Assembly: GCA_039818985.1 (NCBI GenBank) | Contig: JBCBSU010000002.1 | Location: forward strand, 372,001 to 436,000 | Source of the DNA: Pseudomonadota bacterium | Lineage (GTDB): Bacteria > Pseudomonadota > Alphaproteobacteria > Sphingomonadales > Sphingomonadaceae | DNA length: 64,000 nucleotides | Reading direction: 5' to 3' | Shown here: one piece after another, positions 1 to 64,000 of the stretch | How the letters are laid out: each line of letters begins with the position of its first letter | How positions within the stretch are numbered: the first letter of the stretch is position 1 | Position numbers and translations under genes: made by a program | The notes under the pieces: generated by a model | The model's input: the letters and a program-made list of their open reading frames with translations, nothing else | What the model was told of the DNA's origin: nothing | Database searches by the model: none

Positions 1-643
1 GACAGCCAGTTGCAGCGCCGCGCGTGATGCCGGCCTCGACCCTGTCGCAGCGCCCTTGTTCACCGTCATACCGGTGCCATGGACTCTCCCCAAAGGTTGC
101 GATTCGCTGCTGATCGGCAGCGCCAATATACTGCGCCATGGCGGCGAGCAGCTGGCGATGCTGACCGGCCTGCCTGCCTATTGCGTCGGCGCCAAGACCG
201 CTGAAGCAGCGCGGGAAAGTGGCTTCACCCCGGCCTTTACCGGCGAGAACGGGCTGGAGGATTGTGTCGATGCGCTGGTGCGTGATGGCCATGCCCATGC
301 ACTGCGCCTGACCGGCAGCACGCATACCGCACTCGAACCACGGAACGGCCTCAGCATCAGCACCGCCATCTGCTATGAAACCCGCGTTCAGTACTTGCCC
401 GAAAGCGCAATCGACGCGCTCGACAGTCCCTCGGTGATCATGGCCTATTCCGGCGCGGCGGTCGAAGCGGTCGAAGCGGAAATGCTGCGGCTTGGACTGA
501 CCGCTTCATCCCATATGCTGCTCGCCATCAGCCAACGCGCCGCCGATTCGGCTGCAGCCCCATGGCATGACGTGCAGATCGCACATCGCCCCGATGACGC
601 GGCAATGCTGGCGCAGGCACGAATATTGTGCCAGAGGGACTGA
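1..643 (+). CDS. hemD: Uroporphyrinogen-III synthase, 5' truncated by the window edge
   Basis: HemD closes and rearranges hydroxymethylbilane into uroporphyrinogen III in the cytoplasm, the common precursor of heme and siroheme. The frame is already open at base 2, before the first possible start codon at 56, so the gene begins outside the window; 213 residues are visible. The sequence has the weakly conserved two-lobe pattern of the family: an LLIGSANILRHGG stretch corresponding to the usual SAN..R segment, LRLTGSTH in the middle, SVIMAYSGAAVEA, and LLAISQRAADSA near the C-terminus. The next gene on the same strand is a mitofilin-like membrane protein, an order often seen after hemC-hemD in Alphaproteobacteria. 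The call rests on pattern and context, since HemD proteins diverge strongly. Confidence 0.88.
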   Translation, partial: TASCSAARDAGLDPVAAPLFTVIPVPWTLPKGCDSLLIGSANILRHGGEQLAMLTGLPAYCVGAKTAEAARESGFTPAFTGENGLEDCVDALVRDGHAHALRLTGSTHTALEPRNGLSISTAICYETRVQYLPESAIDALDSPSVIMAYSGAAVEAVEAEMLRLGLTASSHMLLAISQRAADSAAAPWHDVQIAHRPDDAAMLAQARILCQRD

Positions 644-698
644 ACTGTATTAACCGGCCATCACGGTCTGTTCACAAGAGACTTGGTAAAGCACGCTC

Positions 699-1640
699 AT
701 GAACAAGGATTATGAACCCATTTCGTCGCGCTCGGGCAAGGGCATGGGTCTGCGGCCGCTGATCTTTCTTGCACTGCTTGCCTTTGTCGGCGGCGGCATC
801 GCCACTGGATGGGCCCTGTCGCGCTTTGACCTGCTGGGCAGTGACAGTGCATCACCCGAGGCTGAAAGCGCCGAGACCCCCGTCGCATTGAGCGAGCCGG
901 TGCGCCAGCTCGACCGGCGGATACAGGCCGATGGCACTGTCGCCAGCCCGCCTCCGGCCGAACCTGCAGCCAGTAGTAACGATGTTTCTCTGGTAAGTGG
1001 CGGATTGTCGCGCCGCGTTGCCGAACTGGAAGACCGACTGTCGCGTATCAATGTCCAGGCCCAGGCGGCATCGGGCAACGCCGCCCGCGCCGAGGGGCTG
1101 CTGATCGCCTTTGCCGCACGGCGTGCGCTCGATCGCGGTTCGCCGCTCGGCTATATTGAGGACCAGCTCAAGCTGCGCTTCGGCGCGGCCCAGCCCAATG
1201 CGGTGGCGACGATCATAGAAGCATCGCGCAATCCTGTGACGATGGACGAATTGCGCACCGGCCTTGCGGAAATTTCGCCATCGGCGGCCGGCGCCCGGAC
1301 CGATGAGGACTGGTGGACCATGGTCACCCGGGAAACCCGCGAGCTGTTTGTCCTGCGCAAAGAAGGTTCCAGCTCCCCCGCACCGGCGCGGCTGCTCGAA
1401 CGGGCATCGCGCGATCTTGAGGCCGAGCGGGTGGAACGGGCACTGACAGAGGTACAAAGGCTGCCCAATCAGGAGCCGGCACGCGAATGGATCGCGCTGG
1501 CCCAGCGCTATGTCACCGCGCGCCGTGCCCTCGATTTCATCGAAACCGCGGCGATTCTCGAGCCGCGCGAGCTGCGCACCGGCGAAGGCGAGCGGGTGGT
1601 CCAGCCCTCGCCGCTCTCTGCAGACCCCGACGCCGAGTGA
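699..1640 (+). CDS. Mitofilin-like single-pass inner membrane protein
   Basis: This 313-residue protein has a short cytoplasmic N-terminus, one membrane segment (about residues 19-42, LIFLALLAFVGGGIATGWAL), a Pro/Ala/Ser-rich linker to about residue 95, a predicted coiled-coil stretch (RRVAELEDRLSRINVQAQAASG), and a helical C-terminal half. This layout matches the alphaproteobacterial mitofilin-like proteins encoded downstream of hemD, which are periplasm-facing membrane proteins distantly related to Mic60. No catalytic motif is visible. It starts 55 bases after hemD and is probably cotranscribed with it. The role is inferred from layout and position; sequence conservation in this family is low. 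Confidence 0.6.
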   Translation: MNKDYEPISSRSGKGMGLRPLIFLALLAFVGGGIATGWALSRFDLLGSDSASPEAESAETPVALSEPVRQLDRRIQADGTVASPPPAEPAASSNDVSLVSGGLSRRVAELEDRLSRINVQAQAASGNAARAEGLLIAFAARRALDRGSPLGYIEDQLKLRFGAAQPNAVATIIEASRNPVTMDELRTGLAEISPSAAGARTDEDWWTMVTRETRELFVLRKEGSSSPAPARLLERASRDLEAERVERALTEVQRLPNQEPAREWIALAQRYVTARRALDFIETAAILEPRELRTGEGERVVQPSPLSADPDAE

Positions 1641-1645
1641 TCGGG

Positions 1646-2287
1646 CTATAGGCGCAGCGCTGCAGCGGCATTGGCGCGTGCCGCTAAGGCCGCCAGATCG
1701 ACTTTCTGCCCCCGCATGATTTTCGGCGCGATCCAGCTGCCGCCGACACACAGCACCGGATCGAGCGCGAGCCAGTCTGCGGCATTGTCGGCGCTTATAC
1801 CCCCCGTGGGGCAGAAGCGGCACTGATGAAACGGTCCCGCCAATGCCCTGAGCGCCGCCGCACCGCCCGAGGCCTCGGCAGGGAAGAATTTGAAATGGCT
1901 CAGCCCCAGATCCAGCCCGCGCATGATATCTCCCGCAGTGGCGATACCCGGCAGAAACGGTATATTGGCGGTCCTGGCGGCATGCCCCAGCGGGTCGGTA
2001 AGGCCGGGCGAAACGATAAATTGCGCCCCGGCATCGAGGCTGGTCTTGAGCTGCCGGGCATCAGTGACCGTACCGGCGCCCACAATCGCACCCGGAACCC
2101 GCGCCATTTCGCGCAATGCCATGAGTGCGTTGCTGGTGCGCAGCGTGACCTCGATCACCGGCAGTCCTGCACTGACCAGCGTTTCGGCCAAAGACACCGC
2201 CTGCGTGGCATCGTCAATCACCAGCACCGGAATGACCGGCGCGGCGCGCATGATCGCGGCGATAGCAGGTTCGTCTGGCGGGCTCAT
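1646..2287 (-). CDS. eda: 2-keto-3-deoxy-6-phosphogluconate aldolase
   Basis: KDPG aldolase splits 2-keto-3-deoxy-6-phosphogluconate into pyruvate and glyceraldehyde 3-phosphate, the last step of the Entner-Doudoroff pathway. The 213 residues give the class I aldolase barrel: VIEVTLRTSNAL with the conserved Glu/Thr/Arg, GAGTV, FIVSPG, and HFKFFPAE with the Schiff-base lysine, followed by FCPTGGIS, which binds phosphate. The start at 2287 lies in an ATGA overlap with the glk stop, so translation is coupled. It is the last gene of the zwf-pgl-edd-glk-eda operon. A longer frame continues upstream into glk but is not needed for the family. Confidence 0.97.
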   Translation of the reverse strand: MSPPDEPAIAAIMRAAPVIPVLVIDDATQAVSLAETLVSAGLPVIEVTLRTSNALMALREMARVPGAIVGAGTVTDARQLKTSLDAGAQFIVSPGLTDPLGHAARTANIPFLPGIATAGDIMRGLDLGLSHFKFFPAEASGGAAALRALAGPFHQCRFCPTGGISADNAADWLALDPVLCVGGSWIAPKIMRGQKVDLAALAARANAAAALRL

Positions 2288-3273
2288 GCGCTCTCTTCCC
2301 TGTAACGCGCCATAAACGCCGCGGCTGCACCGGAAAGTCCGGGTTGCGGATGCACCAGCAGCCTGACCGGCAGGCCCTGCATATGCTGGCGATAGCGACC
2401 CTTGGCGATAAAGCGATCGGCAAAGCCCGATTGCGGCAGGTGGCCGGCAAGCCGTGCGCCAAGCCCGCCGGCAATCACCACCGCAGATGCACCCTGGGCA
2501 ATGGCGATATCGCCCGTCACCGCACCCAGCGACCGGCACAGGCGCTCCAGCGCCCGCGATGCCAAGGGATCCTCACCACCAAGTGCCGATTGCCACAGGC
2601 TGCGGTCATCGAGACCGGGGGTTTCTGCACCTGCCTGCTCCGCCAGTGTTTCATAAATGGGTTTGAGGCCGGGGCCAGACACTACCCGCTCGATCGAAAC
2701 CCGGTTGTCATACGTGTCACGTAATCGCGCCAACAGCCTGTCCTCAAATGCATCGAGCGGCGCGAAATCGAGATGCCCGCCCTCGGTGGGGATGACATGA
2801 TAAGCACCATTTTCCAGACGCAATACGCTGGCAATACCGAGACCGGTGCCGGGGCCGATAATGCTGGTGACGCCGTTATCGGGCCATGTACCAGGTCCGC
2901 ACAAAGGCGCAAAATCCTGCGGCGCGCCCTGCGCCACCGCATGGCCTACCGCATCGAAATCATTGCATATCAGGCAGCGGTCGAGATCGAGTGTATCGGC
3001 AATGGTGGCGCGGTCGATCTGCCAGGGATTATTGGTGAATTCCAGCACCTGACCAGCCACCGACCCCGCCATGGCTATGGCGCCGTTGCGTGGTGGTATC
3101 CTGTCGAGTGAAACAACATAATCGCGCCAACTCTCCGCCAGCGTAGCATGATCGGCAACAAGGCGGACCGCGATATGATCGAGCCGCACCGGCTGACCGG
3201 GCGTAACAGTCGCCAAGGCGAAGCGCGCATGGGTGCCGCCAATATCGGCAGTAATGATCTCGGTCATGCTCAC
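2284..3273 (-). CDS. glk: Glucokinase
   Basis: Glucokinase phosphorylates glucose with ATP to glucose 6-phosphate in the cytoplasm, feeding Zwf and the Entner-Doudoroff pathway encoded by the same operon. The 329-residue protein matches bacterial hexokinase-type glucokinases (Pfam Glk): [14 protein letters not shown] near the N-terminus (phosphate 1 loop), [17 protein letters not shown] with the catalytic Asp, [23 protein letters not shown] with glucose-binding Glu/Gly/His, and [11 protein letters not shown] (adenosine motif). The start shown is a GTG overlapping the edd stop by 4 bases; an ATG two codons later at 3267 is equally possible. The gene overlaps eda by 4 bases. Confidence 0.95.
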
Positions 3274-5108
3274 AATCCCGCTGCCCCCAGCATTGCCGAA
3301 GCCCCCTGATCAGCGGGGTCGCAATGCTGGCGCATCATTGCGAACAGCTCGCGTCCGACTCCCGGCATTTCGGTAGGCGGGGCTGCGGTTTCGCGCGCCT
3401 GCCAGTCCGCTGCATCGACCAGCGCTTCGAGTGTGCCGCTATGGGCGCAGACGCGCACCAGATCGCCGTCACGCAGCCTGGCCAGCGGCCCGCCTTTCGC
3501 GGCCTCGGGCGTGACATGAATCGCCGCCGGAATCTTGCCCGAAGCACCCGACATGCGACCATCGGTAACAAAGGCGATATGATAGCCGCGATCCTGCAAC
3601 ACGCCGAGCGGTGCATTCAGCTTGTGCAGTTCGGGCATGCCATTGGCGACAGGCCCCTGGAACCGCACCACTACCACCGTGTCGCGATCCAGCTCACCCG
3701 CCTCGAACGCCGCAACGACCTGTTGCTGGTCGGCGAAAATCCGAGCCGGTGCCTCGATGGTCCAGCGCGCCTCGGCAACGGCACTGGTTTTGATTGTCGC
3801 CCGCCCGAGATTGCCGCTGAGCATTTTCAGCCCGCCATCGCTGCGGAACGGGCTGGCAACCGGGCGCAGCATCGCTTCGTCCCCGCTCGCTCCGGGTGCA
3901 TCGTCCCAGTATAGCGCGCCGTCATCATCCTCGACCGGCTGGCGCGCGCCATCGGCCAGGCTGTCACCATAAACGGTGCGGATATCGCCATGCGCCAGCC
4001 CGGCCTGAAGCAGTTCACGGATCACGAACGGCATGCCCCCGGCGGCGGCGAAATGATTCACATCGCCCGCGCCATTGGGGTAGATGCTGGTGATCAGCGG
4101 CACCACTTGGGATAGCCGGTCCATATCCTCCCAACTCAGGATGATACCGGCGGCGCGGGCGATGGCCGGCAGATGGATGACATGATTGGTCGAACCGCCG
4201 GTGGCCAACAGCCCGATGACCGCATTGACGATCGCCTTTTCATCGACGCATTCGCCCAAAGGCCGGTAATCATGGCCCGGCTGTTCTTCATTGCCCCAGC
4301 CGATTTCGGTTACCCGGTGCACTGCGGCACGGGTCAGTTTCTGGCGCAGCGTGCGGCCAGGATTGACGAAGCTGGCGCCGGGCATGTGCAGCCCCATCAT
4401 CTCCATCATCATCTGGTTCGAATTGGCAGTGCCGTAAAAGGTGCAGGTGCCCGCGCCATGATAGCTGGCACTCTCGGCTTCGAGCAGTTCCTCGCGGCCG
4501 ACCTTGCCCTCGGCAAAGAGCTGGCGCACCCGCACCTTCTCCTTGTTGGCCAGACCGGATGGCATCGGCCCACCGGGCACCAGGATCACCGGCAAATGGC
4601 CGAAGCGCAGCGCCCCGATCAAAAGCCCGGGAACAATCTTGTCGCAAATGCCAAGCAGCAATGCCGCCTCGAACATACCATGCGACAGCGCCACCGCCGT
4701 GCCCATGGCAATGACATCGCGGCTGAACAATGACAGCTCCATCCCCGACTGGCCCTGGGTCACCCCGTCGCACATCGCCGGAACCCCGCCGGCCACCTGC
4801 GCCGTGACGCCTTTCTCACGCGCGAAAATCTTGATCTGCTCGGGGTAGCGGCCATAGGGCTGATGCGCCGAAAGCATGTCATTATAGGCGGTTACGATGC
4901 CGATATTCATTGCTGTACCGGCGCGGATTTTTGCCTTGTCATCGCCGCTCGCGGCAAAGCCATGCGCCAGATTGCCGCACGACATTTTCGGCCGGTGCAC
5001 CCCGGCATCGCGGGCCTTGCCGATCATCTCCAGATAGGCTGCGCGGCTGTCACGCGAACGCGCAACAATCGCATCGGTAACATCGGCAACGACCGGATTC
5101 AGATTCAT
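3270..5108 (-). CDS. edd: 6-phosphogluconate dehydratase
   Basis: Edd dehydrates 6-phosphogluconate to 2-keto-3-deoxy-6-phosphogluconate, the defining step of the Entner-Doudoroff pathway. The 612 residues are the normal length for the ILVD/EDD family. Visible hallmarks are [12 protein letters not shown] and [13 protein letters not shown], which carry two of the iron-sulfur cluster cysteines, [35 protein letters not shown], and [24 protein letters not shown] near the C-terminus. The start at 5108 overlaps the pgl stop by 4 bases, and its own stop overlaps glk. Both the Fe-S enzyme and its neighbours point to central carbon metabolism through ED rather than classical glycolysis. Confidence 0.97.
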
Positions 5109-5743
5109 GCAGCGCTCCAGTAAATGGTTATGGGCGGACCGGGGCTGTGCAGCAGCCGGGCAATGGGCAGGTCATTCTCGCCCGTCAGCGCGGCATCGAG
5201 CACCACACGTTTTTCCGCACCCTTGCCGACCAGAATGATTGCATCGCTGTTATTGATCGCCGCCATGTTGAGGCTGATCCGGTCATAGGGTGCCTCGGGC
5301 GGCAGCGGGTCAGGGGTCAGGGTGATAATCGTCGGATCACCCCCGGCTTTTGGATCCGCGCTTGGGAAGAGCGAGGCAATATGACCGTCGTCGCCCATGC
5401 CGATCCACATCAGGTCGAAACGCGGCGGCGGATGGGCAAGGGCTTGCAACGGCGTGACCACCGCATCGGTAGCAGCCAGCGCATGGGCGAGGCGGCCATG
5501 GTTGCTTGCGCGATGATCGCAAGCGACCAGCCGGTCATCACCCAGCGTCAGCAGCACATTATCCCATGTGATCGGACGCGATGCCAGTTCGGCAAATATC
5601 GGCAACGGGGTGCTGCCACCGGGCACAGCAATGGCGCATTTGCCGGTTTTGCCCAGCGCCGCCTGCACCGCATCGGCCACCATGTCAGTTGTGGCGTTGT
5701 CGATGATCGTGATGGCACGGTCACTGGCAACAACCCTATTCAT
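5105..5743 (-). CDS. pgl: 6-phosphogluconolactonase
   Basis: Pgl hydrolyses 6-phosphogluconolactone, the product of Zwf, to 6-phosphogluconate. The 212-residue protein belongs to the glucosamine-6-phosphate isomerase/6-phosphogluconolactonase superfamily: [17 protein letters not shown] is the phosphate loop, [19 protein letters not shown] matches the DER-like active-site segment, and [19 protein letters not shown] is the diagnostic GMGxDGHxASLFP motif. The start codon lies inside the last codons of zwf (8-base overlap) and the stop overlaps edd by 4 bases, so it is locked in the operon. Confidence 0.95.
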
Positions 5744-7190
5744 ACCAGCTTACCCCATCGCGTTCGGTAAGCGCGATACCGGCGCTGGGCCCCCAGCCAC
5801 CGGCCGCATAGATTTTCGGGCTGTCCCCGTCATCCCAAAGCGCGCGTATCGCATCGATCCAGCGCCATTGCGCCTCGACCTCATCGCGCCGGACAAACAA
5901 TGTCGGGTCGCCCTCGATCAGATCGAGCAACAGCCGCTCATAGGCGATGCGCCGCTGGGCACTGGCAAAGGCCTGGGTGAGCGACAGGTCGAGCGGCACT
6001 TCGCGCAGCAGCACGGCGTCACGGTCGAGCCGCGGCTCCTTGGCCATCACCAGCAGCCGGACATATTCCTCCGGCTGTAACCGGATCACCAGACGGTTGG
6101 CGGTCAGCCGCCCGCCGCGCCCGGCAAAGATGTTGTGCGGCACGCATTTGAACTGGATCACAATCTCGCTGCGCCGTTCCCCCAGTCGCTTGCCGGTGCG
6201 CAGGAAGAAGGGCACACCCTGCCAGCGCCAATTGTCGACATGCGCCTTGATGGCAACAAAGGTCTCGGTATCCGATTCAGCGTCGAGATCCTCGACATAG
6301 CCGGCCACGGTCTCGCCATTGATGGCCCCGGTACCATATTGGCCGCGCACCACTTCAGCGCGATCCACCGGGCGCAACGCACGCAGCACCTTCAGCTTTT
6401 CGTCGCGGATCGAGGTGGCATCGAATTCCGCTGGCGGCTCCATCGCGGTCAGTGCCAGCAACTGTAGCATATGGTTCTGCACCATATCGCGCAGTGCACC
6501 TGTCTCGTCATAAAAGCCGTGCCGCCCCTCTAGCCCGACCGTTTCCGACACGGTGATCTGGACATGGTCGATATGGCTGGCATTCCACAACGGTTCAAAC
6601 ATCATATTGGCAAAGCGCAGCGCCATCAGATTCTGCACTGTCTCCTTGCCGAGATAATGGTCGATGCGGAAGGTCCGCTCCTCGGGGAAAGCCTGCATCA
6701 CGGCGTCATTGATGGCGCGGCTGCTGGCAAGGTCGTTGCCCAGCGGCTTTTCCAGCCCGATGCGCACATTGCCACCCGCTAGACCGGCCGATTGCAGCCC
6801 CTTGATCGTCGGCTCGAACAGGAATGGCGCTGTCGACAGGAAGATCGACAGGCCCTGCGCGGTATCGCCGACCTTGGCGGCAAGATCATCAAAGCCCTCA
6901 ATCGTCGAGGCGTCGAGCGGCTGATAGCGAAGCCGTTTGAGAAAAGCGTCTATCTCGTCCTCATCCCGACGAAAATCGGGCAGATGGGCATGCAGCGCCT
7001 CACCGGCCATGGCGCGATAGTCGTCATCGCTGAGCTGGCTACGCGCAGTACCGATGATGCACAGATTGTCGGCGATCAGCCGGTCGGCATGCAGCGCAAA
7101 CAGCGACGGCAGCAATTTGCGCCGGGCGAGGTCACCGGTTGCACCGAAGAGCAGCAGTTTTGCCGAGCTGGTGCCTGGCTCGTCTGTCAT
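5736..7190 (-). CDS. zwf: Glucose-6-phosphate 1-dehydrogenase
   Basis: Zwf oxidises glucose 6-phosphate to 6-phosphogluconolactone and makes NAD(P)H; it is the first gene of the ED operon. The N-terminal Rossmann fold carries [18 protein letters not shown] (GxxGDLA), and [14 protein letters not shown] is the diagnostic substrate-binding motif with the conserved Lys. The protein is 484 residues, normal for the family. The ATG at 7190 is chosen because AAGGAG stands 5 bases before it; a GTG two codons earlier would sit on top of that site. A perfect 18-bp palindrome begins 10 bases upstream and touches the ribosome binding site, so control at this point is likely. Confidence 0.97.
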
Positions 7191-7199
7191 ATGCACTCC

Positions 7200-7217
7200 T
7201 TATCCCGATCGGGATAA
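7200..7217. promoter_or_regulatory. Perfect 18-bp palindrome upstream of zwf
   Basis: The sequence TTATCCCGATCGGGATAA is its own reverse complement and begins 10 bases before the zwf ATG, touching the AAGGAG ribosome binding site. Its position fits an operator for the ED operon, or an RNA hairpin that hides the ribosome binding site. No regulator gene lies next to the operon, and the site does not resemble the gammaproteobacterial HexR box. Confidence 0.55.
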
Positions 7218-7281
7218 AGCATACGCATTGATGCGCTATTTGCCACGCAGTAATTTACCGCAATCCGGCGTGGCCGCCGCG

Positions 7282-8604
7282 TCAGACGGCGCTGCTGAAC
7301 ACCTTGGGTGCGCAATCGCGATGGCTGTCAAACTGGGCCGCAATGGTGCGGGCATAGGGCAGCGCCCCGGGTGCCAGCGCGATATGATCGCCATGGTACG
7401 TGACCAGCCCGCGCGCAACGAACGGCGCGAGCTGGTCACGATGGTCTCCGCCATCGGACAGCGCGGAGAGATCGGCGCTGCCATGGCAGAGTATATCGGC
7501 GATCACCGCGGCACGACGCTGATCGTTCAGCGTGCGCTTTATGCCACGCGAACTGGCAAGCCCCCCAGCTGCCAGTCGCCTGCGATAATCGCCGATATTC
7601 TTTTCGTTCTGCACAATAAGACCGGGAAATTCGCTGATCGCGGACGCCCCGAAACCCAGCAGAACATTGCTCTGGTCGTCGGTAAAACCCTGGAAATTGC
7701 GCCGTAACAGACCGCTCTTCGCCACCTTGGCGAGGTGGTCATGGGGCAGCGCAAAATGATCGAACCCGACTGGCTGGTAGCCGGCCCGGACCAGCCGGTC
7801 ATAGCCAAATTGCGCCATGTCAAAGCGTTCCGCGGCGCCGGGCAGCGCGCTGTCATCGATACAGCGCTGGCGCGGGATCAGCGACGGCACATGGGCATAG
7901 CCGAACAGCGCAACACGCTCGGGCTGAAGCGCAATTGCGCGCGACAGCGTGTCGTCGAGATCGGCATTGCTCTGGCCCGGCAGGCCATACATCAGGTCGA
8001 GATTGAGCGAGGTGATGCCAGCCCGGCGCAGCGCCGCGACCGTTTCGATTATATCCTCGGTCGGCTGGATGCGGCCAATGGCCTGTTGCAGCTTTGGATC
8101 GAATGTCTGCACGCCAAGGCTGGCATGGCTGATCCGGGCGCTCTGGATGACACGCACCCAGTCATCACTGAAACTGCGCGGATCAAGCTCGATCGAGATG
8201 ACCGGATCGCGCACCAGAAAAGCCAGCATCAGCATGTCGAGCAGCCGGGCGAAACGCAACGCGCCGAGCGCATTGGGGCTGCCGCCGCCAAAGGCGATGC
8301 GTTTGACCCGGCCCCTGCCGCCAAGCCTGTGGGTCACCAAGTCAATCTCGTCGCACAGCGCCCGCAAATAGCTGTCGAGCCGGGCGATATGGCTGGATTT
8401 TGCGGTGTTACAGCCGCAATACCAGCAGATTTTCTCGCAAAACGGAATGTGGACATAAAGCGAGACCGGCTGATCCGGCGCCAGCTTGTCGAGCCACGCC
8501 TCATAATCCGTCACCCCGACATTGTCGGCAAAATCCGCCGCCGTCGGATAGCTGGTATAACGCGGTACCGGCTGTTCCAGCAATTCAGGATAATATGTCC
8601 ACAT
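7282..8604 (-). CDS. hemN: Oxygen-independent coproporphyrinogen III oxidase (radical SAM)
   Basis: HemN decarboxylates coproporphyrinogen III to protoporphyrinogen IX without oxygen, using radical SAM chemistry. The cluster motif is CEKICWYC (Cys56, 60, 63 counted from the start chosen), preceded by PRYTSYPTAADF and LYVHIPFC, both typical for HemN; AFGGGSPNAL binds SAM. The ATG at 8604 is chosen because homologues start near MW.YYPELL; an in-frame GTG at 8625 would add seven residues and lies only 2 bases after a GGGAGG. An FNR-like box (8662-8675) lies upstream and is shared with ompW on the other strand, so expression is probably induced at low oxygen together with the cbb3 oxidase, which needs the heme. 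Confidence 0.95.
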   Translation of the reverse strand: MWTYYPELLEQPVPRYTSYPTAADFADNVGVTDYEAWLDKLAPDQPVSLYVHIPFCEKICWYCGCNTAKSSHIARLDSYLRALCDEIDLVTHRLGGRGRVKRIAFGGGSPNALGALRFARLLDMLMLAFLVRDPVISIELDPRSFSDDWVRVIQSARISHASLGVQTFDPKLQQAIGRIQPTEDIIETVAALRRAGITSLNLDLMYGLPGQSNADLDDTLSRAIALQPERVALFGYAHVPSLIPRQRCIDDSALPGAAERFDMAQFGYDRLVRAGYQPVGFDHFALPHDHLAKVAKSGLLRRNFQGFTDDQSNVLLGFGASAISEFPGLIVQNEKNIGDYRRRLAAGGLASSRGIKRTLNDQRRAAVIADILCHGSADLSALSDGGDHRDQLAPFVARGLVTYHGDHIALAPGALPYARTIAAQFDSHRDCAPKVFSSAV

Positions 8605-8661
8605 ATCTTCATATCTGAACCTCACCGCCTCCCAAGTCTTTGCGCCAGATCAAAGTTTTGC

Positions 8662-8675
8662 TTGTTCCAGATCAA
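8662..8675. promoter_or_regulatory. FNR/FnrL-type box between hemN and ompW
   Basis: TTGTTCCAGATCAA matches the FNR consensus TTGAT-N4-ATCAA at nine of ten fixed positions. It lies between divergent hemN and ompW, 58 bases from the hemN ATG and 70 bases from the ompW start. HemN and OmpW are both FNR targets in other bacteria, and an FnrL gene is in this window, so one site could serve both promoters. Confidence 0.65.
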
Positions 8676-8744
8676 TGAGACTGCGTTCCGATCATCCTAG
8701 TTTCCCCAGCGTTGAAACAGGAAGAAACGACAGGGAAGTTTATC

Positions 8745-9413
8745 GTGAAGACATATAAAACCATGCTCGCAGCAACCGCAGCAATTGGCGCGGTTTTTTC
8801 GGCAACACCGGCCATGGCAGAACAGGGCGACTGGCTGCTCAGGGCGCGTGCCATCAACGTCATCCCGAATGAAAGCAGCGGCGACATCCTGCCCGCTTTC
8901 CCGGGTGAAGAGGTCAGCGTCGACAACAGCATCATGCCCGAAGTCGACATCACCTATATGGCCACCGACAATATCGGCTTTGAGCTGATTGCCGCCGTGA
9001 CCGAGCACACTGCATCGGGCATTAGCGGCACCACCGGAACGCTCGGCCCGCTGGCCGAAACCTGGGTGTTGCCGCCAACGCTAACGGCGCAATATCACTT
9101 TGCCCCCGAAGGAAAAGTGCGGCCCTATGTCGGCGCCGGCATCAACTACACCATCTTCTTCTCCGAAGATGCCAGCAGCGCGCTTGAAGGCGCCGTCGGC
9201 CCGACCAGCGTCAGCCTGGATGACAGCTTCGGCTATGCGCTTCAGGCAGGCGTCGATATCGAGGTCAGCGAACGCGTGTTCCTCAATCTCGATATTAAAT
9301 ATATCGATATCGATACCACCGCGCGGTTCACCACCACGGCTGCCGGAACGCAGACGGTCGATATTTCGCTCGACCCGCTGGTCGTTGGCGTCGGCATCGG
9401 CATAAAGCTGTAA
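8745..9413 (+). CDS. ompW: OmpW-family outer membrane beta-barrel protein
   Basis: OmpW proteins are small eight-stranded outer membrane barrels implicated in passage of small hydrophobic molecules and often induced in low oxygen. The GTG start at 8745 is chosen because GGGAAG stands before it and because it gives a clean signal peptide, MKTYKTMLAATAAIGAVF..AMA, cut before EQGDW. The mature part has the family features GDWLLRARAINVIPNE, a PEVDITYMATDNIGFELIA strand pair, TLTAQYHFAPEGKVRPYVGAGINYT, and alternating aromatic strands to the end (VGVGIGIKL). Length 222 residues is normal. A strong hairpin follows the stop. The upstream FNR-like box is shared with hemN. Confidence 0.93.
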   Translation: MKTYKTMLAATAAIGAVFSATPAMAEQGDWLLRARAINVIPNESSGDILPAFPGEEVSVDNSIMPEVDITYMATDNIGFELIAAVTEHTASGISGTTGTLGPLAETWVLPPTLTAQYHFAPEGKVRPYVGAGINYTIFFSEDASSALEGAVGPTSVSLDDSFGYALQAGVDIEVSERVFLNLDIKYIDIDTTARFTTTAAGTQTVDISLDPLVVGVGIGIKL

Positions 9414-9475
9414 TCCCGGCGCTGCCGCGAAGGTCGCAATTAAGCGGCACGCCATCTGCATTATGGCGATATGCC

Positions 9476-9507
9476 GGAAAGGGCGGGGGGAAATCTCCGC
9501 CCTTTCC
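9476..9507 (+). terminator. Hairpin terminator after ompW
   Basis: An 11-bp perfect stem, GGAAAGGGCGG paired with CCGCCCTTTCC, encloses a 10-base loop 62 bases after the ompW stop. It is followed by an AT-rich stretch but no long T run. Confidence 0.65.
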
Positions 9508-9552
9508 AATTGTGATCATGGAAAGCGTGCCATTGGCTCTGGCAAAAGACCG

Positions 9553-9972
9553 TTACCAGGCAAACCCCTCACCTATGGTGACTGAAGTGCGCCGATAGCC
9601 AAATTCGCCTTCGCCGGACCAAGCCTTGCCATCAGGAAAGCGAATTTCGACGCCTGCCAGCGCATCCGGGTCGAACAGTCGCATATTGACACCGATCATG
9701 TCCCGCGGCCCCTGCCCGCCATCAGGTGACCCCGTCAGGACAAAATGCGTCGTCGTGAAACAATGGGGGCAGGAATGGACCTCGGCTACGGGGTTTTCCT
9801 TGTCGTTGCGCATCATGGATATGGTCGCACCCTGCCTGTGCACTTGCGACCCTGGGAAATACCCCCAGGCAGCACCGGATTTGCGGCATAAACTGCAATT
9901 GCACTCATGGATGAAGTCGGGTCTGGTTTCGATAGTGATGCTGACAGCGCCGCAAATGCAGTTTCCGGTCAT
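9553..9972 (-). CDS. GFA/CENP-V family zinc protein
   Basis: The 139-residue protein has the zinc-binding pattern of the glutathione-dependent formaldehyde-activating enzyme (GFA) family: CICG near the N-terminus, CNCSLCRKSGAAWGYF, and a later CPHC replacing the usual C.HC site. Many members of this fold have no proven link to formaldehyde, so substrate is unknown. The ATG at 9972 has GTGGAAA upstream; a GTG at 9984 would add four residues. It lies convergent to ompW and downstream of the cco cluster on the same strand, but nothing links it to that cluster. Confidence 0.85.
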   Translation of the reverse strand: MTGNCICGAVSITIETRPDFIHECNCSLCRKSGAAWGYFPGSQVHRQGATISMMRNDKENPVAEVHSCPHCFTTTHFVLTGSPDGGQGPRDMIGVNMRLFDPDALAGVEIRFPDGKAWSGEGEFGYRRTSVTIGEGFAW

Positions 9973-10011
9973 TTTGATTTCCACTGGTCGAAAGAGAGCC
10001 GGCGCATCGGT

Positions 10012-10293
10012 CTATAGTTTCGGCTTTTGCGCCGGTTTCCCCTGATCCTTGCGCGAACAGGCTGCATGACAGGCCATTTTGCAATGGTCCATCGGCGCAT
10101 CACCATCGCCATCCGCGCCATCGCCCAGCGGCACAGCGATGGTCTGCTCAACGCCATCGGACGAACACAGGCTGATCAGCATCACGCCGTCTTCAGGCGA
10201 CAGCAGCTGGACCAATATGGGAGACAGCGCCATCGCCGAAAGCGATGACAGCGCCGGTGCGATGGCCAGTACATGGCTGCGGAACCAGTGCAT
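10012..10293 (-). CDS. Small membrane or secreted Cys/His-rich protein coupled to ccoS
   Basis: This 93-residue protein has a hydrophobic N-terminal segment (HVLAIAPALSSLSAMALSPILVQLL), a short conserved-looking block (VMLISLCSSDGVEQTI) resembling the DUF2946 family, and a C-terminal HCKMACHAACSRK motif with His and three Cys. Its ATG overlaps the ccoS stop by one base (TGATG), so it is translated with ccoS as the last gene of the cco cluster. Metal binding, probably copper because of the Cys/His tail and the CcoI copper pump nearby, is an inference only. It is not one of the standard cco genes. Confidence 0.6.
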   Translation of the reverse strand: MHWFRSHVLAIAPALSSLSAMALSPILVQLLSPEDGVMLISLCSSDGVEQTIAVPLGDGADGDGDAPMDHCKMACHAACSRKDQGKPAQKPKL

Positions 10294-10475
10294 CAGCCTT
10301 GCTCCTCCTGCTGCCGGTCATTTACAGGCTCAGGTCCCTCGTCATCGATCAACACCCGCTGCGCCGCGCCGTCGAGATCCTCAAACTGGCCATTGCGCAT
10401 CGCCCAGAAGAAGAACCCCAAGCCACACAGCCCCATGAACAGGGCAATGGGGATCAGGATCGCAAGCCCGCTCAT
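10293..10475 (-). CDS. ccoS: Cbb3-type oxidase assembly protein CcoS
   Basis: CcoS is a small inner membrane protein needed to insert copper and heme cofactors into cbb3 oxidase. The 60-residue product has one membrane segment (LAILIPIALFMGLCGLGFFFWAMRNGQFEDLDGAAQRVL); the segment ending in W.MR.GQF.DL.G...R.L is the family signature. The start at 10475 overlaps the ccoI stop in ATGA. A longer frame runs upstream inside ccoI but the conserved protein begins at MSGLAILIP. Confidence 0.95.
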   Translation of the reverse strand: MSGLAILIPIALFMGLCGLGFFFWAMRNGQFEDLDGAAQRVLIDDEGPEPVNDRQQEEQG

Positions 10476-12661
10476 GCCCTTTCTCCGGCAAGCTTGCCGC
10501 GCATCGCAATTGGGCATGGCAGCCCGCGGTAGAGCCGCAGCGCATTGCCGACAACGATCAGCGACGACAACGACATGGCAATCGCGGCAATTAGCGGCGT
10601 GACCAGCCCGGCAATTGCCAGCGGAACGGCAAGCACATTATAGCCGATGGCCAGCACGAAATTCTGCCGCACGATGCGCATGGTGCGCCGCGCCATATGC
10701 ACCGCCAGCGCAGGGCCCATCAGCGAATCTCCCGTGAACACCGCATCGGCCGCCTGCTGCCCGACATCACTCGCCGATCCGGGTGCCATGGAAACATGCG
10801 CCGCCGCCAGCGCCGGACCGTCATTCAGGCCGTCGCCAACCATCAGCACCTTGCGCCCGGCACCGCTGAGCCGGTCAATGGTCGCGAGCTTTTCCTGTGG
10901 CGTTGCCGAGGCCTGTGCCATCAGGCCGAGACGCCGTGCCACCGGTGCCACCGCATCGAGATTGTCGCCGGACAGGATCGAGGCCTGCATGTCCTCGGCC
11001 GCGAACGCCGCCAGCACATCATCGACATCGGGGCGCAGCGGGTCGGTAAAGCGGACAAGGCTGGTGTCGTCGCCAATGGTCAGCGTGACCGCCAGCCCTT
11101 CGGTCTGATCACCGCCCTTGCCGAGACGGACATCCTCATCCTTCCAGCGCGCCCGCATGCCTTCACCGGCGACCTCTTCGGGACTGCTGATATCGGCAGG
11201 GACAATCTTTTCGGCAAGCAGCACTTCGCGCAGCCCCTTGCTCAGCGGATGGCGGCTGAGCTGCGCCAGCGCCAGCGCGATGCTTTTCTGCTGATCCGAC
11301 AAATGGCCAAGATCGCCGGGACGCGGCCGACCCAGTGTCAATGTGCCGGTCTTGTCGAAAATCACATGGTCGGCAGTGGCCAGCCGCTCGAGCGCGCTGC
11401 CATCCTTGACCAGCACCCCGCGCTTCATCAAAGCCCCCGCCGCGACCACCTGCGCCGCCGGCACCGCGAGGCCGAGCGCACAGGGGCAGGTGATGATCAG
11501 CACCGCCACCGCGATCAGCAGCGACTGGTGCCAGCCCGCCCCGGCCAGCATCCAGCCGGCAAAAGACAGCAGTGCCAGGCTATGGACCGCCGGGGCATAA
11601 TAGCGGGCCGCCTTGTCGGCGACGCGAACATGGAAAGAGCGATGCTGCCCGGCCTCGTCCATAAGCCGCGCAATATCGGCGATGCCGGTATCCTTGCCGC
11701 TGGCGGTGACACGAACGCGCACCGGCGCGGTCAGGTTCACCGTTCCGGCATAAACCGCCTCGCCGACCCCTTTATATTGCGGGTCACTCTCGCCGGTGAG
11801 CATCGCCATGTCGAAACCGCTCAGGCCGCTTTCAACCACGCCATCGGCGGCAAGCCGTTCGCCGGCAGCAAGCTGCATCACCATATCGGAGCGGATGTCA
11901 CCGGCCCTGGTCCATTCAGTCGTGCCGTCGGGCTGCACCACCATGGCACCGGGCGCGCTCTTGCCGAGCAGGGCAGCAATGCCGCTGCGCGCCTTGTCGC
12001 GCATCATGCCATCAAGCGCACGCCCCGCAAGCAGGAAGAAGATCAGCATCACCACACCGTCAAAATAGGCATGCGGTCCATCGGTCGCGGTCTCGTATAG
12101 GCTGAGCCCGGTGGCCAGCAATATACCAATGCTGATCGGTACATCCATATTGGTGCGGCGATGGCTGAGCGCCATCATCGCCGAGGCGAAAAAGGGGCGT
12201 CCGGCATAGGCGATGACCGGGATGGCGATCAGCGCCGAGAGCCAGTGAAACAGCGCTCTTGTCTCGCCATCGGCACCCGACCAGATGCTGACCGAGAGCA
12301 GCATGATGTTCATCATGCCGAAACCGGCGACCGCCAGTGCCCGCAACAGCGCCTTGCTCGACCCCTTTTCCTCAGCCAGCGGATTGTCGGCGAGGATCTG
12401 CGCCTCGAAGCCGATATCCTCGATAGCATGCAGCAGATCGGCTTCGCTGAGTGCCGGATCATGCGTCACTGCCACCCGTTTCGACGAGAAATTCACCCGC
12501 GCGGTCACCACCCCGGGCACCGCATGCAGCCCGCGCTCGATCTTGGAGATACAGCCGGCGCAGCGAATGGCGGGCACGGCGAAACGGCTATCCTCGCAGG
12601 AAGTGGCCTCAATTGTGGCATTGTCGCCACCGGACACCGCTATCGGATAGCTGGCGTTCAC
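10472..12661 (-). CDS. ccoI: Copper-exporting P1B-type ATPase for cbb3 assembly
   Basis: CcoI (FixI) is the CopA2-type pump that moves copper across the inner membrane for the CuB site of the cbb3 oxidase. The 729 residues contain a heavy-metal-associated domain with IRCAGCISKIE, eight predicted membrane segments, the TGES loop (LTGESDPQ), the metal-binding CPCAL motif in the membrane, the phosphorylation site FDKTGTLTLG, and VGDGLNDGPALAAA in the hinge. Start and stop overlap ccoH and ccoS by 4 bases each. No CopZ or CueR gene is nearby, which favours an assembly role rather than copper resistance. Confidence 0.95.
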   Translation of the reverse strand: MNASYPIAVSGGDNATIEATSCEDSRFAVPAIRCAGCISKIERGLHAVPGVVTARVNFSSKRVAVTHDPALSEADLLHAIEDIGFEAQILADNPLAEEKGSSKALLRALAVAGFGMMNIMLLSVSIWSGADGETRALFHWLSALIAIPVIAYAGRPFFASAMMALSHRRTNMDVPISIGILLATGLSLYETATDGPHAYFDGVVMLIFFLLAGRALDGMMRDKARSGIAALLGKSAPGAMVVQPDGTTEWTRAGDIRSDMVMQLAAGERLAADGVVESGLSGFDMAMLTGESDPQYKGVGEAVYAGTVNLTAPVRVRVTASGKDTGIADIARLMDEAGQHRSFHVRVADKAARYYAPAVHSLALLSFAGWMLAGAGWHQSLLIAVAVLIITCPCALGLAVPAAQVVAAGALMKRGVLVKDGSALERLATADHVIFDKTGTLTLGRPRPGDLGHLSDQQKSIALALAQLSRHPLSKGLREVLLAEKIVPADISSPEEVAGEGMRARWKDEDVRLGKGGDQTEGLAVTLTIGDDTSLVRFTDPLRPDVDDVLAAFAAEDMQASILSGDNLDAVAPVARRLGLMAQASATPQEKLATIDRLSGAGRKVLMVGDGLNDGPALAAAHVSMAPGSASDVGQQAADAVFTGDSLMGPALAVHMARRTMRIVRQNFVLAIGYNVLAVPLAIAGLVTPLIAAIAMSLSSLIVVGNALRLYRGLPCPIAMRGKLAGERA

Positions 12662-13164
12662 AGGATCTCGCTCCGCATGCGATAGGTCTGACCGGCGCGA
12701 TCAATGCTGATCTGCAGCTTCCAGCGTCCCTGGGGAACCGGATCGACGCTGCGATAGACGCCGGGCGCGGTCTCGGAAAAGGTGAAGGTGAAGGAGTCGC
12801 TGCGACCGACCGGATGCATCGCCTCGGCGGTGATGCTGGCACCGGTCATCGCGCCGCCGCCCTCAGTCATGGCAATGCGCATCACGACATGGCCGTCCTG
12901 GCGCAGCGGTTCGGCGATGGTCCAGCCATAGCGTTGCTGGGCCCGGGCCGCCTCGAGCCAGTCATTATATTTCTGGCTGGCGACATAGCTGTTATCGACC
13001 ACCGTACCGCCAAAGCTGGAAATGGCGTAGCGCGCCATCACCAGATTGACCGCGATAATTACACCGAAAAAAGCCACCAGCATCGCGGTGACATGATAGC
13101 CGTTGATCTTGCCCTTTCCGGGTTTGCGGTCATCGCCTGCTTCATTGCCCATGATCATGCTCAC
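12658..13164 (-). CDS. ccoH: FixH/CcoH family cbb3 assembly protein
   Basis: CcoH (FixH) is a single-pass membrane protein that associates with the cbb3 oxidase during assembly. The 168-residue protein has one membrane segment (GYHVTAMLVAFFGVIIAVNLVMARYAI) followed by FGGTVVDNSYVASQKYNDWL, a stretch typical of FixH, and a periplasmic beta-rich domain. The ATG overlaps the ccoG stop by 4 bases and its stop overlaps ccoI. Confidence 0.92.
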   Translation of the reverse strand: MSMIMGNEAGDDRKPGKGKINGYHVTAMLVAFFGVIIAVNLVMARYAISSFGGTVVDNSYVASQKYNDWLEAARAQQRYGWTIAEPLRQDGHVVMRIAMTEGGGAMTGASITAEAMHPVGRSDSFTFTFSETAPGVYRSVDPVPQGRWKLQISIDRAGQTYRMRSEIL

Positions 13165-14624
13165 CGTTCCGGCCTTTTGAAAGTGAATGTGTCGCTGTCG
13201 GTAGCGCCGCTGTCACCTGCTTCGGCATCGGCACCGGTAGCGGTGATAGTGAACGCCTCGTCCGCGCCGCCCTCGCGCGGTGCGACAACGAACAGGTTAA
13301 GCTTGCCAACGCTGTCGGCGGGCACCGTCGCGGTAATGCTGGTCTGGCCGTCACGGCGCGGCACGCTTTCGCTCCAGATGCTGGCACCGGGCAGGCCGCT
13401 TACCGACACCACGACATCGCGCGGGCGGTTTTCCATGTTGCGCAGCTTAACGGTGAAACTGTTGCGTACATCGCCATTGGCGAGCTGGACATAGGCCGGG
13501 CTGCGATCCTGCTGCACCGACAGGTCGAGCCGGCTGCGATTGCCGACGGCAAACAGCATCGCCACACCGATACTGGCCCAGACGGTGAAATAGGCCATGG
13601 TGCGCGGGCGCAGCAGCATCTTCCAGCTGGCCCGGGCCTTCTCGCCCTTCTGCTCGCGCTCGGCATCTTCCTCAGTGATATAGTCGATCAGGCCGCGTGG
13701 ACGACCGGTCTGTTCCATCACTGTGTCACAGGCATCGATGCACAAAGCGCAGGTGATACAGCCGATTTGCGGGCCTTCGCGAATATCGATGCCGGTGGGG
13801 CATACCGCAACGCACTGGTTGCAATCGATACAGTCGCCAAATTCGCCAGGATTTTTCAGCGCTTTCTTGACGCTGCCACGCTTCTCACCGCGCCAGTCCT
13901 TATAGGTGACCATCAGTGATTTTTCGTCCATCATCGCGGTCTGGATGCGCGGCCAGGGGCACATATAGATGCACACCTGCTCGCGCATAAAGCCGCCAAA
14001 GATGAAGGTGATCGCCGTCAATATGCCAACCGTGGCATAAGCGATATAATGTGCCTCGCCCTGCCAGAAGTCGACGGTAAGCGTCGGCGCATCGGCGAAA
14101 TACATGATCCACGCACCGCCGGTCCAGAAGCTGATGAACAGCCAGATGCCCCATTTGGTCAACCGCTTGCGGATCTTGGTGCCATTCCACGGCGAGTCCT
14201 TGAGCCGGAACTGGGCATTGCGGTCGCCATCGACCCAGCGCTCGACATGCTGGAACAGATCGGTCCATACAGTCTGCGGGCAGGCATAGCCGCACCAGGC
14301 GCGACCGACGGCGGAGGTAACCAGAAACAGGCCGATGCCTGCCATCACCAGCATTCCCGCAACATAATAAAATTCATGCGGCCAGATTTCGAGGCCGAAC
14401 ATGTAGAAACGGCGATTGGCAAGGTCGACCAGCACCGCCTGGTCCGGGGCATAAGGGCCACGATCCCAGCGAATCCACGGGGTGATGTAATAGATCGCCA
14501 GCGTTGCCGCCATGATCTGCCATTTCAGCCGGCGGAAAAAGCCGTTTACCGCCTTGGGAAAGACATCCTTGCGTGCTGCATAGAGCTGAAGGGGGGGCTC
14601 AAGGGTGTCGTCAGGAACTGGCAT
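13161..14624 (-). CDS. ccoG: Cytochrome c oxidase accessory protein CcoG, 2[4Fe-4S]
   Basis: CcoG (RdxA/FixG) is an inner membrane iron-sulfur protein thought to reduce copper during cbb3 assembly. The 487-residue protein shows about five membrane segments in the N-terminal half, the motif WCGYACPQTVWTDLF, and a ferredoxin block with two cluster motifs, CIDCNQCVAVCPTGIDI and CITCALCIDACD. The C-terminal third is an Ig-like periplasmic domain (FTVKLRNMENRPRDVVVSVSG). The ATG at 14624 is chosen because AAAGG stands 6 bases before it; an upstream ATG at 14642 has no clear ribosome binding site. It overlaps the end of ccoP. Confidence 0.95.
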   Translation of the reverse strand: MPVPDDTLEPPLQLYAARKDVFPKAVNGFFRRLKWQIMAATLAIYYITPWIRWDRGPYAPDQAVLVDLANRRFYMFGLEIWPHEFYYVAGMLVMAGIGLFLVTSAVGRAWCGYACPQTVWTDLFQHVERWVDGDRNAQFRLKDSPWNGTKIRKRLTKWGIWLFISFWTGGAWIMYFADAPTLTVDFWQGEAHYIAYATVGILTAITFIFGGFMREQVCIYMCPWPRIQTAMMDEKSLMVTYKDWRGEKRGSVKKALKNPGEFGDCIDCNQCVAVCPTGIDIREGPQIGCITCALCIDACDTVMEQTGRPRGLIDYITEEDAEREQKGEKARASWKMLLRPRTMAYFTVWASIGVAMLFAVGNRSRLDLSVQQDRSPAYVQLANGDVRNSFTVKLRNMENRPRDVVVSVSGLPGASIWSESVPRRDGQTSITATVPADSVGKLNLFVVAPREGGADEAFTITATGADAEAGDSGATDSDTFTFKRPER

Positions 14625-15579
14625 CACCCGCCTTTCCGTCATCCGGTGGCACGGCTGACGCGGTTTCTGCAGCGTCAGGAGCCTGATCCTCAGCAGCAGC
14701 CGGCGCTACCTCGCCGCCGCCCAGTGAGTGGACATAAACGGCGAGCATGCGGATCGTTGCCGGGTCGAGACGCTGGCCCCAGCGCGGCATCACACCATTG
14801 CGGCTGTAATAGATGGTTTCGGTCAGCGCTTCGCGATCAGTACCGTAAAGGCTGATGGCATCGGTCAGATTGGGCGCACCGAGTTCACGATTGCCCTTGC
14901 CATCGCCGCCATGGCAAACGGCGCAGTTATTGGCAAAAAGCGTCGCACCACGCTGCGATGCGGCGCTGGCCTGTTCCTCGCCGGACAGCAGCCGGACATA
15001 GGAGGCGACATCACCAATTTCGGCATCATTGAGCAGACCATCGGCACCAAAGGCCGGCATTTGCGAGAACCGGGTTTCCGGATGGTCGGGGTTCCGGATG
15101 CCATGAATCAGCGTATATTCGATCGCTTCCAGATCTCCGCCCCACAGCCAGTCATCATCGTTCAGATTGGGATAGCCGCCCAGACCGGCGGCATCGGCGC
15201 CATGGCATTGCACGCAATGCACCTTATAGGCCGACTGGCCACCCTGGATCGCGGTGTTCCTCAATTCGGCATTGGCGACCAGACTGTTGATATCCGCCGC
15301 CACCAGCGCCTCGTGGATCGGTGCCAGCTCGGCCTCGCGTGCCGCCAGTTGCTGCTCGACATCGCCACGGCTCGACCAGCCAAGTACCCCGGCAGTGGCG
15401 CTGTTGACCAAAGGCCATGCCGGATAGAGGATGACATAGACAATCGACCAGAAGACGGTGGCATAGAAGGTCCACAGCCACCAGCGCGGCAGCGGCGTGT
15501 TCAGCTCCTCGATACCGTCCCATTCATGACCAACGGTCTGGGTACCCGTCGCTTCATCGGTGCGAATATTCTCAGCCAT
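14611..15579 (-). CDS. ccoP: Cbb3 oxidase subunit III, diheme cytochrome c CcoP
   Basis: CcoP passes electrons from soluble cytochrome c to CcoO within the cbb3 oxidase. The 322-residue protein has the N-terminal signature TVGHEWDGIEELNTPLPRWW, one membrane segment (LWTFYATVFWSIVYVILYPAWPL), and two class I cytochrome c domains with CVQCH and CAVCH heme sites; the methionine ligands lie in FSQMPAFG and NGVMPRWG. The start overlaps the ccoQ stop by 8 bases. The Ala/Asp/Pro-rich C-terminal tail after the second heme domain looks species-specific. Confidence 0.97.
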   Translation of the reverse strand: MAENIRTDEATGTQTVGHEWDGIEELNTPLPRWWLWTFYATVFWSIVYVILYPAWPLVNSATAGVLGWSSRGDVEQQLAAREAELAPIHEALVAADINSLVANAELRNTAIQGGQSAYKVHCVQCHGADAAGLGGYPNLNDDDWLWGGDLEAIEYTLIHGIRNPDHPETRFSQMPAFGADGLLNDAEIGDVASYVRLLSGEEQASAASQRGATLFANNCAVCHGGDGKGNRELGAPNLTDAISLYGTDREALTETIYYSRNGVMPRWGQRLDPATIRMLAVYVHSLGGGEVAPAAAEDQAPDAAETASAVPPDDGKAGDASS

Positions 15580-15748
15580 TTTTGTCTTCCCCGCCTTTCT
15601 CGTCCTCGGCGAAAATCATGTTTGCCGCATCGCGGCTGTGCTTGGCGCCGCCGGGGCGGAACAGCCATAATGCGAAGCTGATCCACAATATCGCCATGAA
15701 CAACAGGCCCCAGCTGTCGGCAAATTGCCGCATCGCTTCATAGTTCAT
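15572..15748 (-). CDS. ccoQ: Cbb3 oxidase subunit CcoQ
   Basis: CcoQ is a small single-pass subunit that stabilises the cbb3 oxidase. Translation from the ATG at 15748 gives 58 residues with one membrane segment ([16 protein letters not shown]) followed by [16 protein letters not shown], the usual arrangement of a helix and a short charged cytoplasmic tail. The ATG overlaps the ccoO stop by 4 bases and the TGA stop at 15572 overlaps ccoP. The position between ccoO and ccoP is diagnostic. Confidence 0.93.
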
Positions 15749-16479
15749 CGTGGTTCCTCCAGTGCTTCGGCGGACTCAAAGTCGACCAGCGTGCCCAGCA
15801 TCTGCAGATAGGCAATCAGCGCATCCATCTCGGTCAGCTGGCCGGGGTTGCCGTCAAAATCGCGTATCTGCGCCTTGGGGTAGCGTGCCTCCAGTTCGGA
15901 TGTATCGGCATTGGGATCGGCCTGCGCCGCCAGGTCTTCATTGGCCGCTGCAATCGCCGCCTCGTCATAGGGCACACCGACCAGGGACAGTGCCTTGAGG
16001 TCACCGCGCATATCTCCGGCTTTCAGCGGACGGTCGGCAAGAAAGGCATAGGGCGGCATGATCGACGTCGGCACCACCGAGCGCGGATTGATCAGATGTG
16101 CCCGGTGCCACTCATCCGAATAGCGGTTGCCGACACGCGCCAGATCGGGCCCGGTGCGCTTCGAGCCCCACTGGAATGGGTGGTCATACATCGACTCCGC
16201 CGCAAGGCTGTAATGGCCATAGCGCTCGACCTCGTCGCGAAACGGGCGCACCATCTGCGAATGGCAGGTATAGCAACCCTCGCGGATATAGATGTTGCGC
16301 CCGGCCAGTTCGAGCGGGGTATAGGGCCGTACACCCTCAACCTCCTCGATGGTGTTGTCGATCCAGAACAAGGGCGCAATCTCGACGATGCCGCCGATAA
16401 TCACCGCCAGAAAGGCGAAGACCGAAAGAAGGGTGACGTTGCGTTCGAGCTTTTTGTGGTTTTTTGCCAGATTGTCCAT
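15745..16479 (-). CDS. ccoO: Cbb3 oxidase subunit II, monoheme cytochrome c CcoO
   Basis: CcoO carries one c-type heme and is anchored by an N-terminal helix; it passes electrons from CcoP to CcoN. The 244-residue protein has a membrane segment ([24 protein letters not shown]), the signature [28 protein letters not shown] with the CYTCH heme site, and [20 protein letters not shown]. The distal part ends in [17 protein letters not shown], the standard CcoO C-terminus. It lies 14 bases after ccoN. Confidence 0.97.
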
Positions 16480-16493
16480 TGGTCTTTTCCCTC

Positions 16494-18158
16494 TTACTCG
16501 GCCGGCATGGCCTGGGGCACGACCGGACGGTCGGCCTCGGCATCATAGGGGGTTTCGGTCATCGCCTTTTCCTCGCGCTGATGACCGAGGATGGTGCGCC
16601 AGACATTGTAGACCAGCACCCCGGCACCGGCGAGATAGAGCAGCCCACCCGCAGCACGGATCAGATACATCGGCAGCATCGCGTCGATGACCTCGCTGAA
16701 CGAATAGACCAGATAGCCATCAGCGCCATATTCACGCCACAACAGGCCCTGCATGATGCCGGCAACCCACATCGCCGCGGCGTAGAGCACGATACCCATG
16801 GTCGCGAGCCAGAAGTGCCAGTTGACCATGCGCAGCGAATAGAGACGCTGACGCCCCCAGAGGCGCGGCACCAGATAGTAGATAGCCGCAAAGGTGATCA
16901 TGCCGTTCCAGCCCAGAGCGCCACTATGGACATGGCCGATGGTCCAGTCGGTATAGTGCGACAGCGAGTTCACCGCCTTGATCGACAGCATCGGGCCTTC
17001 AAAGGTGCTCATGCCGTAAAAGGCCAGCGCCAGGACCATCATGCGGATGATCGGGTCGGTGCGGATCTTGTCCCAGGCGCCGTTGAGCGTCATCAGGCCG
17101 TTGATCATACCGCCCCAGCTCGGCATCCACAGCATGATCGAGAACACCATGCCCAGAGTCTGCGCCCAGTCGGGCAGCGCAGTATAATGGAGGTGGTGCG
17201 GACCGGCCCAGATATAGAGGAAGATCAGCGACCAGAAGTGGATGATCGACAGGCGATAGCTATACACCGGTCGCTCGGCCTGTTTCGGCACGAAATAATA
17301 CATCATCGCCAGAAAACCGGCGGTGAGGAAGAAGCCGACCGCATTGTGGCCATACCACCATTGCGTCAGCGCATCCTGCACCCCGGCAAAGGCACTATAG
17401 CTTTTCGAGCCGAGGAACGACACCGGAATGGTCAGCGCATTGACCACATGCAGCATCGCCACGGTGAGGATGAAGCTCAGGAAAAACCAGTTGGCGACAT
17501 AGATATGCGGTTCGGAGCGTTTGGCGATGGTGCCGATAAACACCACGCCATAGCTGATCCACACGATCGCCAGCCACAGGTCGACATACCATTCGGGTTC
17601 GGCATATTCTTTCGACTGGGTGATGCCGAGAAGATAGCCGGTAGCCGCCAGCACGATAAACAGCTGATAGCCCCAGAACACAAAGCGTGCGAGGCCCGGG
17701 AAAGCGAGCCGCGCACGGCAGGTGCGCTGGACGATATAGAAGCTGGTGGCGAGCAGGGCATTGCCGCCAAAGGCAAAGATCACTGCCGAAGTATGCAGCG
17801 GCCTGAGCCGCCCGAAAGTGGTATATTCCAGATTGAGATTAAGCACCGGAAAGGCCAGCTGCAGAGCGATATAAAGGCCAACAAGAAAGCCCGCCATGCC
17901 CCAGAAGATGGTCGCAATCACGCCCCAGCGCACGACATCATCATCATATCGGCCGGGATCTGCCGGAACCCGCAAAATGCCTTTTGCCATCGACGCATAA
18001 TCGGCGCCGCTCATTGTGTGCCACATCATGAACAGGCACACCAGGGCGACAATGCCCATATGTACCGCAAAGCCCCCGTCCGCCGCAAACACGACCGCCG
18101 CCAGCGCCAGCAGCGATAATAGCAGCCATCCGCCAGCCTTCATTACCAGAGTTTCCAT
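16494..18158 (-). CDS. ccoN: Cbb3 oxidase catalytic subunit I CcoN
   Basis: CcoN is the heme b/b3-CuB subunit that reduces oxygen with high affinity. The 554-residue polytopic protein shows the conserved His ligand regions: [19 protein letters not shown] near the N-terminus, [41 protein letters not shown] with the CuB histidines, and [17 protein letters not shown] with the heme ligands. GGAAGGG stands before the ATG at 18158. A near-perfect FNR box lies about 90 bases upstream, and fnrL is the next gene upstream, so oxygen-limited induction is expected. It heads ccoNOQPGHIS. Confidence 0.98.
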
Positions 18159-18246
18159 AATGCCCTTCCCATTTGGTCAATCTGCCGGGCGGCGGCATAG
18201 CCCCCCACATGCTGGCGTGATTGCACCGGAAGAGTGCCGGCGTTCA

Positions 18247-18260
18247 TTGATCTGGGTCAA
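18247..18260. promoter_or_regulatory. FNR/FnrL box upstream of ccoN
   Basis: TTGATCTGGGTCAA matches TTGAT-N4-ATCAA at nine of ten fixed positions. It lies 89 bases before the ccoN ATG. It is the better of the two FNR-type sites seen and lies next to the probable FnrL gene. Confidence 0.75.
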
Positions 18261-18430
18261 AGAAACAGCAGCGAAACAAGAAAGTTCGGGGCCACTACAT
18301 GCCCCGACTATCGCGGCGACACATCACCATAGGTTACAGCTATGGCACCGGCCCGTTGGCGATTTTCTATCGGCATCACGGGCTCATCAGCTGGTGCCTG
18401 CATCGCTCAGCAAGCACCCTGGAAGCGGGA

Positions 18431-19144
18431 TCAGATATCGGTTTCAGCTTCCTGCGCCAGCCGGTGGCGATCGACGATCTGGATATGACGCCGGTCGGGC
18501 AGCGCTATGATGCCCGCTTTCTTCAACCGGCTGAGCTGACGGCTCACCGTCTCGATCGTCATGCCGAGAATATCGGCAATCTGCTGGCGGCCAAAGGGCA
18601 GTTCGAACACGCCCGATACCGTCTTTCCCGGATCCGTCGGATCGGCCAGACGCTCGGACATTTCGAGCAGAAAGCTGGCAATCTTCTCCGGTGCTGTCTT
18701 GCGACCGAGCAGCAACATCCAGTGGCGTGCGCGATCAAGTTCGGTCAGCGTCCGGTCGAGCAGCTTGTGCTCAAGATCGGGATGCTCACGCGCGAAACTG
18801 TCGAAATCACGGCGCGAAAAAGCGCAGAGATGGGCATCGGTCAGCGCGGTGACCGAATGCAGGCTGCGGCCACCAAAGGGGCGGCCGATAAAATCCGATG
18901 GATAGACAATGCCGACAATCTGCTCGCGACCATCGCCCATCGAAGTGGAGAGCTTCATCACCCCTTCGACAACATTGGCCACCAGCAGCGACTCATCCCC
19001 TTCCCATACCAAAGTCTGGCCCGCCGACAGCCGGTGCTTTCGCCCCTTGCTGTTGAGTACCGCCAGTTCGTCATCGCTGAGCGCGCTGCAAATGGCGTGA
19101 TTCCGTACGCTGCAGTCATCGCAATTGCCGTGATGGTAATTCAT
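18431..19144 (-). CDS. fnrL: FNR/CRP-family oxygen sensor FnrL with 4Fe-4S cysteines
   Basis: FnrL senses oxygen through a [4Fe-4S] cluster and activates low-oxygen genes. From the ATG at 19144 the 237-residue protein has three N-terminal cysteines (Cys8, Cys11, Cys19; C-X2-C-X7-C) and a fourth at Cys107, the FNR arrangement. A cyclic-nucleotide-binding-type beta barrel follows (VANVVEGVMKLSTSM, IVYPSDFIGRPFG), then the HTH with GRQQIADILGMTIETVSRQLSRL, whose E..SR recognises TTGAT. An ATG at 19195 would add 17 residues, but homologues begin near the first Cys. It lies directly upstream of ccoN on the same strand. Confidence 0.93.
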   Translation of the reverse strand: MNYHHGNCDDCSVRNHAICSALSDDELAVLNSKGRKHRLSAGQTLVWEGDESLLVANVVEGVMKLSTSMGDGREQIVGIVYPSDFIGRPFGGRSLHSVTALTDAHLCAFSRRDFDSFAREHPDLEHKLLDRTLTELDRARHWMLLLGRKTAPEKIASFLLEMSERLADPTDPGKTVSGVFELPFGRQQIADILGMTIETVSRQLSRLKKAGIIALPDRRHIQIVDRHRLAQEAETDI

Positions 19145-19196
19145 AGCCGGGGGGATTCCATGTCCATGGCTACAAACAAGCGGCAATGCGAGCATC

Positions 19197-19214
19197 TGTC
19201 AACAAAAATTGACA
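19197..19214. promoter_or_regulatory. Inverted repeat upstream of fnrL
   Basis: TGTCAACAAAAATTGACA is a perfect dyad of TGTCAA and TTGACA with a 6-base spacer, 53 bases upstream of the chosen fnrL start. The half-sites resemble FNR half-sites but the spacing differs from the normal 4 bases. It may be an operator for fnrL; it is also close to the 3' end of the opposite-side diguanylate cyclase gene. Confidence 0.4.
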
Positions 19215-19224
19215 TCAAGTAAAA

Positions 19225-20397
19225 TTATCGCAGGCCCATGGCACTTTGCCCTTCATCGTCTCTGGGCATGGCGACAGCTTGGGCGCTCGCCTTGGCAGCG
19301 GCCTTTGCCGAATAGAGTGCATTATCCGCCGTGTCGAACAGCTGTTCCGGGTTATCGCCATCGCGCGGCCATTGGGCAACGCCGATACTGGCACCGATGG
19401 CAAGATTGAGATCCGCAATGCGAAATGGAGCCGCGAGCGCCGCCAGCATATGCGTACCGACAGCATCGGGGGCGATATCCGATTCATGCGGGATAAGTAC
19501 GGCAAATTCATCGCCGCCCATCCGCACCACCCTGGCCTTATCCCCGGCCGCTGCGCGCAGGCGCTGCCCCACGGCCTGCAACACCATATCGCCAATGCCA
19601 TGGCCATGACAGTCATTGATCGGCTTGAAGCCATCAAGGTCGAGCAGCGCGATCGAAAAAGGCCGCACCCTGTCGCGGTGCGGCGCCATCGCTACTTCCA
19701 GGCTTTCATCGAGACCGCGCCGATTGAGCAGCCCGGTAAGCGGATCGGTGACCGCAAGATCGTGCAGCTGCTTCTGAAGCAGCAACAGATCAACCAGCTG
19801 GTGATGCTGTTCCAATATCATGCGCAGCAAAAAGGCGCTGGCGACAAGCATGCTGATCCCGGCTGCAATATCCACGGGCTGGCCGGAGAAGAACAGCAGA
19901 AAGCTGATCGGCACCAGCCCGATTGCGGCGTTGCTTATCGCCGCCGCACGCATGTTCGACATGCAGAAGGTGGTGCCAAGCGAGCCCATGGCCATGATCA
20001 GCGGATAATGGCTTTTCATCTCCGCCGGCGCCGACAGCCAGCTGAACACACACCATATCGAACACAGCAGTGCGACAATACAGCAGCCAATGCCCGCCTC
20101 GCGCACCAGCCGCCGTGAATTTTTTGGGTGCAGCCGTTTTTTGCGCGCCATGGTCAGCGACAGAAAGCCGAGGATGAATGCCGCGCCGATAATTGTCGGC
20201 AGGATAATCCGGATAAACAGCCCGCTATCGGGGCTGCCGCCATAAATTGCTGCGGGGACACCGCAGAACAGGGCAAGGTGCAGCCAGCGGCAATGATAGA
20301 TGATGCGCCTGGCCTGGATGATCGCCAAATCGTCCGCCACCAATTCGGGGATGGCAGGAAAAAACTTGCGCTGCAATATTTGGGCGACCCGCTGCAT
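19225..20397 (-). CDS. Membrane-bound diguanylate cyclase (GGDEF)
   Basis: Diguanylate cyclases make cyclic di-GMP, which favours sessile growth. The 390-residue protein has six predicted membrane segments in the first 215 residues with no recognisable extracytoplasmic sensor, a short coiled linker (LLLQKQLHDLAVTDPLTGLLNRRGL), and a complete GGDEF domain with DLDGFKPINDCHGHGIGD and the active-site MGGDEFAVLI. The RxxD inhibitory site expected five residues before GGDEF is absent, so product inhibition is unlikely. No EAL domain is present. It is a single gene between fnrL and the lipoxygenase gene. Confidence 0.93.
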   Translation of the reverse strand: MQRVAQILQRKFFPAIPELVADDLAIIQARRIIYHCRWLHLALFCGVPAAIYGGSPDSGLFIRIILPTIIGAAFILGFLSLTMARKKRLHPKNSRRLVREAGIGCCIVALLCSIWCVFSWLSAPAEMKSHYPLIMAMGSLGTTFCMSNMRAAAISNAAIGLVPISFLLFFSGQPVDIAAGISMLVASAFLLRMILEQHHQLVDLLLLQKQLHDLAVTDPLTGLLNRRGLDESLEVAMAPHRDRVRPFSIALLDLDGFKPINDCHGHGIGDMVLQAVGQRLRAAAGDKARVVRMGGDEFAVLIPHESDIAPDAVGTHMLAALAAPFRIADLNLAIGASIGVAQWPRDGDNPEQLFDTADNALYSAKAAAKASAQAVAMPRDDEGQSAMGLR

Positions 20398-20583
20398 ATG
20401 TTTGGCGATAAATCACCAAGGTAAATGCTAGTTTAACATTATAGAAAATATCGCCATAATGGAGTAAAAATTACTGTGCCTTGAAAGTAATTGTTATTGC
20501 GCTATTGACGCGACGTTAAGGATATATACCGATAGTGCGGCCATCACCCTGTTACTTGCTCTATTCAACAAGGATGGCCGATC

Positions 20584-22557
20584 ATGTTCCAGTCTGCACA
20601 AATTCTCGCCACTGCCAGCGCCGGTCGTGCTGCCAGACACCCGACATTGCCGCAAAATGACACACCCGCCGAACAGGCGAAACGGGCGGAACAGATCGCC
20701 GCTGCCAGCGCCAAATATGTGTGGGACGACAATGTCCCCACACTTGAAGGCGTACCGCTGGCCCAGTCGGTGGACGCCAATGAGACCCCGACACTCGAAT
20801 GGTTCGCCATCCTTATCGGCGTCGGCATCAAGATCGTGCGCAACCAGATTGCGGTCAACCTGTCGCACCGCGAGGACCCGGACCTGGCCGACACAGTCAC
20901 CGCCACCGCAGCCGAGGACAGCCAGGTCTCGGAGCAGCTTGACGCTATAGAGGCAACGCTGAATCGCGTGGTTGCACAGCATGGCAAGAAACGCGATGCG
21001 TCCGCCGATATTGCCGAGGCAGTGGGCGATGCCGCCGCTGCCAGCGCCGAATATGATGACCATCTGGCGCAACTGAAAGGCCATTTCGAAGCACTGTGCC
21101 AGCTGGTCATGAGAACCGGCGATGTCAGTCCGCCAACCCCGTCGCTCGACAATTACCGCGCCCTGTTCGATACCCTGCCGGTGCCCGGCTTTGCCTATCA
21201 ATTCATGGCGGACGAAGCCTTTGCCCGGATGCGCGTTGCCGGCCCCAATTCGGTACTCATCAAAGGCATCTCGGTGCTGCCCGAGAATTTCCCCGTCACC
21301 GCCGACCAATATGCTGCCGTGGTCAATGGCGACACGCTCGAGACGGCGCTGGCCGATGGCCGGGTCTATCTCAGCGACTATGCCGAACTCAGCGTGCTGA
21401 AGGAAGGCGAATGGGACGGTCTGCCCAAATATATCACCCAGCCTATGGCGCTGTTCGCGGTACCGCCGGGCGGTGCATCATTGGTGCCGGTGGCTATTCA
21501 GTGCGATCAGGACAGCGGCAGCAATCCCATATTCACCCCTTCGCCGCGGGCCGAGGACAGCTGGGGCTGGGAAATGGCCAAGCTGGTGGTTCAAGTCGCC
21601 GACGGCAATTATCACGAACTGTTTGTGCATCTGGCCCGTACCCATCTGGTCACCGAAGCCATCGCCATCGCTACCCATCGCCATCTTGCCAGCGTTCACC
21701 CGATCTGGGCACTGCTGGTGCCGCATTTCGAGGGCACGTTATTCATCAACAATCAGGCGGCAAATTCGCTGATCGCGGGCAATGGTCCGATCGATCATAT
21801 CTTTGCCGGCACAATCGATTCGAGCCAGCAGGCAGCAGTGCAGGACCGATTGGCCTTTGACTTTTACGCCCATATGCCGCCTGCTGAACTGGCCGCGCGC
21901 AATGTCAATGATGCCAAGAAGCTGCCCGACTATCCCTATCGCGATGATGCATTGCTGGTGTGGCAGGCCATCCATGACTGGGCGACGCAATATGTCCGCA
22001 TCTATTATGCCGATGACGCTGCGGTCACCGGCGATACCGAGCTGACGGCATGGACCAATACGCTCATCAGCGAGGGCAAGATCAAAGGTTTCAAGCCGAT
22101 CACCAGCCGCGCCCAGCTTGCCGATGTCTGCGCCATGATCATCTTCACCGCCAGCGCCCAGCATGCCGCAGTCAATTTTCCGCAAAAGGACCTCATGGCC
22201 TTTGGCCCGGCAATCAGCGGTGCTGCCTGGCAGCCGGCTCCGACCGACCAGGCAGGGCATGACAAACCGGACTGGCTGCGCGCGATGCTGCCGCTGCCAT
22301 TGGCGATGGAACAGCTGAATGTACTAACGCTGCTCGGTTCGGTGCATTATCGGCCATTGGGGGATTATCGCAGTAACCACCTGCCCTATCCGCAATGGTT
22401 CCGCGATCCGCAGATTATCGGCGCCGGGGCCGCGTTGCCACGCTTCAAAGCCGCGCTGAAACAGGTGGAGAAGCAGATCGTTGCGCGCAATCAGCAGCGC
22501 AAATATCCCTATCCCTATCTCCAGCCGAGCCTGATACCGACCAGCACCAATATCTAG
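20584..22557 (+). CDS. lox: Bacterial lipoxygenase
   Basis: Lipoxygenases insert molecular oxygen into polyunsaturated fatty acids to give hydroperoxides. The 657-residue protein carries the non-heme iron ligands in the normal order: His349 and His354 in HLARTHLVTEAIAIATHRHL, His527 and Asn531 in SAQHAAVNFPQ, and a C-terminal isoleucine (Ile657), whose carboxylate binds iron in this family. The motif order, length and terminal Ile make the call secure. No N-terminal PLAT domain and no clear signal peptide are seen. AAGGA stands before the ATG. The AT-rich 186 bases upstream separate it from the diguanylate cyclase gene and probably hold both promoters. Substrate and positional specificity cannot be read from the sequence. 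Confidence 0.93.
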   Translation: MFQSAQILATASAGRAARHPTLPQNDTPAEQAKRAEQIAAASAKYVWDDNVPTLEGVPLAQSVDANETPTLEWFAILIGVGIKIVRNQIAVNLSHREDPDLADTVTATAAEDSQVSEQLDAIEATLNRVVAQHGKKRDASADIAEAVGDAAAASAEYDDHLAQLKGHFEALCQLVMRTGDVSPPTPSLDNYRALFDTLPVPGFAYQFMADEAFARMRVAGPNSVLIKGISVLPENFPVTADQYAAVVNGDTLETALADGRVYLSDYAELSVLKEGEWDGLPKYITQPMALFAVPPGGASLVPVAIQCDQDSGSNPIFTPSPRAEDSWGWEMAKLVVQVADGNYHELFVHLARTHLVTEAIAIATHRHLASVHPIWALLVPHFEGTLFINNQAANSLIAGNGPIDHIFAGTIDSSQQAAVQDRLAFDFYAHMPPAELAARNVNDAKKLPDYPYRDDALLVWQAIHDWATQYVRIYYADDAAVTGDTELTAWTNTLISEGKIKGFKPITSRAQLADVCAMIIFTASAQHAAVNFPQKDLMAFGPAISGAAWQPAPTDQAGHDKPDWLRAMLPLPLAMEQLNVLTLLGSVHYRPLGDYRSNHLPYPQWFRDPQIIGAGAALPRFKAALKQVEKQIVARNQQRKYPYPYLQPSLIPTSTNI

Positions 22558-22587
22558 AACTTCCCGACGCGCACAGGCCGGGGCTGC

Positions 22588-23523
22588 TCAGCCAAGCAGC
22601 TGCCGTGCCTGTTCGCAATCGCGTGCCATCTGCGCCATCAGCGCATCGAGATCATCGAATTTCGCCTCGGCCCGCAGATAGTGATGCAGCGCCACCTCGA
22701 TCGTCTGGCCGTAAAGGTCTTCATCAAAGTCGAAGAAATACGGCTCGAGCAGCTCTTTGGGCGGATCGAATTGCGGCCTGATACCGAGATTGGCGGCCCC
22801 TTTGAGGACACGGCCATCGGATAGCCGGCCGGTCACGGCATAGACGCCATATTTCGGCCGCAGATAATGGCCGAGATCGAGATTGGCAGTGGGATAGCCG
22901 AGCTTGCGCCCGTTTTTGTCGCCATGCTGCACTTCGGCCTGAACCGCAAAGGGCCGGGACATCAGCCGCGCCGCCTCTTGCGGATCACCTGCTTGCAGCG
23001 CCTCGCGGATGCGGCTCGAGGAAATCACCTCGCCATCTTTAACCGGCGACACCGCGCGCGCCTCCAGCCCATGCGCTGCGCCATGATCGCGCAAAATGGC
23101 GATATTGCCCTTTGCTCCCTTGCCGAAGCTGAAATCCTCACCGGTAACCACACCATGGGCACCAAAGCGCTCGATCAGCAGCGCGGTGATAAAATCCTCG
23201 GCGCTGGTGCCGGCCAGTTCCCTGCCGAAGCTGAACACCAGCATCGCATCGGCCCCGGCTGCGAGAAACAGCCGCTCACGCTGATCGAGTGTCGTCAGCC
23301 GGAAGGGCGGCGCGTCAGGGCGGAAAAAGCGCACCGGATGCGGATCGAAGGTGGCGATAATGGCGGGGCGACCCGAAGCCTTTGCCCATCGGATGGCCTC
23401 GCCTGCCACCGCCTGGTGCCCGGTATGAAAGCCATCGAAATTGCCCAGCGCGATCATCGCGCCACGCAAAGCATCAGGCACCGGCTGGTTGCCGTCCAGT
23501 CTGGTCGCGCTGGCAGTGATCAT
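22588..23523 (-). CDS. ribF: Bifunctional riboflavin kinase/FAD synthetase
   Basis: RibF phosphorylates riboflavin to FMN and adenylates it to FAD. The N-terminal adenylyltransferase domain shows IALGNFDGFHTGHQAV with the H.GH motif, TFDPHPVRFF and VTGEDFSFGKGAKG. ISSSRIREALQAGDPQEA matches the family signature SSTxIR. The C-terminal kinase domain has RKLGYPTANLDLG with the PTAN motif and PYFFDFDEDLYGQ. The length of 311 residues is normal. It stands alone, apart from the ribDEBH cluster of this window. Confidence 0.96.
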   Translation of the reverse strand: MITASATRLDGNQPVPDALRGAMIALGNFDGFHTGHQAVAGEAIRWAKASGRPAIIATFDPHPVRFFRPDAPPFRLTTLDQRERLFLAAGADAMLVFSFGRELAGTSAEDFITALLIERFGAHGVVTGEDFSFGKGAKGNIAILRDHGAAHGLEARAVSPVKDGEVISSSRIREALQAGDPQEAARLMSRPFAVQAEVQHGDKNGRKLGYPTANLDLGHYLRPKYGVYAVTGRLSDGRVLKGAANLGIRPQFDPPKELLEPYFFDFDEDLYGQTIEVALHHYLRAEAKFDDLDALMAQMARDCEQARQLLG

Positions 23524-23602
23524 CGGCTGGAAATATGCCTGTTGGTGGTCATGCCGCTCTCATTGGCGCGATTTGGCGATTTCGGCAACTGGTTTTGCAC
23601 GT

Positions 23603-24118
23603 CTAATCGGTCGCAGATATGCGTTCGAGCGTCACCCAGCTATAGGCCGGGCGGCCATTTTCGGCGCCATGATGTTCGGCGCTGATTTCGCGCCAGATGC
23701 GCAGATCGAAATCATCGATACGGGTATCGCCCGCGCTTTCGGCATGCACATGGGTGATCTCGATGCGGTCAGCCAGCGGCTCGAACAGGCGATAGATTTG
23801 CGCGCCACCGATAACGGCTATCGCCTCGGCCTCAGCCGCTAGGTGCATCGCCTGTTCAATGCTGGTTGCAACCTCGGCGCCTTCAGCATGCCAGCCGGTA
23901 TTGCGGGTCAACACGATATGTCGACGCCCAGGCAGTAGCCCGGGCAGCGAGTCAAAAGTCTTGCGTCCCATAACCATCGGCTTGCCCATGGTGAGCCGTT
24001 TGAAGCGTTTGAGATCCTCGGGAAGATGCCAAGGCAAGGCGCCGTCACGCCCGATCACGCCATTTTCGGCGCGAGCAAGGACCATCGTGATGGTCGGGTG
24101 TACTGGGCTTGCGTTCAT
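23603..24118 (-). CDS. folA: Dihydrofolate reductase
   Basis: FolA reduces dihydrofolate to tetrahydrofolate with NADPH. The 171-residue protein has the usual order ITMVLARAENGVIGRDGALPWHLPEDLKRFK, then MGRKTFDSLPGLLPGRRHIVLTR, VIGGAQIY and the C-terminal beta strands. Asp/Glu of the active site lies in LPEDLKRF. The start at 24118 overlaps the purK stop in ATGA; a longer open frame upstream lies within purK and is ignored. Confidence 0.96.
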   Translation of the reverse strand: MNASPVHPTITMVLARAENGVIGRDGALPWHLPEDLKRFKRLTMGKPMVMGRKTFDSLPGLLPGRRHIVLTRNTGWHAEGAEVATSIEQAMHLAAEAEAIAVIGGAQIYRLFEPLADRIEITHVHAESAGDTRIDDFDLRIWREISAEHHGAENGRPAYSWVTLERISATD

Positions 24119-25233
24119 TTGGCGTATGGCAATAATTGCGTGACGTGGCCCATTTTGCGGCCGGGGCGAGGTTCGCGCTTGCCATAGAGATGCAGATGGC
24201 TGCCGCTGTCGGACAGGTGATCGCGCCACTGGCCGACTTCTTCGCCTATCAGATTGTGCATCTGCGCCCCGCCTTCGATCAGCCGGGTATCGCCCAGCGG
24301 CAGGCCGCAAATCGCCCGGATATGGTTTTCGAACTGGCTCGTCGCCGCGCCCTCGATGGTCCAGTGGCCGCTATTGTGCACCCGCGGTGCCATTTCGTTG
24401 AACACCGGGCCTTCTTTGGTGGCGAAAAACTCGATCGCCAACACTCCAACATAATCGAGCTCGGTTGCAACCTTGCGCGCCAGTGCCCGGGCGGCAGGGA
24501 TATGGGTGGCAATGCTTTCCGGTGCAGGCACATTTGAGCAGCGCAATATGCCGTCCTCATGCACATTGTGCGGCGCGTCCCAGAAGCGAATGGCGCCATC
24601 GCGACCACGCACCAGCAGGATCGAAAATTCCGCCTCGAAATCGACAAAGCCCTCGGCCAGCGCCTGCTGGCCACCCAGCGCCTGCCATATGCCGTCGAGA
24701 TCGTCGCGGCTGTGCAGCCGCACCTGGCCCTTGCCGTCATAACCCATGCGATCGCTCTTGATGATCGCCGGCACACCGCTGCTGTCTATCGCATCGGCCA
24801 GTTCACCCTCGCCGCGCACCGGCGCAAATGGCGCGGTCAGGCCGCCCAGCGCCGCAACAAAGGTTTTCTCCGCCAGCCGGCTCTGGCCCACTTCGAGCGG
24901 TCGCACACCGGGAAAAAGGTCGACATCCGGATCGAGCGCCGCGAGCGGATCGGCGGGCAGATTTTCCCATTCATAGGTGACGACGTCGCAGGCTGCGGCA
25001 AAGGCGGCAATGGCGCCGGCATCGTCATAGTCACCCTCGGTAAAATGCGCCGCAACCTGCCCCGCCGGGCCCAGCGGCTCGCGGCCATAGACATGGCAGG
25101 GATAACCAAGCTGCGCCGCAGCCAGCACCAGCATCCGCCCGAGCTGGCCGCAGCCGATAATGCCGATGGTGCGCCCCGGCGGCAGCGGCGTCAGACAGGT
25201 CTCGCCCTGGGCAGCGGGCTGTGCCTCGCTCAT
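24115..25233 (-). CDS. purK: N5-carboxyaminoimidazole ribonucleotide synthase
   Basis: PurK uses ATP and bicarbonate to convert AIR to N5-CAIR in purine synthesis. The 372-residue protein is an ATP-grasp enzyme with [22 protein letters not shown] at the N-terminus, [30 protein letters not shown], and [30 protein letters not shown], all family hallmarks. It overlaps purE and folA by 4 bases each. Confidence 0.97.
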
Positions 25234-25721
25234 TCGGGATGCTCCGCCACCGCATCGCTCTGCTGCGCGCGCCAGGCATCGAGCCGTTCGGCCAGCGCCG
25301 GATCGTTGACCGCCAATATCGCCGCAGCGAGCAGCGCGGCGTTTTTCGCCCCGGCCTCGCCAATGGCCAGCGTGCCCACCGGAATGCCGCCGGGCATTTG
25401 CGCGATCGACAACAGGCTGTCCATGCCATTCAGCGCTTTCGATTGTATCGGCACCCCCAGCACCGGCAGCCGGGTCATGCTGGCAACCATGCCGGGCAGA
25501 TGCGCCGCGCCACCGGCTCCGGCGATAATCACCTTATACCCGGCATCGACCGCACCACTGGCGAAATCAACCAGCCGCCCCGGGGTGCGGTGCGCCGAGA
25601 CAATATGGCAGTCATGCGAAACATGGAGCGCCTCAAGGCATTTTGAGGCGGCCAGCATGGTGCCCCAGTCGCTCTGGCTGCCCATGATGACGGCCACATC
25701 CTTGATTTTAGCCTGGGACAT
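25230..25721 (-). CDS. purE: N5-carboxyaminoimidazole ribonucleotide mutase
   Basis: PurE moves the carboxylate of N5-CAIR to give CAIR. The 163-residue protein shows [24 protein letters not shown] with the catalytic His, [19 protein letters not shown] and the [10 protein letters not shown] segment, all typical for class I PurE. It heads the purE-purK-folA operon; the stop overlaps purK. Confidence 0.97.
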
Positions 25722-25893
25722 AATGCCTCCCGATTGCGATGCAGCATGGCTGCATGGGAAGCGCCTTGCCTTAATTGGTTATGCGCATGCTGGCAATGGC
25801 TGCCGGACATGGCGGTTGCAGGAAATGCTCTCCGCCTTCATCCAGCCAGCATCCATAGTGCAATCGCCGGACTGAACAGCCCCTGCGCGCTAC

Positions 25894-26580
25894 TCAGCGT
25901 TCGGAAAGATAATAGCGGTCGCGGGCATTCAGATCGTCGTCGAGATCATAGACGATGGGCTGGCCGGTCGGGATTTCCAGTCCGGTAATATCGGCATCGG
26001 AAATGCCCGAAAGATGCTTGACCAGTGCCCGCAGCGAATTGCCATGGGCGGAGATCAGCACCCGCTTGCCGGCCTTCAGATCGGGCGCGATGCGCGCCTG
26101 CCAATAGGGCAAAACCCGCTCGATCGTGTCCTTCAGACTCTCCGATGCCGGCACCGTGATCCCGGCATAGCGCCGGTCGGCCGACAGGTCATAGGCCGAT
26201 CCGGTTTCCATCGGCGGCGGCGGCGTATCAAAGCTGCGGCGCCAGATATGCACCTGTTCATCGCCATGCCTGTCGCGGGTCTCCTGCTTGTCGAGACCGG
26301 TCAGACCACCATAATGCCGCTCGTTCAGACGGTAATCCTTCTCGACCGGCAGCCATAGCCGCTGCATTTCCTCGAGCGCCAGATTGAGCGTCTTGATCGC
26401 CCGTGTCTGCAGCGACGTGAAGCACTGGTCAAAATCCACCCCTTTTTCCCGCATCAATATACCGGCGGCGCGCGCCTCGGCGGCACCTTTTTCTGTGACA
26501 TCGACATCCCACCAGCCGGTGAAGCGATTCTCCAGATTCCATTGCGACTGGCCATGGCGAATAAGGACGAGCTGGGGCAC
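25894..26580 (-). CDS. gpmA: 2,3-bisphosphoglycerate-dependent phosphoglycerate mutase
   Basis: GpmA interconverts 3- and 2-phosphoglycerate in the lower part of glycolysis and the ED pathway. The 228-residue protein has LVLIRHGQSQWNLENRFTGWWDVDVTEKG with the phosphohistidine, RLNERHYGGLTGL, and VLISAHGNSLRALVKHL with the second active-site His. The GTG at 26580 is chosen because AGGAGA stands before it and the family begins with (M)PQLVLIRHG; a TTG six codons upstream is in frame but poorer. Confidence 0.95.
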   Translation of the reverse strand: MPQLVLIRHGQSQWNLENRFTGWWDVDVTEKGAAEARAAGILMREKGVDFDQCFTSLQTRAIKTLNLALEEMQRLWLPVEKDYRLNERHYGGLTGLDKQETRDRHGDEQVHIWRRSFDTPPPPMETGSAYDLSADRRYAGITVPASESLKDTIERVLPYWQARIAPDLKAGKRVLISAHGNSLRALVKHLSGISDADITGLEIPTGQPIVYDLDDDLNARDRYYLSER

Positions 26581-26664
26581 GGAAATGTCTCCTGACAAGA
26601 TGGCGATATCCCCCCACCCCTAGCCATGCACTGCGAAAAGGTCACCCCCTTGGAGGCGCAAAAT

Positions 26665-27465
26665 TCATGCCTTGCCTATTCCCCGTACTCCCGGTGCCGG
26701 CGGGTCGTGTGGCGGGCCGGCAAAGCATTGCGCCATGGCCATCCATTCGCGGGCCATATCGCCTTCCACCTGCAGCGCGGTGTCGGCAATATTGCGCGTC
26801 TGGGTTACCACCTGGCAGAATTCGCTCGCCGCACCGCTGATCCGTCCAGCATCGGTGTCACCATAGCGCCAGACCTCGCCCGATTGCGGCGCTGTCAGTT
26901 CGAGTAGCGGCATCGTCTCGGGCACCGGCAGTCCACGATTCCTATAGGTCCAGCCAAAGGTATTCACGCCAAGCACCACAATGTTGCGGATATGGTCGCC
27001 ATCCTGGCGCTCTACACCCAAGGCATCATAAACCGCCTGGGCATGGGCCCAGCTTTCCATCAGCCGCGCCGTGATCGAGGAACGCGCACTCATACTCGGC
27101 CCGGCCCAGGCAACGCGTTGTTTCGGATCGGCAGCAGCAAAATGCGTCGCAAGCTGCGGGTAGAATTCCGCCCATGCCGCAACCAGATCGGGACCGGAAA
27201 GGCCGTTGAGATAGTCCGCCTCAAAGGCGCTCATTCCGCCCTTGGCAACCGCAGACCCGACCTTGGCAAAGAAAGCGCGAAACGCCGCTTCATCGGTGAG
27301 CGACAGATCGGCAGCGATATTCCACACATGCAGATGGCGCAGGATCGCATCCACGCTCCAGCTCTTGAACGCCGTCGGCTGTGCCAGCGCCGCAGCATCG
27401 AGCGACGCCACCAGCGCGTGAATCGCGTCGCATTCGGTTTTGAAATCCTCGGCCTGCTGCATCAT
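26665..27465 (-). CDS. TIGR03084-family protein (mycothiol-dependent isomerase-like fold)
   Basis: The 266-residue protein has the DinB/maleylpyruvate isomerase-like N-terminal fold with a buried metal site: W.V.DILRHLHVWNIAADLSL and later RLMESWAHAQAVYDALG supply the usual His residues. The C-terminal half (PYRNRGLPVPE, GEVWRYGD, ISGAASEFCQVVTQTRN) matches the uncharacterised TIGR03084 family. Function is unknown; mycothiol itself is not made by Alphaproteobacteria. It overlaps the gene before it by 4 bases (ATGA), so the two are translated together. Confidence 0.75.
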   Translation of the reverse strand: MMQQAEDFKTECDAIHALVASLDAAALAQPTAFKSWSVDAILRHLHVWNIAADLSLTDEAAFRAFFAKVGSAVAKGGMSAFEADYLNGLSGPDLVAAWAEFYPQLATHFAAADPKQRVAWAGPSMSARSSITARLMESWAHAQAVYDALGVERQDGDHIRNIVVLGVNTFGWTYRNRGLPVPETMPLLELTAPQSGEVWRYGDTDAGRISGAASEFCQVVTQTRNIADTALQVEGDMAREWMAMAQCFAGPPHDPPAPGVRGIGKA

Positions 27466-28091
27466 CCCTGCCCCTTTTGCTTCCGCTGCTTCTTCAAGAA
27501 CAGCAGCATTACCAGCCGCGCCTCTTCCGGCGTCTTGCCAAAGCCGGGGCCTGCATCATGGAACATCCACGGGCTGAACAGGATCAGCCGGTTGAACCGC
27601 ATCGGCACGGTCATCACCTTTTCCCAGCGTGCCGGCTTGTTGGTATCACGATTGACCACCTGCTCAACCGCAGCGTTGATATCGGTAAACCCTGATTTGG
27701 CGAGCGCTATCGGCGTTGTCGGGATACGCTCCAGTCCGGTCGGCTTGTGACGGAAAAAGCTGGTGCCGCTGCGATCCTGCGCCGCCTCGCTAAGATAGAG
27801 AATGCCCGAATAGTCAGCCGGATCGATATGCACCCCGGTCGCGCCCTTGTCGGCCTTTTGCGTGATGCGGCAATGGCCATGCAGCGTATTTGGATCGCCC
27901 GCCACCGGCACACCGACAAAATGCGACAATTGGTCGTTCAGCGCCGCGACATCGAGCGCGTCATCCGAGGTGATGCCGGGATAATTGCCACGCTTATTGG
28001 CCGGATTATAGGTCAGCCCAAGCGCAGAGCGCCGCGCGGCGTGCGGATCGGCGAGAAAATCATCGATGACGACAAGCGAAGGCAGAGACAT
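27462..28091 (-). CDS. DUF6445-family putative 2-oxoglutarate/Fe(II) oxygenase
   Basis: The 209-residue protein begins VVIDDFLADPHAARRSALGL, a pattern seen in DUF6445 and prolyl-4-hydroxylase-like families. GVHIDPADYSGILYLS supplies an HxD pair and RLILFSPWMFHDAGPGFG a distal His, which together could bind Fe(II); R in EEARLVMLLF could bind the 2-oxoglutarate carboxylate. Substrate is unknown; related proteins are often found near tryptophan halogenase-like genes, but none is visible here. Its stop overlaps the TIGR03084-like gene. Confidence 0.7.
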   Translation of the reverse strand: MSLPSLVVIDDFLADPHAARRSALGLTYNPANKRGNYPGITSDDALDVAALNDQLSHFVGVPVAGDPNTLHGHCRITQKADKGATGVHIDPADYSGILYLSEAAQDRSGTSFFRHKPTGLERIPTTPIALAKSGFTDINAAVEQVVNRDTNKPARWEKVMTVPMRFNRLILFSPWMFHDAGPGFGKTPEEARLVMLLFLKKQRKQKGQG

Positions 28092-28186
28092 GCCGATGCT
28101 CTATCTCTGGCGATACCAAAAGGAAAGGCCGGCATGGGATAGACGCGAACACAGGGCGATGAGCACCACCCTGAACCAGGCCCTCA

Positions 28187-28729
28187 TTATTCGTCGAACA
28201 AATCTCCCTGATCCCCGGGCAGCAGCAGGAACACCACAAAAAGCAGCAGAAAACTGGCCGAACCAAGAGCCAGGGCCGAGGCGGTCGATGCGCGGTGACC
28301 ATTTTCCAGGCACAGCCGGGCATAGGCATAGAAGATGGCGCACCCTGCCAAGCCCATCAGCACCGGCAAAATCGTCCCCAGAACCGGAACGGAAGTGGTG
28401 AAATATGACGGCACAGCCCATAGCAGGCTGTACAGTATCACGCCCGCCAATATGAATGGCAGGCTTTTGAAAAGCGTGTCGAATTTCGTCACTATGGTCA
28501 CAATTATCAACACCGCCAGAAGGATGTTTACCAGCGGAATGAACAAGCCGATAAGGATCAGTATGAGCGCGATGATCTTTCCGCCTATCATGGCGCCAAG
28601 AGACTGCATCAGAAAGAATGGGAAAGCGACAAGGCACGACAAAATCGCCACCCACGCCATGGCGCCGTCATTTCCCGCAGCCGCGCTCCACCATCCATAT
28701 CCATAAATAATGCCCAGAATTGCAGGCAT
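28187..28729 (-). CDS. Polytopic membrane protein of unknown function
   Basis: The 180-residue product has five or six predicted membrane segments and almost no soluble part, ending in LLPGDQGDLFDE. No family was recognised. The ATG at 28729 is chosen because GAGG stands five bases before it; a TTG at 28774 would add 15 charged residues without a clear ribosome binding site. It stands alone between the DUF6445-like gene and tRNA-Ser. Confidence 0.6.
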   Translation of the reverse strand: MPAILGIIYGYGWWSAAAGNDGAMAWVAILSCLVAFPFFLMQSLGAMIGGKIIALILILIGLFIPLVNILLAVLIIVTIVTKFDTLFKSLPFILAGVILYSLLWAVPSYFTTSVPVLGTILPVLMGLAGCAIFYAYARLCLENGHRASTASALALGSASFLLLFVVFLLLPGDQGDLFDE

Positions 28730-28931
28730 CAGGACCTCAAAGCAGCCGCTTTCATCTTCCAATTTTTGCTCCAATAGTATGGATGGGGTTCAGGTCAGGA
28801 TGTCTCCCAATACTTCTTAACTATAAGAAGCAAGTTTTACAGGCTGGTGACGCGATATGCGTATATCAACCGGCGTCGCCATATAATATCCCCCCTTTGG
28901 GATGATCAGCTGGAGCCAGTCTGTAAAGTAA

Positions 28932-29023
28932 TGGCGGACACGGAGGGATTCGAACCCTCGAAGCCCGTTACCAGGCTTGCCTCCTTAGCAGGGAGGTGGT
29001 TTCAGCCGCTCACCCACGTGTCC
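28932..29023 (-). tRNA. tRNA-Ser (GCU)
   Basis: The 92-base gene folds as a class II tRNA. The acceptor stem is GGACACG with CGTGTCC, the discriminator is G and CCA is encoded. The anticodon stem CCTCC/GGAGG holds the loop CTGCTAA with anticodon GCT (28987-28989), which reads AGC and AGU serine codons. A long variable arm and the T arm GAGGGTTCGAATCCCTC follow. Confidence 0.97.
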
Positions 29024-29217
29024 ATACCATGTGCGATGCCGGTGCGGCTTGCATCAGGGCCGGGGCTATAGCCAGCCAGCGCGGCGCGATCAATGGTTTT
29101 GGTAACAATCTTGCCCAGACATAATCCCAAAAAGCGTGGCGCAGATCGCTGATGCACAACCGGCTGATACAGATTGCGACTTGATAGCGCATATGATCTG
29201 CGCTTTTCGATAAGCCT

Positions 29218-30570
29218 ATGCTCTTACTGTCTGACCTGCCAGCTCATGCATATACGGGCCATCGCTGTCTAGCGTCGGCAAGGCGAACCTTTTGCCTGGT
29301 TCTGTCGCTCGCAATGCTTTCCGCCTGTGGCAGCGATGACAGCGCCCCGGCGCCGGCCCCCGCACCGGCATCACCCCCGCCGCCTGCCAATATCGCCCCG
29401 GTGGCCGAGGCCGGCCCCGGACAAAATGTGACAGAGGCACAATCCGTTACCCTGTCCGGTGCGCAAAGCCGCGACAATGATGGCAGTATAACCGCCTTTC
29501 GCTGGATGCAGACATCTGGCCCGACCCTGTTGCTCGACAGTGCCAATAGCGCTGAACTGTCCTTTGCCGCGCCGCTGGTACTGTCGCGCCAACAGGCCGA
29601 ACTCTCTCTGACCGTGACCGATGATGATGGCGCAACCAGCACCGACAGCGTGACCATCACCATTGATCCGGCACCACGTGCCACCCGGCTGGAAGTGGAG
29701 ATGCCCTTTGACGGGGTAACCCGCGCCTATACGCTCTACACCCCGGTTAGCTATCGCCGCGACGCCCCGGCTGTCATGCTGCTTCATGGCGGTTCAGGCA
29801 GTATGCGCGACGTGCTGGGCGACACCCGCACAACCCGCCTCTGGCTCGACCTGGCCGATCAGGATGGCTTCCTGCTGATCGTACCCAATGGCTACAATCC
29901 CGGCGATGATGACGGCCTGGGCGATGACCAGCAATGGAATGACATTCGCCGCGACCAGCCCAACCGCTCATCGGAAGATGATGTCGGCTTTCTGAGCGCG
30001 GTGCGACAGCAGGTGCTCTACGGGCGCGGTTTTGATGCCGGTCGCCTGTTCGTCACCGGTTCCTCCAATGGCGGTATCATGTCGATGACACTGCTGATCG
30101 AGCGCCCCCTCGATTATTTCGGCGCGGCGGCGTTTATCGCCAGCCTGCCGGAGGAACCTGTGCCTTTCCCGACATCACCCACGCCGATCATGATGCTGAA
30201 CGGCACGGAGGATCCGCTGATCCGCTTTGACGGCGGCGTGGTCGGCGCCAATGGGCCGCCGACACGCGCGGTGCCAGACACCCTGGCCTATTGGGCCACG
30301 GCCAATATGGCCGGAGCCACGCCGGACGAAATCACGGTCTTCCCCGATCGTGACCCTGATGACGGCTGCCGCATTACCGAAAATATCTACCGCTCGACCG
30401 GCTCCGGTACGGTTGCGCTGCTCTATTATCAGGCTGATGGTGCCGGCCACAGCATCCCGGACCCCGATGCACCGCCACGCGGCCGGCAATTTGTCAATCT
30501 GCTCGGCCCGCAATGCCGCGAAGCCAATGGCGTTGAACTGGTCTATGCCTTCTTCCGCTCATTGCTGTAG
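29218..30570 (+). CDS. Lipoprotein with PKD/REJ-like module and esterase domain
   Basis: The 450-residue protein has a long N-terminal signal ending in the lipobox LSAC, so it should be lipid-anchored. A Pro/Ala linker leads to a PKD/REJ-like beta sandwich (VAEAGPGQNVTEAQSVTLSG..SRDNDGSITAFRW, then LTVTDDDGATSTDSVTI). The rest is an alpha/beta hydrolase of the LpqC/PHB depolymerase-type esterase family: VMLLHGGSGS for the oxyanion region, VTGSSNGGIM with the nucleophile Ser in GSSNG, NGTEDPLI, and GAGHSIPDP with the catalytic His. The substrate is unknown; a secreted polyester or feruloyl esterase is possible. Confidence 0.8.
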   Translation: MLLLSDLPAHAYTGHRCLASARRTFCLVLSLAMLSACGSDDSAPAPAPAPASPPPPANIAPVAEAGPGQNVTEAQSVTLSGAQSRDNDGSITAFRWMQTSGPTLLLDSANSAELSFAAPLVLSRQQAELSLTVTDDDGATSTDSVTITIDPAPRATRLEVEMPFDGVTRAYTLYTPVSYRRDAPAVMLLHGGSGSMRDVLGDTRTTRLWLDLADQDGFLLIVPNGYNPGDDDGLGDDQQWNDIRRDQPNRSSEDDVGFLSAVRQQVLYGRGFDAGRLFVTGSSNGGIMSMTLLIERPLDYFGAAAFIASLPEEPVPFPTSPTPIMMLNGTEDPLIRFDGGVVGANGPPTRAVPDTLAYWATANMAGATPDEITVFPDRDPDDGCRITENIYRSTGSGTVALLYYQADGAGHSIPDPDAPPRGRQFVNLLGPQCREANGVELVYAFFRSLL

Positions 30571-30736
30571 CGGGCGGATAGCACTGAACACCCGAAAAGC
30601 ACTGAAAAACCGGTTATAATCAGCTGCGAAGATTCAACAGGGCGCGTTTTCGACTCGGGTCATCGCGCATTCATTGTCGCCGGTGCAGAAATGGCGGAGC
30701 TTCAATGGTCTGATAGTGTGAGGAGGAATTCTGGCC

Positions 30737-31555
30737 ATGCGCATGCCGAACAAGCGGCCCGGGCCGGGTCGAAATATGGGTCTGATGATGGCCGCTCTGC
30801 TGGCAATGGTCGCCGCACCCGCCATGGCGCAGGTGGAGACGATCGATCCGAATGAGGCGATCGATGCCGATCTGATCGAGCCGCCGGCCAGCACCGAGGC
30901 TTCGATCCCTGAAGAGGCGACCGATGCGCTCGACTATGAGCCGCTGCCGGATGACGCGCCCGAAAGCCTGCCCGCCGACCCGGGCAATCCCGACGGGCCG
31001 GGCAGCGCGACGGGTGACGATCTCGCCACCGACGCCACCGCTGGTGATGGTACCGCAACCGCCGATGCCGACAGCACCTATCAGAAGGATGACCTTATCG
31101 GTGCCGCCGAAGGTGTGTTCGGCAAGGGCGCCAAGGGTCTGGCCGGAGTGATCGAGGATATCCTCAAGGACCAGGGCGAGCCCAATGGCTATATTGTCGG
31201 ACGCGAGGCGGGCGGCGCACTGGTCGTTGGCCTGCGCTATGGCTCGGGCACATTGTATCACAAGGTAGAAGGCGAGCGGAAAGTCTATTGGACCGGGCCA
31301 TCGATCGGCTTTGACGCCGGGGCCAATGCCGCCAACAGCTTCACTCTGGTCTATAATCTCTATGACACGGAGGACCTGTTCAAGCGCTATGGCACCGGCG
31401 AAGGCGCGGCCTATTTTGTCGGCGGCTTCAATGTCAGCTATCTGCGCCGCGGTGACGTGGTGCTGATCCCGGTGCATCTCGGCGCCGGCGTGCGGCTGGG
31501 CGCCAATATCGGCTATCGCAAATTCAGCAAGAAACAGCGCTGGCTGCCATTCTGA
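30737..31555 (+). CDS. eipA: EipA-like envelope protein (DUF1134)
   Basis: DUF1134 proteins such as EipA of Brucella are small secreted periplasmic proteins needed for envelope integrity. The 272-residue protein has a signal peptide (MMAALLAMVAAPAMA, cut before QVET), an acidic Asp/Pro/Ala-rich linker to about residue 113, and then the highly conserved domain with DDLIGAAEGVFGKGAKGLAG, YIVGREAGGALVVGLRYGSG, KVYWTGPSIGFDAG, VYNLYDTEDLFKRY, YLRRGDVVLIPVHLGAG and the C-terminal QRWLPF. AGGAGG stands nine bases before the ATG. The linker is longer than in most relatives. Confidence 0.92.
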   Translation: MRMPNKRPGPGRNMGLMMAALLAMVAAPAMAQVETIDPNEAIDADLIEPPASTEASIPEEATDALDYEPLPDDAPESLPADPGNPDGPGSATGDDLATDATAGDGTATADADSTYQKDDLIGAAEGVFGKGAKGLAGVIEDILKDQGEPNGYIVGREAGGALVVGLRYGSGTLYHKVEGERKVYWTGPSIGFDAGANAANSFTLVYNLYDTEDLFKRYGTGEGAAYFVGGFNVSYLRRGDVVLIPVHLGAGVRLGANIGYRKFSKKQRWLPF

Positions 31556-31566
31556 TGGGCTGAATA

Positions 31567-31670
31567 GCCCTCCCCACCTTTAGGGGGAGGGTTGGGAGGG
31601 GGGACCCTCCGCTTGCGCAGCGCCCGTTGATAGCCCCTCCCCCAACCCCCTCCCCTGAAGAAGAGGGGGC
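31567..31670. repeat. C/G-rich palindromic intergenic repeat, copy 1
   Basis: Two adjacent hairpins made of CCCTCCCC/GGGGAGGG-type arms lie between eipA and the aminotransferase gene. The second ends in a run CTTTATT and may serve as the eipA terminator. The same type of element occurs at 35604-35685. Confidence 0.65.
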
Positions 31671-31754
31671 TTTATTACCAAATCCCTTGGCCAAATCATT
31701 GCGCTTTGCTTATAGCTTGCAGCGATAAACACCCGGCCAAAGGAAAGCCCGTCC

Positions 31755-32951
31755 ATGCTCGAAAAGCTCGCCCCGCAAAAGCCCGATGCGCTGCTGGCGC
31801 TGATCAAGCTTTATGCCGCTGATGATCGCGCCGACAAGATTGATCTTGGCGTCGGTGTCTATCGAGACAATGCCGGCAACACGCCGGTGTTCCGGGCGAT
31901 CAAAGCAGCGGAGCAGCGACTGCTTGAGAGCCAGAACAGCAAAAGCTATCTCGGTCCCGAGGGCGATATGGGCATGGTCTGCGGTCTGCTCGGCCATATT
32001 CTGGGCGAAGACCTCGCCAAAGACCTCACCATTGACGGCCTGCAGACGCCGGGCGGCACCGGCGCGGTGCGGCTGGCGGCGGATACGCTTTATGCCGCGG
32101 GGGCGCGCCGCATCTGGCTGGGCACGCCGAGCTGGCCCAACCATGCGCCGATCTTCACCGCCTCGCGCTTCGAGGTGCTGACCTATAGCCATATGGATGT
32201 CGCCACCCAGAGCCTCGATATGGAGGCGCTGCTCTCCTCGCTCTATAAGGCCAAGGATGGCGATGTGGTGCTGCTGCATGGCTGTTGCCACAACCCGACC
32301 GGCGTTGATTACACCGCCGAGCAATGGGCGCATATTGTCGAGATTATGGCGGAGAAGCGCCTGTTCCCACTGGTCGACTTTGCCTATCATGGGCTGGGTC
32401 AGGGCTTTGAGGAAGACAGTGCGGGCCTGAAAACCGTGCTCGCCCGCTTGCCCCAGGCGATGATCGCCTATAGCTGCGACAAGAATTTCGGCATGTACCG
32501 CGATCGCGTCGGCGCGCTCTATGCGGTGGCGCAGGAGAAGCAAGTGATGGCGACCACCAAGTCGAATATGGCGGCGCTGGCGCGGGCCAACTGGTCGATG
32601 CCGCCCGATCATGGCGGCGCAGCGGTGCGGATTATCCTCGACGATGCCGATCTGACCCAGATGTGGCGCGATGAAGTCGCCGAAATGCGCAGCCGCATGC
32701 GCTGGGTCCGCGATACGCTGGCTGCTGCAGGGCATGTCGGCCATAATAGCGGCCAGGGCGGCGTCGATTTCACCCCGCTGGCAACGCAGAACGGCATGTT
32801 CTCTATGCTGCCGCTGACACCCGAGCAAATCCAGGCGCTGCGCGATGACCATGCAATCTATATGGCCGGCTCCGGCCGCATCAATATCGCCGGGCTGACC
32901 GAGGGGAATATCGGCAAGTTTATCGAGGCGGTTGGGGTGGTGAGCGGGTGA
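31755..32951 (+). CDS. Aromatic/aspartate aminotransferase, class I PLP-dependent
   Basis: The 398-residue enzyme transfers amino groups between aspartate or aromatic amino acids and 2-oxoglutarate. It matches the TyrB/AspC type: KIDLGVGVYRDNAGNTPVFRAI at the N-terminus, YLGPEGDMGM, LQTPGGTGAVRLA, GDVVLLHGCCHNPTGVDYT, PLVDFAYHGLGQGFEED, and SCDKNFGMYRDRVGAL, in which Lys is the PLP Schiff-base residue. The usual Ser before Lys is replaced by Asp (SCDKN), a small variant. Whether it prefers aspartate, tyrosine or phenylalanine cannot be read. Confidence 0.93.
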   Translation: MLEKLAPQKPDALLALIKLYAADDRADKIDLGVGVYRDNAGNTPVFRAIKAAEQRLLESQNSKSYLGPEGDMGMVCGLLGHILGEDLAKDLTIDGLQTPGGTGAVRLAADTLYAAGARRIWLGTPSWPNHAPIFTASRFEVLTYSHMDVATQSLDMEALLSSLYKAKDGDVVLLHGCCHNPTGVDYTAEQWAHIVEIMAEKRLFPLVDFAYHGLGQGFEEDSAGLKTVLARLPQAMIAYSCDKNFGMYRDRVGALYAVAQEKQVMATTKSNMAALARANWSMPPDHGGAAVRIILDDADLTQMWRDEVAEMRSRMRWVRDTLAAAGHVGHNSGQGGVDFTPLATQNGMFSMLPLTPEQIQALRDDHAIYMAGSGRINIAGLTEGNIGKFIEAVGVVSG

Positions 32952-32995
32952 GTTTATGAGGTGTCGTCGTCTGACATGCAGGAGAGACGCTTCAT

Positions 32996-33004
32996 ATTAC
33001 GGAT
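32996..33004. repeat. Left arm of 9-bp inverted repeat flanking the DUF262 gene
   Basis: ATTACGGAT lies at the stop codon of the DUF262/DUF1524 gene and is repeated in inverted form at 34652-34660, 21 bases beyond the start of the same gene. Confidence 0.4.
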
Positions 33005-34631
33005 TTTCAATGACGCGCGATGCTGCTTCTGTAGTACGGGCAAGAATTAACTCTAAACCCCATTCATCTTGTTGTAAAACTTGGATACTACGTGGATAAT
33101 CACTTACCCTATTTTTAAGATATGTAGCCTTCTTTTCAACGAACTCTCTATTTCCAGCCGATGAGTTTCGACCTTTACTAAGCAATACAAGATTACCCAG
33201 TTTATTTACAACATCCCCTCTCTGCTCCTCATCACCAAGCTTAACCCAATCACTTCCCTCATCAGGGTTTTGTGGCAACACATGCTCTATAGATTTCGCT
33301 TCAAACAAGCGTGGTTGATCAAACTCAGCGGCAGTGAGTTCCAACCTCAAAAGAACGTATTTAGCATAACCCTTTCCGTATACATCAGATGATGTAAGTT
33401 CCGCTATAATACGGTCATTGTTGCTAGGAATATTGTCTATAACTGGCTGCGGTGTTTTAGAAGCGTCAATCAGATTCAGAACCGTAGTATAATCTGCATA
33501 TCGCTCATCTTTCCTCACACTATCAACCCAATGTGTCAGGAATAGCTTCTCAATCGCTAAGCAAAATTCATAAAAACTCTCTCGGCCGAACTTATTGCAG
33601 AAGCTCAGTATACATGAGCGCCATTCAGATGCTCTAAACTCTTTGTCCATTATGAACATGAGTGACTGAAATCTAAAATCCTCTTCTTCACCTTGAAGAT
33701 AGCTACGATCCAGAAATATTTTCCTATACAAATCAACGTATTCTGAAACAGATTGAATGAATGGCTCACCTGGTTTGATTAAATCTTTTCCAAAAACTTT
33801 ATCCCGGAACTCAGCTAAAAGATCTCCCTGCGGTTTTTCTTTAACTAATGCTAGCCTCATGAGGAAGAATATATTTTCGAAAATATCCTCACCCAAAACC
33901 TCCTCATTTTCTTCCCATTTACGCGCGAGCTGATCCCTCACAGCATTGCTGGGTACGTTTTCAGGTGAAAGGTTTACGGATTTAAGTACGTCTATTCTGC
34001 GTAATTGCTTGCCTCTATCATTGACAATTTCAAACAGCCTAAAAGCTTCTTCGAAATTATCTGCTTGAAGATAGATAATTACACATTTCTGGATTAAATA
34101 ATTAGCATATTCAATTTTCTCTTGCTCTGGTAGTTTATCTAGTTTTTCATGAAATATTTCAACGGCTGTAGCATATCTATTTGCTGGCTCAGTTAAGTCC
34201 TTAGGGTTTAAAGCTTGTTGAGTTCCGCCCTCGGCCAAGACAACATTCTGGAATATATCTCTATCTTTGACCTCTAGACGCTCTCTACTGGGAATTTGCT
34301 TCAAAAGCTGCTCTTTCTGTATTATAAATCCTTGGAGCTCTTTTTTGTAGTTCTCGTCTTTTATAGAATCTCTTATACACGATATTAGTATCAACAAAGA
34401 AGTTAATCTTTGTTGCCCGTCTACGACTATTCTATAGGTCTCATCAATATAAAATACTGCCGTGCCTAAAAAATACTCATTGTGCCTAGCCGCGTGCAAA
34501 GTGTCGTTAATGAGATCACTGAAATTGTCTGCATCCCACGAAAATGGGCGCTGATAATTTGGGATTTTGTAAAACTTATCATCTGAAAACAAATCTCCGA
34601 CGTTGACTGTTTTCGAGTCAAAATTGCTCAT
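32997..34631 (-). CDS. DUF262/DUF1524 protein, GmrSD-like, candidate defence nuclease
   Basis: The 544-residue protein has an N-terminal DUF262 (ParB-like) domain with IPNYQRPFSWD and the diagnostic DGQQRLTSLL at residues 71-80, a helical middle, and a C-terminal DUF1524 HNH-type domain with EHVLPQNP (His450) and KLGNLVLLSKGRNSS (Asn480). This domain order is that of GmrSD-type modification-dependent restriction enzymes and related anti-phage proteins; DUF262 uses nucleotide hydrolysis to control the nuclease. The gene is visibly AT-rich against its GC-rich surroundings, stands alone between housekeeping genes and has an inverted repeat at its edges, which suggests acquisition. The ATG at 34631 is preferred to a TTG at 34646. 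The target is unknown. Confidence 0.88.
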   Translation of the reverse strand: MSNFDSKTVNVGDLFSDDKFYKIPNYQRPFSWDADNFSDLINDTLHAARHNEYFLGTAVFYIDETYRIVVDGQQRLTSLLILISCIRDSIKDENYKKELQGFIIQKEQLLKQIPSRERLEVKDRDIFQNVVLAEGGTQQALNPKDLTEPANRYATAVEIFHEKLDKLPEQEKIEYANYLIQKCVIIYLQADNFEEAFRLFEIVNDRGKQLRRIDVLKSVNLSPENVPSNAVRDQLARKWEENEEVLGEDIFENIFFLMRLALVKEKPQGDLLAEFRDKVFGKDLIKPGEPFIQSVSEYVDLYRKIFLDRSYLQGEEEDFRFQSLMFIMDKEFRASEWRSCILSFCNKFGRESFYEFCLAIEKLFLTHWVDSVRKDERYADYTTVLNLIDASKTPQPVIDNIPSNNDRIIAELTSSDVYGKGYAKYVLLRLELTAAEFDQPRLFEAKSIEHVLPQNPDEGSDWVKLGDEEQRGDVVNKLGNLVLLSKGRNSSAGNREFVEKKATYLKNRVSDYPRSIQVLQQDEWGLELILARTTEAASRVIENP

Positions 34632-34651
34632 ATTATGGCCATCCAATAGTG

Positions 34652-34660
34652 ATCCGTAAT
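34652..34660. repeat. Right arm of 9-bp inverted repeat flanking the DUF262 gene
   Basis: ATCCGTAAT is the reverse complement of the arm at 32996-33004. Together the arms bracket almost exactly the AT-rich gene. Confidence 0.4.
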
Positions 34661-34688
34661 CGGATTCTTATCTAGCAAAATTACTCTC

Positions 34689-35561
34689 TCACAAAAACCC
34701 CTCCAGCGTCTCCCTGAACAAAGCAAACTGGTCATGGTGCAGCCAGTGGCCCGCCTTTTGGAACTCGCGCACCTCGACATTGTCGCCGAAAAACGCCATC
34801 CGCCCGTCCTTTTCCGGATTACTGGCCCAGCTATCGGCACCGTAGAGCATTAGCGTCGGGCAGGTGATGGCGCGCCACATTTCCTCGGTCGCCGCATTGG
34901 GCAGGTCGTGCGGCCACCAGTTGCGCATCAGCGGGTCGAATTTCCAGCTATAGCTGCCATCCTCATTGCGGATCACCGCATGGACGGTGAGGTGGCGCAC
35001 CTGTTCGTCGGAGAGATGCGGGTTCTCCTGCTGCATCCGCTCCAGCGCGGCGGCGAAATCCTTGTAGCGGCGCGGCGCGACATCGGCATATTTCTGCTTG
35101 GTCTCCAGCCAGCCGCGCAGCCGGTTGTTAAAGCCTTTCTCGGCCATTTCCTGCTGCACCTTGGGCGATGGCCCCAGCCCCTCAATCGCCACCAGCTTTT
35201 TGACCGTATCCGGGTACAGCCCGGTATAGCGCGTGGCGATATTGCCGCCGAGCGAATGGGCGACGATGGTCACCGGTGCCAAGTCTAGTTGGTCGATAAG
35301 CTGTTTGAGATCATAGATATAGGCGAGCATCGGATAATTGCCGTCGCTGGCCCATTGACTATCCCCATGCCCGCGCAGATCGGGCGCGATGATATGGAAG
35401 CGGTCGCGAAACGCCTCGGCCGTCCAGTCCCAATTACGGCAATGATCGCGCCCACCATGGAGCAGGATCAGCGGCGGCGTATCCGGGTTGCCCCAATCGA
35501 CATAATGCAGCCGGTGGCGTTGCGAATAAAAGCTGTTCGAGGCCGGACCGATCAGGGTCAT
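34689..35561 (-). CDS. Alpha/beta hydrolase
   Basis: The 290-residue protein is a single-domain alpha/beta hydrolase: PLILLHGGRDHCRNWD supplies the oxyanion hole, APDLRGHGDS the family signature, VTIVAHSLGGNIATR the nucleophile elbow with Ser in HSLGG, YGADSW the acid region and KAGHWLHHDQ the catalytic His. Relatives include C-C bond hydrolases and epoxide hydrolase-like proteins; the substrate cannot be read. It has no signal peptide and stands alone, separated from the AT-rich islet by 57 bases and followed upstream by a C/G-rich repeat. Confidence 0.88.
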   Translation of the reverse strand: MTLIGPASNSFYSQRHRLHYVDWGNPDTPPLILLHGGRDHCRNWDWTAEAFRDRFHIIAPDLRGHGDSQWASDGNYPMLAYIYDLKQLIDQLDLAPVTIVAHSLGGNIATRYTGLYPDTVKKLVAIEGLGPSPKVQQEMAEKGFNNRLRGWLETKQKYADVAPRRYKDFAAALERMQQENPHLSDEQVRHLTVHAVIRNEDGSYSWKFDPLMRNWWPHDLPNAATEEMWRAITCPTLMLYGADSWASNPEKDGRMAFFGDNVEVREFQKAGHWLHHDQFALFRETLEGFL

Positions 35562-35603
35562 ATGGGTGGGTTCTCCTGTGTTTATACACCAAGCGTTGCG
35601 ATA

Positions 35604-35685
35604 GCCCCCTCCCTTAATCCCTCCCCTGAAGGGGAGGGAGATTATAGCCCTCTCCCCCTTCAGGGGAGAGGGTTGGGAGAGGGGA
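35604..35685. repeat. C/G-rich palindromic intergenic repeat, copy 2
   Basis: Two hairpins with CCCTCCCTT/GGGGAGGG- and CCTCTCCCC/GGGGAGAGG-type arms fill the space between the hydrolase gene and ribH. The element is related to 31567-31670 in composition and layout. Confidence 0.6.
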
Positions 35686-35699
35686 CTGTCAACAATCGA

Positions 35700-36122
35700 T
35701 CAGGTCTCGTCCAACTGCCCCAGATCATAAAGCCGGATCGCCGCCTTCGCCGCTTCGCCGCCCTTGTCCTTTTGCGCCGGGTCAGCGCGAACGCGGGCCT
35801 GATCGGCATTTTCCACGGTGAGGATGCCATTGCCGATGGGCAGGCCATCGAGCGTCAGTGCCATGAGCCCGCGCGCGCTTTCGCCCGCAACAATCTCGAA
35901 ATGCCAGGTCTCACCGCGGATCACCACGCCGATGGCGACAAAGCCATCGAAACGGCCTGAGTCCGAGAGGATCGAGATCGCCCCCGGCACTTCCAGCGCG
36001 CCGGGCACAGTGGTCACCTCATGCGTATGCCCCGCCGCCTCCAGCGCCGCCTTGGCCCCGGCGACCAGCATATCGTTAAACTCATCATAAAACCGCGCTT
36101 CGACTATTCCAAAATGCGCCAT
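35700..36122 (-). CDS. ribH: 6,7-dimethyl-8-ribityllumazine synthase
   Basis: RibH condenses 5-amino-6-ribitylaminouracil with 3,4-dihydroxybutanone 4-phosphate to give lumazine, the substrate of RibE. The 140-residue protein has the beta-alpha-beta pattern: [54 protein letters not shown] with the catalytic His, and [16 protein letters not shown]. The ATG lies within the end of the CYTH gene (19-base overlap), so it is coupled to it. Confidence 0.95.
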
Positions 36123-36646
36123 ATCTGTTTCTCCGCCAGTCCAAATTCCGCCAATGCCCCGCCCTGATAGAGCGGGTTCTCGCTAACCTCTTCTGTGGCC
36201 CATGCGGGCGGCATCAATTGCCGCAACCCCGCATCATCAGGCCATTCAATCTCTGCCAGCTCCAGCCCCGCCAGCGCCCCGGCAAAACAATCCAGACTCC
36301 AGATGATGCCGTCCACATCCACCTGATAGCGCTTTTTGGTCAGCGGAAAAGCCGGAAGCGTGGTGAGAAGCGCATATTCCTGTTCGCTGAGATAGCTGGT
36401 CACTATGGGTCTGGCGAGCGGGTCGTCACAGAGATATTTCTTGGTCAGCTTATGTGCCGTCTCACCCGAATTGCTATCGGTCATCCGGCGCAGGCGCAGC
36501 CTGGTGTTGGTGATGTAGCGATCCTCGATAAGCGTATAGGGCCGCTCTGTCAGATCTGGCCTGTTAGCGGGATCGACACGCCAGCGGCGCTCGCGCTCAA
36601 TATGGGCATATTTGGGCGAGCGTGCTTCGTCTTCGCCGCTACGCAT
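36104..36646 (-). CDS. CYTH domain protein in the riboflavin cluster
   Basis: CYTH (triphosphate tunnel) enzymes hydrolyse triphosphates or make cAMP or thiamine triphosphate derivatives. The 180-residue protein has the signature E-x-E-x-R (IERERRW), RLRLRRM, HKLTKKY and [10 protein letters not shown], which form the acidic and basic walls of the tunnel. Its start overlaps ribB by 8 bases and its end overlaps ribH by 19 bases, so it is made together with riboflavin enzymes. The substrate is unknown; CYTH genes in other bacteria are not usually tied to riboflavin genes. Confidence 0.85.
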
Positions 36647-37955
36647 TGCCTACCGGAACCGCGCGCGAACCGACGATGCGCAGGCCATAGGCATCGAGTC
36701 CGACCAGATCATGACTGCTATTGGTGAGCAATTCCATATCCTGCACGCCGAGGTCAGCCAGAATCTGCGCGCCGACGCCATAGTCGCGGAGCTGATCGGG
36801 CATACCACCAGTCGAAGGTGCGGGCGCCGGGGCGGCGGGTTTCTCACCCAGCAGGCGCTTGACCTGTGACGACAGGAAGCTGCGGCCCGGTTGCGGGATC
36901 ATCACGATCAGGCCCGCGCCTTCCTCGCCGATAATCTTCATCGACCCGGCCAACATGCCCGAGCTTGGCCCTTCCAGACCGAAAATATCGTCAAACACCG
37001 CCAGCGCATGCATCCGCACCAATGTCGGCTTGCCCGGGTCGATATGCCCCTTTTGTAGCACCAGCTGCTCGGTCTCGGTGGCGTGGTTATAATAGGTGAT
37101 GGCGTTCCACTCGCCGCCCCAGCGACTGGTAAAGCGCGCCTCGACCCGCTTTTCGGCGAGATGATCATTGCGCAGCCTGTACGCGATCAGGTCGCGGATG
37201 GTGCCGATTTTCAGCTTATGGCGATGGGCAAAGGCGATGAGGTCATCGAGCCGCGCCATCTCGCCATCATCCTTCATGATCTCGCAAATCACGCCCGATG
37301 GATTGAGCCCCGCCAGCCGCGACACATCGACTGCGGCCTCGGTATGCCCGGCACGCACCAGCACCCCGCCATTGCGCGCTTGCAAAGGGAAGACATGCCC
37401 GGGCGTGACAATATCGGTGCTGTTCTTGCTCGGGTCGATGGCGACGGCGATGGTCCGCGCCCGGTCGCCGGCGCTGATGCCGGTGGTGACGCCCTCGCGC
37501 GCTTCGATCGAGATGGTGAAAGCGGTCTCATATTGGCCGCGATTATTCTGGCTCATCATGCCAAGGCCGAGCTGTTTTACCCGGTTCTGCGTCATCGCCA
37601 GACAGATCAGGCCGCGGCCATATTTGGCCATGAAGTTGATCGCATCGGGGGTGGCCATCTGCGCCGGGATGATAAGATCGCCCTCATTTTCGCGGTCCTC
37701 ATCATCGACCAGGATATACATGCGGCCATTGCGCGCCTCGTCGATAATCTCTTCGGCGCTGGCCATCACCGCGCCGCCATCCTGCGCCAGATAATGCTCC
37801 AGCTTGGTCAACGTCTCGGCGGTGGGGTTCCAGTCATCATGCCCCAGCCGCCGCAGCGAATTGGCATGCAGCCCGGCGGCGCGGGCCAGCCCGGCGCGGG
37901 TCAGTTCACCGCTTTCGACAATATCGGTAATTTGCTCGATCAGTTGCGCGCTCAT
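36639..37955 (-). CDS. ribB: RibBX-type 3,4-dihydroxybutanone 4-phosphate synthase with N-terminal HTH and degenerate GCHII domain
   Basis: The protein makes 3,4-dihydroxybutanone 4-phosphate from ribulose 5-phosphate for riboflavin. It has three parts. Residues about 15-58 form an XRE/Cro-like HTH (TRAGLARAAGLHANSLRRLG then DWNPTAETLTKLE). The middle is a normal DHBP synthase: DDEDRENEGDLIIPA, GHVFPLQARNGGVL, AGHTEAAVDVSRLAG and GVICEI. The last third resembles GTP cyclohydrolase II but lacks the zinc cysteines and the usual catalytic segment (VRMHALAVFDDIFG instead of a Cys-containing motif), as in RibBX proteins. GTP cyclohydrolase II activity must come from elsewhere. Two dyads lie just upstream, and the gene overlaps the CYTH gene. 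Confidence 0.92.
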   Translation of the reverse strand: MSAQLIEQITDIVESGELTRAGLARAAGLHANSLRRLGHDDWNPTAETLTKLEHYLAQDGGAVMASAEEIIDEARNGRMYILVDDEDRENEGDLIIPAQMATPDAINFMAKYGRGLICLAMTQNRVKQLGLGMMSQNNRGQYETAFTISIEAREGVTTGISAGDRARTIAVAIDPSKNSTDIVTPGHVFPLQARNGGVLVRAGHTEAAVDVSRLAGLNPSGVICEIMKDDGEMARLDDLIAFAHRHKLKIGTIRDLIAYRLRNDHLAEKRVEARFTSRWGGEWNAITYYNHATETEQLVLQKGHIDPGKPTLVRMHALAVFDDIFGLEGPSSGMLAGSMKIIGEEGAGLIVMIPQPGRSFLSSQVKRLLGEKPAAPAPAPSTGGMPDQLRDYGVGAQILADLGVQDMELLTNSSHDLVGLDAYGLRIVGSRAVPVGNA

Positions 37956-37966
37956 AAGGCGACTCC

Positions 37967-37981
37967 ATCACAATGTGCGAT
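37967..37981. promoter_or_regulatory. Imperfect dyad upstream of ribB
   Basis: ATCACAATGTGCGAT is an imperfect copy of the dyad at 37993-38010 (ATCACA with TGCGAT), 12 bases before the ribB start. Together the two suggest a tandem operator. Confidence 0.45.
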
Positions 37982-37992
37982 GAAGATTATGT

Positions 37993-38010
37993 ATCACACT
38001 GCAGTGTGAT
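37993..38010. promoter_or_regulatory. Perfect 18-bp palindrome upstream of ribB
   Basis: ATCACACTGCAGTGTGAT is its own reverse complement and lies 38 bases before the ribB start. A weaker dyad of the same type follows at 37967. The encoded protein carries an HTH at its N-terminus, so autoregulation is possible. No FMN riboswitch was recognised here. Confidence 0.6.
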
Positions 38011-38048
38011 TGCAAGCTGTTGGGATTACACTGGTTGCAGAAGGGCGT

Positions 38049-38082
38049 GGAACCATATGCGCCATGTAGCGCATATGGTTCC
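38049..38082 (-). terminator. Perfect 14-bp hairpin after the collagen-like gene
   Basis: GGAACCATATGCGC pairs with GCGCATATGGTTCC across a 6-base loop. It begins 11 bases past the collagen-like gene stop. No T run follows, so it may stabilise the mRNA end or act as a weak terminator. Confidence 0.55.
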
Positions 38083-38092
38083 GCCGGCCACA

Positions 38093-39088
38093 CTAAGTCG
38101 CAGGCAGCAAATCATCGATTTTCTTGACGATATAGGCAGTAGTACTGCCCTTGCTGCCAGCCTCGCCGATATTCCCCCGCCCAAGATTCGCAGGGCTAGG
38201 GATGCTGCCGTTTCTGCCACGGCGTCCCCCTCCGCACGGGCCTGGGCGCGCACCGCGCGGACCGCCTTTGCCAGGATTGCCATGGGGGCCCGGCTGTCCT
38301 GCATTGCCCGGCTCGCCCGGGATGTTGACGACACCGCTGAATTGCAGCACGTCAATCGCAGCCTGGGGGCCGAAATATACGACATCGCCGCCATCGCCGC
38401 CGGCGCCACCATCGCCACCGCGGCCGCCGGGTCCGCCGTCACCGCCATGGCCACCATTGCCCGGACCGCGCCGACAACCAATCCCGCCGGAGGCCCCTCG
38501 CAAACCGGGGCCGCCAGCGCCACCATTGCCGCCCCGGCCACCAGCACCGCCTGTGCCGCCATCGACCCCGGGGACGAGGATCTTCAGATTCACGAAATCG
38601 GGCACCGAGCCGTCCTGAACCACCACTTTGTTGGTTATGATGTACAGTTCGGGCAGTTCAACAGAAGCCCCTGGCTTGCCCGTTCCTCCCGGGCCACCCT
38701 GATCACCTCTTCGTCCATGACGCCCGCTCCGGCCTGCTGTGGGCTTATTGGCACCGGCTGCGCCCGAACTGCCATCCTGCGCCTCCCACTCCAGATCACG
38801 GTAAATCGTTGCCCGCGCCTGCGGGCTGGCAAACAGCAGCTCATCTGCCCAGAGAACGACATAGGGCCAGTTACTTTCGGGAATTCTGAGTTTCGCGCCG
38901 CTTTCAAACACGATGCGGTCTGCGCGAACGATGGGTTGCTCCAGTGTTTCATCTGAAACGTTGAAGATCTTTATCCGTTCGGCGTTTGCCACCGCCTTTG
39001 CAATCTCTGGCGGAAACAGCTCATCCATAGATGCAGATTGAATTGAAACATCATCCAGCACCGCATAATCATCGATAAAATTTTGCAT
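38093..39088 (-). CDS. Collagen-like Gly-X-Y repeat protein
   Basis: The 331-residue protein has a non-repetitive N-terminal part of about 110 residues with a beta-helix-like look (RADRIVFESGAKLRIP, YVVLWADELLFAS), then three Gly-X-Y regions: GRSGRHGRRGDQGGPGG, a second long GGx tract (GGTGGAGGRGGNGGAGG), and GEPGNAGQPGPHGNPGKGG near the C-terminus. The regions are joined by beta-rich segments (ELYIITNKVVVQDGS, DVVYFGPQAAIDVLQF). Collagen triplets can form triple helices without hydroxyproline. No signal peptide is seen. The ATG at 39088 is chosen because AGGAGG stands 6 bases before it. It lies between ribE and ribB on their strand; its function is unknown. Confidence 0.75.
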   Translation of the reverse strand: MQNFIDDYAVLDDVSIQSASMDELFPPEIAKAVANAERIKIFNVSDETLEQPIVRADRIVFESGAKLRIPESNWPYVVLWADELLFASPQARATIYRDLEWEAQDGSSGAAGANKPTAGRSGRHGRRGDQGGPGGTGKPGASVELPELYIITNKVVVQDGSVPDFVNLKILVPGVDGGTGGAGGRGGNGGAGGPGLRGASGGIGCRRGPGNGGHGGDGGPGGRGGDGGAGGDGGDVVYFGPQAAIDVLQFSGVVNIPGEPGNAGQPGPHGNPGKGGPRGARPGPCGGGRRGRNGSIPSPANLGRGNIGEAGSKGSTTAYIVKKIDDLLPAT

Positions 39089-39172
39089 ATTCATCCTCCT
39101 TTTCCTTTCAAGGAGGTAGAGAATATCCATGCCTGTCACCCGTGATGGCGGTCACGTCATGCCGGCACTGCT

Positions 39173-39781
39173 TTATGTAGCCGCCATATGGTCCTTCATC
39201 CGCCGCAAATAGCGCGCTAGCACATCGATTTCGAGATTGACGCTGTCGCCTGTCTTGAGGTCACCCAAAGTGGTCACTTCGGCAGTATGCGGGATGATAT
39301 TGAGTGCGAAGCTGGTGCCATCGGCACCATCCTCGACCGCATTGACCGTCAGCGACACGCCATTAACGGTGATCGATCCTTTGGCGGCGATAAACGGCGC
39401 CAGAGTGGCAGGCGCGGCGACCTGGATATTCCAGCTGTCGCCGACCCTGTCGACCGAAGCGATACTGCCGACGCCATCGACATGGCCGGTGACGATATGC
39501 CCGCCCATCTCATCGCCGAGCTTGAGCGAGCGTTCGAGGTTGAGCTTCGCGCCATCGGCAAACTGCCCATCGGCGGTGCAGCTGATGGTTTCGCCCGAAA
39601 CATCGACCGCAAACCAGTCCTCGCCCTTATCCACTACGGTCAGGCACACGCCCGAACAGGCGATGGATGCACCAATGGCGACGTCGTGCATCTCATAGGA
39701 ACAGCCAATTTCCAGCCGCAAATCGCCGCGCTGCTCGCTACTGCGGATGGTACCGATATCGGTGACTATGCCGGTGAACAT
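39173..39781 (-). CDS. ribE: Riboflavin synthase alpha chain
   Basis: RibE dismutates two lumazine molecules into riboflavin and 5-amino-6-ribitylaminouracil. The 202-residue protein shows the two repeated barrels of the family: MFTGIVTDIGTI, ACSGVCLTVV and GGHIVTGHVDG in the first, then SITVNGVSLTVNAVEDG and NIIPHT..TTLGDLKTGDSVNLEIDVLARYLRR in the second. The start at 39781 fits the conserved MFTGIV; an open frame continues upstream into a palindromic repeat and is ignored. Confidence 0.96.
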   Translation of the reverse strand: MFTGIVTDIGTIRSSEQRGDLRLEIGCSYEMHDVAIGASIACSGVCLTVVDKGEDWFAVDVSGETISCTADGQFADGAKLNLERSLKLGDEMGGHIVTGHVDGVGSIASVDRVGDSWNIQVAAPATLAPFIAAKGSITVNGVSLTVNAVEDGADGTSFALNIIPHTAEVTTLGDLKTGDSVNLEIDVLARYLRRMKDHMAAT

Positions 39782-39840
39782 GTGATGTGGGCTCCTAGGT
39801 GTTACACTTGCTTTGAACACAATGCCATTGATTGAGAACC

Positions 39841-39922
39841 CGTCATTGCGGGGAGCGAAGCGACGTGGCAATCCAGAGCAGCGCGAGACGCCCTGGATTG
39901 CTTCGCTGCGCTCGCAATGACG
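39841..39922. repeat. Intergenic palindromic repeat (CGTCATTGCG type)
   Basis: CGTCATTGCG at 39841-39850 pairs with CGCAATGACG at 39913-39922, and inside this GGCAATCCAG pairs with CTGGATTGC. Repeats of this kind, with a core like GCAATCCAG, are widely scattered in alphaproteobacterial genomes. It sits between ribE and ribD. Confidence 0.7.
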
Positions 39923-39938
39923 TTACTATCATATGCAA

Positions 39939-40931
39939 TCAGTGTCTGGTTCGCAGATAGCGTTCCATATGGTCATTGCCAAGGTCGCGGCTTTCGATAC
40001 GCCGCCATTGGCCATGCGCGTCGGACAGGCTGGCAAGGCCGATATCGCCGAGCGCCGCTCGACCGTCACCGATCAGGATTGGCGCACGATAGAGCAGAAG
40101 TTCATCGACCAGATCGGCGCGCAGAAACGCTGCCGCGGCTCCAGCTCCGCCCTCGACCATCAGGCTTTGCGCCTCCAGATCATACACCGCTTCAGGTGCA
40201 GAGATTCCAGCCCATCCCTCAGGCGCAGTCCAACGACTGAGCACAATCCGCTCCGGGCTTCGCTCTTCCAGTCCGGGCAAACGCACATCAAGGCGCGGCG
40301 CATCCTGCCGCAGGGTCTCACCGCCCACCAATATCGCCTCATAGCGCGCCCGCTCGCCATGCGCATGGGCGCGAGATGGTTCGCCGGTGATCCATTGACT
40401 GCTGCCATCGGCCATGGCGATCTGGCCATCAAGCGACGTCGCCAGTTTGAGCATGATATGCGGGCGGCCCCCTCTATCGTCATTGGGCCTCTGCTGACTG
40501 AGATAGCCCGCGAGCTGATAGGCTGCCGCCTCTTCCGCCACACCCTCTGCAACCGCGATGCCGGCGGCGCGCATCCGCGCTGTCCCACTGCCTGCGGTGC
40601 GCGGGTCCGGGTCGGTCAGCGCAATCACCACCCGCTCGGGCTGCGCCGCGCTCAGCAGATCGGAACAGGCCGGACCACGATTGGACTTATGCGCACAAGG
40701 CTCGAGCGTGACATAAACGGTTGCGCCCTTGGCCGATTCCCCCGCCTGTTCCAGTGCCATGGCCTCGGCATGAGGGCGACCACCGTTAGCGGTAACACCG
40801 CGTCCTATAACCACGCCATCTTTGACGACAATGCAGCCGACACAGGGATTAGGCGCGGCCAGGGCGGGGCTGCGCGCCGCCAGGGCAATCGTCGCCTGCA
40901 TCCAGCGCAGATCTTCGCTATCGTGGCTCAC
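39939..40931 (-). CDS. ribD: Bifunctional pyrimidine deaminase/reductase RibD
   Basis: RibD deaminates and reduces the early pyrimidine intermediate of riboflavin synthesis. The N-terminal zinc deaminase domain has NPCVGCIVVKDG, GRPHAEAMALEQAG with the zinc His, and VTLEPCAHKSNRGPACSDLL with the zinc Cys pair. The C-terminal reductase domain has RPHIMLKLATSLDGQIAM, WITGE and VGGETLRQDAPRLDVRL. The 330-residue length is normal. Its start overlaps the preceding membrane protein by 4 bases. Confidence 0.95.
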   Translation of the reverse strand: MSHDSEDLRWMQATIALAARSPALAAPNPCVGCIVVKDGVVIGRGVTANGGRPHAEAMALEQAGESAKGATVYVTLEPCAHKSNRGPACSDLLSAAQPERVVIALTDPDPRTAGSGTARMRAAGIAVAEGVAEEAAAYQLAGYLSQQRPNDDRGGRPHIMLKLATSLDGQIAMADGSSQWITGEPSRAHAHGERARYEAILVGGETLRQDAPRLDVRLPGLEERSPERIVLSRWTAPEGWAGISAPEAVYDLEAQSLMVEGGAGAAAAFLRADLVDELLLYRAPILIGDGRAALGDIGLASLSDAHGQWRRIESRDLGNDHMERYLRTRH

Positions 40932-41386
40932 TCGTCGTTCACATCAACGCCGGTGGCTTCGCCGAGATCACGATAAAATTGCTTTATGCGCTCGGCCTTG
41001 CGGCGATTGGCCTCAAGCCGGGCGTCCCGTTCGGCCCGATTGCGGGCATAGCGCTCTGCTTTCTGCTCCTCGGTCTCATTCAGTGGTGGCAGGTCAACAT
41101 AATCGATCTCATATTTGCGCGGTTCGATACGAAAACCCGAGGACTGGACCAGAAAGCCACCCGCAACACAGATGGTCAGCGCCCCGGCCAGTGCCAGAAA
41201 GCGGATGCGATAGGGGCTGTCCCATTTGAGCATCGCGACCAGATCGTTCACCGCGCCGCTCGGCGAGACACGTTTGAAATAGCGGATGCGCTCCGGCTGG
41301 TCCTGATAGGCCGCGCGCAGCTTGGCCTCGGTCAATGCCCGGGGTGTATGGCGGCGCGGTGGACGGGGTGGCGGCGGCGATGTCAT
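40928..41386 (-). CDS. Single-pass membrane protein of unknown function upstream of ribD
   Basis: The 152-residue product has a Pro/Arg-rich N-terminus, one membrane segment (FLALAGALTICVAGGFLV) at about residues 62-82, and a charged C-terminal helix (EEQKAERYARNRAERDARLEANRR). No family was recognised. The start at 41386 has no clear ribosome binding site; an ATG at 41410 would add eight residues. Its stop overlaps ribD by 4 bases, so it is cotranslated with it, but nothing in the sequence suggests a riboflavin role. Confidence 0.65.
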   Translation of the reverse strand: MTSPPPPRPPRRHTPRALTEAKLRAAYQDQPERIRYFKRVSPSGAVNDLVAMLKWDSPYRIRFLALAGALTICVAGGFLVQSSGFRIEPRKYEIDYVDLPPLNETEEQKAERYARNRAERDARLEANRRKAERIKQFYRDLGEATGVDVNDE

Positions 41387-41472
41387 TGTCCGGGATATAG
41401 CTATCCGCATCGCCGCGTACCAGTCCCCTCTGATGCAAGGTTACCGGCATTGGTTGTCGAAGGGATCGATAA

Positions 41473-42153
41473 TCAACGGTTTATGGTGAACTGTACCGTC
41501 ACTGTATGCCATTGCTCGACCGGTTCACCGTCGCGCGTTGCCGGAATGAACCGCCAGTGCCGCATGGCCTGCCGCTCGGTGGTGCGCCAAAAGGCCGGAT
41601 CGCTGGCGGCAAGCTGCTTGACCGCCTTCACCCGGCCATCGATACCGATCAGCACGTTGATCCGCACCTGGCCTTCAATGCCGGCACGCAATTTCTGCGT
41701 CGGATAGCTGGGCTGAAAGAAACGGGCATAGCGCGGGTCGCGACGCGGCGCGACAAGCACCGGCAGCGGGACACGCGCACCGACGCCATCGCCCAAATCA
41801 GGGCCGGCAATGTTAGCATTTCCGGCATCGCCGATGAGCGGCGGATCAATGGTGAAATCATCAAGCGGCGGCACGGTGACAGGCTTGTCGACAGGAAGCG
41901 GCTTGGGCGGATGCGGCGCGTCTATCCGCGTCATCGGGCGCGGCGGATCGACCACCGGTTTGGACGGTGGCGGCTTGGGCAGACTTATCTGGATGGCATC
42001 CGGATCATCCTCTTCGGGCAACTGTGTGACCACGGCAACCGGCACCAGTATCAGCGCCGCAATCGCGCTGCCCTGTATCGCCGTGACAATGGCCGCGCTC
42101 CTGACACGATCCTGCGCATTGGCGCCAAATCCGGATGTTTCGGCATAGCTCAT
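41473..42153 (-). CDS. TonB-like energy transducer protein
   Basis: The 226-residue protein has an N-terminal membrane anchor (AAIVTAIQGSAIAALILVPVAVV), a Pro-rich spacer with Lys-Pro steps (SKPVVDPPRPMTRIDAPHPPKPLPVDKPV), and a C-terminal TonB domain: PSYPTQKLRAGIEGQVRINVLIGIDGRVKAVKQL, then ERQAMRHWRFIPATRDGEPV. It should span the periplasm and energise a TonB-dependent receptor using ExbBD, which is not in this window. It lies downstream of gltX and before the ribD cluster on the same strand. Confidence 0.88.
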   Translation of the reverse strand: MSYAETSGFGANAQDRVRSAAIVTAIQGSAIAALILVPVAVVTQLPEEDDPDAIQISLPKPPPSKPVVDPPRPMTRIDAPHPPKPLPVDKPVTVPPLDDFTIDPPLIGDAGNANIAGPDLGDGVGARVPLPVLVAPRRDPRYARFFQPSYPTQKLRAGIEGQVRINVLIGIDGRVKAVKQLAASDPAFWRTTERQAMRHWRFIPATRDGEPVEQWHTVTVQFTINR

Positions 42154-42178
42154 AGCTCTCTCCCAAAAGGCTCTAAAC

Positions 42179-42205
42179 GGGGTGCACGGTATTCCGTGTC
42201 ACCCC
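42179..42205 (-). terminator. Hairpin between gltX and the TonB-like gene
   Basis: GGGGTG pairs with CACCCC and ACGG with CCGT around TATT, with one bulge. It lies downstream of gltX on its strand and upstream of the TonB-like gene, so it could end the nadE-gltX transcript. Confidence 0.45.
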
Positions 42206-42281
42206 ATGGCATAGCGTCTGATACAGGAAAAATCCAGCTTTCCGTAACGTCAATCAGCTTTCGCTTTGCAATCTACGCGGC

Positions 42282-43619
42282 TTATTGCGCCCCGCGCTCC
42301 AGTCTCCGCAAGGCGACGTCGCGGCCCAATAGCGGCACCAGTTCGGCCATGTCGGGACCATGACTCTGCCCGGTCAGCGCCTGGCGCAATGGCATGAACA
42401 GCGCCTTACCCTTGCGCCCGGTCGCCTGTTTGAGCGCGCCGGTCAGTTCGCCCCAAACGGCATCGGACCAGTCCAACCCGGTGAGCATATCATGCGCGTC
42501 CTTCAGATAGACGCGCGTCTCATCATCAAAGTCCGGCAACTCCAATGGCCCTTCGACAATCGCCCACCAGTCGGCGACCTCGCCCAGATGCGCGACATTG
42601 GGCTGGATCGCACGCCAGGCGGCTGCATCCATCGCCGCCGGAAGACGATCCGCAACCGCCTTATAATCGAGCTTGTGCACGATCTGGGTGTTGAGCCGGG
42701 CCAAATCCTCAGGATCGAATTTCGCTGGCGCGCGGCCGAAGCGGCTGAAATCGATCGTAGAAACCAATTTGGTTATATCGCCCTCTGGAGTAACCGGATC
42801 GCTGGTGCCGAGCCGTGCCAGCAGCGCCAGCACCGCTTGCGGCTCGATATGCTGTTCGCGGAAGTCGCTGACTCCCATGGAGCCGAGCCGCTTGGAGAGC
42901 TTGCCCTCTTTGCCCATTAGCAGCGCGCTATGGGCAAAGGTGGGAATATCCGCGCCAAGGGCTTCAAACATCTGGATTTGCGCTGCGGTATTGGCGACAT
43001 GGTCCTCGCCGCGCACCACATGGGTGATGCCATGGTCGGCATCGTCAATGGTGGAAGGCAGCATATAGAGCCAGGAGCCATCGGCGCGGCGGATCACCGG
43101 ATCGGACAGGGCCGGCGGATCGAATTTCTGCGGCCCGCGCACCAGATCATCCCAGCTAATCGGCGCATCATGGTCGAGCTTGAAGCGCCAATGCGGGGTC
43201 CGCCCTTCCGCTTCATAAGCCGCGATCTGCTCCTTTGTCAGTTCCAGCGCACCGCGATCATAAACCGGTGCCAGCCCGCGCGAGCGTAACACCTTGCGCT
43301 TCAGGTCAAGCTCCTGCGCTGTCTCATAACAGGCATAAACCCGGCCATCGGCTTTGAGCTTGTCAAACGCCGCTTCATAACTGTGGAACCGTTCAGACTG
43401 GCGGAAACTGCTGTCCCAATCGAGCCCGAGCCACTGCATATCGCGCTGGATACCGGTGACATAGTCCTCTTTGGAGCGCTCCTTATCGGTATCATCGATG
43501 CGCAGCACAAAATGCCCGCCATTCTTGCGCGCCCACATCCAGTTATGCAGCGCGGTGCGGATATTGCCGATATGCAAATGGCCGGTCGGCGACGGCGCGA
43601 AACGGGTTTTTGTGGTCAT
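42282..43619 (-). CDS. gltX: Glutamate-tRNA ligase
   Basis: GltX charges tRNA with glutamate. The 445-residue class I synthetase has RFAPSPTGHLHIGNIRTAL (HIGH motif), GEDHVANTAAQIQMFEALG and KLSKRLGSMGV (KMSKS motif), followed by a helical anticodon-binding part. At 445 residues it is shorter than the larger GltX type. Alphaproteobacteria often carry two GltX paralogues, one of which charges tRNA-Gln; which one this is cannot be decided. It follows nadE with a 3-base gap and is probably cotranscribed. Confidence 0.95.
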   Translation of the reverse strand: MTTKTRFAPSPTGHLHIGNIRTALHNWMWARKNGGHFVLRIDDTDKERSKEDYVTGIQRDMQWLGLDWDSSFRQSERFHSYEAAFDKLKADGRVYACYETAQELDLKRKVLRSRGLAPVYDRGALELTKEQIAAYEAEGRTPHWRFKLDHDAPISWDDLVRGPQKFDPPALSDPVIRRADGSWLYMLPSTIDDADHGITHVVRGEDHVANTAAQIQMFEALGADIPTFAHSALLMGKEGKLSKRLGSMGVSDFREQHIEPQAVLALLARLGTSDPVTPEGDITKLVSTIDFSRFGRAPAKFDPEDLARLNTQIVHKLDYKAVADRLPAAMDAAAWRAIQPNVAHLGEVADWWAIVEGPLELPDFDDETRVYLKDAHDMLTGLDWSDAVWGELTGALKQATGRKGKALFMPLRQALTGQSHGPDMAELVPLLGRDVALRRLERGAQ

Positions 43620-43622
43620 TTT

Positions 43623-45311
43623 TCAAACAGTTCTAAACGCATTGGTAATCGGATAGCGCCGGTCACGGCCGAAATTGCGGCTCCCCAGCTTGACCCCGGG
43701 CGGCGACTGGCGGCGTTTATATTCGGCGATATAGAGCAATCGCTCGATGCGGACCACGACATCGCGGTCGAACCCCTGCGCCACCAGATCGTCGACCGAT
43801 TGCTCCTGCTCGATCAGCCCGTGCAGGATCGGGTCGAGCACGGCATAATCGGGCAGGCTGTCCGAATCCTTCTGGTCGGGGCGCAGCTCGGCACTGGGCG
43901 GCTTGGTGATCACGCCTTGCGGCATCACCGGGCCATCGGGGCCCATGCCGAGTGACGGCCTGTTGGCGTTGCGCCAGCGTGACAGGGCGAACACCGTCAG
44001 CTTGTAAGCGTCTTTCAGCACCGAATAGCCGCCGGCCATATCGCCATAGATGGTGGCATAGCCGACGCTCATCTCGCTTTTGTTGCCGGTGGTCAGCAGC
44101 ATATGGCCGAATTTGTTGGACAGCGCCATCAGGGTCACGCCGCGAATGCGCGACTGGATATTCTCCTCGGTTATGTCGACCTGACTGTCAGCAAAGCTGT
44201 CCTCGAGCATCGCATCAAACCCCTCCACCGCCGGGTTGATCGGGATGGTGTCGAGCTTTGTACCGAGCATCGCTGCACAGCCCGCTGCATCGTCAAGGCT
44301 TTCCTGGCTGGTGAAGCGGCTCGGCATCATCACGCACCACACCCGGTCGGCACCCAACGCATCAACCGCCACCGCCGCCGACAGCGCGCTGTCTATCCCG
44401 CCCGACAGGCCGAGCACCACGCCGGGAAAGCCGTTGCGGTTCACATAGTCGCGCAAGCCAACTATCATCGCATTATAGATGTCCGCCGGGTGATGATCCC
44501 ATGCCGCCAGCGCATCAGGCCCCGAGCAATTGGCACAGGCCCAGCCATTGGCGCCCTTTTCCCAGACCGTGGTGCGGACATGCTCTTCCCAGTCGGGCAG
44601 GCGGTGCACCGTCTTGCCATCGCTGTTGAGCACGAAGGAGCAGCCATCGAACACCAGCTCGTCCTGCCCCCCAACCCGGTTGAGGAACAACAGCGGCAGC
44701 CCGGTCTCCCTGGTCCTGGCGCGGAATACCTCAAGCTCGCGATGCTGGTCCTTGGCGATTTCATAGGGGCTGCCATTGACCGAGATCAGCAGTTCGGCAC
44801 CGCGCTCGGCAAGATGGCGCGGCACTTTGGGCAGCCAGCCATCCTCACAGATCGGCAGGCCAAGGCGGACGCCGCGAAAGTCCACCGGCTCGGGCAGCGG
44901 GCCCTGTTTGAACAGGCGCAATTCATCGAAGGTGCCATAATTGGGCAGTTCATGCTTGTAGCGCACCGCCGCGATCCGGCCACCATCGAGCAGCGCAACG
45001 CCATTATACAGCCGGTCACCATCGAGAAAGACGCTGCCCACCAGCATCGCCGGACCACCATCACCGGTGGCTGCGGCCAGACGGTCGAGCTGCTCCGCTG
45101 CGCGCTGGATCAGCGCCGGCTTCAGCACCAGATCCTCGGGCGGATAGCCGATCAGCTGCAGCTCGGGATAGAGCATGAGGTCCGGCTGCGCATTGTCCGG
45201 TGCGTCGGCCATGGTCTGGCTGCGCACCGCCAGCATCGCATCAGCATTGTCGGCCAGCGCGCCCATTTTCTGGTTCAGCTGGGCCATGGTCAGTATCAGG
45301 CGATCGGTCAT
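43623..45311 (-). CDS. nadE: Glutamine-dependent NAD+ synthetase
   Basis: NadE amidates deamido-NAD to NAD, using glutamine. The N-terminal nitrilase domain shows LYPELQLIGYPPEDL, KHELPNYGTFDELR and LPICEDGW with the catalytic Glu, Lys and Cys. The C-terminal synthetase has GVVLGLSGGIDSALSAAVA (ATP pyrophosphatase loop), LLTTGNKSEMSVGYATIYGDMAGGYS and PPSAELRPDQKDSDSLPDY. Length 562 residues is normal for the two-domain form. It lies upstream of gltX. Confidence 0.97.
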   Translation of the reverse strand: MTDRLILTMAQLNQKMGALADNADAMLAVRSQTMADAPDNAQPDLMLYPELQLIGYPPEDLVLKPALIQRAAEQLDRLAAATGDGGPAMLVGSVFLDGDRLYNGVALLDGGRIAAVRYKHELPNYGTFDELRLFKQGPLPEPVDFRGVRLGLPICEDGWLPKVPRHLAERGAELLISVNGSPYEIAKDQHRELEVFRARTRETGLPLLFLNRVGGQDELVFDGCSFVLNSDGKTVHRLPDWEEHVRTTVWEKGANGWACANCSGPDALAAWDHHPADIYNAMIVGLRDYVNRNGFPGVVLGLSGGIDSALSAAVAVDALGADRVWCVMMPSRFTSQESLDDAAGCAAMLGTKLDTIPINPAVEGFDAMLEDSFADSQVDITEENIQSRIRGVTLMALSNKFGHMLLTTGNKSEMSVGYATIYGDMAGGYSVLKDAYKLTVFALSRWRNANRPSLGMGPDGPVMPQGVITKPPSAELRPDQKDSDSLPDYAVLDPILHGLIEQEQSVDDLVAQGFDRDVVVRIERLLYIAEYKRRQSPPGVKLGSRNFGRDRRYPITNAFRTV

Positions 45312-45362
45312 GCCAGCCTGATAGAAAGCGGCTTGCTCTGCGGCAATGCTTTTGTGCCGGGC

Positions 45363-45935
45363 TTATCCGAACACCAGCAGGCCCAATATCCGGTTCGGCA
45401 GGAAAGCGAACAGGCCAGCCAGCACCAGCCCGATAAACACACCCTCCATGGCGCCGCGATGACCGCGAATATCACGCTTGCGTATACGCCAGATCGCCAT
45501 CGGTACCGACACCAGCACGATAATCGAGAAAATATGGATGAAGCTGTAGCCGCTTCCGCCAAAGCCGGTGCCCGGGCGGCCGATGAACAGGCTGGTCAAC
45601 GCGGTGATAAACATCAACCCGGCCCAGACGCGACCGAGCAGCCGATGCAGCGCATCGCCCTTTTGCCGCACCAGAACATAGATGCCGAGGGGAAGCGCAG
45701 GAATCACAGTCACCAGATGGATGATAATCGGCAGAGTGAGCCGGTCGGCGGCGCGTTGGACCATATCCGCTTCGGCGGCAACGCGGTCGGTGCCCACGGC
45801 ATAACCGCCGGTCAGGCTGCTCAGCGCCATCAGCACCAGTGTGAGCAGCACTGCCGCCCCGGCCAGCAACAACATGCGGACGATGCGCACCGGGGTGGGG
45901 CGATCAACGGCAGCAATATCTTCGGCAAGCGACAT
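45363..45935 (-). CDS. DUF2306-like membrane protein, paralogue 1
   Basis: The 190-residue protein has five or six membrane segments. Its central part (IIIHLVTVIPALPLGIYVLVRQKGDALHRLLGRVWAGLMFITALTSLFIG) matches the DUF2306 family, with His residues in a membrane context. The neighbouring gene at 45984 encodes a clear paralogue (HVGAVIPAIPLGIYVFWARKG.SRHKRLGRIWALLMV). Function is unknown. Both lie divergently from a LytTR regulator. Confidence 0.75.
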   Translation of the reverse strand: MSLAEDIAAVDRPTPVRIVRMLLLAGAAVLLTLVLMALSSLTGGYAVGTDRVAAEADMVQRAADRLTLPIIIHLVTVIPALPLGIYVLVRQKGDALHRLLGRVWAGLMFITALTSLFIGRPGTGFGGSGYSFIHIFSIIVLVSVPMAIWRIRKRDIRGHRGAMEGVFIGLVLAGLFAFLPNRILGLLVFG

Positions 45936-45983
45936 GGGAATGGCTCCTGATCATTTGTGATAGGCAGAAGTGCACAGGCACAG

Positions 45984-46559
45984 TCAGCCAAAGGCGAGGA
46001 TGTTGAGGACGCGGCCGGGAACGAAGGTGAAGGCCCCGGCGACGAGCAATGCGATGAACATATTCTCCATCGCATTGCGGTGGCGCTGCACATTGCCGCG
46101 CCGGATCGCCACGATGCTGCGGGTGACCGAGAACAGCACGAACAGTGAGAGCAGGTGGATCCAGCTGAAATGGGTTCCGGCAAAGCCGCGATCAGGATTG
46201 CCGATCCAGAAGCTGGATAGCGCGATAACCACCATCAATAGTGCCCAGATCCGACCCAGCCGCTTGTGCCGCGATGTGCCCTTTCTGGCCCAGAAGACAT
46301 ATATGCCCAGCGGGATGGCCGGGATGACCGCACCAACATGCAGCATCACCGGCAGGGGCAAACGCCCCTCCAGATCACGGCTACCGCCCATTGAGATATC
46401 ACCGTCCAGATAGCTGACAGCCAGACTCGCCAGCGCGTAGAGCAGCATTGCTCCCAATAGCGTGGCGGCGACAGTCATCGGTGCATTTTTCCAGCGATGC
46501 TGTGCCTCGTTGCGGATCACAAGGCGGCCCAGGCCATTTTTCGCAGCAGGTTTGTGCAT
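45984..46559 (-). CDS. DUF2306-like membrane protein, paralogue 2
   Basis: The 191-residue protein has an extra cytoplasmic N-terminus (MHKPAAKNGLGRLVIRNEAQH) and the same membrane core as the gene at 45363: HVGAVIPAIPLGIYVFWARKGTSRHKRLGRIW, GNPDRGFAGTHFSWIHLLSLFVLFSV, and a final FIALLVAGAFTFVPGRVLNILAFG that corresponds to FIGLVLAGLFAFLPNRILGLLVFG in paralogue 1. The pair looks like a tandem duplication that has diverged. It lies 234 bases from the divergent LytTR gene and is likely controlled with it. Confidence 0.75.
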   Translation of the reverse strand: MHKPAAKNGLGRLVIRNEAQHRWKNAPMTVAATLLGAMLLYALASLAVSYLDGDISMGGSRDLEGRLPLPVMLHVGAVIPAIPLGIYVFWARKGTSRHKRLGRIWALLMVVIALSSFWIGNPDRGFAGTHFSWIHLLSLFVLFSVTRSIVAIRRGNVQRHRNAMENMFIALLVAGAFTFVPGRVLNILAFG

Positions 46560-46639
46560 GGCGTTCTTCCCTTATGGCCTGAAGCGACCGTCCATCGATG
46601 AAAAGCATGGAGAGCGTGACAAAAGGGCACCAGCACATC

Positions 46640-46666
46640 TGCGTAAGCGGTTGCGCAAACTACGCA
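46640..46666. promoter_or_regulatory. Nested dyad between DUF2306 genes and LytTR gene
   Basis: TGCGTA at 46640 and TACGCA at 46661 are inverted, and between them lies the palindrome TTGCGCAA (46651-46658). Similar ACGCAAATACGGCAAAAATACGC repeats follow. It lies in the divergent promoter region and may be the binding site of the LytTR protein, though it does not match the direct-repeat LytTR consensus. Confidence 0.4.
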
Positions 46667-46792
46667 AATACGGCAAAAATACGCACTCGCCCATTCACGA
46701 AGCGTCAATGGGTAACCCGTTCATCGCCCTTGCGCCCGATTCCGGAAGACCGGGTTGCAAGAGCAGGATCAGCAAAGAAGGGCCGATACGGC

Positions 46793-47614
46793 ATGCGCCA
46801 ATTTGCCGCCGAAATCTTTTTCGCCGCCGCGATCGGGTTTCTGCTCGGACTGCTCGGCCCATTTGGCACCTTCGAGATGCCGGCCGCCTATCGCCTGCCC
46901 TATTGGGTAGTGTTCGCGATTATCGGCTATTTGCTGTTTCGCCCGGTGACACTGGCGGCGACATGGCTGGCGGAAGGCTCTGCGGTGCCGTTGGCGCTGT
47001 GCCGTTTGCTGGCGGTTGCACTGGCGTCGCTACCAATGAGCTGGATCGTCGCCTTTGCGATGAACGGAATGGCGATTCCCACCAATGTTGACGGATCGCG
47101 ATACCTGATTCTCTATCTTCAGGTTGCCGGCATTGGCGCCGCCATCTATGCCGTCATGACGTTTCTGCGCCTCGGCAGCGGCAGGGATTCTCGTCTCCAG
47201 GACGGAAGGATGCAGCGCGAACTGCTGGTCGATCCACCACTCACCCCTGCGGTGCCAGATGATCCACAGGCCGCAGAGCCAGCGCTGATGAAGCGTCTGC
47301 CGCCTGGTTTTGCCGGTCCGGTGATGGCGCTGAATGTCGAGGACCATTATGTCCGGGTCCATGGGGCAGAGCGCAGCGAAATGCTGCTGATGCGGCTGGG
47401 CGATGCGATGGACGAAATGGAACCGCTTGCCGGCATGCAGGTGCATCGCAGCTGGTGGGTCGCCGATCATGCCGTGACCGGGGCCATGCGACTGGGCCGC
47501 AATATCGGCCTGACCCTGGCCAATGGCCTCCATGTTCCGGTCTCACGCGCCCATGTTCCCGGTGCCCGGGCACGCGGCTGGCTGGAAAATATCCAGCCGC
47601 AAACCGAGTCATAA
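46793..47614 (+). CDS. Membrane-bound LytTR-domain transcriptional regulator
   Basis: The 273-residue protein has four predicted membrane segments in the first 130 residues (AAIGFLLGLLGPF, YWVVFAIIGYLLF, LCRLLAVALASLPMSWIVAF, YLILYLQVAGIGAAIYAVMTF), a linker, and a C-terminal LytTR DNA-binding domain (VMALNVEDHYVRVHGAERSEMLLMRLGDAMDEM, MQVHRSWWVA, RLGRNIGLTLANGLHVPVSR). There is no receiver domain, so the membrane part is the probable sensor. The ATG at 46793 is the first that keeps the conserved membrane part intact. It diverges from two DUF2306 genes. Confidence 0.88.
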   Translation: MRQFAAEIFFAAAIGFLLGLLGPFGTFEMPAAYRLPYWVVFAIIGYLLFRPVTLAATWLAEGSAVPLALCRLLAVALASLPMSWIVAFAMNGMAIPTNVDGSRYLILYLQVAGIGAAIYAVMTFLRLGSGRDSRLQDGRMQRELLVDPPLTPAVPDDPQAAEPALMKRLPPGFAGPVMALNVEDHYVRVHGAERSEMLLMRLGDAMDEMEPLAGMQVHRSWWVADHAVTGAMRLGRNIGLTLANGLHVPVSRAHVPGARARGWLENIQPQTES

Positions 47615-47743
47615 GCAGTCGTCACAGTCCATTTTCCCACTGTCATAAAAGTTTCGTCTTTCGAATCAGGCGCGCAATGCTAAAGACGGTGCATCTGCTT
47701 TGGCGATCAGATTTGGGGCACATATTTCGGGGAGCGATCAGCC

Positions 47744-48679
47744 ATGAAAATCATGTCGGGAAACAGCAATCTGCCGCTGGCGCGGGCGATTGCCGGCTAT
47801 TTGGAGATGCCGCTGACCGATGCCAGCGTGCGGCGCTTTGCCGATGAGGAAATTTTCGTCGAAATCCATGAAAATGTGCGCGGCGAGGACGTGTTTCTAA
47901 TCCAGTCGACTTGCTATCCCGCCAATGACAATCTGATGGAATTGCTGATCTGCATCGACGCGCTGAAACGCGCCTCGGCACGACGGATTACTGCCGTCAT
48001 CCCCTATTTCGGCTATGCCCGGCAGGACCGGAAGCCTGGCCCGCGCACGCCGATCTCGGCCAAGCTGGTGGCCAATCTGATCACCGTTGCCGGTGCCGAT
48101 CGGGTGCTCTCGGTCGACCTGCATGCCGGGCAGATTCAGGGCTTTTTCGATATACCGACCGACAATCTCTATGGCGCGCCGGTAATGGCCGCCGATATCC
48201 AGGCGCGCTTCGGCGCGCATGAGCTGATGGTGGTGTCGCCCGATGTCGGCGGTGTGGTCCGCGCCAGGGCACTCGCCAAACGGCTCAACAACGCGCCACT
48301 GGCCATTGTCGACAAGCGCCGCGAAAAGCCCGGCGAGTCCGAAGTGATGAACATCATCGGCAATGTTGAAGGGCGTTTCTGCATATTGATCGACGATATT
48401 GTCGATTCGGGTGGCACATTGTGCAACGCCGCCGATGCGCTCAAAGAAGCCGGCGCCGTCGATGTCGCCGCCTATGTCACCCATGGTGTGCTCTCGGGCG
48501 CGGCGGTCGAGCGCGTCGACAAGAGCACGCTGAAGGAATTGGTGATCACCGATTCGATCGAAGCCACCGAAGCGGTGCAGGCTTCCGACCATATCCGCCC
48601 GCTGCCTATCGCGCCGCTGCTCGGCGAGGCCATGCGCCGCATCGCCGAGGAAAGCTCGGTTTCAAGCCTGTTTGACTGA
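47744..48679 (+). CDS. prs: Ribose-phosphate pyrophosphokinase
   Basis: Prs makes PRPP from ribose 5-phosphate and ATP, needed for nucleotides, histidine, tryptophan and NAD. The 311-residue protein has [46 protein letters not shown] with the ATP-binding flexible loop, [23 protein letters not shown], and the PRPP loop [22 protein letters not shown] stands before the ATG. Confidence 0.97.
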
Positions 48680-48706
48680 GCCACAGCGCGATCGGGAAGA
48701 GACCTC

Positions 48707-49114
48707 ATGCCCAGCTGGCAAAGTCTGTTGCGCTATCGCCTGGCCATCGCCATCGGTGCGATCATTATCTGTCTCGGCGCCTGGGGCACCGAATGGGGTG
48801 GGCTGGTATATGTCTGCCCCTATTGCCGCGCACAAAGAACGGTGATCGGGCTGCTCGGCCTCATTCTCCTCGTCAATCCGCAACACTGGTTTACCCGCTG
48901 GACCGCCTCTGTGCTGGCGGTGTTCGGACTCGTCGTCGCCGGGATGCAGCATTTCAACGGCTGGGCAAAGATCATGGGCGGCGAGTTCAGCTGGGGCGAA
49001 TATTGGTATGCCAATGCCTGGATGCTGTCGGGCTTTGCCCTGTTCATCATCACCGGCCTGATTCTCTATCTCTGGGCATGGCGTCCTGCTACGATTGAGA
49101 CTGAGGACATTTAA
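48707..49114 (+). CDS. DsbB-like small membrane protein with a single CPYC pair
   Basis: The 135-residue protein has four membrane segments. The motif VYVCPYCRAQRTVIGLLGLILL resembles the DsbB quinone-proximal motif C-x-x-C...R, and MQHFNGW follows. The second cysteine pair of true DsbB, in the second periplasmic loop, is missing: EFSWGEYWYANAW has none. It could be a DsbI-like or redox-sensing relative rather than a full disulfide oxidase, or unrelated. It lies between prs and hisN on the same strand. Confidence 0.55.
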   Translation: MPSWQSLLRYRLAIAIGAIIICLGAWGTEWGGLVYVCPYCRAQRTVIGLLGLILLVNPQHWFTRWTASVLAVFGLVVAGMQHFNGWAKIMGGEFSWGEYWYANAWMLSGFALFIITGLILYLWAWRPATIETEDI

Positions 49115-49131
49115 ACCCAAAAAGGCGCGCA

Positions 49132-49908
49132 ATGACTCCTGAAGACATCATCCTTGCCCAACGCCTGGCCGATGCCGCCGCGGCGGCAATCCGGCCCTAT
49201 TATCGCGCTGCTTTCGAGACCGAGCGCAAGCGCGACAGCTCACCCGTGACCGAGGCGGACAAGGCGGCCGAAACCGCGATGCGCCAGATATTGGAGGCCG
49301 AGCGCCCCGATGATGCGATTATCGGCGAAGAATTTGGCCGCAAGAAAGGCACGTCACGCCGCTGCTGGGTGCTCGACCCGATCGATGGCACCACCAGCTT
49401 TATCGCCGGACGACCGATATTCGGCACGCTGATCGCTTTGACCGTCAACGATTTTCCGGTGATCGGTATCATCGATCAGCCGATTTCGGGTGAACGCTGG
49501 CTCGGCGTCTCGGGCCGCGAAACGCTGTTCAATGGCAAGCCGGTCACTACCCGCCCCTGCCCGAAGCTCGACGAAGCCATTCTCGCCACCACCAGTCCGC
49601 ATCTGTTCAGCAACCAGGACGCGGACTATTTTGCCGCACTGGCCAAACAGACCGAGACACAGCGGCTGATCTGGGGCGGCGATTGCTATAATTACGGTCT
49701 GCTCGCCAGCGGCCATCTCGACATTGTCTGCGAAAGCGGCCTGAAGTTGCATGACTATGCGGCGCTGGTACCGGTCGTCGAAGGCGCCGGCGGCATGATG
49801 TGCGACTGGTATGGCGACCCGCTCCACGCCAATAGCGACGGTCGGGTGATGGCGATTGGCGATCCGGCACGGCTGGAGGATGTGCTCGGGGCGATGGCAA
49901 CCGGCTAG
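49132..49908 (+). CDS. hisN: Histidinol-phosphatase, inositol monophosphatase family
   Basis: HisN removes phosphate from histidinol phosphate in histidine synthesis. The 258-residue protein is of the inositol monophosphatase type: PVTEADKAAETAM, IIGEEFG, WVLDPIDGTTSFIAGRPIFGTLIAL with metal-binding Asp, and WGGDCYNYGLLASGHLDIVCESGLKLHDYAALVPVVEGAGG. The RPIFGTLIAL variant with SFIAGRP is typical of HisN rather than SuhB. It follows the DsbB-like gene by 17 bases and is convergent with the VOC gene. Confidence 0.9.
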   Translation: MTPEDIILAQRLADAAAAAIRPYYRAAFETERKRDSSPVTEADKAAETAMRQILEAERPDDAIIGEEFGRKKGTSRRCWVLDPIDGTTSFIAGRPIFGTLIALTVNDFPVIGIIDQPISGERWLGVSGRETLFNGKPVTTRPCPKLDEAILATTSPHLFSNQDADYFAALAKQTETQRLIWGGDCYNYGLLASGHLDIVCESGLKLHDYAALVPVVEGAGGMMCDWYGDPLHANSDGRVMAIGDPARLEDVLGAMATG

Positions 49909-49909
49909 T

Positions 49910-50347
49910 CTATTCCTTCACCGGCCCGCCGATCGACCAGATGAAGCCGAACGGGTCGGTGAGCTGGCCGTAGCGCGCACCCCAAAACTGGTTATCGATC
50001 GGGAAGCGCACTTCCGCGCCGGCGTCGAGCGCCCGTTGCCAGGCGGCATCGGCATCGGGCACCTGCAAATGCAGCGTTGCGCCTGAAGGCGCGGCCATGG
50101 TCTCGCCGCCCATAAATTCGGGAAATTCGTCATTGAGCATCAACCCGCCGCCGAGGATTTTCAGATGCGCGTACATCAGCCTTTTGCCGCCCTGCTCATG
50201 GTCGCGATAGAGCGGCTCGGCACCAAACGCTTGCTGGTAAAAGGCAATGGCCTTTTCGGCCATGCTCTCGTCCTTGCTGCCGCCGCGAATGGTGATATGC
50301 GGCGTCACGCCGCTCAGCTGGTCATTGGGTGGTGTGGTGTCACTCAT
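49910..50347 (-). CDS. VOC-family (PhnB/glyoxalase-like) protein
   Basis: The 145-residue protein has the beta-alpha-beta-beta-beta fold of the vicinal oxygen chelate superfamily, PhnB type: VTPHITIRGG, KAIAFYQQAFGAEPLYR, MYAHLKILGGGLMLNDEFPE, TLHLQVPDADAAWQRALDAGAEVRFP, and GQLTDPFGFIWSIGGPVKE. PhnB-like members are often of unknown activity. The ATG at 50347 has GGGGAC before it; a longer frame upstream is ignored. Its stop is one base from the hisN stop. Confidence 0.85.
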   Translation of the reverse strand: MSDTTPPNDQLSGVTPHITIRGGSKDESMAEKAIAFYQQAFGAEPLYRDHEQGGKRLMYAHLKILGGGLMLNDEFPEFMGGETMAAPSGATLHLQVPDADAAWQRALDAGAEVRFPIDNQFWGARYGQLTDPFGFIWSIGGPVKE

Positions 50348-50566
50348 GATTCGTCCCCTTCTCCATGGCGCAAGATTATCAGAGCAGAAGCGGCATGACG
50401 ATGGGCATGGTACCAGGCTTTGCCGCTTGCATTTTCCGTTACACGGCGCTAATGGCCGCGCTTCGCATGAAAATGTGAGAATCAGGACGGGCTGGCCGGT
50501 TAGGGCTGCCATGTCTGTCCGTAATGGAGACTTTGTTTCGCTCACAGGCGAAACATGCGGTTCCGG

Positions 50567-50626
50567 CCCGCTCCCCCACCCGACCACCCAATGGTATAAT
50601 CTGGCGTGGTCGGGTGGGGGAGCGGG
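50567..50626. repeat. Perfect 21-bp inverted repeat before rpmI
   Basis: The arm at 50567-50587 (beginning CCCGCTCCCCCACCC) and the arm at 50606-50626 (ending GGGGGAGCGGG) are exact reverse complements with an 18-base loop containing TATAAT. Four further bases on each side pair with one G-T mismatch. It begins 90 bases before the rpmI start and could act as a ribosomal-protein leader structure, a mobile repeat or a terminator for either side. Confidence 0.7.
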
Positions 50627-50656
50627 CTGGTGCCGAAGCAACAGAAAGGAACCAAA

Positions 50657-50860
50657 ATGCCCAAGCTGAAGACCAAGAGCGGGGTCAAGAAACGCTTCAA
50701 GATCACCGCTACCGGCAAGGTGAAGCATGGTGTCGCAGGCAAGCGCCACCGGCTGATCAGCCATAATTCCAAATATATCCGCCAGAATCGCGGCACCAAG
50801 GTCGCCGCCGATGCCGATGCGAAAACCATCAAGAAATGGGCGCCTTACGGGCTGAAATAA
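50657..50860 (+). CDS. rpmI: 50S ribosomal protein L35
   Basis: The 67-residue basic protein has the L35 pattern [44 protein letters not shown] and ends KKWAPYGLK. The ATG at 50657 lies inside a longer frame; AGAAAGGA stands before it. rpmI is followed by rplT, the usual pair. infC, usually just upstream, is not in the window. Confidence 0.97.
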
Positions 50861-50903
50861 GCCGCGCACCCATTATTCAGCGACATTCTGAAAGGATATT
50901 ATC

Positions 50904-51266
50904 ATGGCACGAGTTAAACGCGGTGTGACCACCCGCGCCAAGCACAAGCGGGTATTGGAACAAGCCAAAGGCTATTATGGTCGCCGCAAGAACACCATCC
51001 GCGTCGCGCGGCAGGCGGTCGAAAAGGCCGGCCAGTACGCCTATCGCGACCGCAAGGTCAAAAAGCGCAATTTCCGCAGCCTGTGGATCCAGCGCATCAA
51101 CGCCGCTGTCCGCGCCGAAGGCTTGACCTATGGCCAGTTCATGCACGGACTGAAGCTGGCCGAGGTCGATCTCGACCGCAAGATTCTCGCCGATCTGGCG
51201 ATGAACGAAAATGATGTGTTCAAAACCATCGTCAAACAGGCCCAGGACGCGCTGGCAAAGGCATAA
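50904..51266 (+). CDS. rplT: 50S ribosomal protein L20
   Basis: The 120-residue basic protein begins [39 protein letters not shown] in family style and has [27 protein letters not shown] helices near the C-terminus. L20 binds 23S rRNA and in some bacteria represses its own operon through a leader RNA, here possibly the 50567-50626 hairpin. A hairpin after the stop may end transcription. Confidence 0.97.
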
Positions 51267-51287
51267 ACCTTTAGCCGAACCGTTTCA

Positions 51288-51318
51288 AAACGCCGCTGCC
51301 CTTGGGGTGGCGGCGTTT
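51288..51318 (+). terminator. Hairpin terminator after rplT
   Basis: AAACGCCGC pairs with GCGGCGTTT across a 13-base loop, 22 bases after the rplT stop, followed by T-rich bases TGTGC. It is the likely end of the rpmI-rplT transcript. Confidence 0.7.
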
Positions 51319-51731
51319 GTGCGTCCGCTACATGTAAAACGCCGGACCGGCCCGAAAGCCGATCCGGCGCGGATGCCGCCCTCCCCGGGGGTAAGGCGGC
51401 ATCTGGTCACTCCGCAGCAGTCAAAAGGGTCGCTGAAAATTGCCCGCTGCGGGGGACGTGACGATTTGTAATGCCGGTTTACCCTAACCCTAAGGCCCGG
51501 TTTGTGACCCACAGCACTTATCGCAAATCTTCCACCGACGCCCGGACGACCGTGCCGTAATCATCCTGTGCCCCCTCCCTGTGCACATTGGCGGTTGTCT
51601 CTGTCTTTCAGTTCCCCTTGCGAATGGTCGTAACTTGCCCAAAAACCGCGCTATTCTTCTTGTAAGTTTCCGACAATTCATTCACTTTCGCAACGATCTG
51701 CAGACAGCACACCGCTTGGTGATCAGGGGCA
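51319..51731. other. Intergenic region before the AraC gene
   Basis: These 413 bases hold a second hairpin at 51372-51403 but no convincing gene. The 3' part is less GC-rich and should hold the promoter of the AraC-family gene. No riboswitch or ncRNA was recognised. Confidence 0.6.
51372..51403. terminator. Second hairpin downstream of rplT
   Basis: GATGCCGCC at 51372-51380 pairs with GGCGGCATC at 51395-51403 across a 14-base loop. It follows the first hairpin by 53 bases and may be a backup terminator; no T run follows. Confidence 0.5.
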
Positions 51732-52652
51732 ATGACGGACGGCACGCTCGATATATCCGATGTCGAATTGCGCTTCTTCGCGCCTTCGCCGCTGCTCGCC
51801 CCCTATATTTCCACGCTCTACCGTCTCGATATCCTGCGTGGCGACAAACCGGCGCTGGCGGATCACCTCCACCCCGAATGGGCCAATTTGCGCCTTGTCC
51901 GGGGTGAGCCGGTCAGCGGCTCCATCGGCGAGATGGAGCTGACCGAACAGCCACGCGCTTTCCTCATTGGCCCGACCAGCCAGGCCACCTATTTCACCCA
52001 GCGCAATGCCAGCATTTTCGGCATCGGCCTGTTGCCACTGGGCTGGCACATATTCACCAGCGGCGCAGCGGCCGATATCTATGCCGACCAATCAGTTAAC
52101 GCCGAGGCCGAACCTGCCCTGGAAGAGCTGATACAGGTAAGCCAGGCCATCGACATGGATCACCAGGGTGATGCCAATATCGAGGCCGCTGCGATCAATG
52201 CCGCGCTCGAGGCCATCATTGCCGACCGGCCTGCGCCCGACCCGCGTATCGCCAACGCCCATGCAGCACTGGTCGATGACCGTCTCGACAGCGTCACCGC
52301 GATGGCTGAACGGCTGGCGATGACCGAACGCTCGCTCGAACGTTTCAGCCGGCGGATATTCGGCTTCCCGCCCAAATTGCTGTTACGCCGCCAGCGCTTC
52401 CTGCGCTCACTGGCGCAATTCATGATCGATCCCTCGCTGCGCTGGATCAACACGCTCGACTGGCAGTATCACGACCAGGCCCATTTCAGCCGTGATTTTC
52501 TGCGCTTCATGGGGATGCGCCCGGGCGAATATGCGGCAAGACCACATCCGATCATGATGGCGGCGGCCAAGGCGCGCATGGCCGCCGCCGGTGCAGCCAT
52601 GCAGGCCCTGCACCAACCAGTGACATCAGAGAGTGACATCGAAGACAGCTGA
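51732..52652 (+). CDS. AraC-family transcriptional regulator
   Basis: The 306-residue protein has an N-terminal ligand-binding-type domain (PLLAPYISTLYRLDI, ERP-like GPTSQATYF, FGIGLLPLGWHIF) and a C-terminal double HTH: SVTAMAERLAMTERSLERFSRRIFGFPPKLLLRRQRFLR and YHDQAHFSRDFLRFMGMRPGEY, the AraC family signature. The signal and targets are unknown. It separates rplT from pheS-pheT, which are usually adjacent, and is probably a separate unit. Confidence 0.9.
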   Translation: MTDGTLDISDVELRFFAPSPLLAPYISTLYRLDILRGDKPALADHLHPEWANLRLVRGEPVSGSIGEMELTEQPRAFLIGPTSQATYFTQRNASIFGIGLLPLGWHIFTSGAAADIYADQSVNAEAEPALEELIQVSQAIDMDHQGDANIEAAAINAALEAIIADRPAPDPRIANAHAALVDDRLDSVTAMAERLAMTERSLERFSRRIFGFPPKLLLRRQRFLRSLAQFMIDPSLRWINTLDWQYHDQAHFSRDFLRFMGMRPGEYAARPHPIMMAAAKARMAAAGAAMQALHQPVTSESDIEDS

Positions 52653-52784
52653 GGCAATGCCACGACACCGCTTTTTTTATCGTCATGCCATCGCCCGTGC
52701 TTGCTTTCGCCCGCCAGCCTTGCTTTAGCGACTCGCTGTACATGCTCCGGGCAATCACCACCCGGCAACAACGGTAAATGACTC

Positions 52785-53897
52785 ATGAGCGACATAGAAA
52801 CCATCCGCGATGGCTATCTGGCCCAAATCGCCGAGGCCGACCTTGAGGCACTGGAACAGCTGCGCGTCGCAGCCTTGGGCAAGCAGGGCGAAATCAGCCT
52901 GTTGCTGAAGACCCTCGGCAAAATGACGCCCGAACAGCGCCAGACCGAAGGCCCGCGCATCAATGGCGCGCGTGCGGCGGTTGCGGATGCCATCGCCACA
53001 CGCAAACAGGCGCTGGAGGATGCGGCGCTGGATGCAAAGCTGGCGGCGGAATCGCTTGATCTGACGCTTCCTGTAACAGACTCCCCCAAAGGCAGCGTTC
53101 ACCCTGTGTCACAGGTGATGGATGAACTGGCGGAGATTTTCGCAGACCTCGGCTTTGCCGTCGCTACCGGCCCGGAGATTGAGGATGATTGGCGCAATTT
53201 CACTGCGCTGAATATCCCCGAAACGCATCCGGCACGGGCAATGCATGATACTTTCTATTTCCCGGATACCGATGGCGAAGAACGGGCGATGCTGCTGCGC
53301 ACCCATACCTCCCCGGTGCAGATCCGCACCATGGTGGATGTTGCCGAACGCAGCCAGGGCAAGGGTGAGCCGATCCGCATCATCGCACCGGGCCGCACCT
53401 ATCGCTCCGACAGCGACGCCACCCACACGCCGATGTTCCATCAGGTCGAGGGACTGGTGATCGACCGCGATATCCATATGGGGCATCTCAAATGGACGCT
53501 GGAAACGTTTGTGCGCGCCTTTTTCGAGCGCGATGACATTACCCTGCGCCTGCGCCCCAGCTTCTTCCCGTTCACCGAACCTTCGGCCGAGATCGATATG
53601 GGCTTCACCGTTGAAAAAGGTCGCCGGATTATTGGCGGCGATCCCTATGGCCCCGATGGTGGCTGGATGGAGCTGGGCGGTAGCGGCATGGTGCACCCCA
53701 ATGTCATCGCCAATTGCGGCCTTGATCCCGATGAGTGGCAGGGCTTTGCCTTTGGCTGTGGCATAGACCGGTTGGCGATGCTGAAATATGGTATGGATGA
53801 TCTGCGTGCCTTTTTCGACGGCGATCTGCGCTGGCTCGGCCATTATGGCTTTGGCGCGCTCGACACGCCGACATTATCCGGGGGAGTGGGCGCATGA
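52785..53897 (+). CDS. pheS: Phenylalanine-tRNA ligase alpha subunit
   Basis: PheS and PheT form the tetramer that charges tRNA-Phe. The 370-residue alpha subunit has the coiled-coil N-terminus, [72 protein letters not shown] (motif 1 region), [34 protein letters not shown] (motif 2), and a catalytic motif 3 in [14 protein letters not shown]. The stop overlaps pheT by 4 bases. Confidence 0.98.
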
Positions 53898-56332
53898 AGT
53901 TCACGCTAAGCTGGCTCAAAGAGCATCTCGACACCGAAGCGAGCCTTGAGGAGATCACCGAAAAGCTGACCGCCATCGGGCTGGAGCTGGAGGGGGTGGA
54001 GAACCCCGCCGATGCGCTGCGTCCATTCCGTGTCGCCAAGGTGCTGGAAGCCGGGCCCCATCCCAATGCCGACAAGCTGCAACTGCTCAAGGTCGATGAC
54101 GGCAGCGATGATGCGCCCTGGCAGGTGGTCTGTGGCGCGCCCAATGCGCGCACCGGCATGGTCGGCGTATTCGGCCCGCCGGGGACCTATATTCCGGGCA
54201 GTGACTTCACCCTCAAGCCCGCCAAGATCCGCGATGTTGAAAGCTTCGGCATGATGTGCTCGGCGCGCGAGCTAGAGCTGGGCGAGGACCATGACGGCAT
54301 TATCGAACTCGATGCTGATGCGGAAAGCGCTGTCGGCCAGAGCTATGCCGATTATGCCGGGCTCGACGATCCGGTGATTGATGTGTCGGTAACGCCAAAC
54401 AAGCAGGATTGCATGGGCGTGCGTGGCATTGCGCGCGATCTGGCAGCATCGGGTATTGGCACATTGAAGCCGCTGAACATCGATGCTGTAGAGCGCTTGG
54501 GCGCTGGCCCCGATATCAGGATCAGCGATAGCGAAGGCTGCCCGGCTTTTTATGCTTGCACCGTTTCGGGCGTGGCCAATGGCACGGCCCCGGACTGGAT
54601 GCAGCAGCGGCTGCGCGCCATTGGCCAGAACCCGATTTCGGCGCTGGTCGATATCACCAACTATGTGATGTTCGATCTCGGTCGCCCGCTGCACGTCTAT
54701 GACATGGCAAAGCTCAACGGCCCTCTCGAAGCGCGCAAGGCCAGGTCGGGCGAAAGCCTGACCGCGCTCAACGGCAAGGAGTACTCGCTCGACGAGACCA
54801 TGACGGTGATCGCCGATGACAATGGCGCGCATGATATTGGCGGGATTATGGGCGGCGAAGCCACCGGCGCGGCGGACGACACAACAGATGTGCTGATCGA
54901 ATGTGCCTATTTTACGCCTGAGCATATCGCCATCACCGGGCAGAAGCTGATGCTGACCTCGGACGCGCGCCAGCGTTTCGAGCGCGGCGTCGATCCGGCT
55001 TTTCTCGATGATGGTATCGAAGTTGCGACGGCGTATGTCGTGTCATTGTGCGGCGGCAGCGCCAGCGACATTACCCGCACAGGCACACCACCAACCGAGC
55101 AGCACACCGTCGCTTATGATCCATCGCACTGCTTGCGTCTCGGCGGAGTCGATGTCGCGCTGGACGCGCAAGTGGCGATATTGGAGCGACTGGGCTTCGC
55201 AGTGGACAGCGTCGCAACGCCCTGGACCATTACCGTGCCGACATGGCGGCGCGATGTGCATGGATCGGCCGATATTGTCGAGGAAGTCATTCGCATCACG
55301 GGGCTGGATGCCGTGCCTTCAACGCCGCTGCCGCGTGCACCGGGTGTTGCCAAACCCACTGCTTCGCCAGCGCAGCTAATGGAGCGCAAAGTCCGTCGCG
55401 CTGCGGCTGCGCGCGGTCTTAACGAGGCGGTCAACTGGTCGTTTATCTCGGAGAAAGAAGACGCAGCCTTGCGCGGACAGGGCAATCAGGGTGGCGACAA
55501 CATCATCCCCTGGGTGCTCGCCAATCCGATCTCTGAAGACCTGAAAGTCATGCGCACCTCGATGCTGCCCGGCCTGCTGTCAGCGGCCAAGCGCAATATG
55601 GACCGCGGCGCGACGTCAATCCGTCTGTTCGAAGTTGGGCGGCGCTACTTTCGTAGCGGCACCAATGCGAGCGACGAGCGTGCCACCATCGGGCTGGTGC
55701 TGGCAGGCGAAGCCAGCCCACGCCAATGGCAGACGGGCAAGCCTTTGGCGTTTGATCCCTATGCCATAAAGGCCGAAGTTCTGGCGCTGCTCGAAGCGGC
55801 AGGCGCACCGGTTGGCAATCTGATGGATTTCGTCCCCGATGATGCGGGGCCGGGTGGGCATTACCATCCCGGCCAGTCGGCGACATTGCGCCTCGGCCCG
55901 AAAAAGCTGCTCGCCTCCTATGGCACGCTGCACCCCAAAACCACCAAGGCATTCGGCCTCAAAGGCGCGGTGATGGCGGCAGAGATCTTCCTCGACGCCA
56001 TTCCCGCCAGACGCAGCAGTGACCATATGCGATCCACCTACGCGCCCCCGGCGCTGCAGGATGTGACGCGCGACTTTGCCTTCATCGTCGATGCAGCATT
56101 GCCTGCCGATGATCTGGTGCGCTCGGTCAAGGGCGCAGACAAAAAGGCAATTGTCGGCGCACGGATCTTCGATCTGTTCACCGGCGCAGAGCTGGGCGAC
56201 GGCAAGAAATCGCTCGCGCTCGAAGTCACGCTGCGCCCCGGCGTGGCAAGCTTCACCGATGACGAGCTGAAGGCGATTTCCGACAAGATCGTTGCCAATG
56301 CGGCCAAGCTGGGTGCGGAATTGCGCCGCTAG
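53894..56332 (+). CDS. pheT: Phenylalanine-tRNA ligase beta subunit
   Basis: PheT supplies editing and tRNA binding. The 812-residue subunit begins [21 protein letters not shown], has the EMAP-like tRNA-binding domain ([15 protein letters not shown]), the B3/4 editing region, the B5 domain, [13 protein letters not shown], and an FDX-ACB C-terminus ([52 protein letters not shown]). The stop lies in CTAG shared with the convergent amine oxidase gene. Confidence 0.98.
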
Positions 56333-57561
56333 CCCGGATAGGCGCGCGCCAGTGTCGCCATGGCCTGCGCCACCATCTGCCTGTCGCTTTGCCCGGCCAG
56401 TGCCAGTGCCGCGGAACCGCCGTTAAATGCGGCGATGACCGGGCGCTGGATATAGCGATTCAGATTGAGCCAGAGATTGAATTGCCCCTGTTTCAGACCG
56501 TTTTCCGGCGTGGCAATCCAGGTCGATGTATCCCAGAAAGGCCGGTCGAACAGCAGATAGACTTTGTCGAGCGTGCCCATGCCCAGCCGGTCAATGGCCT
56601 GTTGCTTGCGTGGTGGCAGTGGCGGATCAAACCGCACCAGCTTCTTTTTCAGCACGCCGAGCGGCAGGGTGATGATAGCGGCATCGAAAGCCGGTTTCTC
56701 ACCGCTCGCCAGACCGATGGCAGGGCCCCGCTCACCTTTCGTCACGCTGGTGACAACACTTCCCAGTCGCACATCATAACCGGCCTTTAGCGCATCCAAT
56801 ATCCCGGCATAGCCATTGGGGAAGATCACATGCCTGCCGCCATAGTCCTGCTGATAATTATAGGCACCAAAATCGATCTGGTCGCTATCGGCGGCATATT
56901 CATTCTGCACCTCGCCGACCTCATAAAGCCATTCCGGCGCGTTCCGGATACTGATCATGCGACCATCGCCGCCCCTTATCCGGTAGCTGTCATTGGTAGG
57001 GATGTATTTCTCGCCTGCCTGCCTCGCCAGATCAGTCAGCGGATTGCGCTTGATTCCGTGGATCCAGCTCGCACCCAGATCAAGCGGCAGGCCGAGGCTT
57101 TGATCGGTCCATAGCCGCCCGCCCAGCCGATCGCGGGCCTCGAACAGCGTCACATCATAACCACGCGTCGCGAGGAAATGCGCCGCCGAAAGCCCGCTCA
57201 TCCCGGCACCGACAATAGCGATTTTCTGTGCCCCGCTGCGGCTGGCCGCGCGCGCCGCCGTCTGGCCCGATTCATAGGCGGCATGGACAGTGCTGGTATA
57301 ATCCGGATTGGCGGCCTCTCCGGCAAAGTACAGCCAGTCCGCGACAGGTTCGGCCAGTGCGCGAAGATCTCCGCGATTCGAGCCATGGGCGAGATAGGAA
57401 TAGGCGCCAAGGCTATAGCGATCGCGGCTCCAGTTGGTGCGGATATAGCCCAGCAGTTTGGCACCGCGCGGTGCTTCGACTGCGAAAGCGCGAAAACCCA
57501 TGGGCAAGGCAGCGCCAGCGCTCAAAAGCGCCATATGTTTGAGCACAACCCGTCGGTCCAT
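56329..57561 (-). CDS. Flavin amine oxidase with circularly permuted module order, Tat-like signal
   Basis: FAD-dependent amine oxidases oxidise amines or related substrates. In the normal order the protein starts with the GxGxxG Rossmann motif and ends with a WS.DPYSLGSYS...FAGEA...HGAYLSG tail. Here the order is reversed: after a signal-like start (MDRRVVLKHMALLSAGAALP), residues 38-106 carry the tail (NWSRDRYSLGAYSYLA, EPVADWLYFAGEAANPDYTSTVHAAYESG). Only then comes IAIVGAGMSGLSAAHFL (residues 114-130), FEARDRLGGRLW, the substrate domain with LDKVYLLFDRPFW (Lys333), and the protein stops at ATLARAYPG, which is where the tail would normally begin. All parts are present, so the enzyme may be active. 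The substrate is unknown. The stop shares CTAG with pheT. Confidence 0.85.
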   Translation of the reverse strand: MDRRVVLKHMALLSAGAALPMGFRAFAVEAPRGAKLLGYIRTNWSRDRYSLGAYSYLAHGSNRGDLRALAEPVADWLYFAGEAANPDYTSTVHAAYESGQTAARAASRSGAQKIAIVGAGMSGLSAAHFLATRGYDVTLFEARDRLGGRLWTDQSLGLPLDLGASWIHGIKRNPLTDLARQAGEKYIPTNDSYRIRGGDGRMISIRNAPEWLYEVGEVQNEYAADSDQIDFGAYNYQQDYGGRHVIFPNGYAGILDALKAGYDVRLGSVVTSVTKGERGPAIGLASGEKPAFDAAIITLPLGVLKKKLVRFDPPLPPRKQQAIDRLGMGTLDKVYLLFDRPFWDTSTWIATPENGLKQGQFNLWLNLNRYIQRPVIAAFNGGSAALALAGQSDRQMVAQAMATLARAYPG

Positions 57562-57666
57562 GCGCCAAGGCTAGCCGATTTCGCCATCGGGAAAAACCGC
57601 CCGGTACAACAGTCCCGCTCAATAGCCATTGCCAGCGGCAAATAAACGATTAGAGACGCGGGCACG

Positions 57667-59259
57667 ATGACCGACAGCCCCGATAACAATTCCCGCCGCA
57701 CCTTTGCCATCATCTCGCATCCCGATGCGGGCAAGACGACGCTGACCGAAAAACTGCTGCTCACCGGTGGTGCGATCCATCTTGCCGGCGAGGTCAAGGC
57801 GCGCGGGCAGGCACGGCGCGCACGGTCGGACTGGATGAAAATCGAGCAGCAGCGCGGCATCTCGGTCACCTCGAGTGTGATGACCTTCGAGCGGACCGGC
57901 ACCAATGGCGAGACCATCACCTTCAACCTGCTCGACACGCCGGGGCATGAGGATTTCTCCGAAGACACCTATCGCACGCTGACCGCGGTCGACAGCGCGA
58001 TCATGGTGATCGACGCCGCCAAGGGCATCGAGCCGCAGACGCGCAAGCTGTTCGAAGTCTGCCGCTTGCGCTCAGTGCCGATCATCACCTTTATCAACAA
58101 GGTCGACCGCGAGGGCCGCGATCCGTTCGAACTGATGGACGAGGTCGCCGATATGCTGGCGCTCGATGTCTGCCCGATGAGCTGGCCCGCCGGCATGGGC
58201 GGGCTGTTCGAAGGGATTTTCAGCCTTGAAAGCGGGCGACTGAGCCAGCCCGAGGGTGAGGCAAAAGAATATCTCGGCAATGCGCGGCAATTTGCCGGGC
58301 TCGATGACCCAAAGCTGGGCGAGGCGCTGTCTGCCGATGCGCATGAAAAGCTCAGCGAAGAAGCAGAGCTGGCGCGCGAAGGCTATGCCGCATTCGACCT
58401 GACCGCCTATCGCCATGGCGATCTGACGCCGGTCTATTTCGGATCGGCACTGAAGAATTTCGGCGTCGAGGAGCTGATCGAGGCGATTGCCAGCCATGCC
58501 CCGCCACCCCGGCCGCAACCGGCCGAACCCGATCCGATCGACCCGGCGCGGCCCGATGTCACCGGCTTTGTCTTCAAGGTGCAGGCCAATATGGACCCGC
58601 AGCATCGCGACCGCATCGCCTTTATGCGGCTGGCCTCGGGCACTTTCAGGCGCGGCATGAAGCTGACGCCAAGCGGCCATGGCAAGCCGATTGCGGTGCA
58701 TTCGCCGATCATGTTCTTCGCCCAGGATCGTGAGATTGCCGATACCGCGCTGCCCGGCGATATTATCGGCATTCCCAATCACGGCACGCTGCGCGTCGGC
58801 GATACGCTCTCTGAGAAAAACGATGTGCGCATCACCGGCCTGCCGAACTTTGCCCCCGAAATTTTGCGCCGCGTCGCGCTCAAAGACCCGACCAAGACCA
58901 AGCAGCTGCGCAAGGCGCTCGATGACCTCTCCGAAGAGGGCGTTATTCAGGTCTTTTACCCCGAGATCGGCGGCCAGTGGATTGTCGGCGTGGTCGGCCA
59001 GCTCCAGCTTGACGTATTGGTGTCGCGGCTGGCGGCGGAGTACAAGGTCGAGGCGGTGCTCGAAGCCGCGCCCTTCGAAACCGCGCGCTGGATCCATGGC
59101 GAAGACAGCGTGCTCGATGCCTTTGCGCGCATATCCCAAGCCAATCTCGCCAAAGACCGCGATGGTAATCTGGTGTTCCTCGCCAAATCGGCCTGGGATG
59201 TCGGCTATCAGGAGGAGAAGAACCCGGAGATTGCGTTTAAGGCGACTAGGGAGCGTTAA
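57667..59259 (+). CDS. prfC: Peptide chain release factor 3
   Basis: RF3 is a GTPase that removes RF1 and RF2 from the ribosome after termination. The 530-residue protein has the G domain SHPDAGKTTLTEKLLL (P loop), RGISVTSSVM (switch I), LLDTPGHEDFSEDTYRTL (G3), and FINKVDREGRDPFELMDEV (G4), then FVFKVQANMDPQHRDRIAFMRLASG and VGVVGQLQLDVLVSRLAAEYKVEAVLE, which distinguish RF3 from EF-G. The stop lies in TTAA shared with the convergent hypothetical gene. Confidence 0.97.
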   Translation: MTDSPDNNSRRTFAIISHPDAGKTTLTEKLLLTGGAIHLAGEVKARGQARRARSDWMKIEQQRGISVTSSVMTFERTGTNGETITFNLLDTPGHEDFSEDTYRTLTAVDSAIMVIDAAKGIEPQTRKLFEVCRLRSVPIITFINKVDREGRDPFELMDEVADMLALDVCPMSWPAGMGGLFEGIFSLESGRLSQPEGEAKEYLGNARQFAGLDDPKLGEALSADAHEKLSEEAELAREGYAAFDLTAYRHGDLTPVYFGSALKNFGVEELIEAIASHAPPPRPQPAEPDPIDPARPDVTGFVFKVQANMDPQHRDRIAFMRLASGTFRRGMKLTPSGHGKPIAVHSPIMFFAQDREIADTALPGDIIGIPNHGTLRVGDTLSEKNDVRITGLPNFAPEILRRVALKDPTKTKQLRKALDDLSEEGVIQVFYPEIGGQWIVGVVGQLQLDVLVSRLAAEYKVEAVLEAAPFETARWIHGEDSVLDAFARISQANLAKDRDGNLVFLAKSAWDVGYQEEKNPEIAFKATRER

Positions 59260-60275
59260 TAGGGGACAACAATTCTGCCAGTGCTTTTGCCGGATTGACA
59301 GGTTCCGCCAGAACTGATGCCGCCCGTCATATGAACTATAACCGGTACAAAAGCTGGAATTTCAATTTCGGACGGTCCAGCAGTTACCCCGCCACTCGGA
59401 TTGGCATCTTCTGGCTTTGAGCTTTTGTTCGCCAGCCGCTCCCTGCCATTGACGGTGACATTGACGACTCCGGTGGAATCGGGCTCCCATGGCCCATAGA
59501 CTTGCACGTTTTCCAATCGCACAACCCTGGGAAAGTCGGCGGCGGCGACAAGTTCGCTGACATTGTTGCAACCGCCAAAGTCATAAACGCGATTATTCCC
59601 CTCATGATAGGTTTTCAAGGTCCCGGCCATTTGGGGCATGTCAAACGTAAATACCTCTGGTCCGGTTCTTATTCTCACCGTTGCTGGACCAAGGGCATTC
59701 CCCTTGCGCACGCAGGCTATGGTGACAGCGCGATCAGGGAGCGGTGTTCCTATATCTTTAATCGCACTTGATCGGCTGACATCGATCCTGCGAAGAGACA
59801 GATTCTCGGATTTGAGATCGTCCGAGCAAGCGACATAGTCTTGGTCGGCCGAAACGCCAAAATAGTCTATGCCAACGCCAAACGGCTTTTTTAAAGTGAT
59901 GTAGAGATTTCCTCCCCTGATCTGCGGCACCAGGCTAAGCCGATTCTGGGCAGCTCGCTTGCATTCAGACCACGCACTTACGGCAGGCGCATAGACACGG
60001 TCGATTTGCGACATATATTCATCGCTCCACTCTTCAAAGCGGGTAGAAACCTCTTGTCTCCCTTGTGACCAGTCTAGTTCAAAGGCCTTATATGCCAAGG
60101 CTAGGCCGTCTGAAGACTGATTCTTGTTCGCAAAGTAGATACGACCAATATTCTTCGACCAGAAGAACTCCCTCTCCATTCCTGTATATTCAAGAACAGC
60201 CTGACACCCATCATTATTCTGGGCATGCGCAGGAAAACTGAAGGTCAGTAAAGCTAGAAACAGTAATATTCGCAT
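59256..60275 (-). CDS. Secreted protein of unknown function
   Basis: The 339-residue protein has a signal peptide (MRILLFLALLTFSFPAHA, cut before QNNDG) and six cysteines in the mature part, which could form disulfides. It shows no domain that I recognise; the N-terminal part has FELDWSQGRQEVSTRFEEW and the C-terminal part is Gly/Ser-rich. Its base composition is lower in GC than its neighbours. It is convergent with prfC and shares the TTAA stop. It is not linked to a neighbour of known function. Confidence 0.6.
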   Translation of the reverse strand: MRILLFLALLTFSFPAHAQNNDGCQAVLEYTGMEREFFWSKNIGRIYFANKNQSSDGLALAYKAFELDWSQGRQEVSTRFEEWSDEYMSQIDRVYAPAVSAWSECKRAAQNRLSLVPQIRGGNLYITLKKPFGVGIDYFGVSADQDYVACSDDLKSENLSLRRIDVSRSSAIKDIGTPLPDRAVTIACVRKGNALGPATVRIRTGPEVFTFDMPQMAGTLKTYHEGNNRVYDFGGCNNVSELVAAADFPRVVRLENVQVYGPWEPDSTGVVNVTVNGRERLANKSSKPEDANPSGGVTAGPSEIEIPAFVPVIVHMTGGISSGGTCQSGKSTGRIVVPY

Positions 60276-60310
60276 TTTCCCTCTCGCTTATCAAATATGG
60301 ATTCGGCCAT

Positions 60311-60655
60311 TCATGGAAGGTGTCTTTCCTGAGTGTTTATGGCCTGTACTACCAGTTCACAAAGCGGGGATTGTATTAAACTGCTCCATTTCAGAGTTGA
60401 TTTGCCGATTCTATACTGTGCGCGTGACGAATGAAGCCATGACGCTGGACAAGACGTAAAAGGCCGGGCGCGCCAGATCGGCGCGATGCCGAAGCCTAGG
60501 AACAGCGTTGCGTAAAAGCGATGCTCGCTGTCGGTGGTGGCGTTGACCAAACTCGCACCAAGGATCGATTTCCGCCCCAATGCGATATGCACCAACGCGA
60601 TCAGGCAGCAGACGCTGCCGAGAAAGATGACAAAATAGGCCAGCTATTTGCGCAT
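60311..60655 (-). pseudogene. Decayed copy of the DUF4345-like gene
   Basis: This is a damaged copy of the gene at 61919-62308. Reading from the ATG at 60655, the fourth codon is TAG where the intact copy has TGG (MRK* against MRKWLE). The remainder is still recognisable (VHIALGRKSILGASLVNATTDSEHRFYATLFLGFGIAPIW) and then diverges into unrelated sequence at about 60460. It cannot make the family protein. Confidence 0.75.
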
Positions 60656-60771
60656 ACGCCTACTCCTTTCCGGAGCAGGCTAAGATGCGGACAGAGTCGC
60701 CTCTATCGGTTTAGTAGTTGAAGCCGACAGTGATGGTGAAGGTGCGCGGATCGCCAAAATTGACAGGCTGG
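60464..60771. repeat. Diverged segmental duplication, copy 1
   Basis: These 308 bases match 62117-62427 almost end to end with scattered differences and small gaps. They cover the first part of the DUF4345-like gene and the last codons of the TonB-dependent receptor gene on the same strand. Confidence 0.8.
60711..60771 (-). pseudogene. Remnant of the TonB-dependent receptor C-terminus
   Basis: The last 19 codons of a TonB-dependent receptor (VNFGDPRTFTITVGFNY and stop) remain here, nearly the same as the end of the receptor gene at 62367. Upstream sequence is unrelated, so the rest of this copy has been lost. Confidence 0.75.
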
Positions 60772-60883
60772 CTCTGGCTGCGTGGCACACTCTCTTGAAA
60801 TTCTTTGCACCTTTGCGTGAAATACAGCTCCGCCACGCTGTGCGCACCCTGACATCATCACCATTTCCTGATACGCTTTCCTT

Positions 60884-61890
60884 ATGTGGGGGCGGTTTGC
60901 ATTTTTTGTCGTGGCGTTGTGCGCATTTGTGGCGGCGAGTCCCGCCGAGGCGCGCAAGGTGGCGTTGATTATCGGCAATTCCGATTATGGCCAGGCCGCC
61001 CCGCTTACCAACCCGGCCAATGATGCGGCACTGATCGCCAGGGCCGGAACTGGCTGTTGCCGGTCGATGCCATTCTCAACAAGGCGCGCGACCTGCCCTA
61101 TGAGGCGGTCGATCTGGAGCGGGTAATGGAAACACTCGACGGGGCCCAGGTGCGCATGGTGGTGCTTGATGCCTGTCGCAACAATCCCTTTGCGCGCACC
61201 TGGAAAAGCGGTACCCGCGCGGTGCGGCGCGGCCTTGCCGGTATCGAGGTCGATGATGTCATCGTCATCTATGCCGCCGCGCCGGGGCAAACCGCAAGCG
61301 ATGGCGATGGCGCGGCAAACTCGCCCTTTGCCACCGCGCTGGCCAGACGCCTGCCGGAGATTGACCTGCCGTTGCAGCTGCTCGGCGGGTCGGTGCGCGA
61401 TGACGTCCTGGCGGCAACCAATGGCGACCAGCGCCCCTTTGTCAGCGCCAGCGTCACCGGCACACCGATCTATTTGCGGCCCGAATTGCGCACCCGCCCG
61501 GCGCTGGGCGAAGCCGGTGCAGCGCCATCCGGTCCGGCGGTGCTGACCAGCGGCGCGGTATTGGTATCGGATATCCGCATCGAGACGATCAAGCTCTCCG
61601 GGTTTTTCGGCAGGCCCGACAATCTGTTCATCGAATTTCCCGACGGCCAGCGCATCCCGGGCGAGCCGAAATCATCCTACCGGGTGAAAAAGGGCGATAT
61701 ATGGGAACCGGGGGACACAGTAACCCTGCCGGCCGGGTCGTCATTCCGGGTGATGGAATATGACGATGTCGGCGGGCATGACCTGCTCGGAACCGTCCAG
61801 CTGGCGCCGGTCGAGGGTTCGCACAGCGTGACGCTGAATGGCGACAAGAGTGAATACCGGCTGACCTACAGCATCGCTCCCACGCCCTGA
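60884..61890 (+). pseudogene. Caspase-like (peptidase C14) gene broken by an internal deletion and frameshift
   Basis: The 5' part (60884-61043) encodes a signal peptide and the caspase-like start ARKVALIIGNSDYGQAAPLTNPANDAALIARAG. After base 61043 the frame shifts; the second frame continues with NWLLPVDAILNKARDLPYEAVDLERVMETL, the part normally found about 65 residues later. The missing piece holds the catalytic His segment (usually YYAGHG). The catalytic Cys region (VVLDACRNNPFARTW) and a C-terminal beta domain remain intact to the stop. An out-of-frame deletion between 61040 and 61048 explains this. A shorter protein could start at 61057 but would lack the catalytic dyad. Confidence 0.8.
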
Positions 61891-61918
61891 GCGACATTGT
61901 CACTGGGTAATGTGCCCC

Positions 61919-62308
61919 CTAGCGCTGCGCCGACAAAGTTGCCTTATGCCACCACCAGAGCAGTGGCGGCAGCAGCAGTTCGACGAACATCAGAAAGATA
62001 AACAGCGCAATTGGCGGGCCGACCATCGCCCAGGATATGATCCGCGCTACGCCGCTGAAAAAGAACACTGCCAGCAGAAAGCCGAACACCCTTATGCGTT
62101 CGGCCTCATGCAGCGCCCGGGCGCACCAGATCAGTGCAATACCGAAGCCGAGAAACAGCGTCGCATAGAAACGGTCCTCGCTGTCCATGGTGGCGTTGAC
62201 CGGGATCGCCCCGGGGATCGATTTCGGCCCCAATGCGATATGCGCCAGTGCGATCAGGCAGCAGACGCTGCCGAAGAAGATGACGAAATATTCCAGCCAT
62301 TTGCGCAT
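61919..62308 (-). CDS. DUF4345-like small membrane protein
   Basis: The 129-residue protein has four membrane segments (YFVIFFGSVCCLIALAHIALG, FYATLFLGFGIALIWCA, VFGFLLAVFFFSGVARIISW, IALFIFLMFVELLLPPLLWW). GARIISW-type and GPP residues fit the DUF4345 family, of unknown function. It lies downstream of the TonB-dependent receptor on the same strand with a 58-base gap. A broken copy is at 60311-60655. Confidence 0.75.
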   Translation of the reverse strand: MRKWLEYFVIFFGSVCCLIALAHIALGPKSIPGAIPVNATMDSEDRFYATLFLGFGIALIWCARALHEAERIRVFGFLLAVFFFSGVARIISWAMVGPPIALFIFLMFVELLLPPLLWWWHKATLSAQR

Positions 62309-62427
62309 GCGCCCGCCCCTTTGCGAAGGAGCAGGCTAACATGGCGAGAGAGTCGCCTCAATCGGCTTAGTAGTTGAAGCCAACAGTGATGGTGAAGGTG
62401 CGCGGATCGCCAAAATAGACGGTCTGG
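62117..62427. repeat. Diverged segmental duplication, copy 2
   Basis: This is the intact partner of 60464-60771 and spans the 5' part of the DUF4345-like gene, the 58-base gap and the last codons of the TonB-dependent receptor. Confidence 0.8.
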
Positions 62428-64000
62428 ATATTGCCCACCGAGCTGAATTCCTGCCCGTCGGTGCGGTAGAGCGTGTCGGTGAGATTGCGCGCGCCGCCGC
62501 GGATGAAATAGCGGCCATCGTCAAACGACGCCTGAACATAGGCATTGAGCAGCGCATAGCCATCCTCGCGCAGGCCCTCGCGATTGTCGACCGAGAGGAA
62601 ATGGGCATCGACATAGCGAACTTCACCGCCAAACGAGATATCGGCCGGACCCGCCGAGAAGGTGTAATCCCCCGCGAGCCGCGCGCTGATCGGCGGGGCA
62701 AAGGCCGGTTCGCAGATAATTTCCTGCCCCGTGGGGTTGCACGAAAAGCTCTGCGGCGGCACCCGGCGGCCATCATTGAACTCATTATATTGCGCATCGA
62801 GATAGCCGAGCGAAGTGGCGAGCGTCAGGCCCTCGATCGGCTTGGCCGTGGCCTCGATCTCGAAACCGAAAATCTCCAGCTCACCGGCGTTGAGCACCGG
62901 GAACACGCCGACCCCGGCACCGCCATCGACACCGCCGCCGACACGCGCCTGGAAGTTCTGATAGTCGGAATAGAAGACCGCTGCCGACACGACGACATCA
63001 CCGTCAAGAAACGAGGCCTTGCCGCCAATCTCATAGGTCCAGACGGTTTCCGGTTCGAAAGTCGTCACCAGCTGTGGCGCACCGTCGACGAACAGGGTGA
63101 GGTCGGCAAGGCTGTTGGCACGACCGTTGAAACCGCCCGATTTGAAACCACGGCTGGCGCTGGCATAAAGCAGCCGGTCGGGTGCCGGGGTATAGCTGAT
63201 CGTCAGGCTGGGCGTGAAGGCATCGAAATCCTGGGTGTCGGTGCCGTTGAGCGGCGGCGGCAGGTCATCGGGGAAGCTGAAATCAATGCCGTTGAGCAGC
63301 GCCAGATCGGAAACCGTGGTGGTGAAGCGGTTATAGCGCTTCTCTTCATAGGTGTAGCGCAGACCGGCGGTGATCGCCCAGTAATCGCTGATATCATAGG
63401 TCAACTGACCGAAAACCGCATAGCTGTCGGTTTCCTGCGCATCGTTGATAAGCCGTTCAAAGCTGATCGGGGCACCGCCAAAAGTGAACAGGTCATCGGC
63501 AAAGGCCTGCTGATCGGAGTCCACCCGTTCGTTGAGATAATAGAGGCCGAACACACCGTTGAGCCGATCGCTGCTGTAGCGCAGCTGCAGTTCCTGGCTC
63601 CATTGGCGCTGGTCGATGCCGACAAAAACATCGCCAATCTCGGCCTGTGTGGCGTCGATATCGATAAAGAAGTCGGCTTCCAGATCGCGATAGGAGGTGA
63701 TCGACACCAGTTCGAGTGAATCGGACAGCTGGAAATTCGCAGTCAGGGCGATGCCCCAGTGATCGAGCTCCTGGCCCTCGCCATTGGTGAAGCTGGTCGC
63801 CGATTCAAAGTCGAACGGCCCGAACTGGTTGGCAGGTACCAGCACCCGGGGTCCGGTAAGGAAATCGGTCTGGATAATCGGCGCGGTCGGCGAGCCAAGG
63901 GTGAGCGCATTGCGCTGCCGGGTATAATCGCCAGACAGGCTGAGTTCGACCGAGTCCGAAGGTTGCGCCCGCAAAATGCTGCGGAAAGTCAGATTGTCAC
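62367..64000 (-). CDS. TonB-dependent receptor, C-terminal part, runs off the window
   Basis: These 543 codons encode the outer membrane barrel of a TonB-dependent receptor; the frame is open to the right edge, so the N-terminal plug and signal lie outside. Features are alternating beta strands, the segments YWAITAGLRYTYEEKRYNRF, AFTPSLTISYTPAPDRLLYASASRGFKSGGFNGR, TVWTYEIGGKASFLDGDVVVSAAVFYSDYQNFQARV and the C-terminal FGDPRTFTITVGFNY ending in an aromatic residue needed for barrel insertion. The substrate cannot be read. The downstream gene is the DUF4345-like protein. Confidence 0.93.
   Translation of the reverse strand, partial: DNLTFRSILRAQPSDSVELSLSGDYTRQRNALTLGSPTAPIIQTDFLTGPRVLVPANQFGPFDFESATSFTNGEGQELDHWGIALTANFQLSDSLELVSITSYRDLEADFFIDIDATQAEIGDVFVGIDQRQWSQELQLRYSSDRLNGVFGLYYLNERVDSDQQAFADDLFTFGGAPISFERLINDAQETDSYAVFGQLTYDISDYWAITAGLRYTYEEKRYNRFTTTVSDLALLNGIDFSFPDDLPPPLNGTDTQDFDAFTPSLTISYTPAPDRLLYASASRGFKSGGFNGRANSLADLTLFVDGAPQLVTTFEPETVWTYEIGGKASFLDGDVVVSAAVFYSDYQNFQARVGGGVDGGAGVGVFPVLNAGELEIFGFEIEATAKPIEGLTLATSLGYLDAQYNEFNDGRRVPPQSFSCNPTGQEIICEPAFAPPISARLAGDYTFSAGPADISFGGEVRYVDAHFLSVDNREGLREDGYALLNAYVQASFDDGRYFIRGGARNLTDTLYRTDGQEFSSVGNIQTVYFGDPRTFTITVGFNY

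Follow-up and report, generated by a model that had tools for sequence, protein, structure and literature searches.

A probable natural circular permutation in a bacterial flavin amine oxidase

The 64,000-nucleotide stretch of DNA analyzed here (the window) encodes a flavin amine oxidase whose parts stand in an unconventional order, which raises the question of whether it is a working enzyme that has been circularly permuted in nature. Flavin amine oxidases, including MAO, LSD1, and the polyamine oxidases, are drug targets and biocatalysts with well-studied folds. Natural circular permutation as such is well known, and to our knowledge no natural case has been described in flavin amine oxidases; among the titles and abstract openings listed by a search of the open-access literature for permuted amine oxidases or flavoenzymes, none reports one. 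Taking all lines of evidence together, we consider it very probable that the product of this gene is a flavin amine oxidase circularly permuted in nature, and that it is active, mostly exported, and derived by tandem duplication with truncation of the ends. An inherited permutation with a clean breakpoint offers a direct test of whether chain order matters for folding and catalysis across the superfamily, and the permuted enzyme is a ready scaffold with new termini.

Order of the modules in sequence and predicted structure

The gene, identified from its open reading frame and Pfam, occupies 56329–57561 on the minus strand as a single unbroken frame with an ATG start (410 amino acids plus stop), and all of its parts lie on that strand. 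A Tat-like leader (residues 1–30; 57472–57561) with DRR and then a hydrophobic stretch is followed by a displaced C-terminal module (residues 31–110; 57232–57471) carrying W44, D47, Y54, FAGE at 79–82, and T91, which in the conventional family order forms the end of the protein. The remainder (residues 111–410; 56332–57231) comprises the FAD-binding Rossmann part and the substrate-binding domain, conventionally the start of the protein. The GxGxxG of the FAD-binding motif, located through the alignment of permuted proteins, lies at residues 118–123 (57193–57210). The preliminary description had placed the C-terminal module ahead of the Rossmann motif, and its motifs and residue numbers are correct.

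Pfam Amino_oxidase (PF01593) matches the protein strongly (E 2.2e-65; 222.2 bits, where the curated cut-off is 19.8), with the match split over three stretches, the best of which places residues 222–409 on profile positions 170–366 of 443. Such a strong domain match can mask a rearrangement of this kind. The family is collinear in the order Rossmann part, substrate domain, C-terminal module; here the C module comes first, ahead of the Rossmann part and the substrate domain, and the protein is therefore a permuted variant rather than an ordinary PF01593 member. Among the best 25 of 123 NCBIfam matches, the best stretches all include the Rossmann motif and none reaches the cut-off. Alignment to human LSD1 is likewise out of order. 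Residues 112–201 and then 239–405 align collinearly, and residues 41–105 fall beyond both of these pieces, at the LSD1 C-terminus, in a match that is weak by itself (i-Evalue 0.047). The protein had also been said to end exactly where this module normally begins. Model residue 410 falls on LSD1 737 in the structural superposition and, by numbering arithmetic, the module resumes near LSD1 748, so that the claim holds to within a few residues.

The effect of restoring the conventional order was measured with a profile built from 31 conventional relatives and run on 49 permuted proteins in native and reordered form; five proteins that are cut, shortened, or oddly extended (L053, L057, L058, L060, and L064) were excluded from this comparison and from the trees. 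The conventional profile spanned the native C|N junction in 0/49 proteins and the reordered N|C junction in 49/49, as the preliminary description's proposed alignment of the reordered sequence anticipated, an outcome partly built in by the way in which order had been assigned. The best stretch gained a median of 91 bits on reordering (range −25 to 193; 49 proteins). One match covering >90% of the profile length was obtained for 7/49 reordered sequences as compared with none of the 49 in native order, and the reordered sequences mostly remained broken within the variable substrate domain.

A structure was predicted with AlphaFold2 from 46 permuted sequences (mean pLDDT 92.1, pTM 0.89). Means over ten-residue blocks are 92–98 across residues 31–110 and fall below 80 in the leader only, where they are 46–60. 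Residues 111–410 of the model superpose on LSD1 (7vqu) residues 278–737 with Z 27.1 and an rmsd of 1.7 Å over 295 residues, and the stretch from about residue 108–112 to 410 superposes on LSD2, LSD1, and maize polyamine oxidase with Z of ~25–27 and 1.7–2.6 Å over ~290–300 residues. These superpositions stop at LSD1 737 and maize polyamine oxidase 379, ahead of the C-terminal modules of those proteins.

Modeled by itself, the C module reached moderate confidence (pLDDT 79.0, pTM 0.56). In Foldseek, ranks 1–27 of 30 for this isolated module were amine or L-glutamate oxidases, at weak E-values of 0.015–0.85. Several VIA rows place its residues 31–82 on LSD1 768–831 at 1.7–1.8 Å with a modest Z of ~4–6, and whole-module VIA alignments are spread over LSD1 403–831 at ~4–5 Å. 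Residues 111–410 thus superpose on these folds at about 2 Å, and the module by itself matches them weakly. As the structure aligners are sequential, the N part and the C module were superposed separately; the evidence that the C module would sit on the FAD domain is the pTM and the per-residue confidence of the model. In the model, a linker of residues 108–112 (57226–57240) joins helix 92–107, formerly C-terminal, to Rossmann strand 113–117, and the confident model together with this short linker suggests that the two original ends would lie close in space.

A short linker could also serve a domain-swapped dimer or higher oligomer, in which each FAD domain would be completed by the displaced module of a neighboring chain and the enzyme would work as an obligate oligomer. 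Permuted and swapped states often have contacts in common, and the conventional contacts could form in trans. We regard such a swap as quite improbable, given that, by block means and pTM, confidence in the monomer model is high along the whole C module, so that no swap is needed. The circular permutation is supported by sequence, by profile alignment, by structure prediction, and by recurrence in independent genomes.

Conserved residues, selection, and export

Flavin amine oxidases bind FAD through GxGxxG, RxGGR, and a C-terminal FAGE motif. Conservation was read from an alignment of 46 of 54 distinct permuted proteins, in which the window protein (L001) was entered as P0001; the five aberrant proteins named above, the Okeania near-copies L029 and L030, and L055 were left out. 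Invariant in 46/46 are K333 (56563–56565), W44, the GxGxxG glycines, R145, GGR at 147–149, and AGE at 80–82. Y54, T91, and H168 of a WIHG motif are kept in 45/46 and F79 in 42/46. K333, Y54, and T91 align with K661, Y761, and T810 of LSD1, K661 being its active-site lysine.

Purifying selection acts on both modules. When the window gene is compared with the closest relative in genome G001, a simple count, at a dS near 1, gives a dN/dS of ~0.19 for the whole gene, 0.10 for the C module, 0.19 for the N module, and 0.34 for the leader. These values bear on the reading of the gene as a functionless decayed remnant of a tandem array, formed from the C half of one gene and the N half of the next. 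One relative genome (G001) does hold two tandem permuted copies, and one metagenomic relative (L043) has an in-frame stop; open frames of ~400 amino acids nonetheless occur in the same order in five phyla, the catalytic residues are invariant, and dN/dS is well below 1 in both modules, which makes a decayed remnant very improbable. For the window copy itself, the open frame and dN/dS rule out a pseudogene. The permuted relative at L043:3980–4460 has its stop past the Rossmann motif, through either decay or sequencing error.

The function best predicted from these residues is that of an active amine oxidase, and a polyamine is our guess as to the putative substrate, from the likeness of one short motif to spermine oxidase. 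Neighboring genes at 50 permuted loci, from rough ORF calls, gave no shared family that reached more than 5/50 loci, the gene itself aside. One of the two widest families is a loose group that by eye includes unlike ABC-type ATPases, and the other consists of antisense ORFs of the gene. With no conserved neighbor, these loci give no clue to the substrate.

The leader of the window protein, MDRRVVLKHMALLSAGAALPMG, is Tat-like both by eye and by rule, with DRRVVLK followed by a hydrophobic run. The twin arginines at the start had been remarked on earlier; they are present in the window, and the genome carries tatC. A simple rule of our own (twin arginines and then a hydrophobic stretch), applied after L053 and L060 had been dropped, scored a Tat-like leader in 46/57 permuted proteins. 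The eleven below the rule are the G001 second copy, the G002 copy, L062, L065, L070, L080, L083, L096, L103, L146, and L147. L062, L065, L070, and L080 are from Nocardiopsis and Nocardia, L146 and L147 are from another class of the phylum, and the two named first are paralogues within the window's own genus. These eleven failures indicate that permutation is not strictly tied to export.

A lipobox-like cysteine beside the twin arginines was found by rule in six actinobacterial proteins (L058, L064, L093, L098, L100, and L101); the rule misses L083 and L103, which by eye look like Tat lipoproteins, and wrongly scored L050 as lipobox-bearing. The leaders suggest that the actinobacterial permuted proteins L058, L064, L093, L098, L100, L101, and L103 may be Tat-exported lipoproteins.

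Export of a folded FAD protein by Tat would then proceed as follows. The mature protein begins with the former C-terminal segment of the FAD domain, which about five residues link to the Rossmann strand, and the chain ends where the displaced segment once began. This protein would bind FAD and fold in the cytoplasm. Tat would carry the folded protein to the periplasm, and in some actinobacteria it may be kept as a lipoprotein. An amine, perhaps a polyamine, would be oxidized to an imine or aldehyde with H2O2 as the by-product.

Occurrence in other genomes and origin

Permuted proteins are present in 3/3 genomes searched from the window's genus. The window's genome has one. G001 has two in tandem (L021:2828–5314), whose products share 72 and 53% identity with the window protein; for the single copy in G002 the identity is 48–49%. 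The genus copies sit between pheT and prfC. Pfam confirms both neighbors in the window, those in G001 and G002 were named by eye from their likeness to the window neighbors, and G002 has one extra ORF inside the interval. One copy of the G001 tandem has a Tat-like leader and one lacks it; G000 has only the form with a leader and G002 only the form without.

Wider samples, each of which includes the window's genome, contain few permuted copies. The family sample has them in 3/397 genomes (E 1e-30), the same three genus genomes, and four other matching genomes there are conventional in order. The class sample has a confirmed permuted copy in 3/385 genomes (E 1e-40), with G423 not counted; 20 of its 50 listed matches received no locus, of which 19 start at profile position 96 or later and the other is G423 (49–404, two stops). 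The phylum sample has permuted copies in 5/398 genomes (E 1e-60), and no plasmid record matched at E 1e-30.

In a scan of one genome per species, we analyzed the best 80 of 553 confirmed relatives. Scoring of these best 80 gave 50 permuted and 26 conventional loci, with L074 and L079 in neither class; the permuted total becomes 52 with L047, which was scored permuted and is identical in sequence to the G002 copy, and the stop-interrupted L043. Homologues with the same order, which the preliminary description had proposed to seek, thus exist at 52 of the best 80 loci and in five phyla: the 50 comprise 30 from Pseudomonadota (27 Alphaproteobacteria), 12 from Actinomycetota, 5 from Cyanobacteriota (all Okeania), 2 from Verrucomicrobiota, and 1 from Myxococcota. 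Unrelated organisms, assembled independently, show the same order in one frame, which excludes the assembly or frame artefact that had been raised as a refutation, and we give that explanation practically no weight.

Four candidates were set aside. G032 (L005/L023) looked permuted, with its first match at 59–180, and is conventional, as the leader is followed by the Rossmann motif. G535 (L117) starts in the conventional way and has no C module in its frame. In G672 and G748, profile matches of 27–403 and 32–402 run across stop codons and represent tandem conventional genes.

A family that is rare yet widely scattered suggests horizontal transfer of the permuted gene. In the tree, the Okeania genes (L025 and L027–L030, four of them near-identical) adjoin the Verrucomicrobiota pair, a neighborhood that suggests transfer between bacteria of different phyla.

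As for the number of origins, the N-module and joined trees of 80 rows each contain one change of order (support 87 and 95). Bacterial amine oxidases may instead have been permuted more than once, each time close to the same breakpoint. Three changes of order appear in the C-module tree (69 columns) and in a 118-row tree that includes long branches, where the permuted groups from actinobacteria and some of those from proteobacteria lack a firm link to the main clade. Removing 17 long or redundant rows returns the latter to one change, separating 47 permuted from 54 conventional rows with a support of only 18, and in none of these trees do the branches with strong support require more than one change. 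We consider repeated origin unlikely, though a serious alternative, and a single origin of the permutation likely.

By the route that we find plausible, duplication and truncation, a conventional gene would have been duplicated in tandem, the C part of the first copy would have been fused to the N part of the second, and the outer halves would have been lost, with a signal kept or regained in front. No intermediate of the permuted lineage was found among the relatives examined, which offered only tandem permuted genes (G001) and distant conventional ones. The alphaproteobacterial tandems at L126:502–3027 and L127:154–2679 (G672 and G748) each consist of conventional genes that share a frame and are separated by 45 bases. 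They show that the precursor arrangement that is needed occurs, in a distant subfamily.

It is conceivable, though on balance doubtful, that one old permutation founded a separate exported amine oxidase family across phyla. The permuted order might have been favored because the Tat signal is then attached to the C-terminal module and kept clear of the FAD-binding strand, which would allow cofactor loading and quality control before export, or because the new termini open beside the substrate entrance.

Known relatives and a further locus

LSD1 and LSD2 (KDM1A and KDM1B) are the closest solved relatives, both by sequence (E 7e-40) and by fold (Z ~27). LSD1 has the conventional order, with a Tower insertion and a SWIRM domain, whereas the window protein is permuted, has 410 residues, and carries a Tat-like signal. 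Maize polyamine oxidase (1b37) shares the fold (Z 25.6, 2.1 Å over 297 residues) and is conventional in order. The human spermine oxidase stretch LGATWIHGSHGNP resembles LGASWIHGxxxNP of the window protein at an E-value of 0.37, not significant by itself; a better match for this stretch is the solved "amine oxidase" 8een (E 0.0005). Spermine oxidase and N1-acetylpolyamine oxidase have the conventional order, unlike the permuted enzyme. The closest conventional sequences among the best 80 relatives are the 26 from Chloroflexota and other bacteria, with 33–41% best-segment identity, and in all of these the Rossmann part comes first and the C module last.

Module residues 31–81 also resemble the C chain of L-glutamate oxidase from Streptomyces sp. 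X-119-6 (2e1m_C and 9w55_C; 49 residues, 1.6 Å, Z ~6). According to passages of PMC13026155, cleavage at three sites yields the mature form of that enzyme, which is active with a cut backbone. There a protease cuts the chain after synthesis, whereas the window protein is already encoded in the altered order. An engineered permutation of the flavoprotein MurB, LucY, is described in passages of PMC4408115. In the main text of a paper on the polyamine oxidase tree (PMC7576179), neither "permut" nor "circular" occurs.

Elsewhere in the window, an 80-residue ORF at 60884–61126 contains VALIIGNSDYG and has no Pfam match. An overlapping ORF in another frame, at 61057–61890, has a Peptidase_C14 match confined to the second half of the profile (positions 101–229 of 233, E 4.5e-10). 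Together, 60884–61890 has the look of a single caspase-like gene broken by a frameshift, either real or from sequencing.
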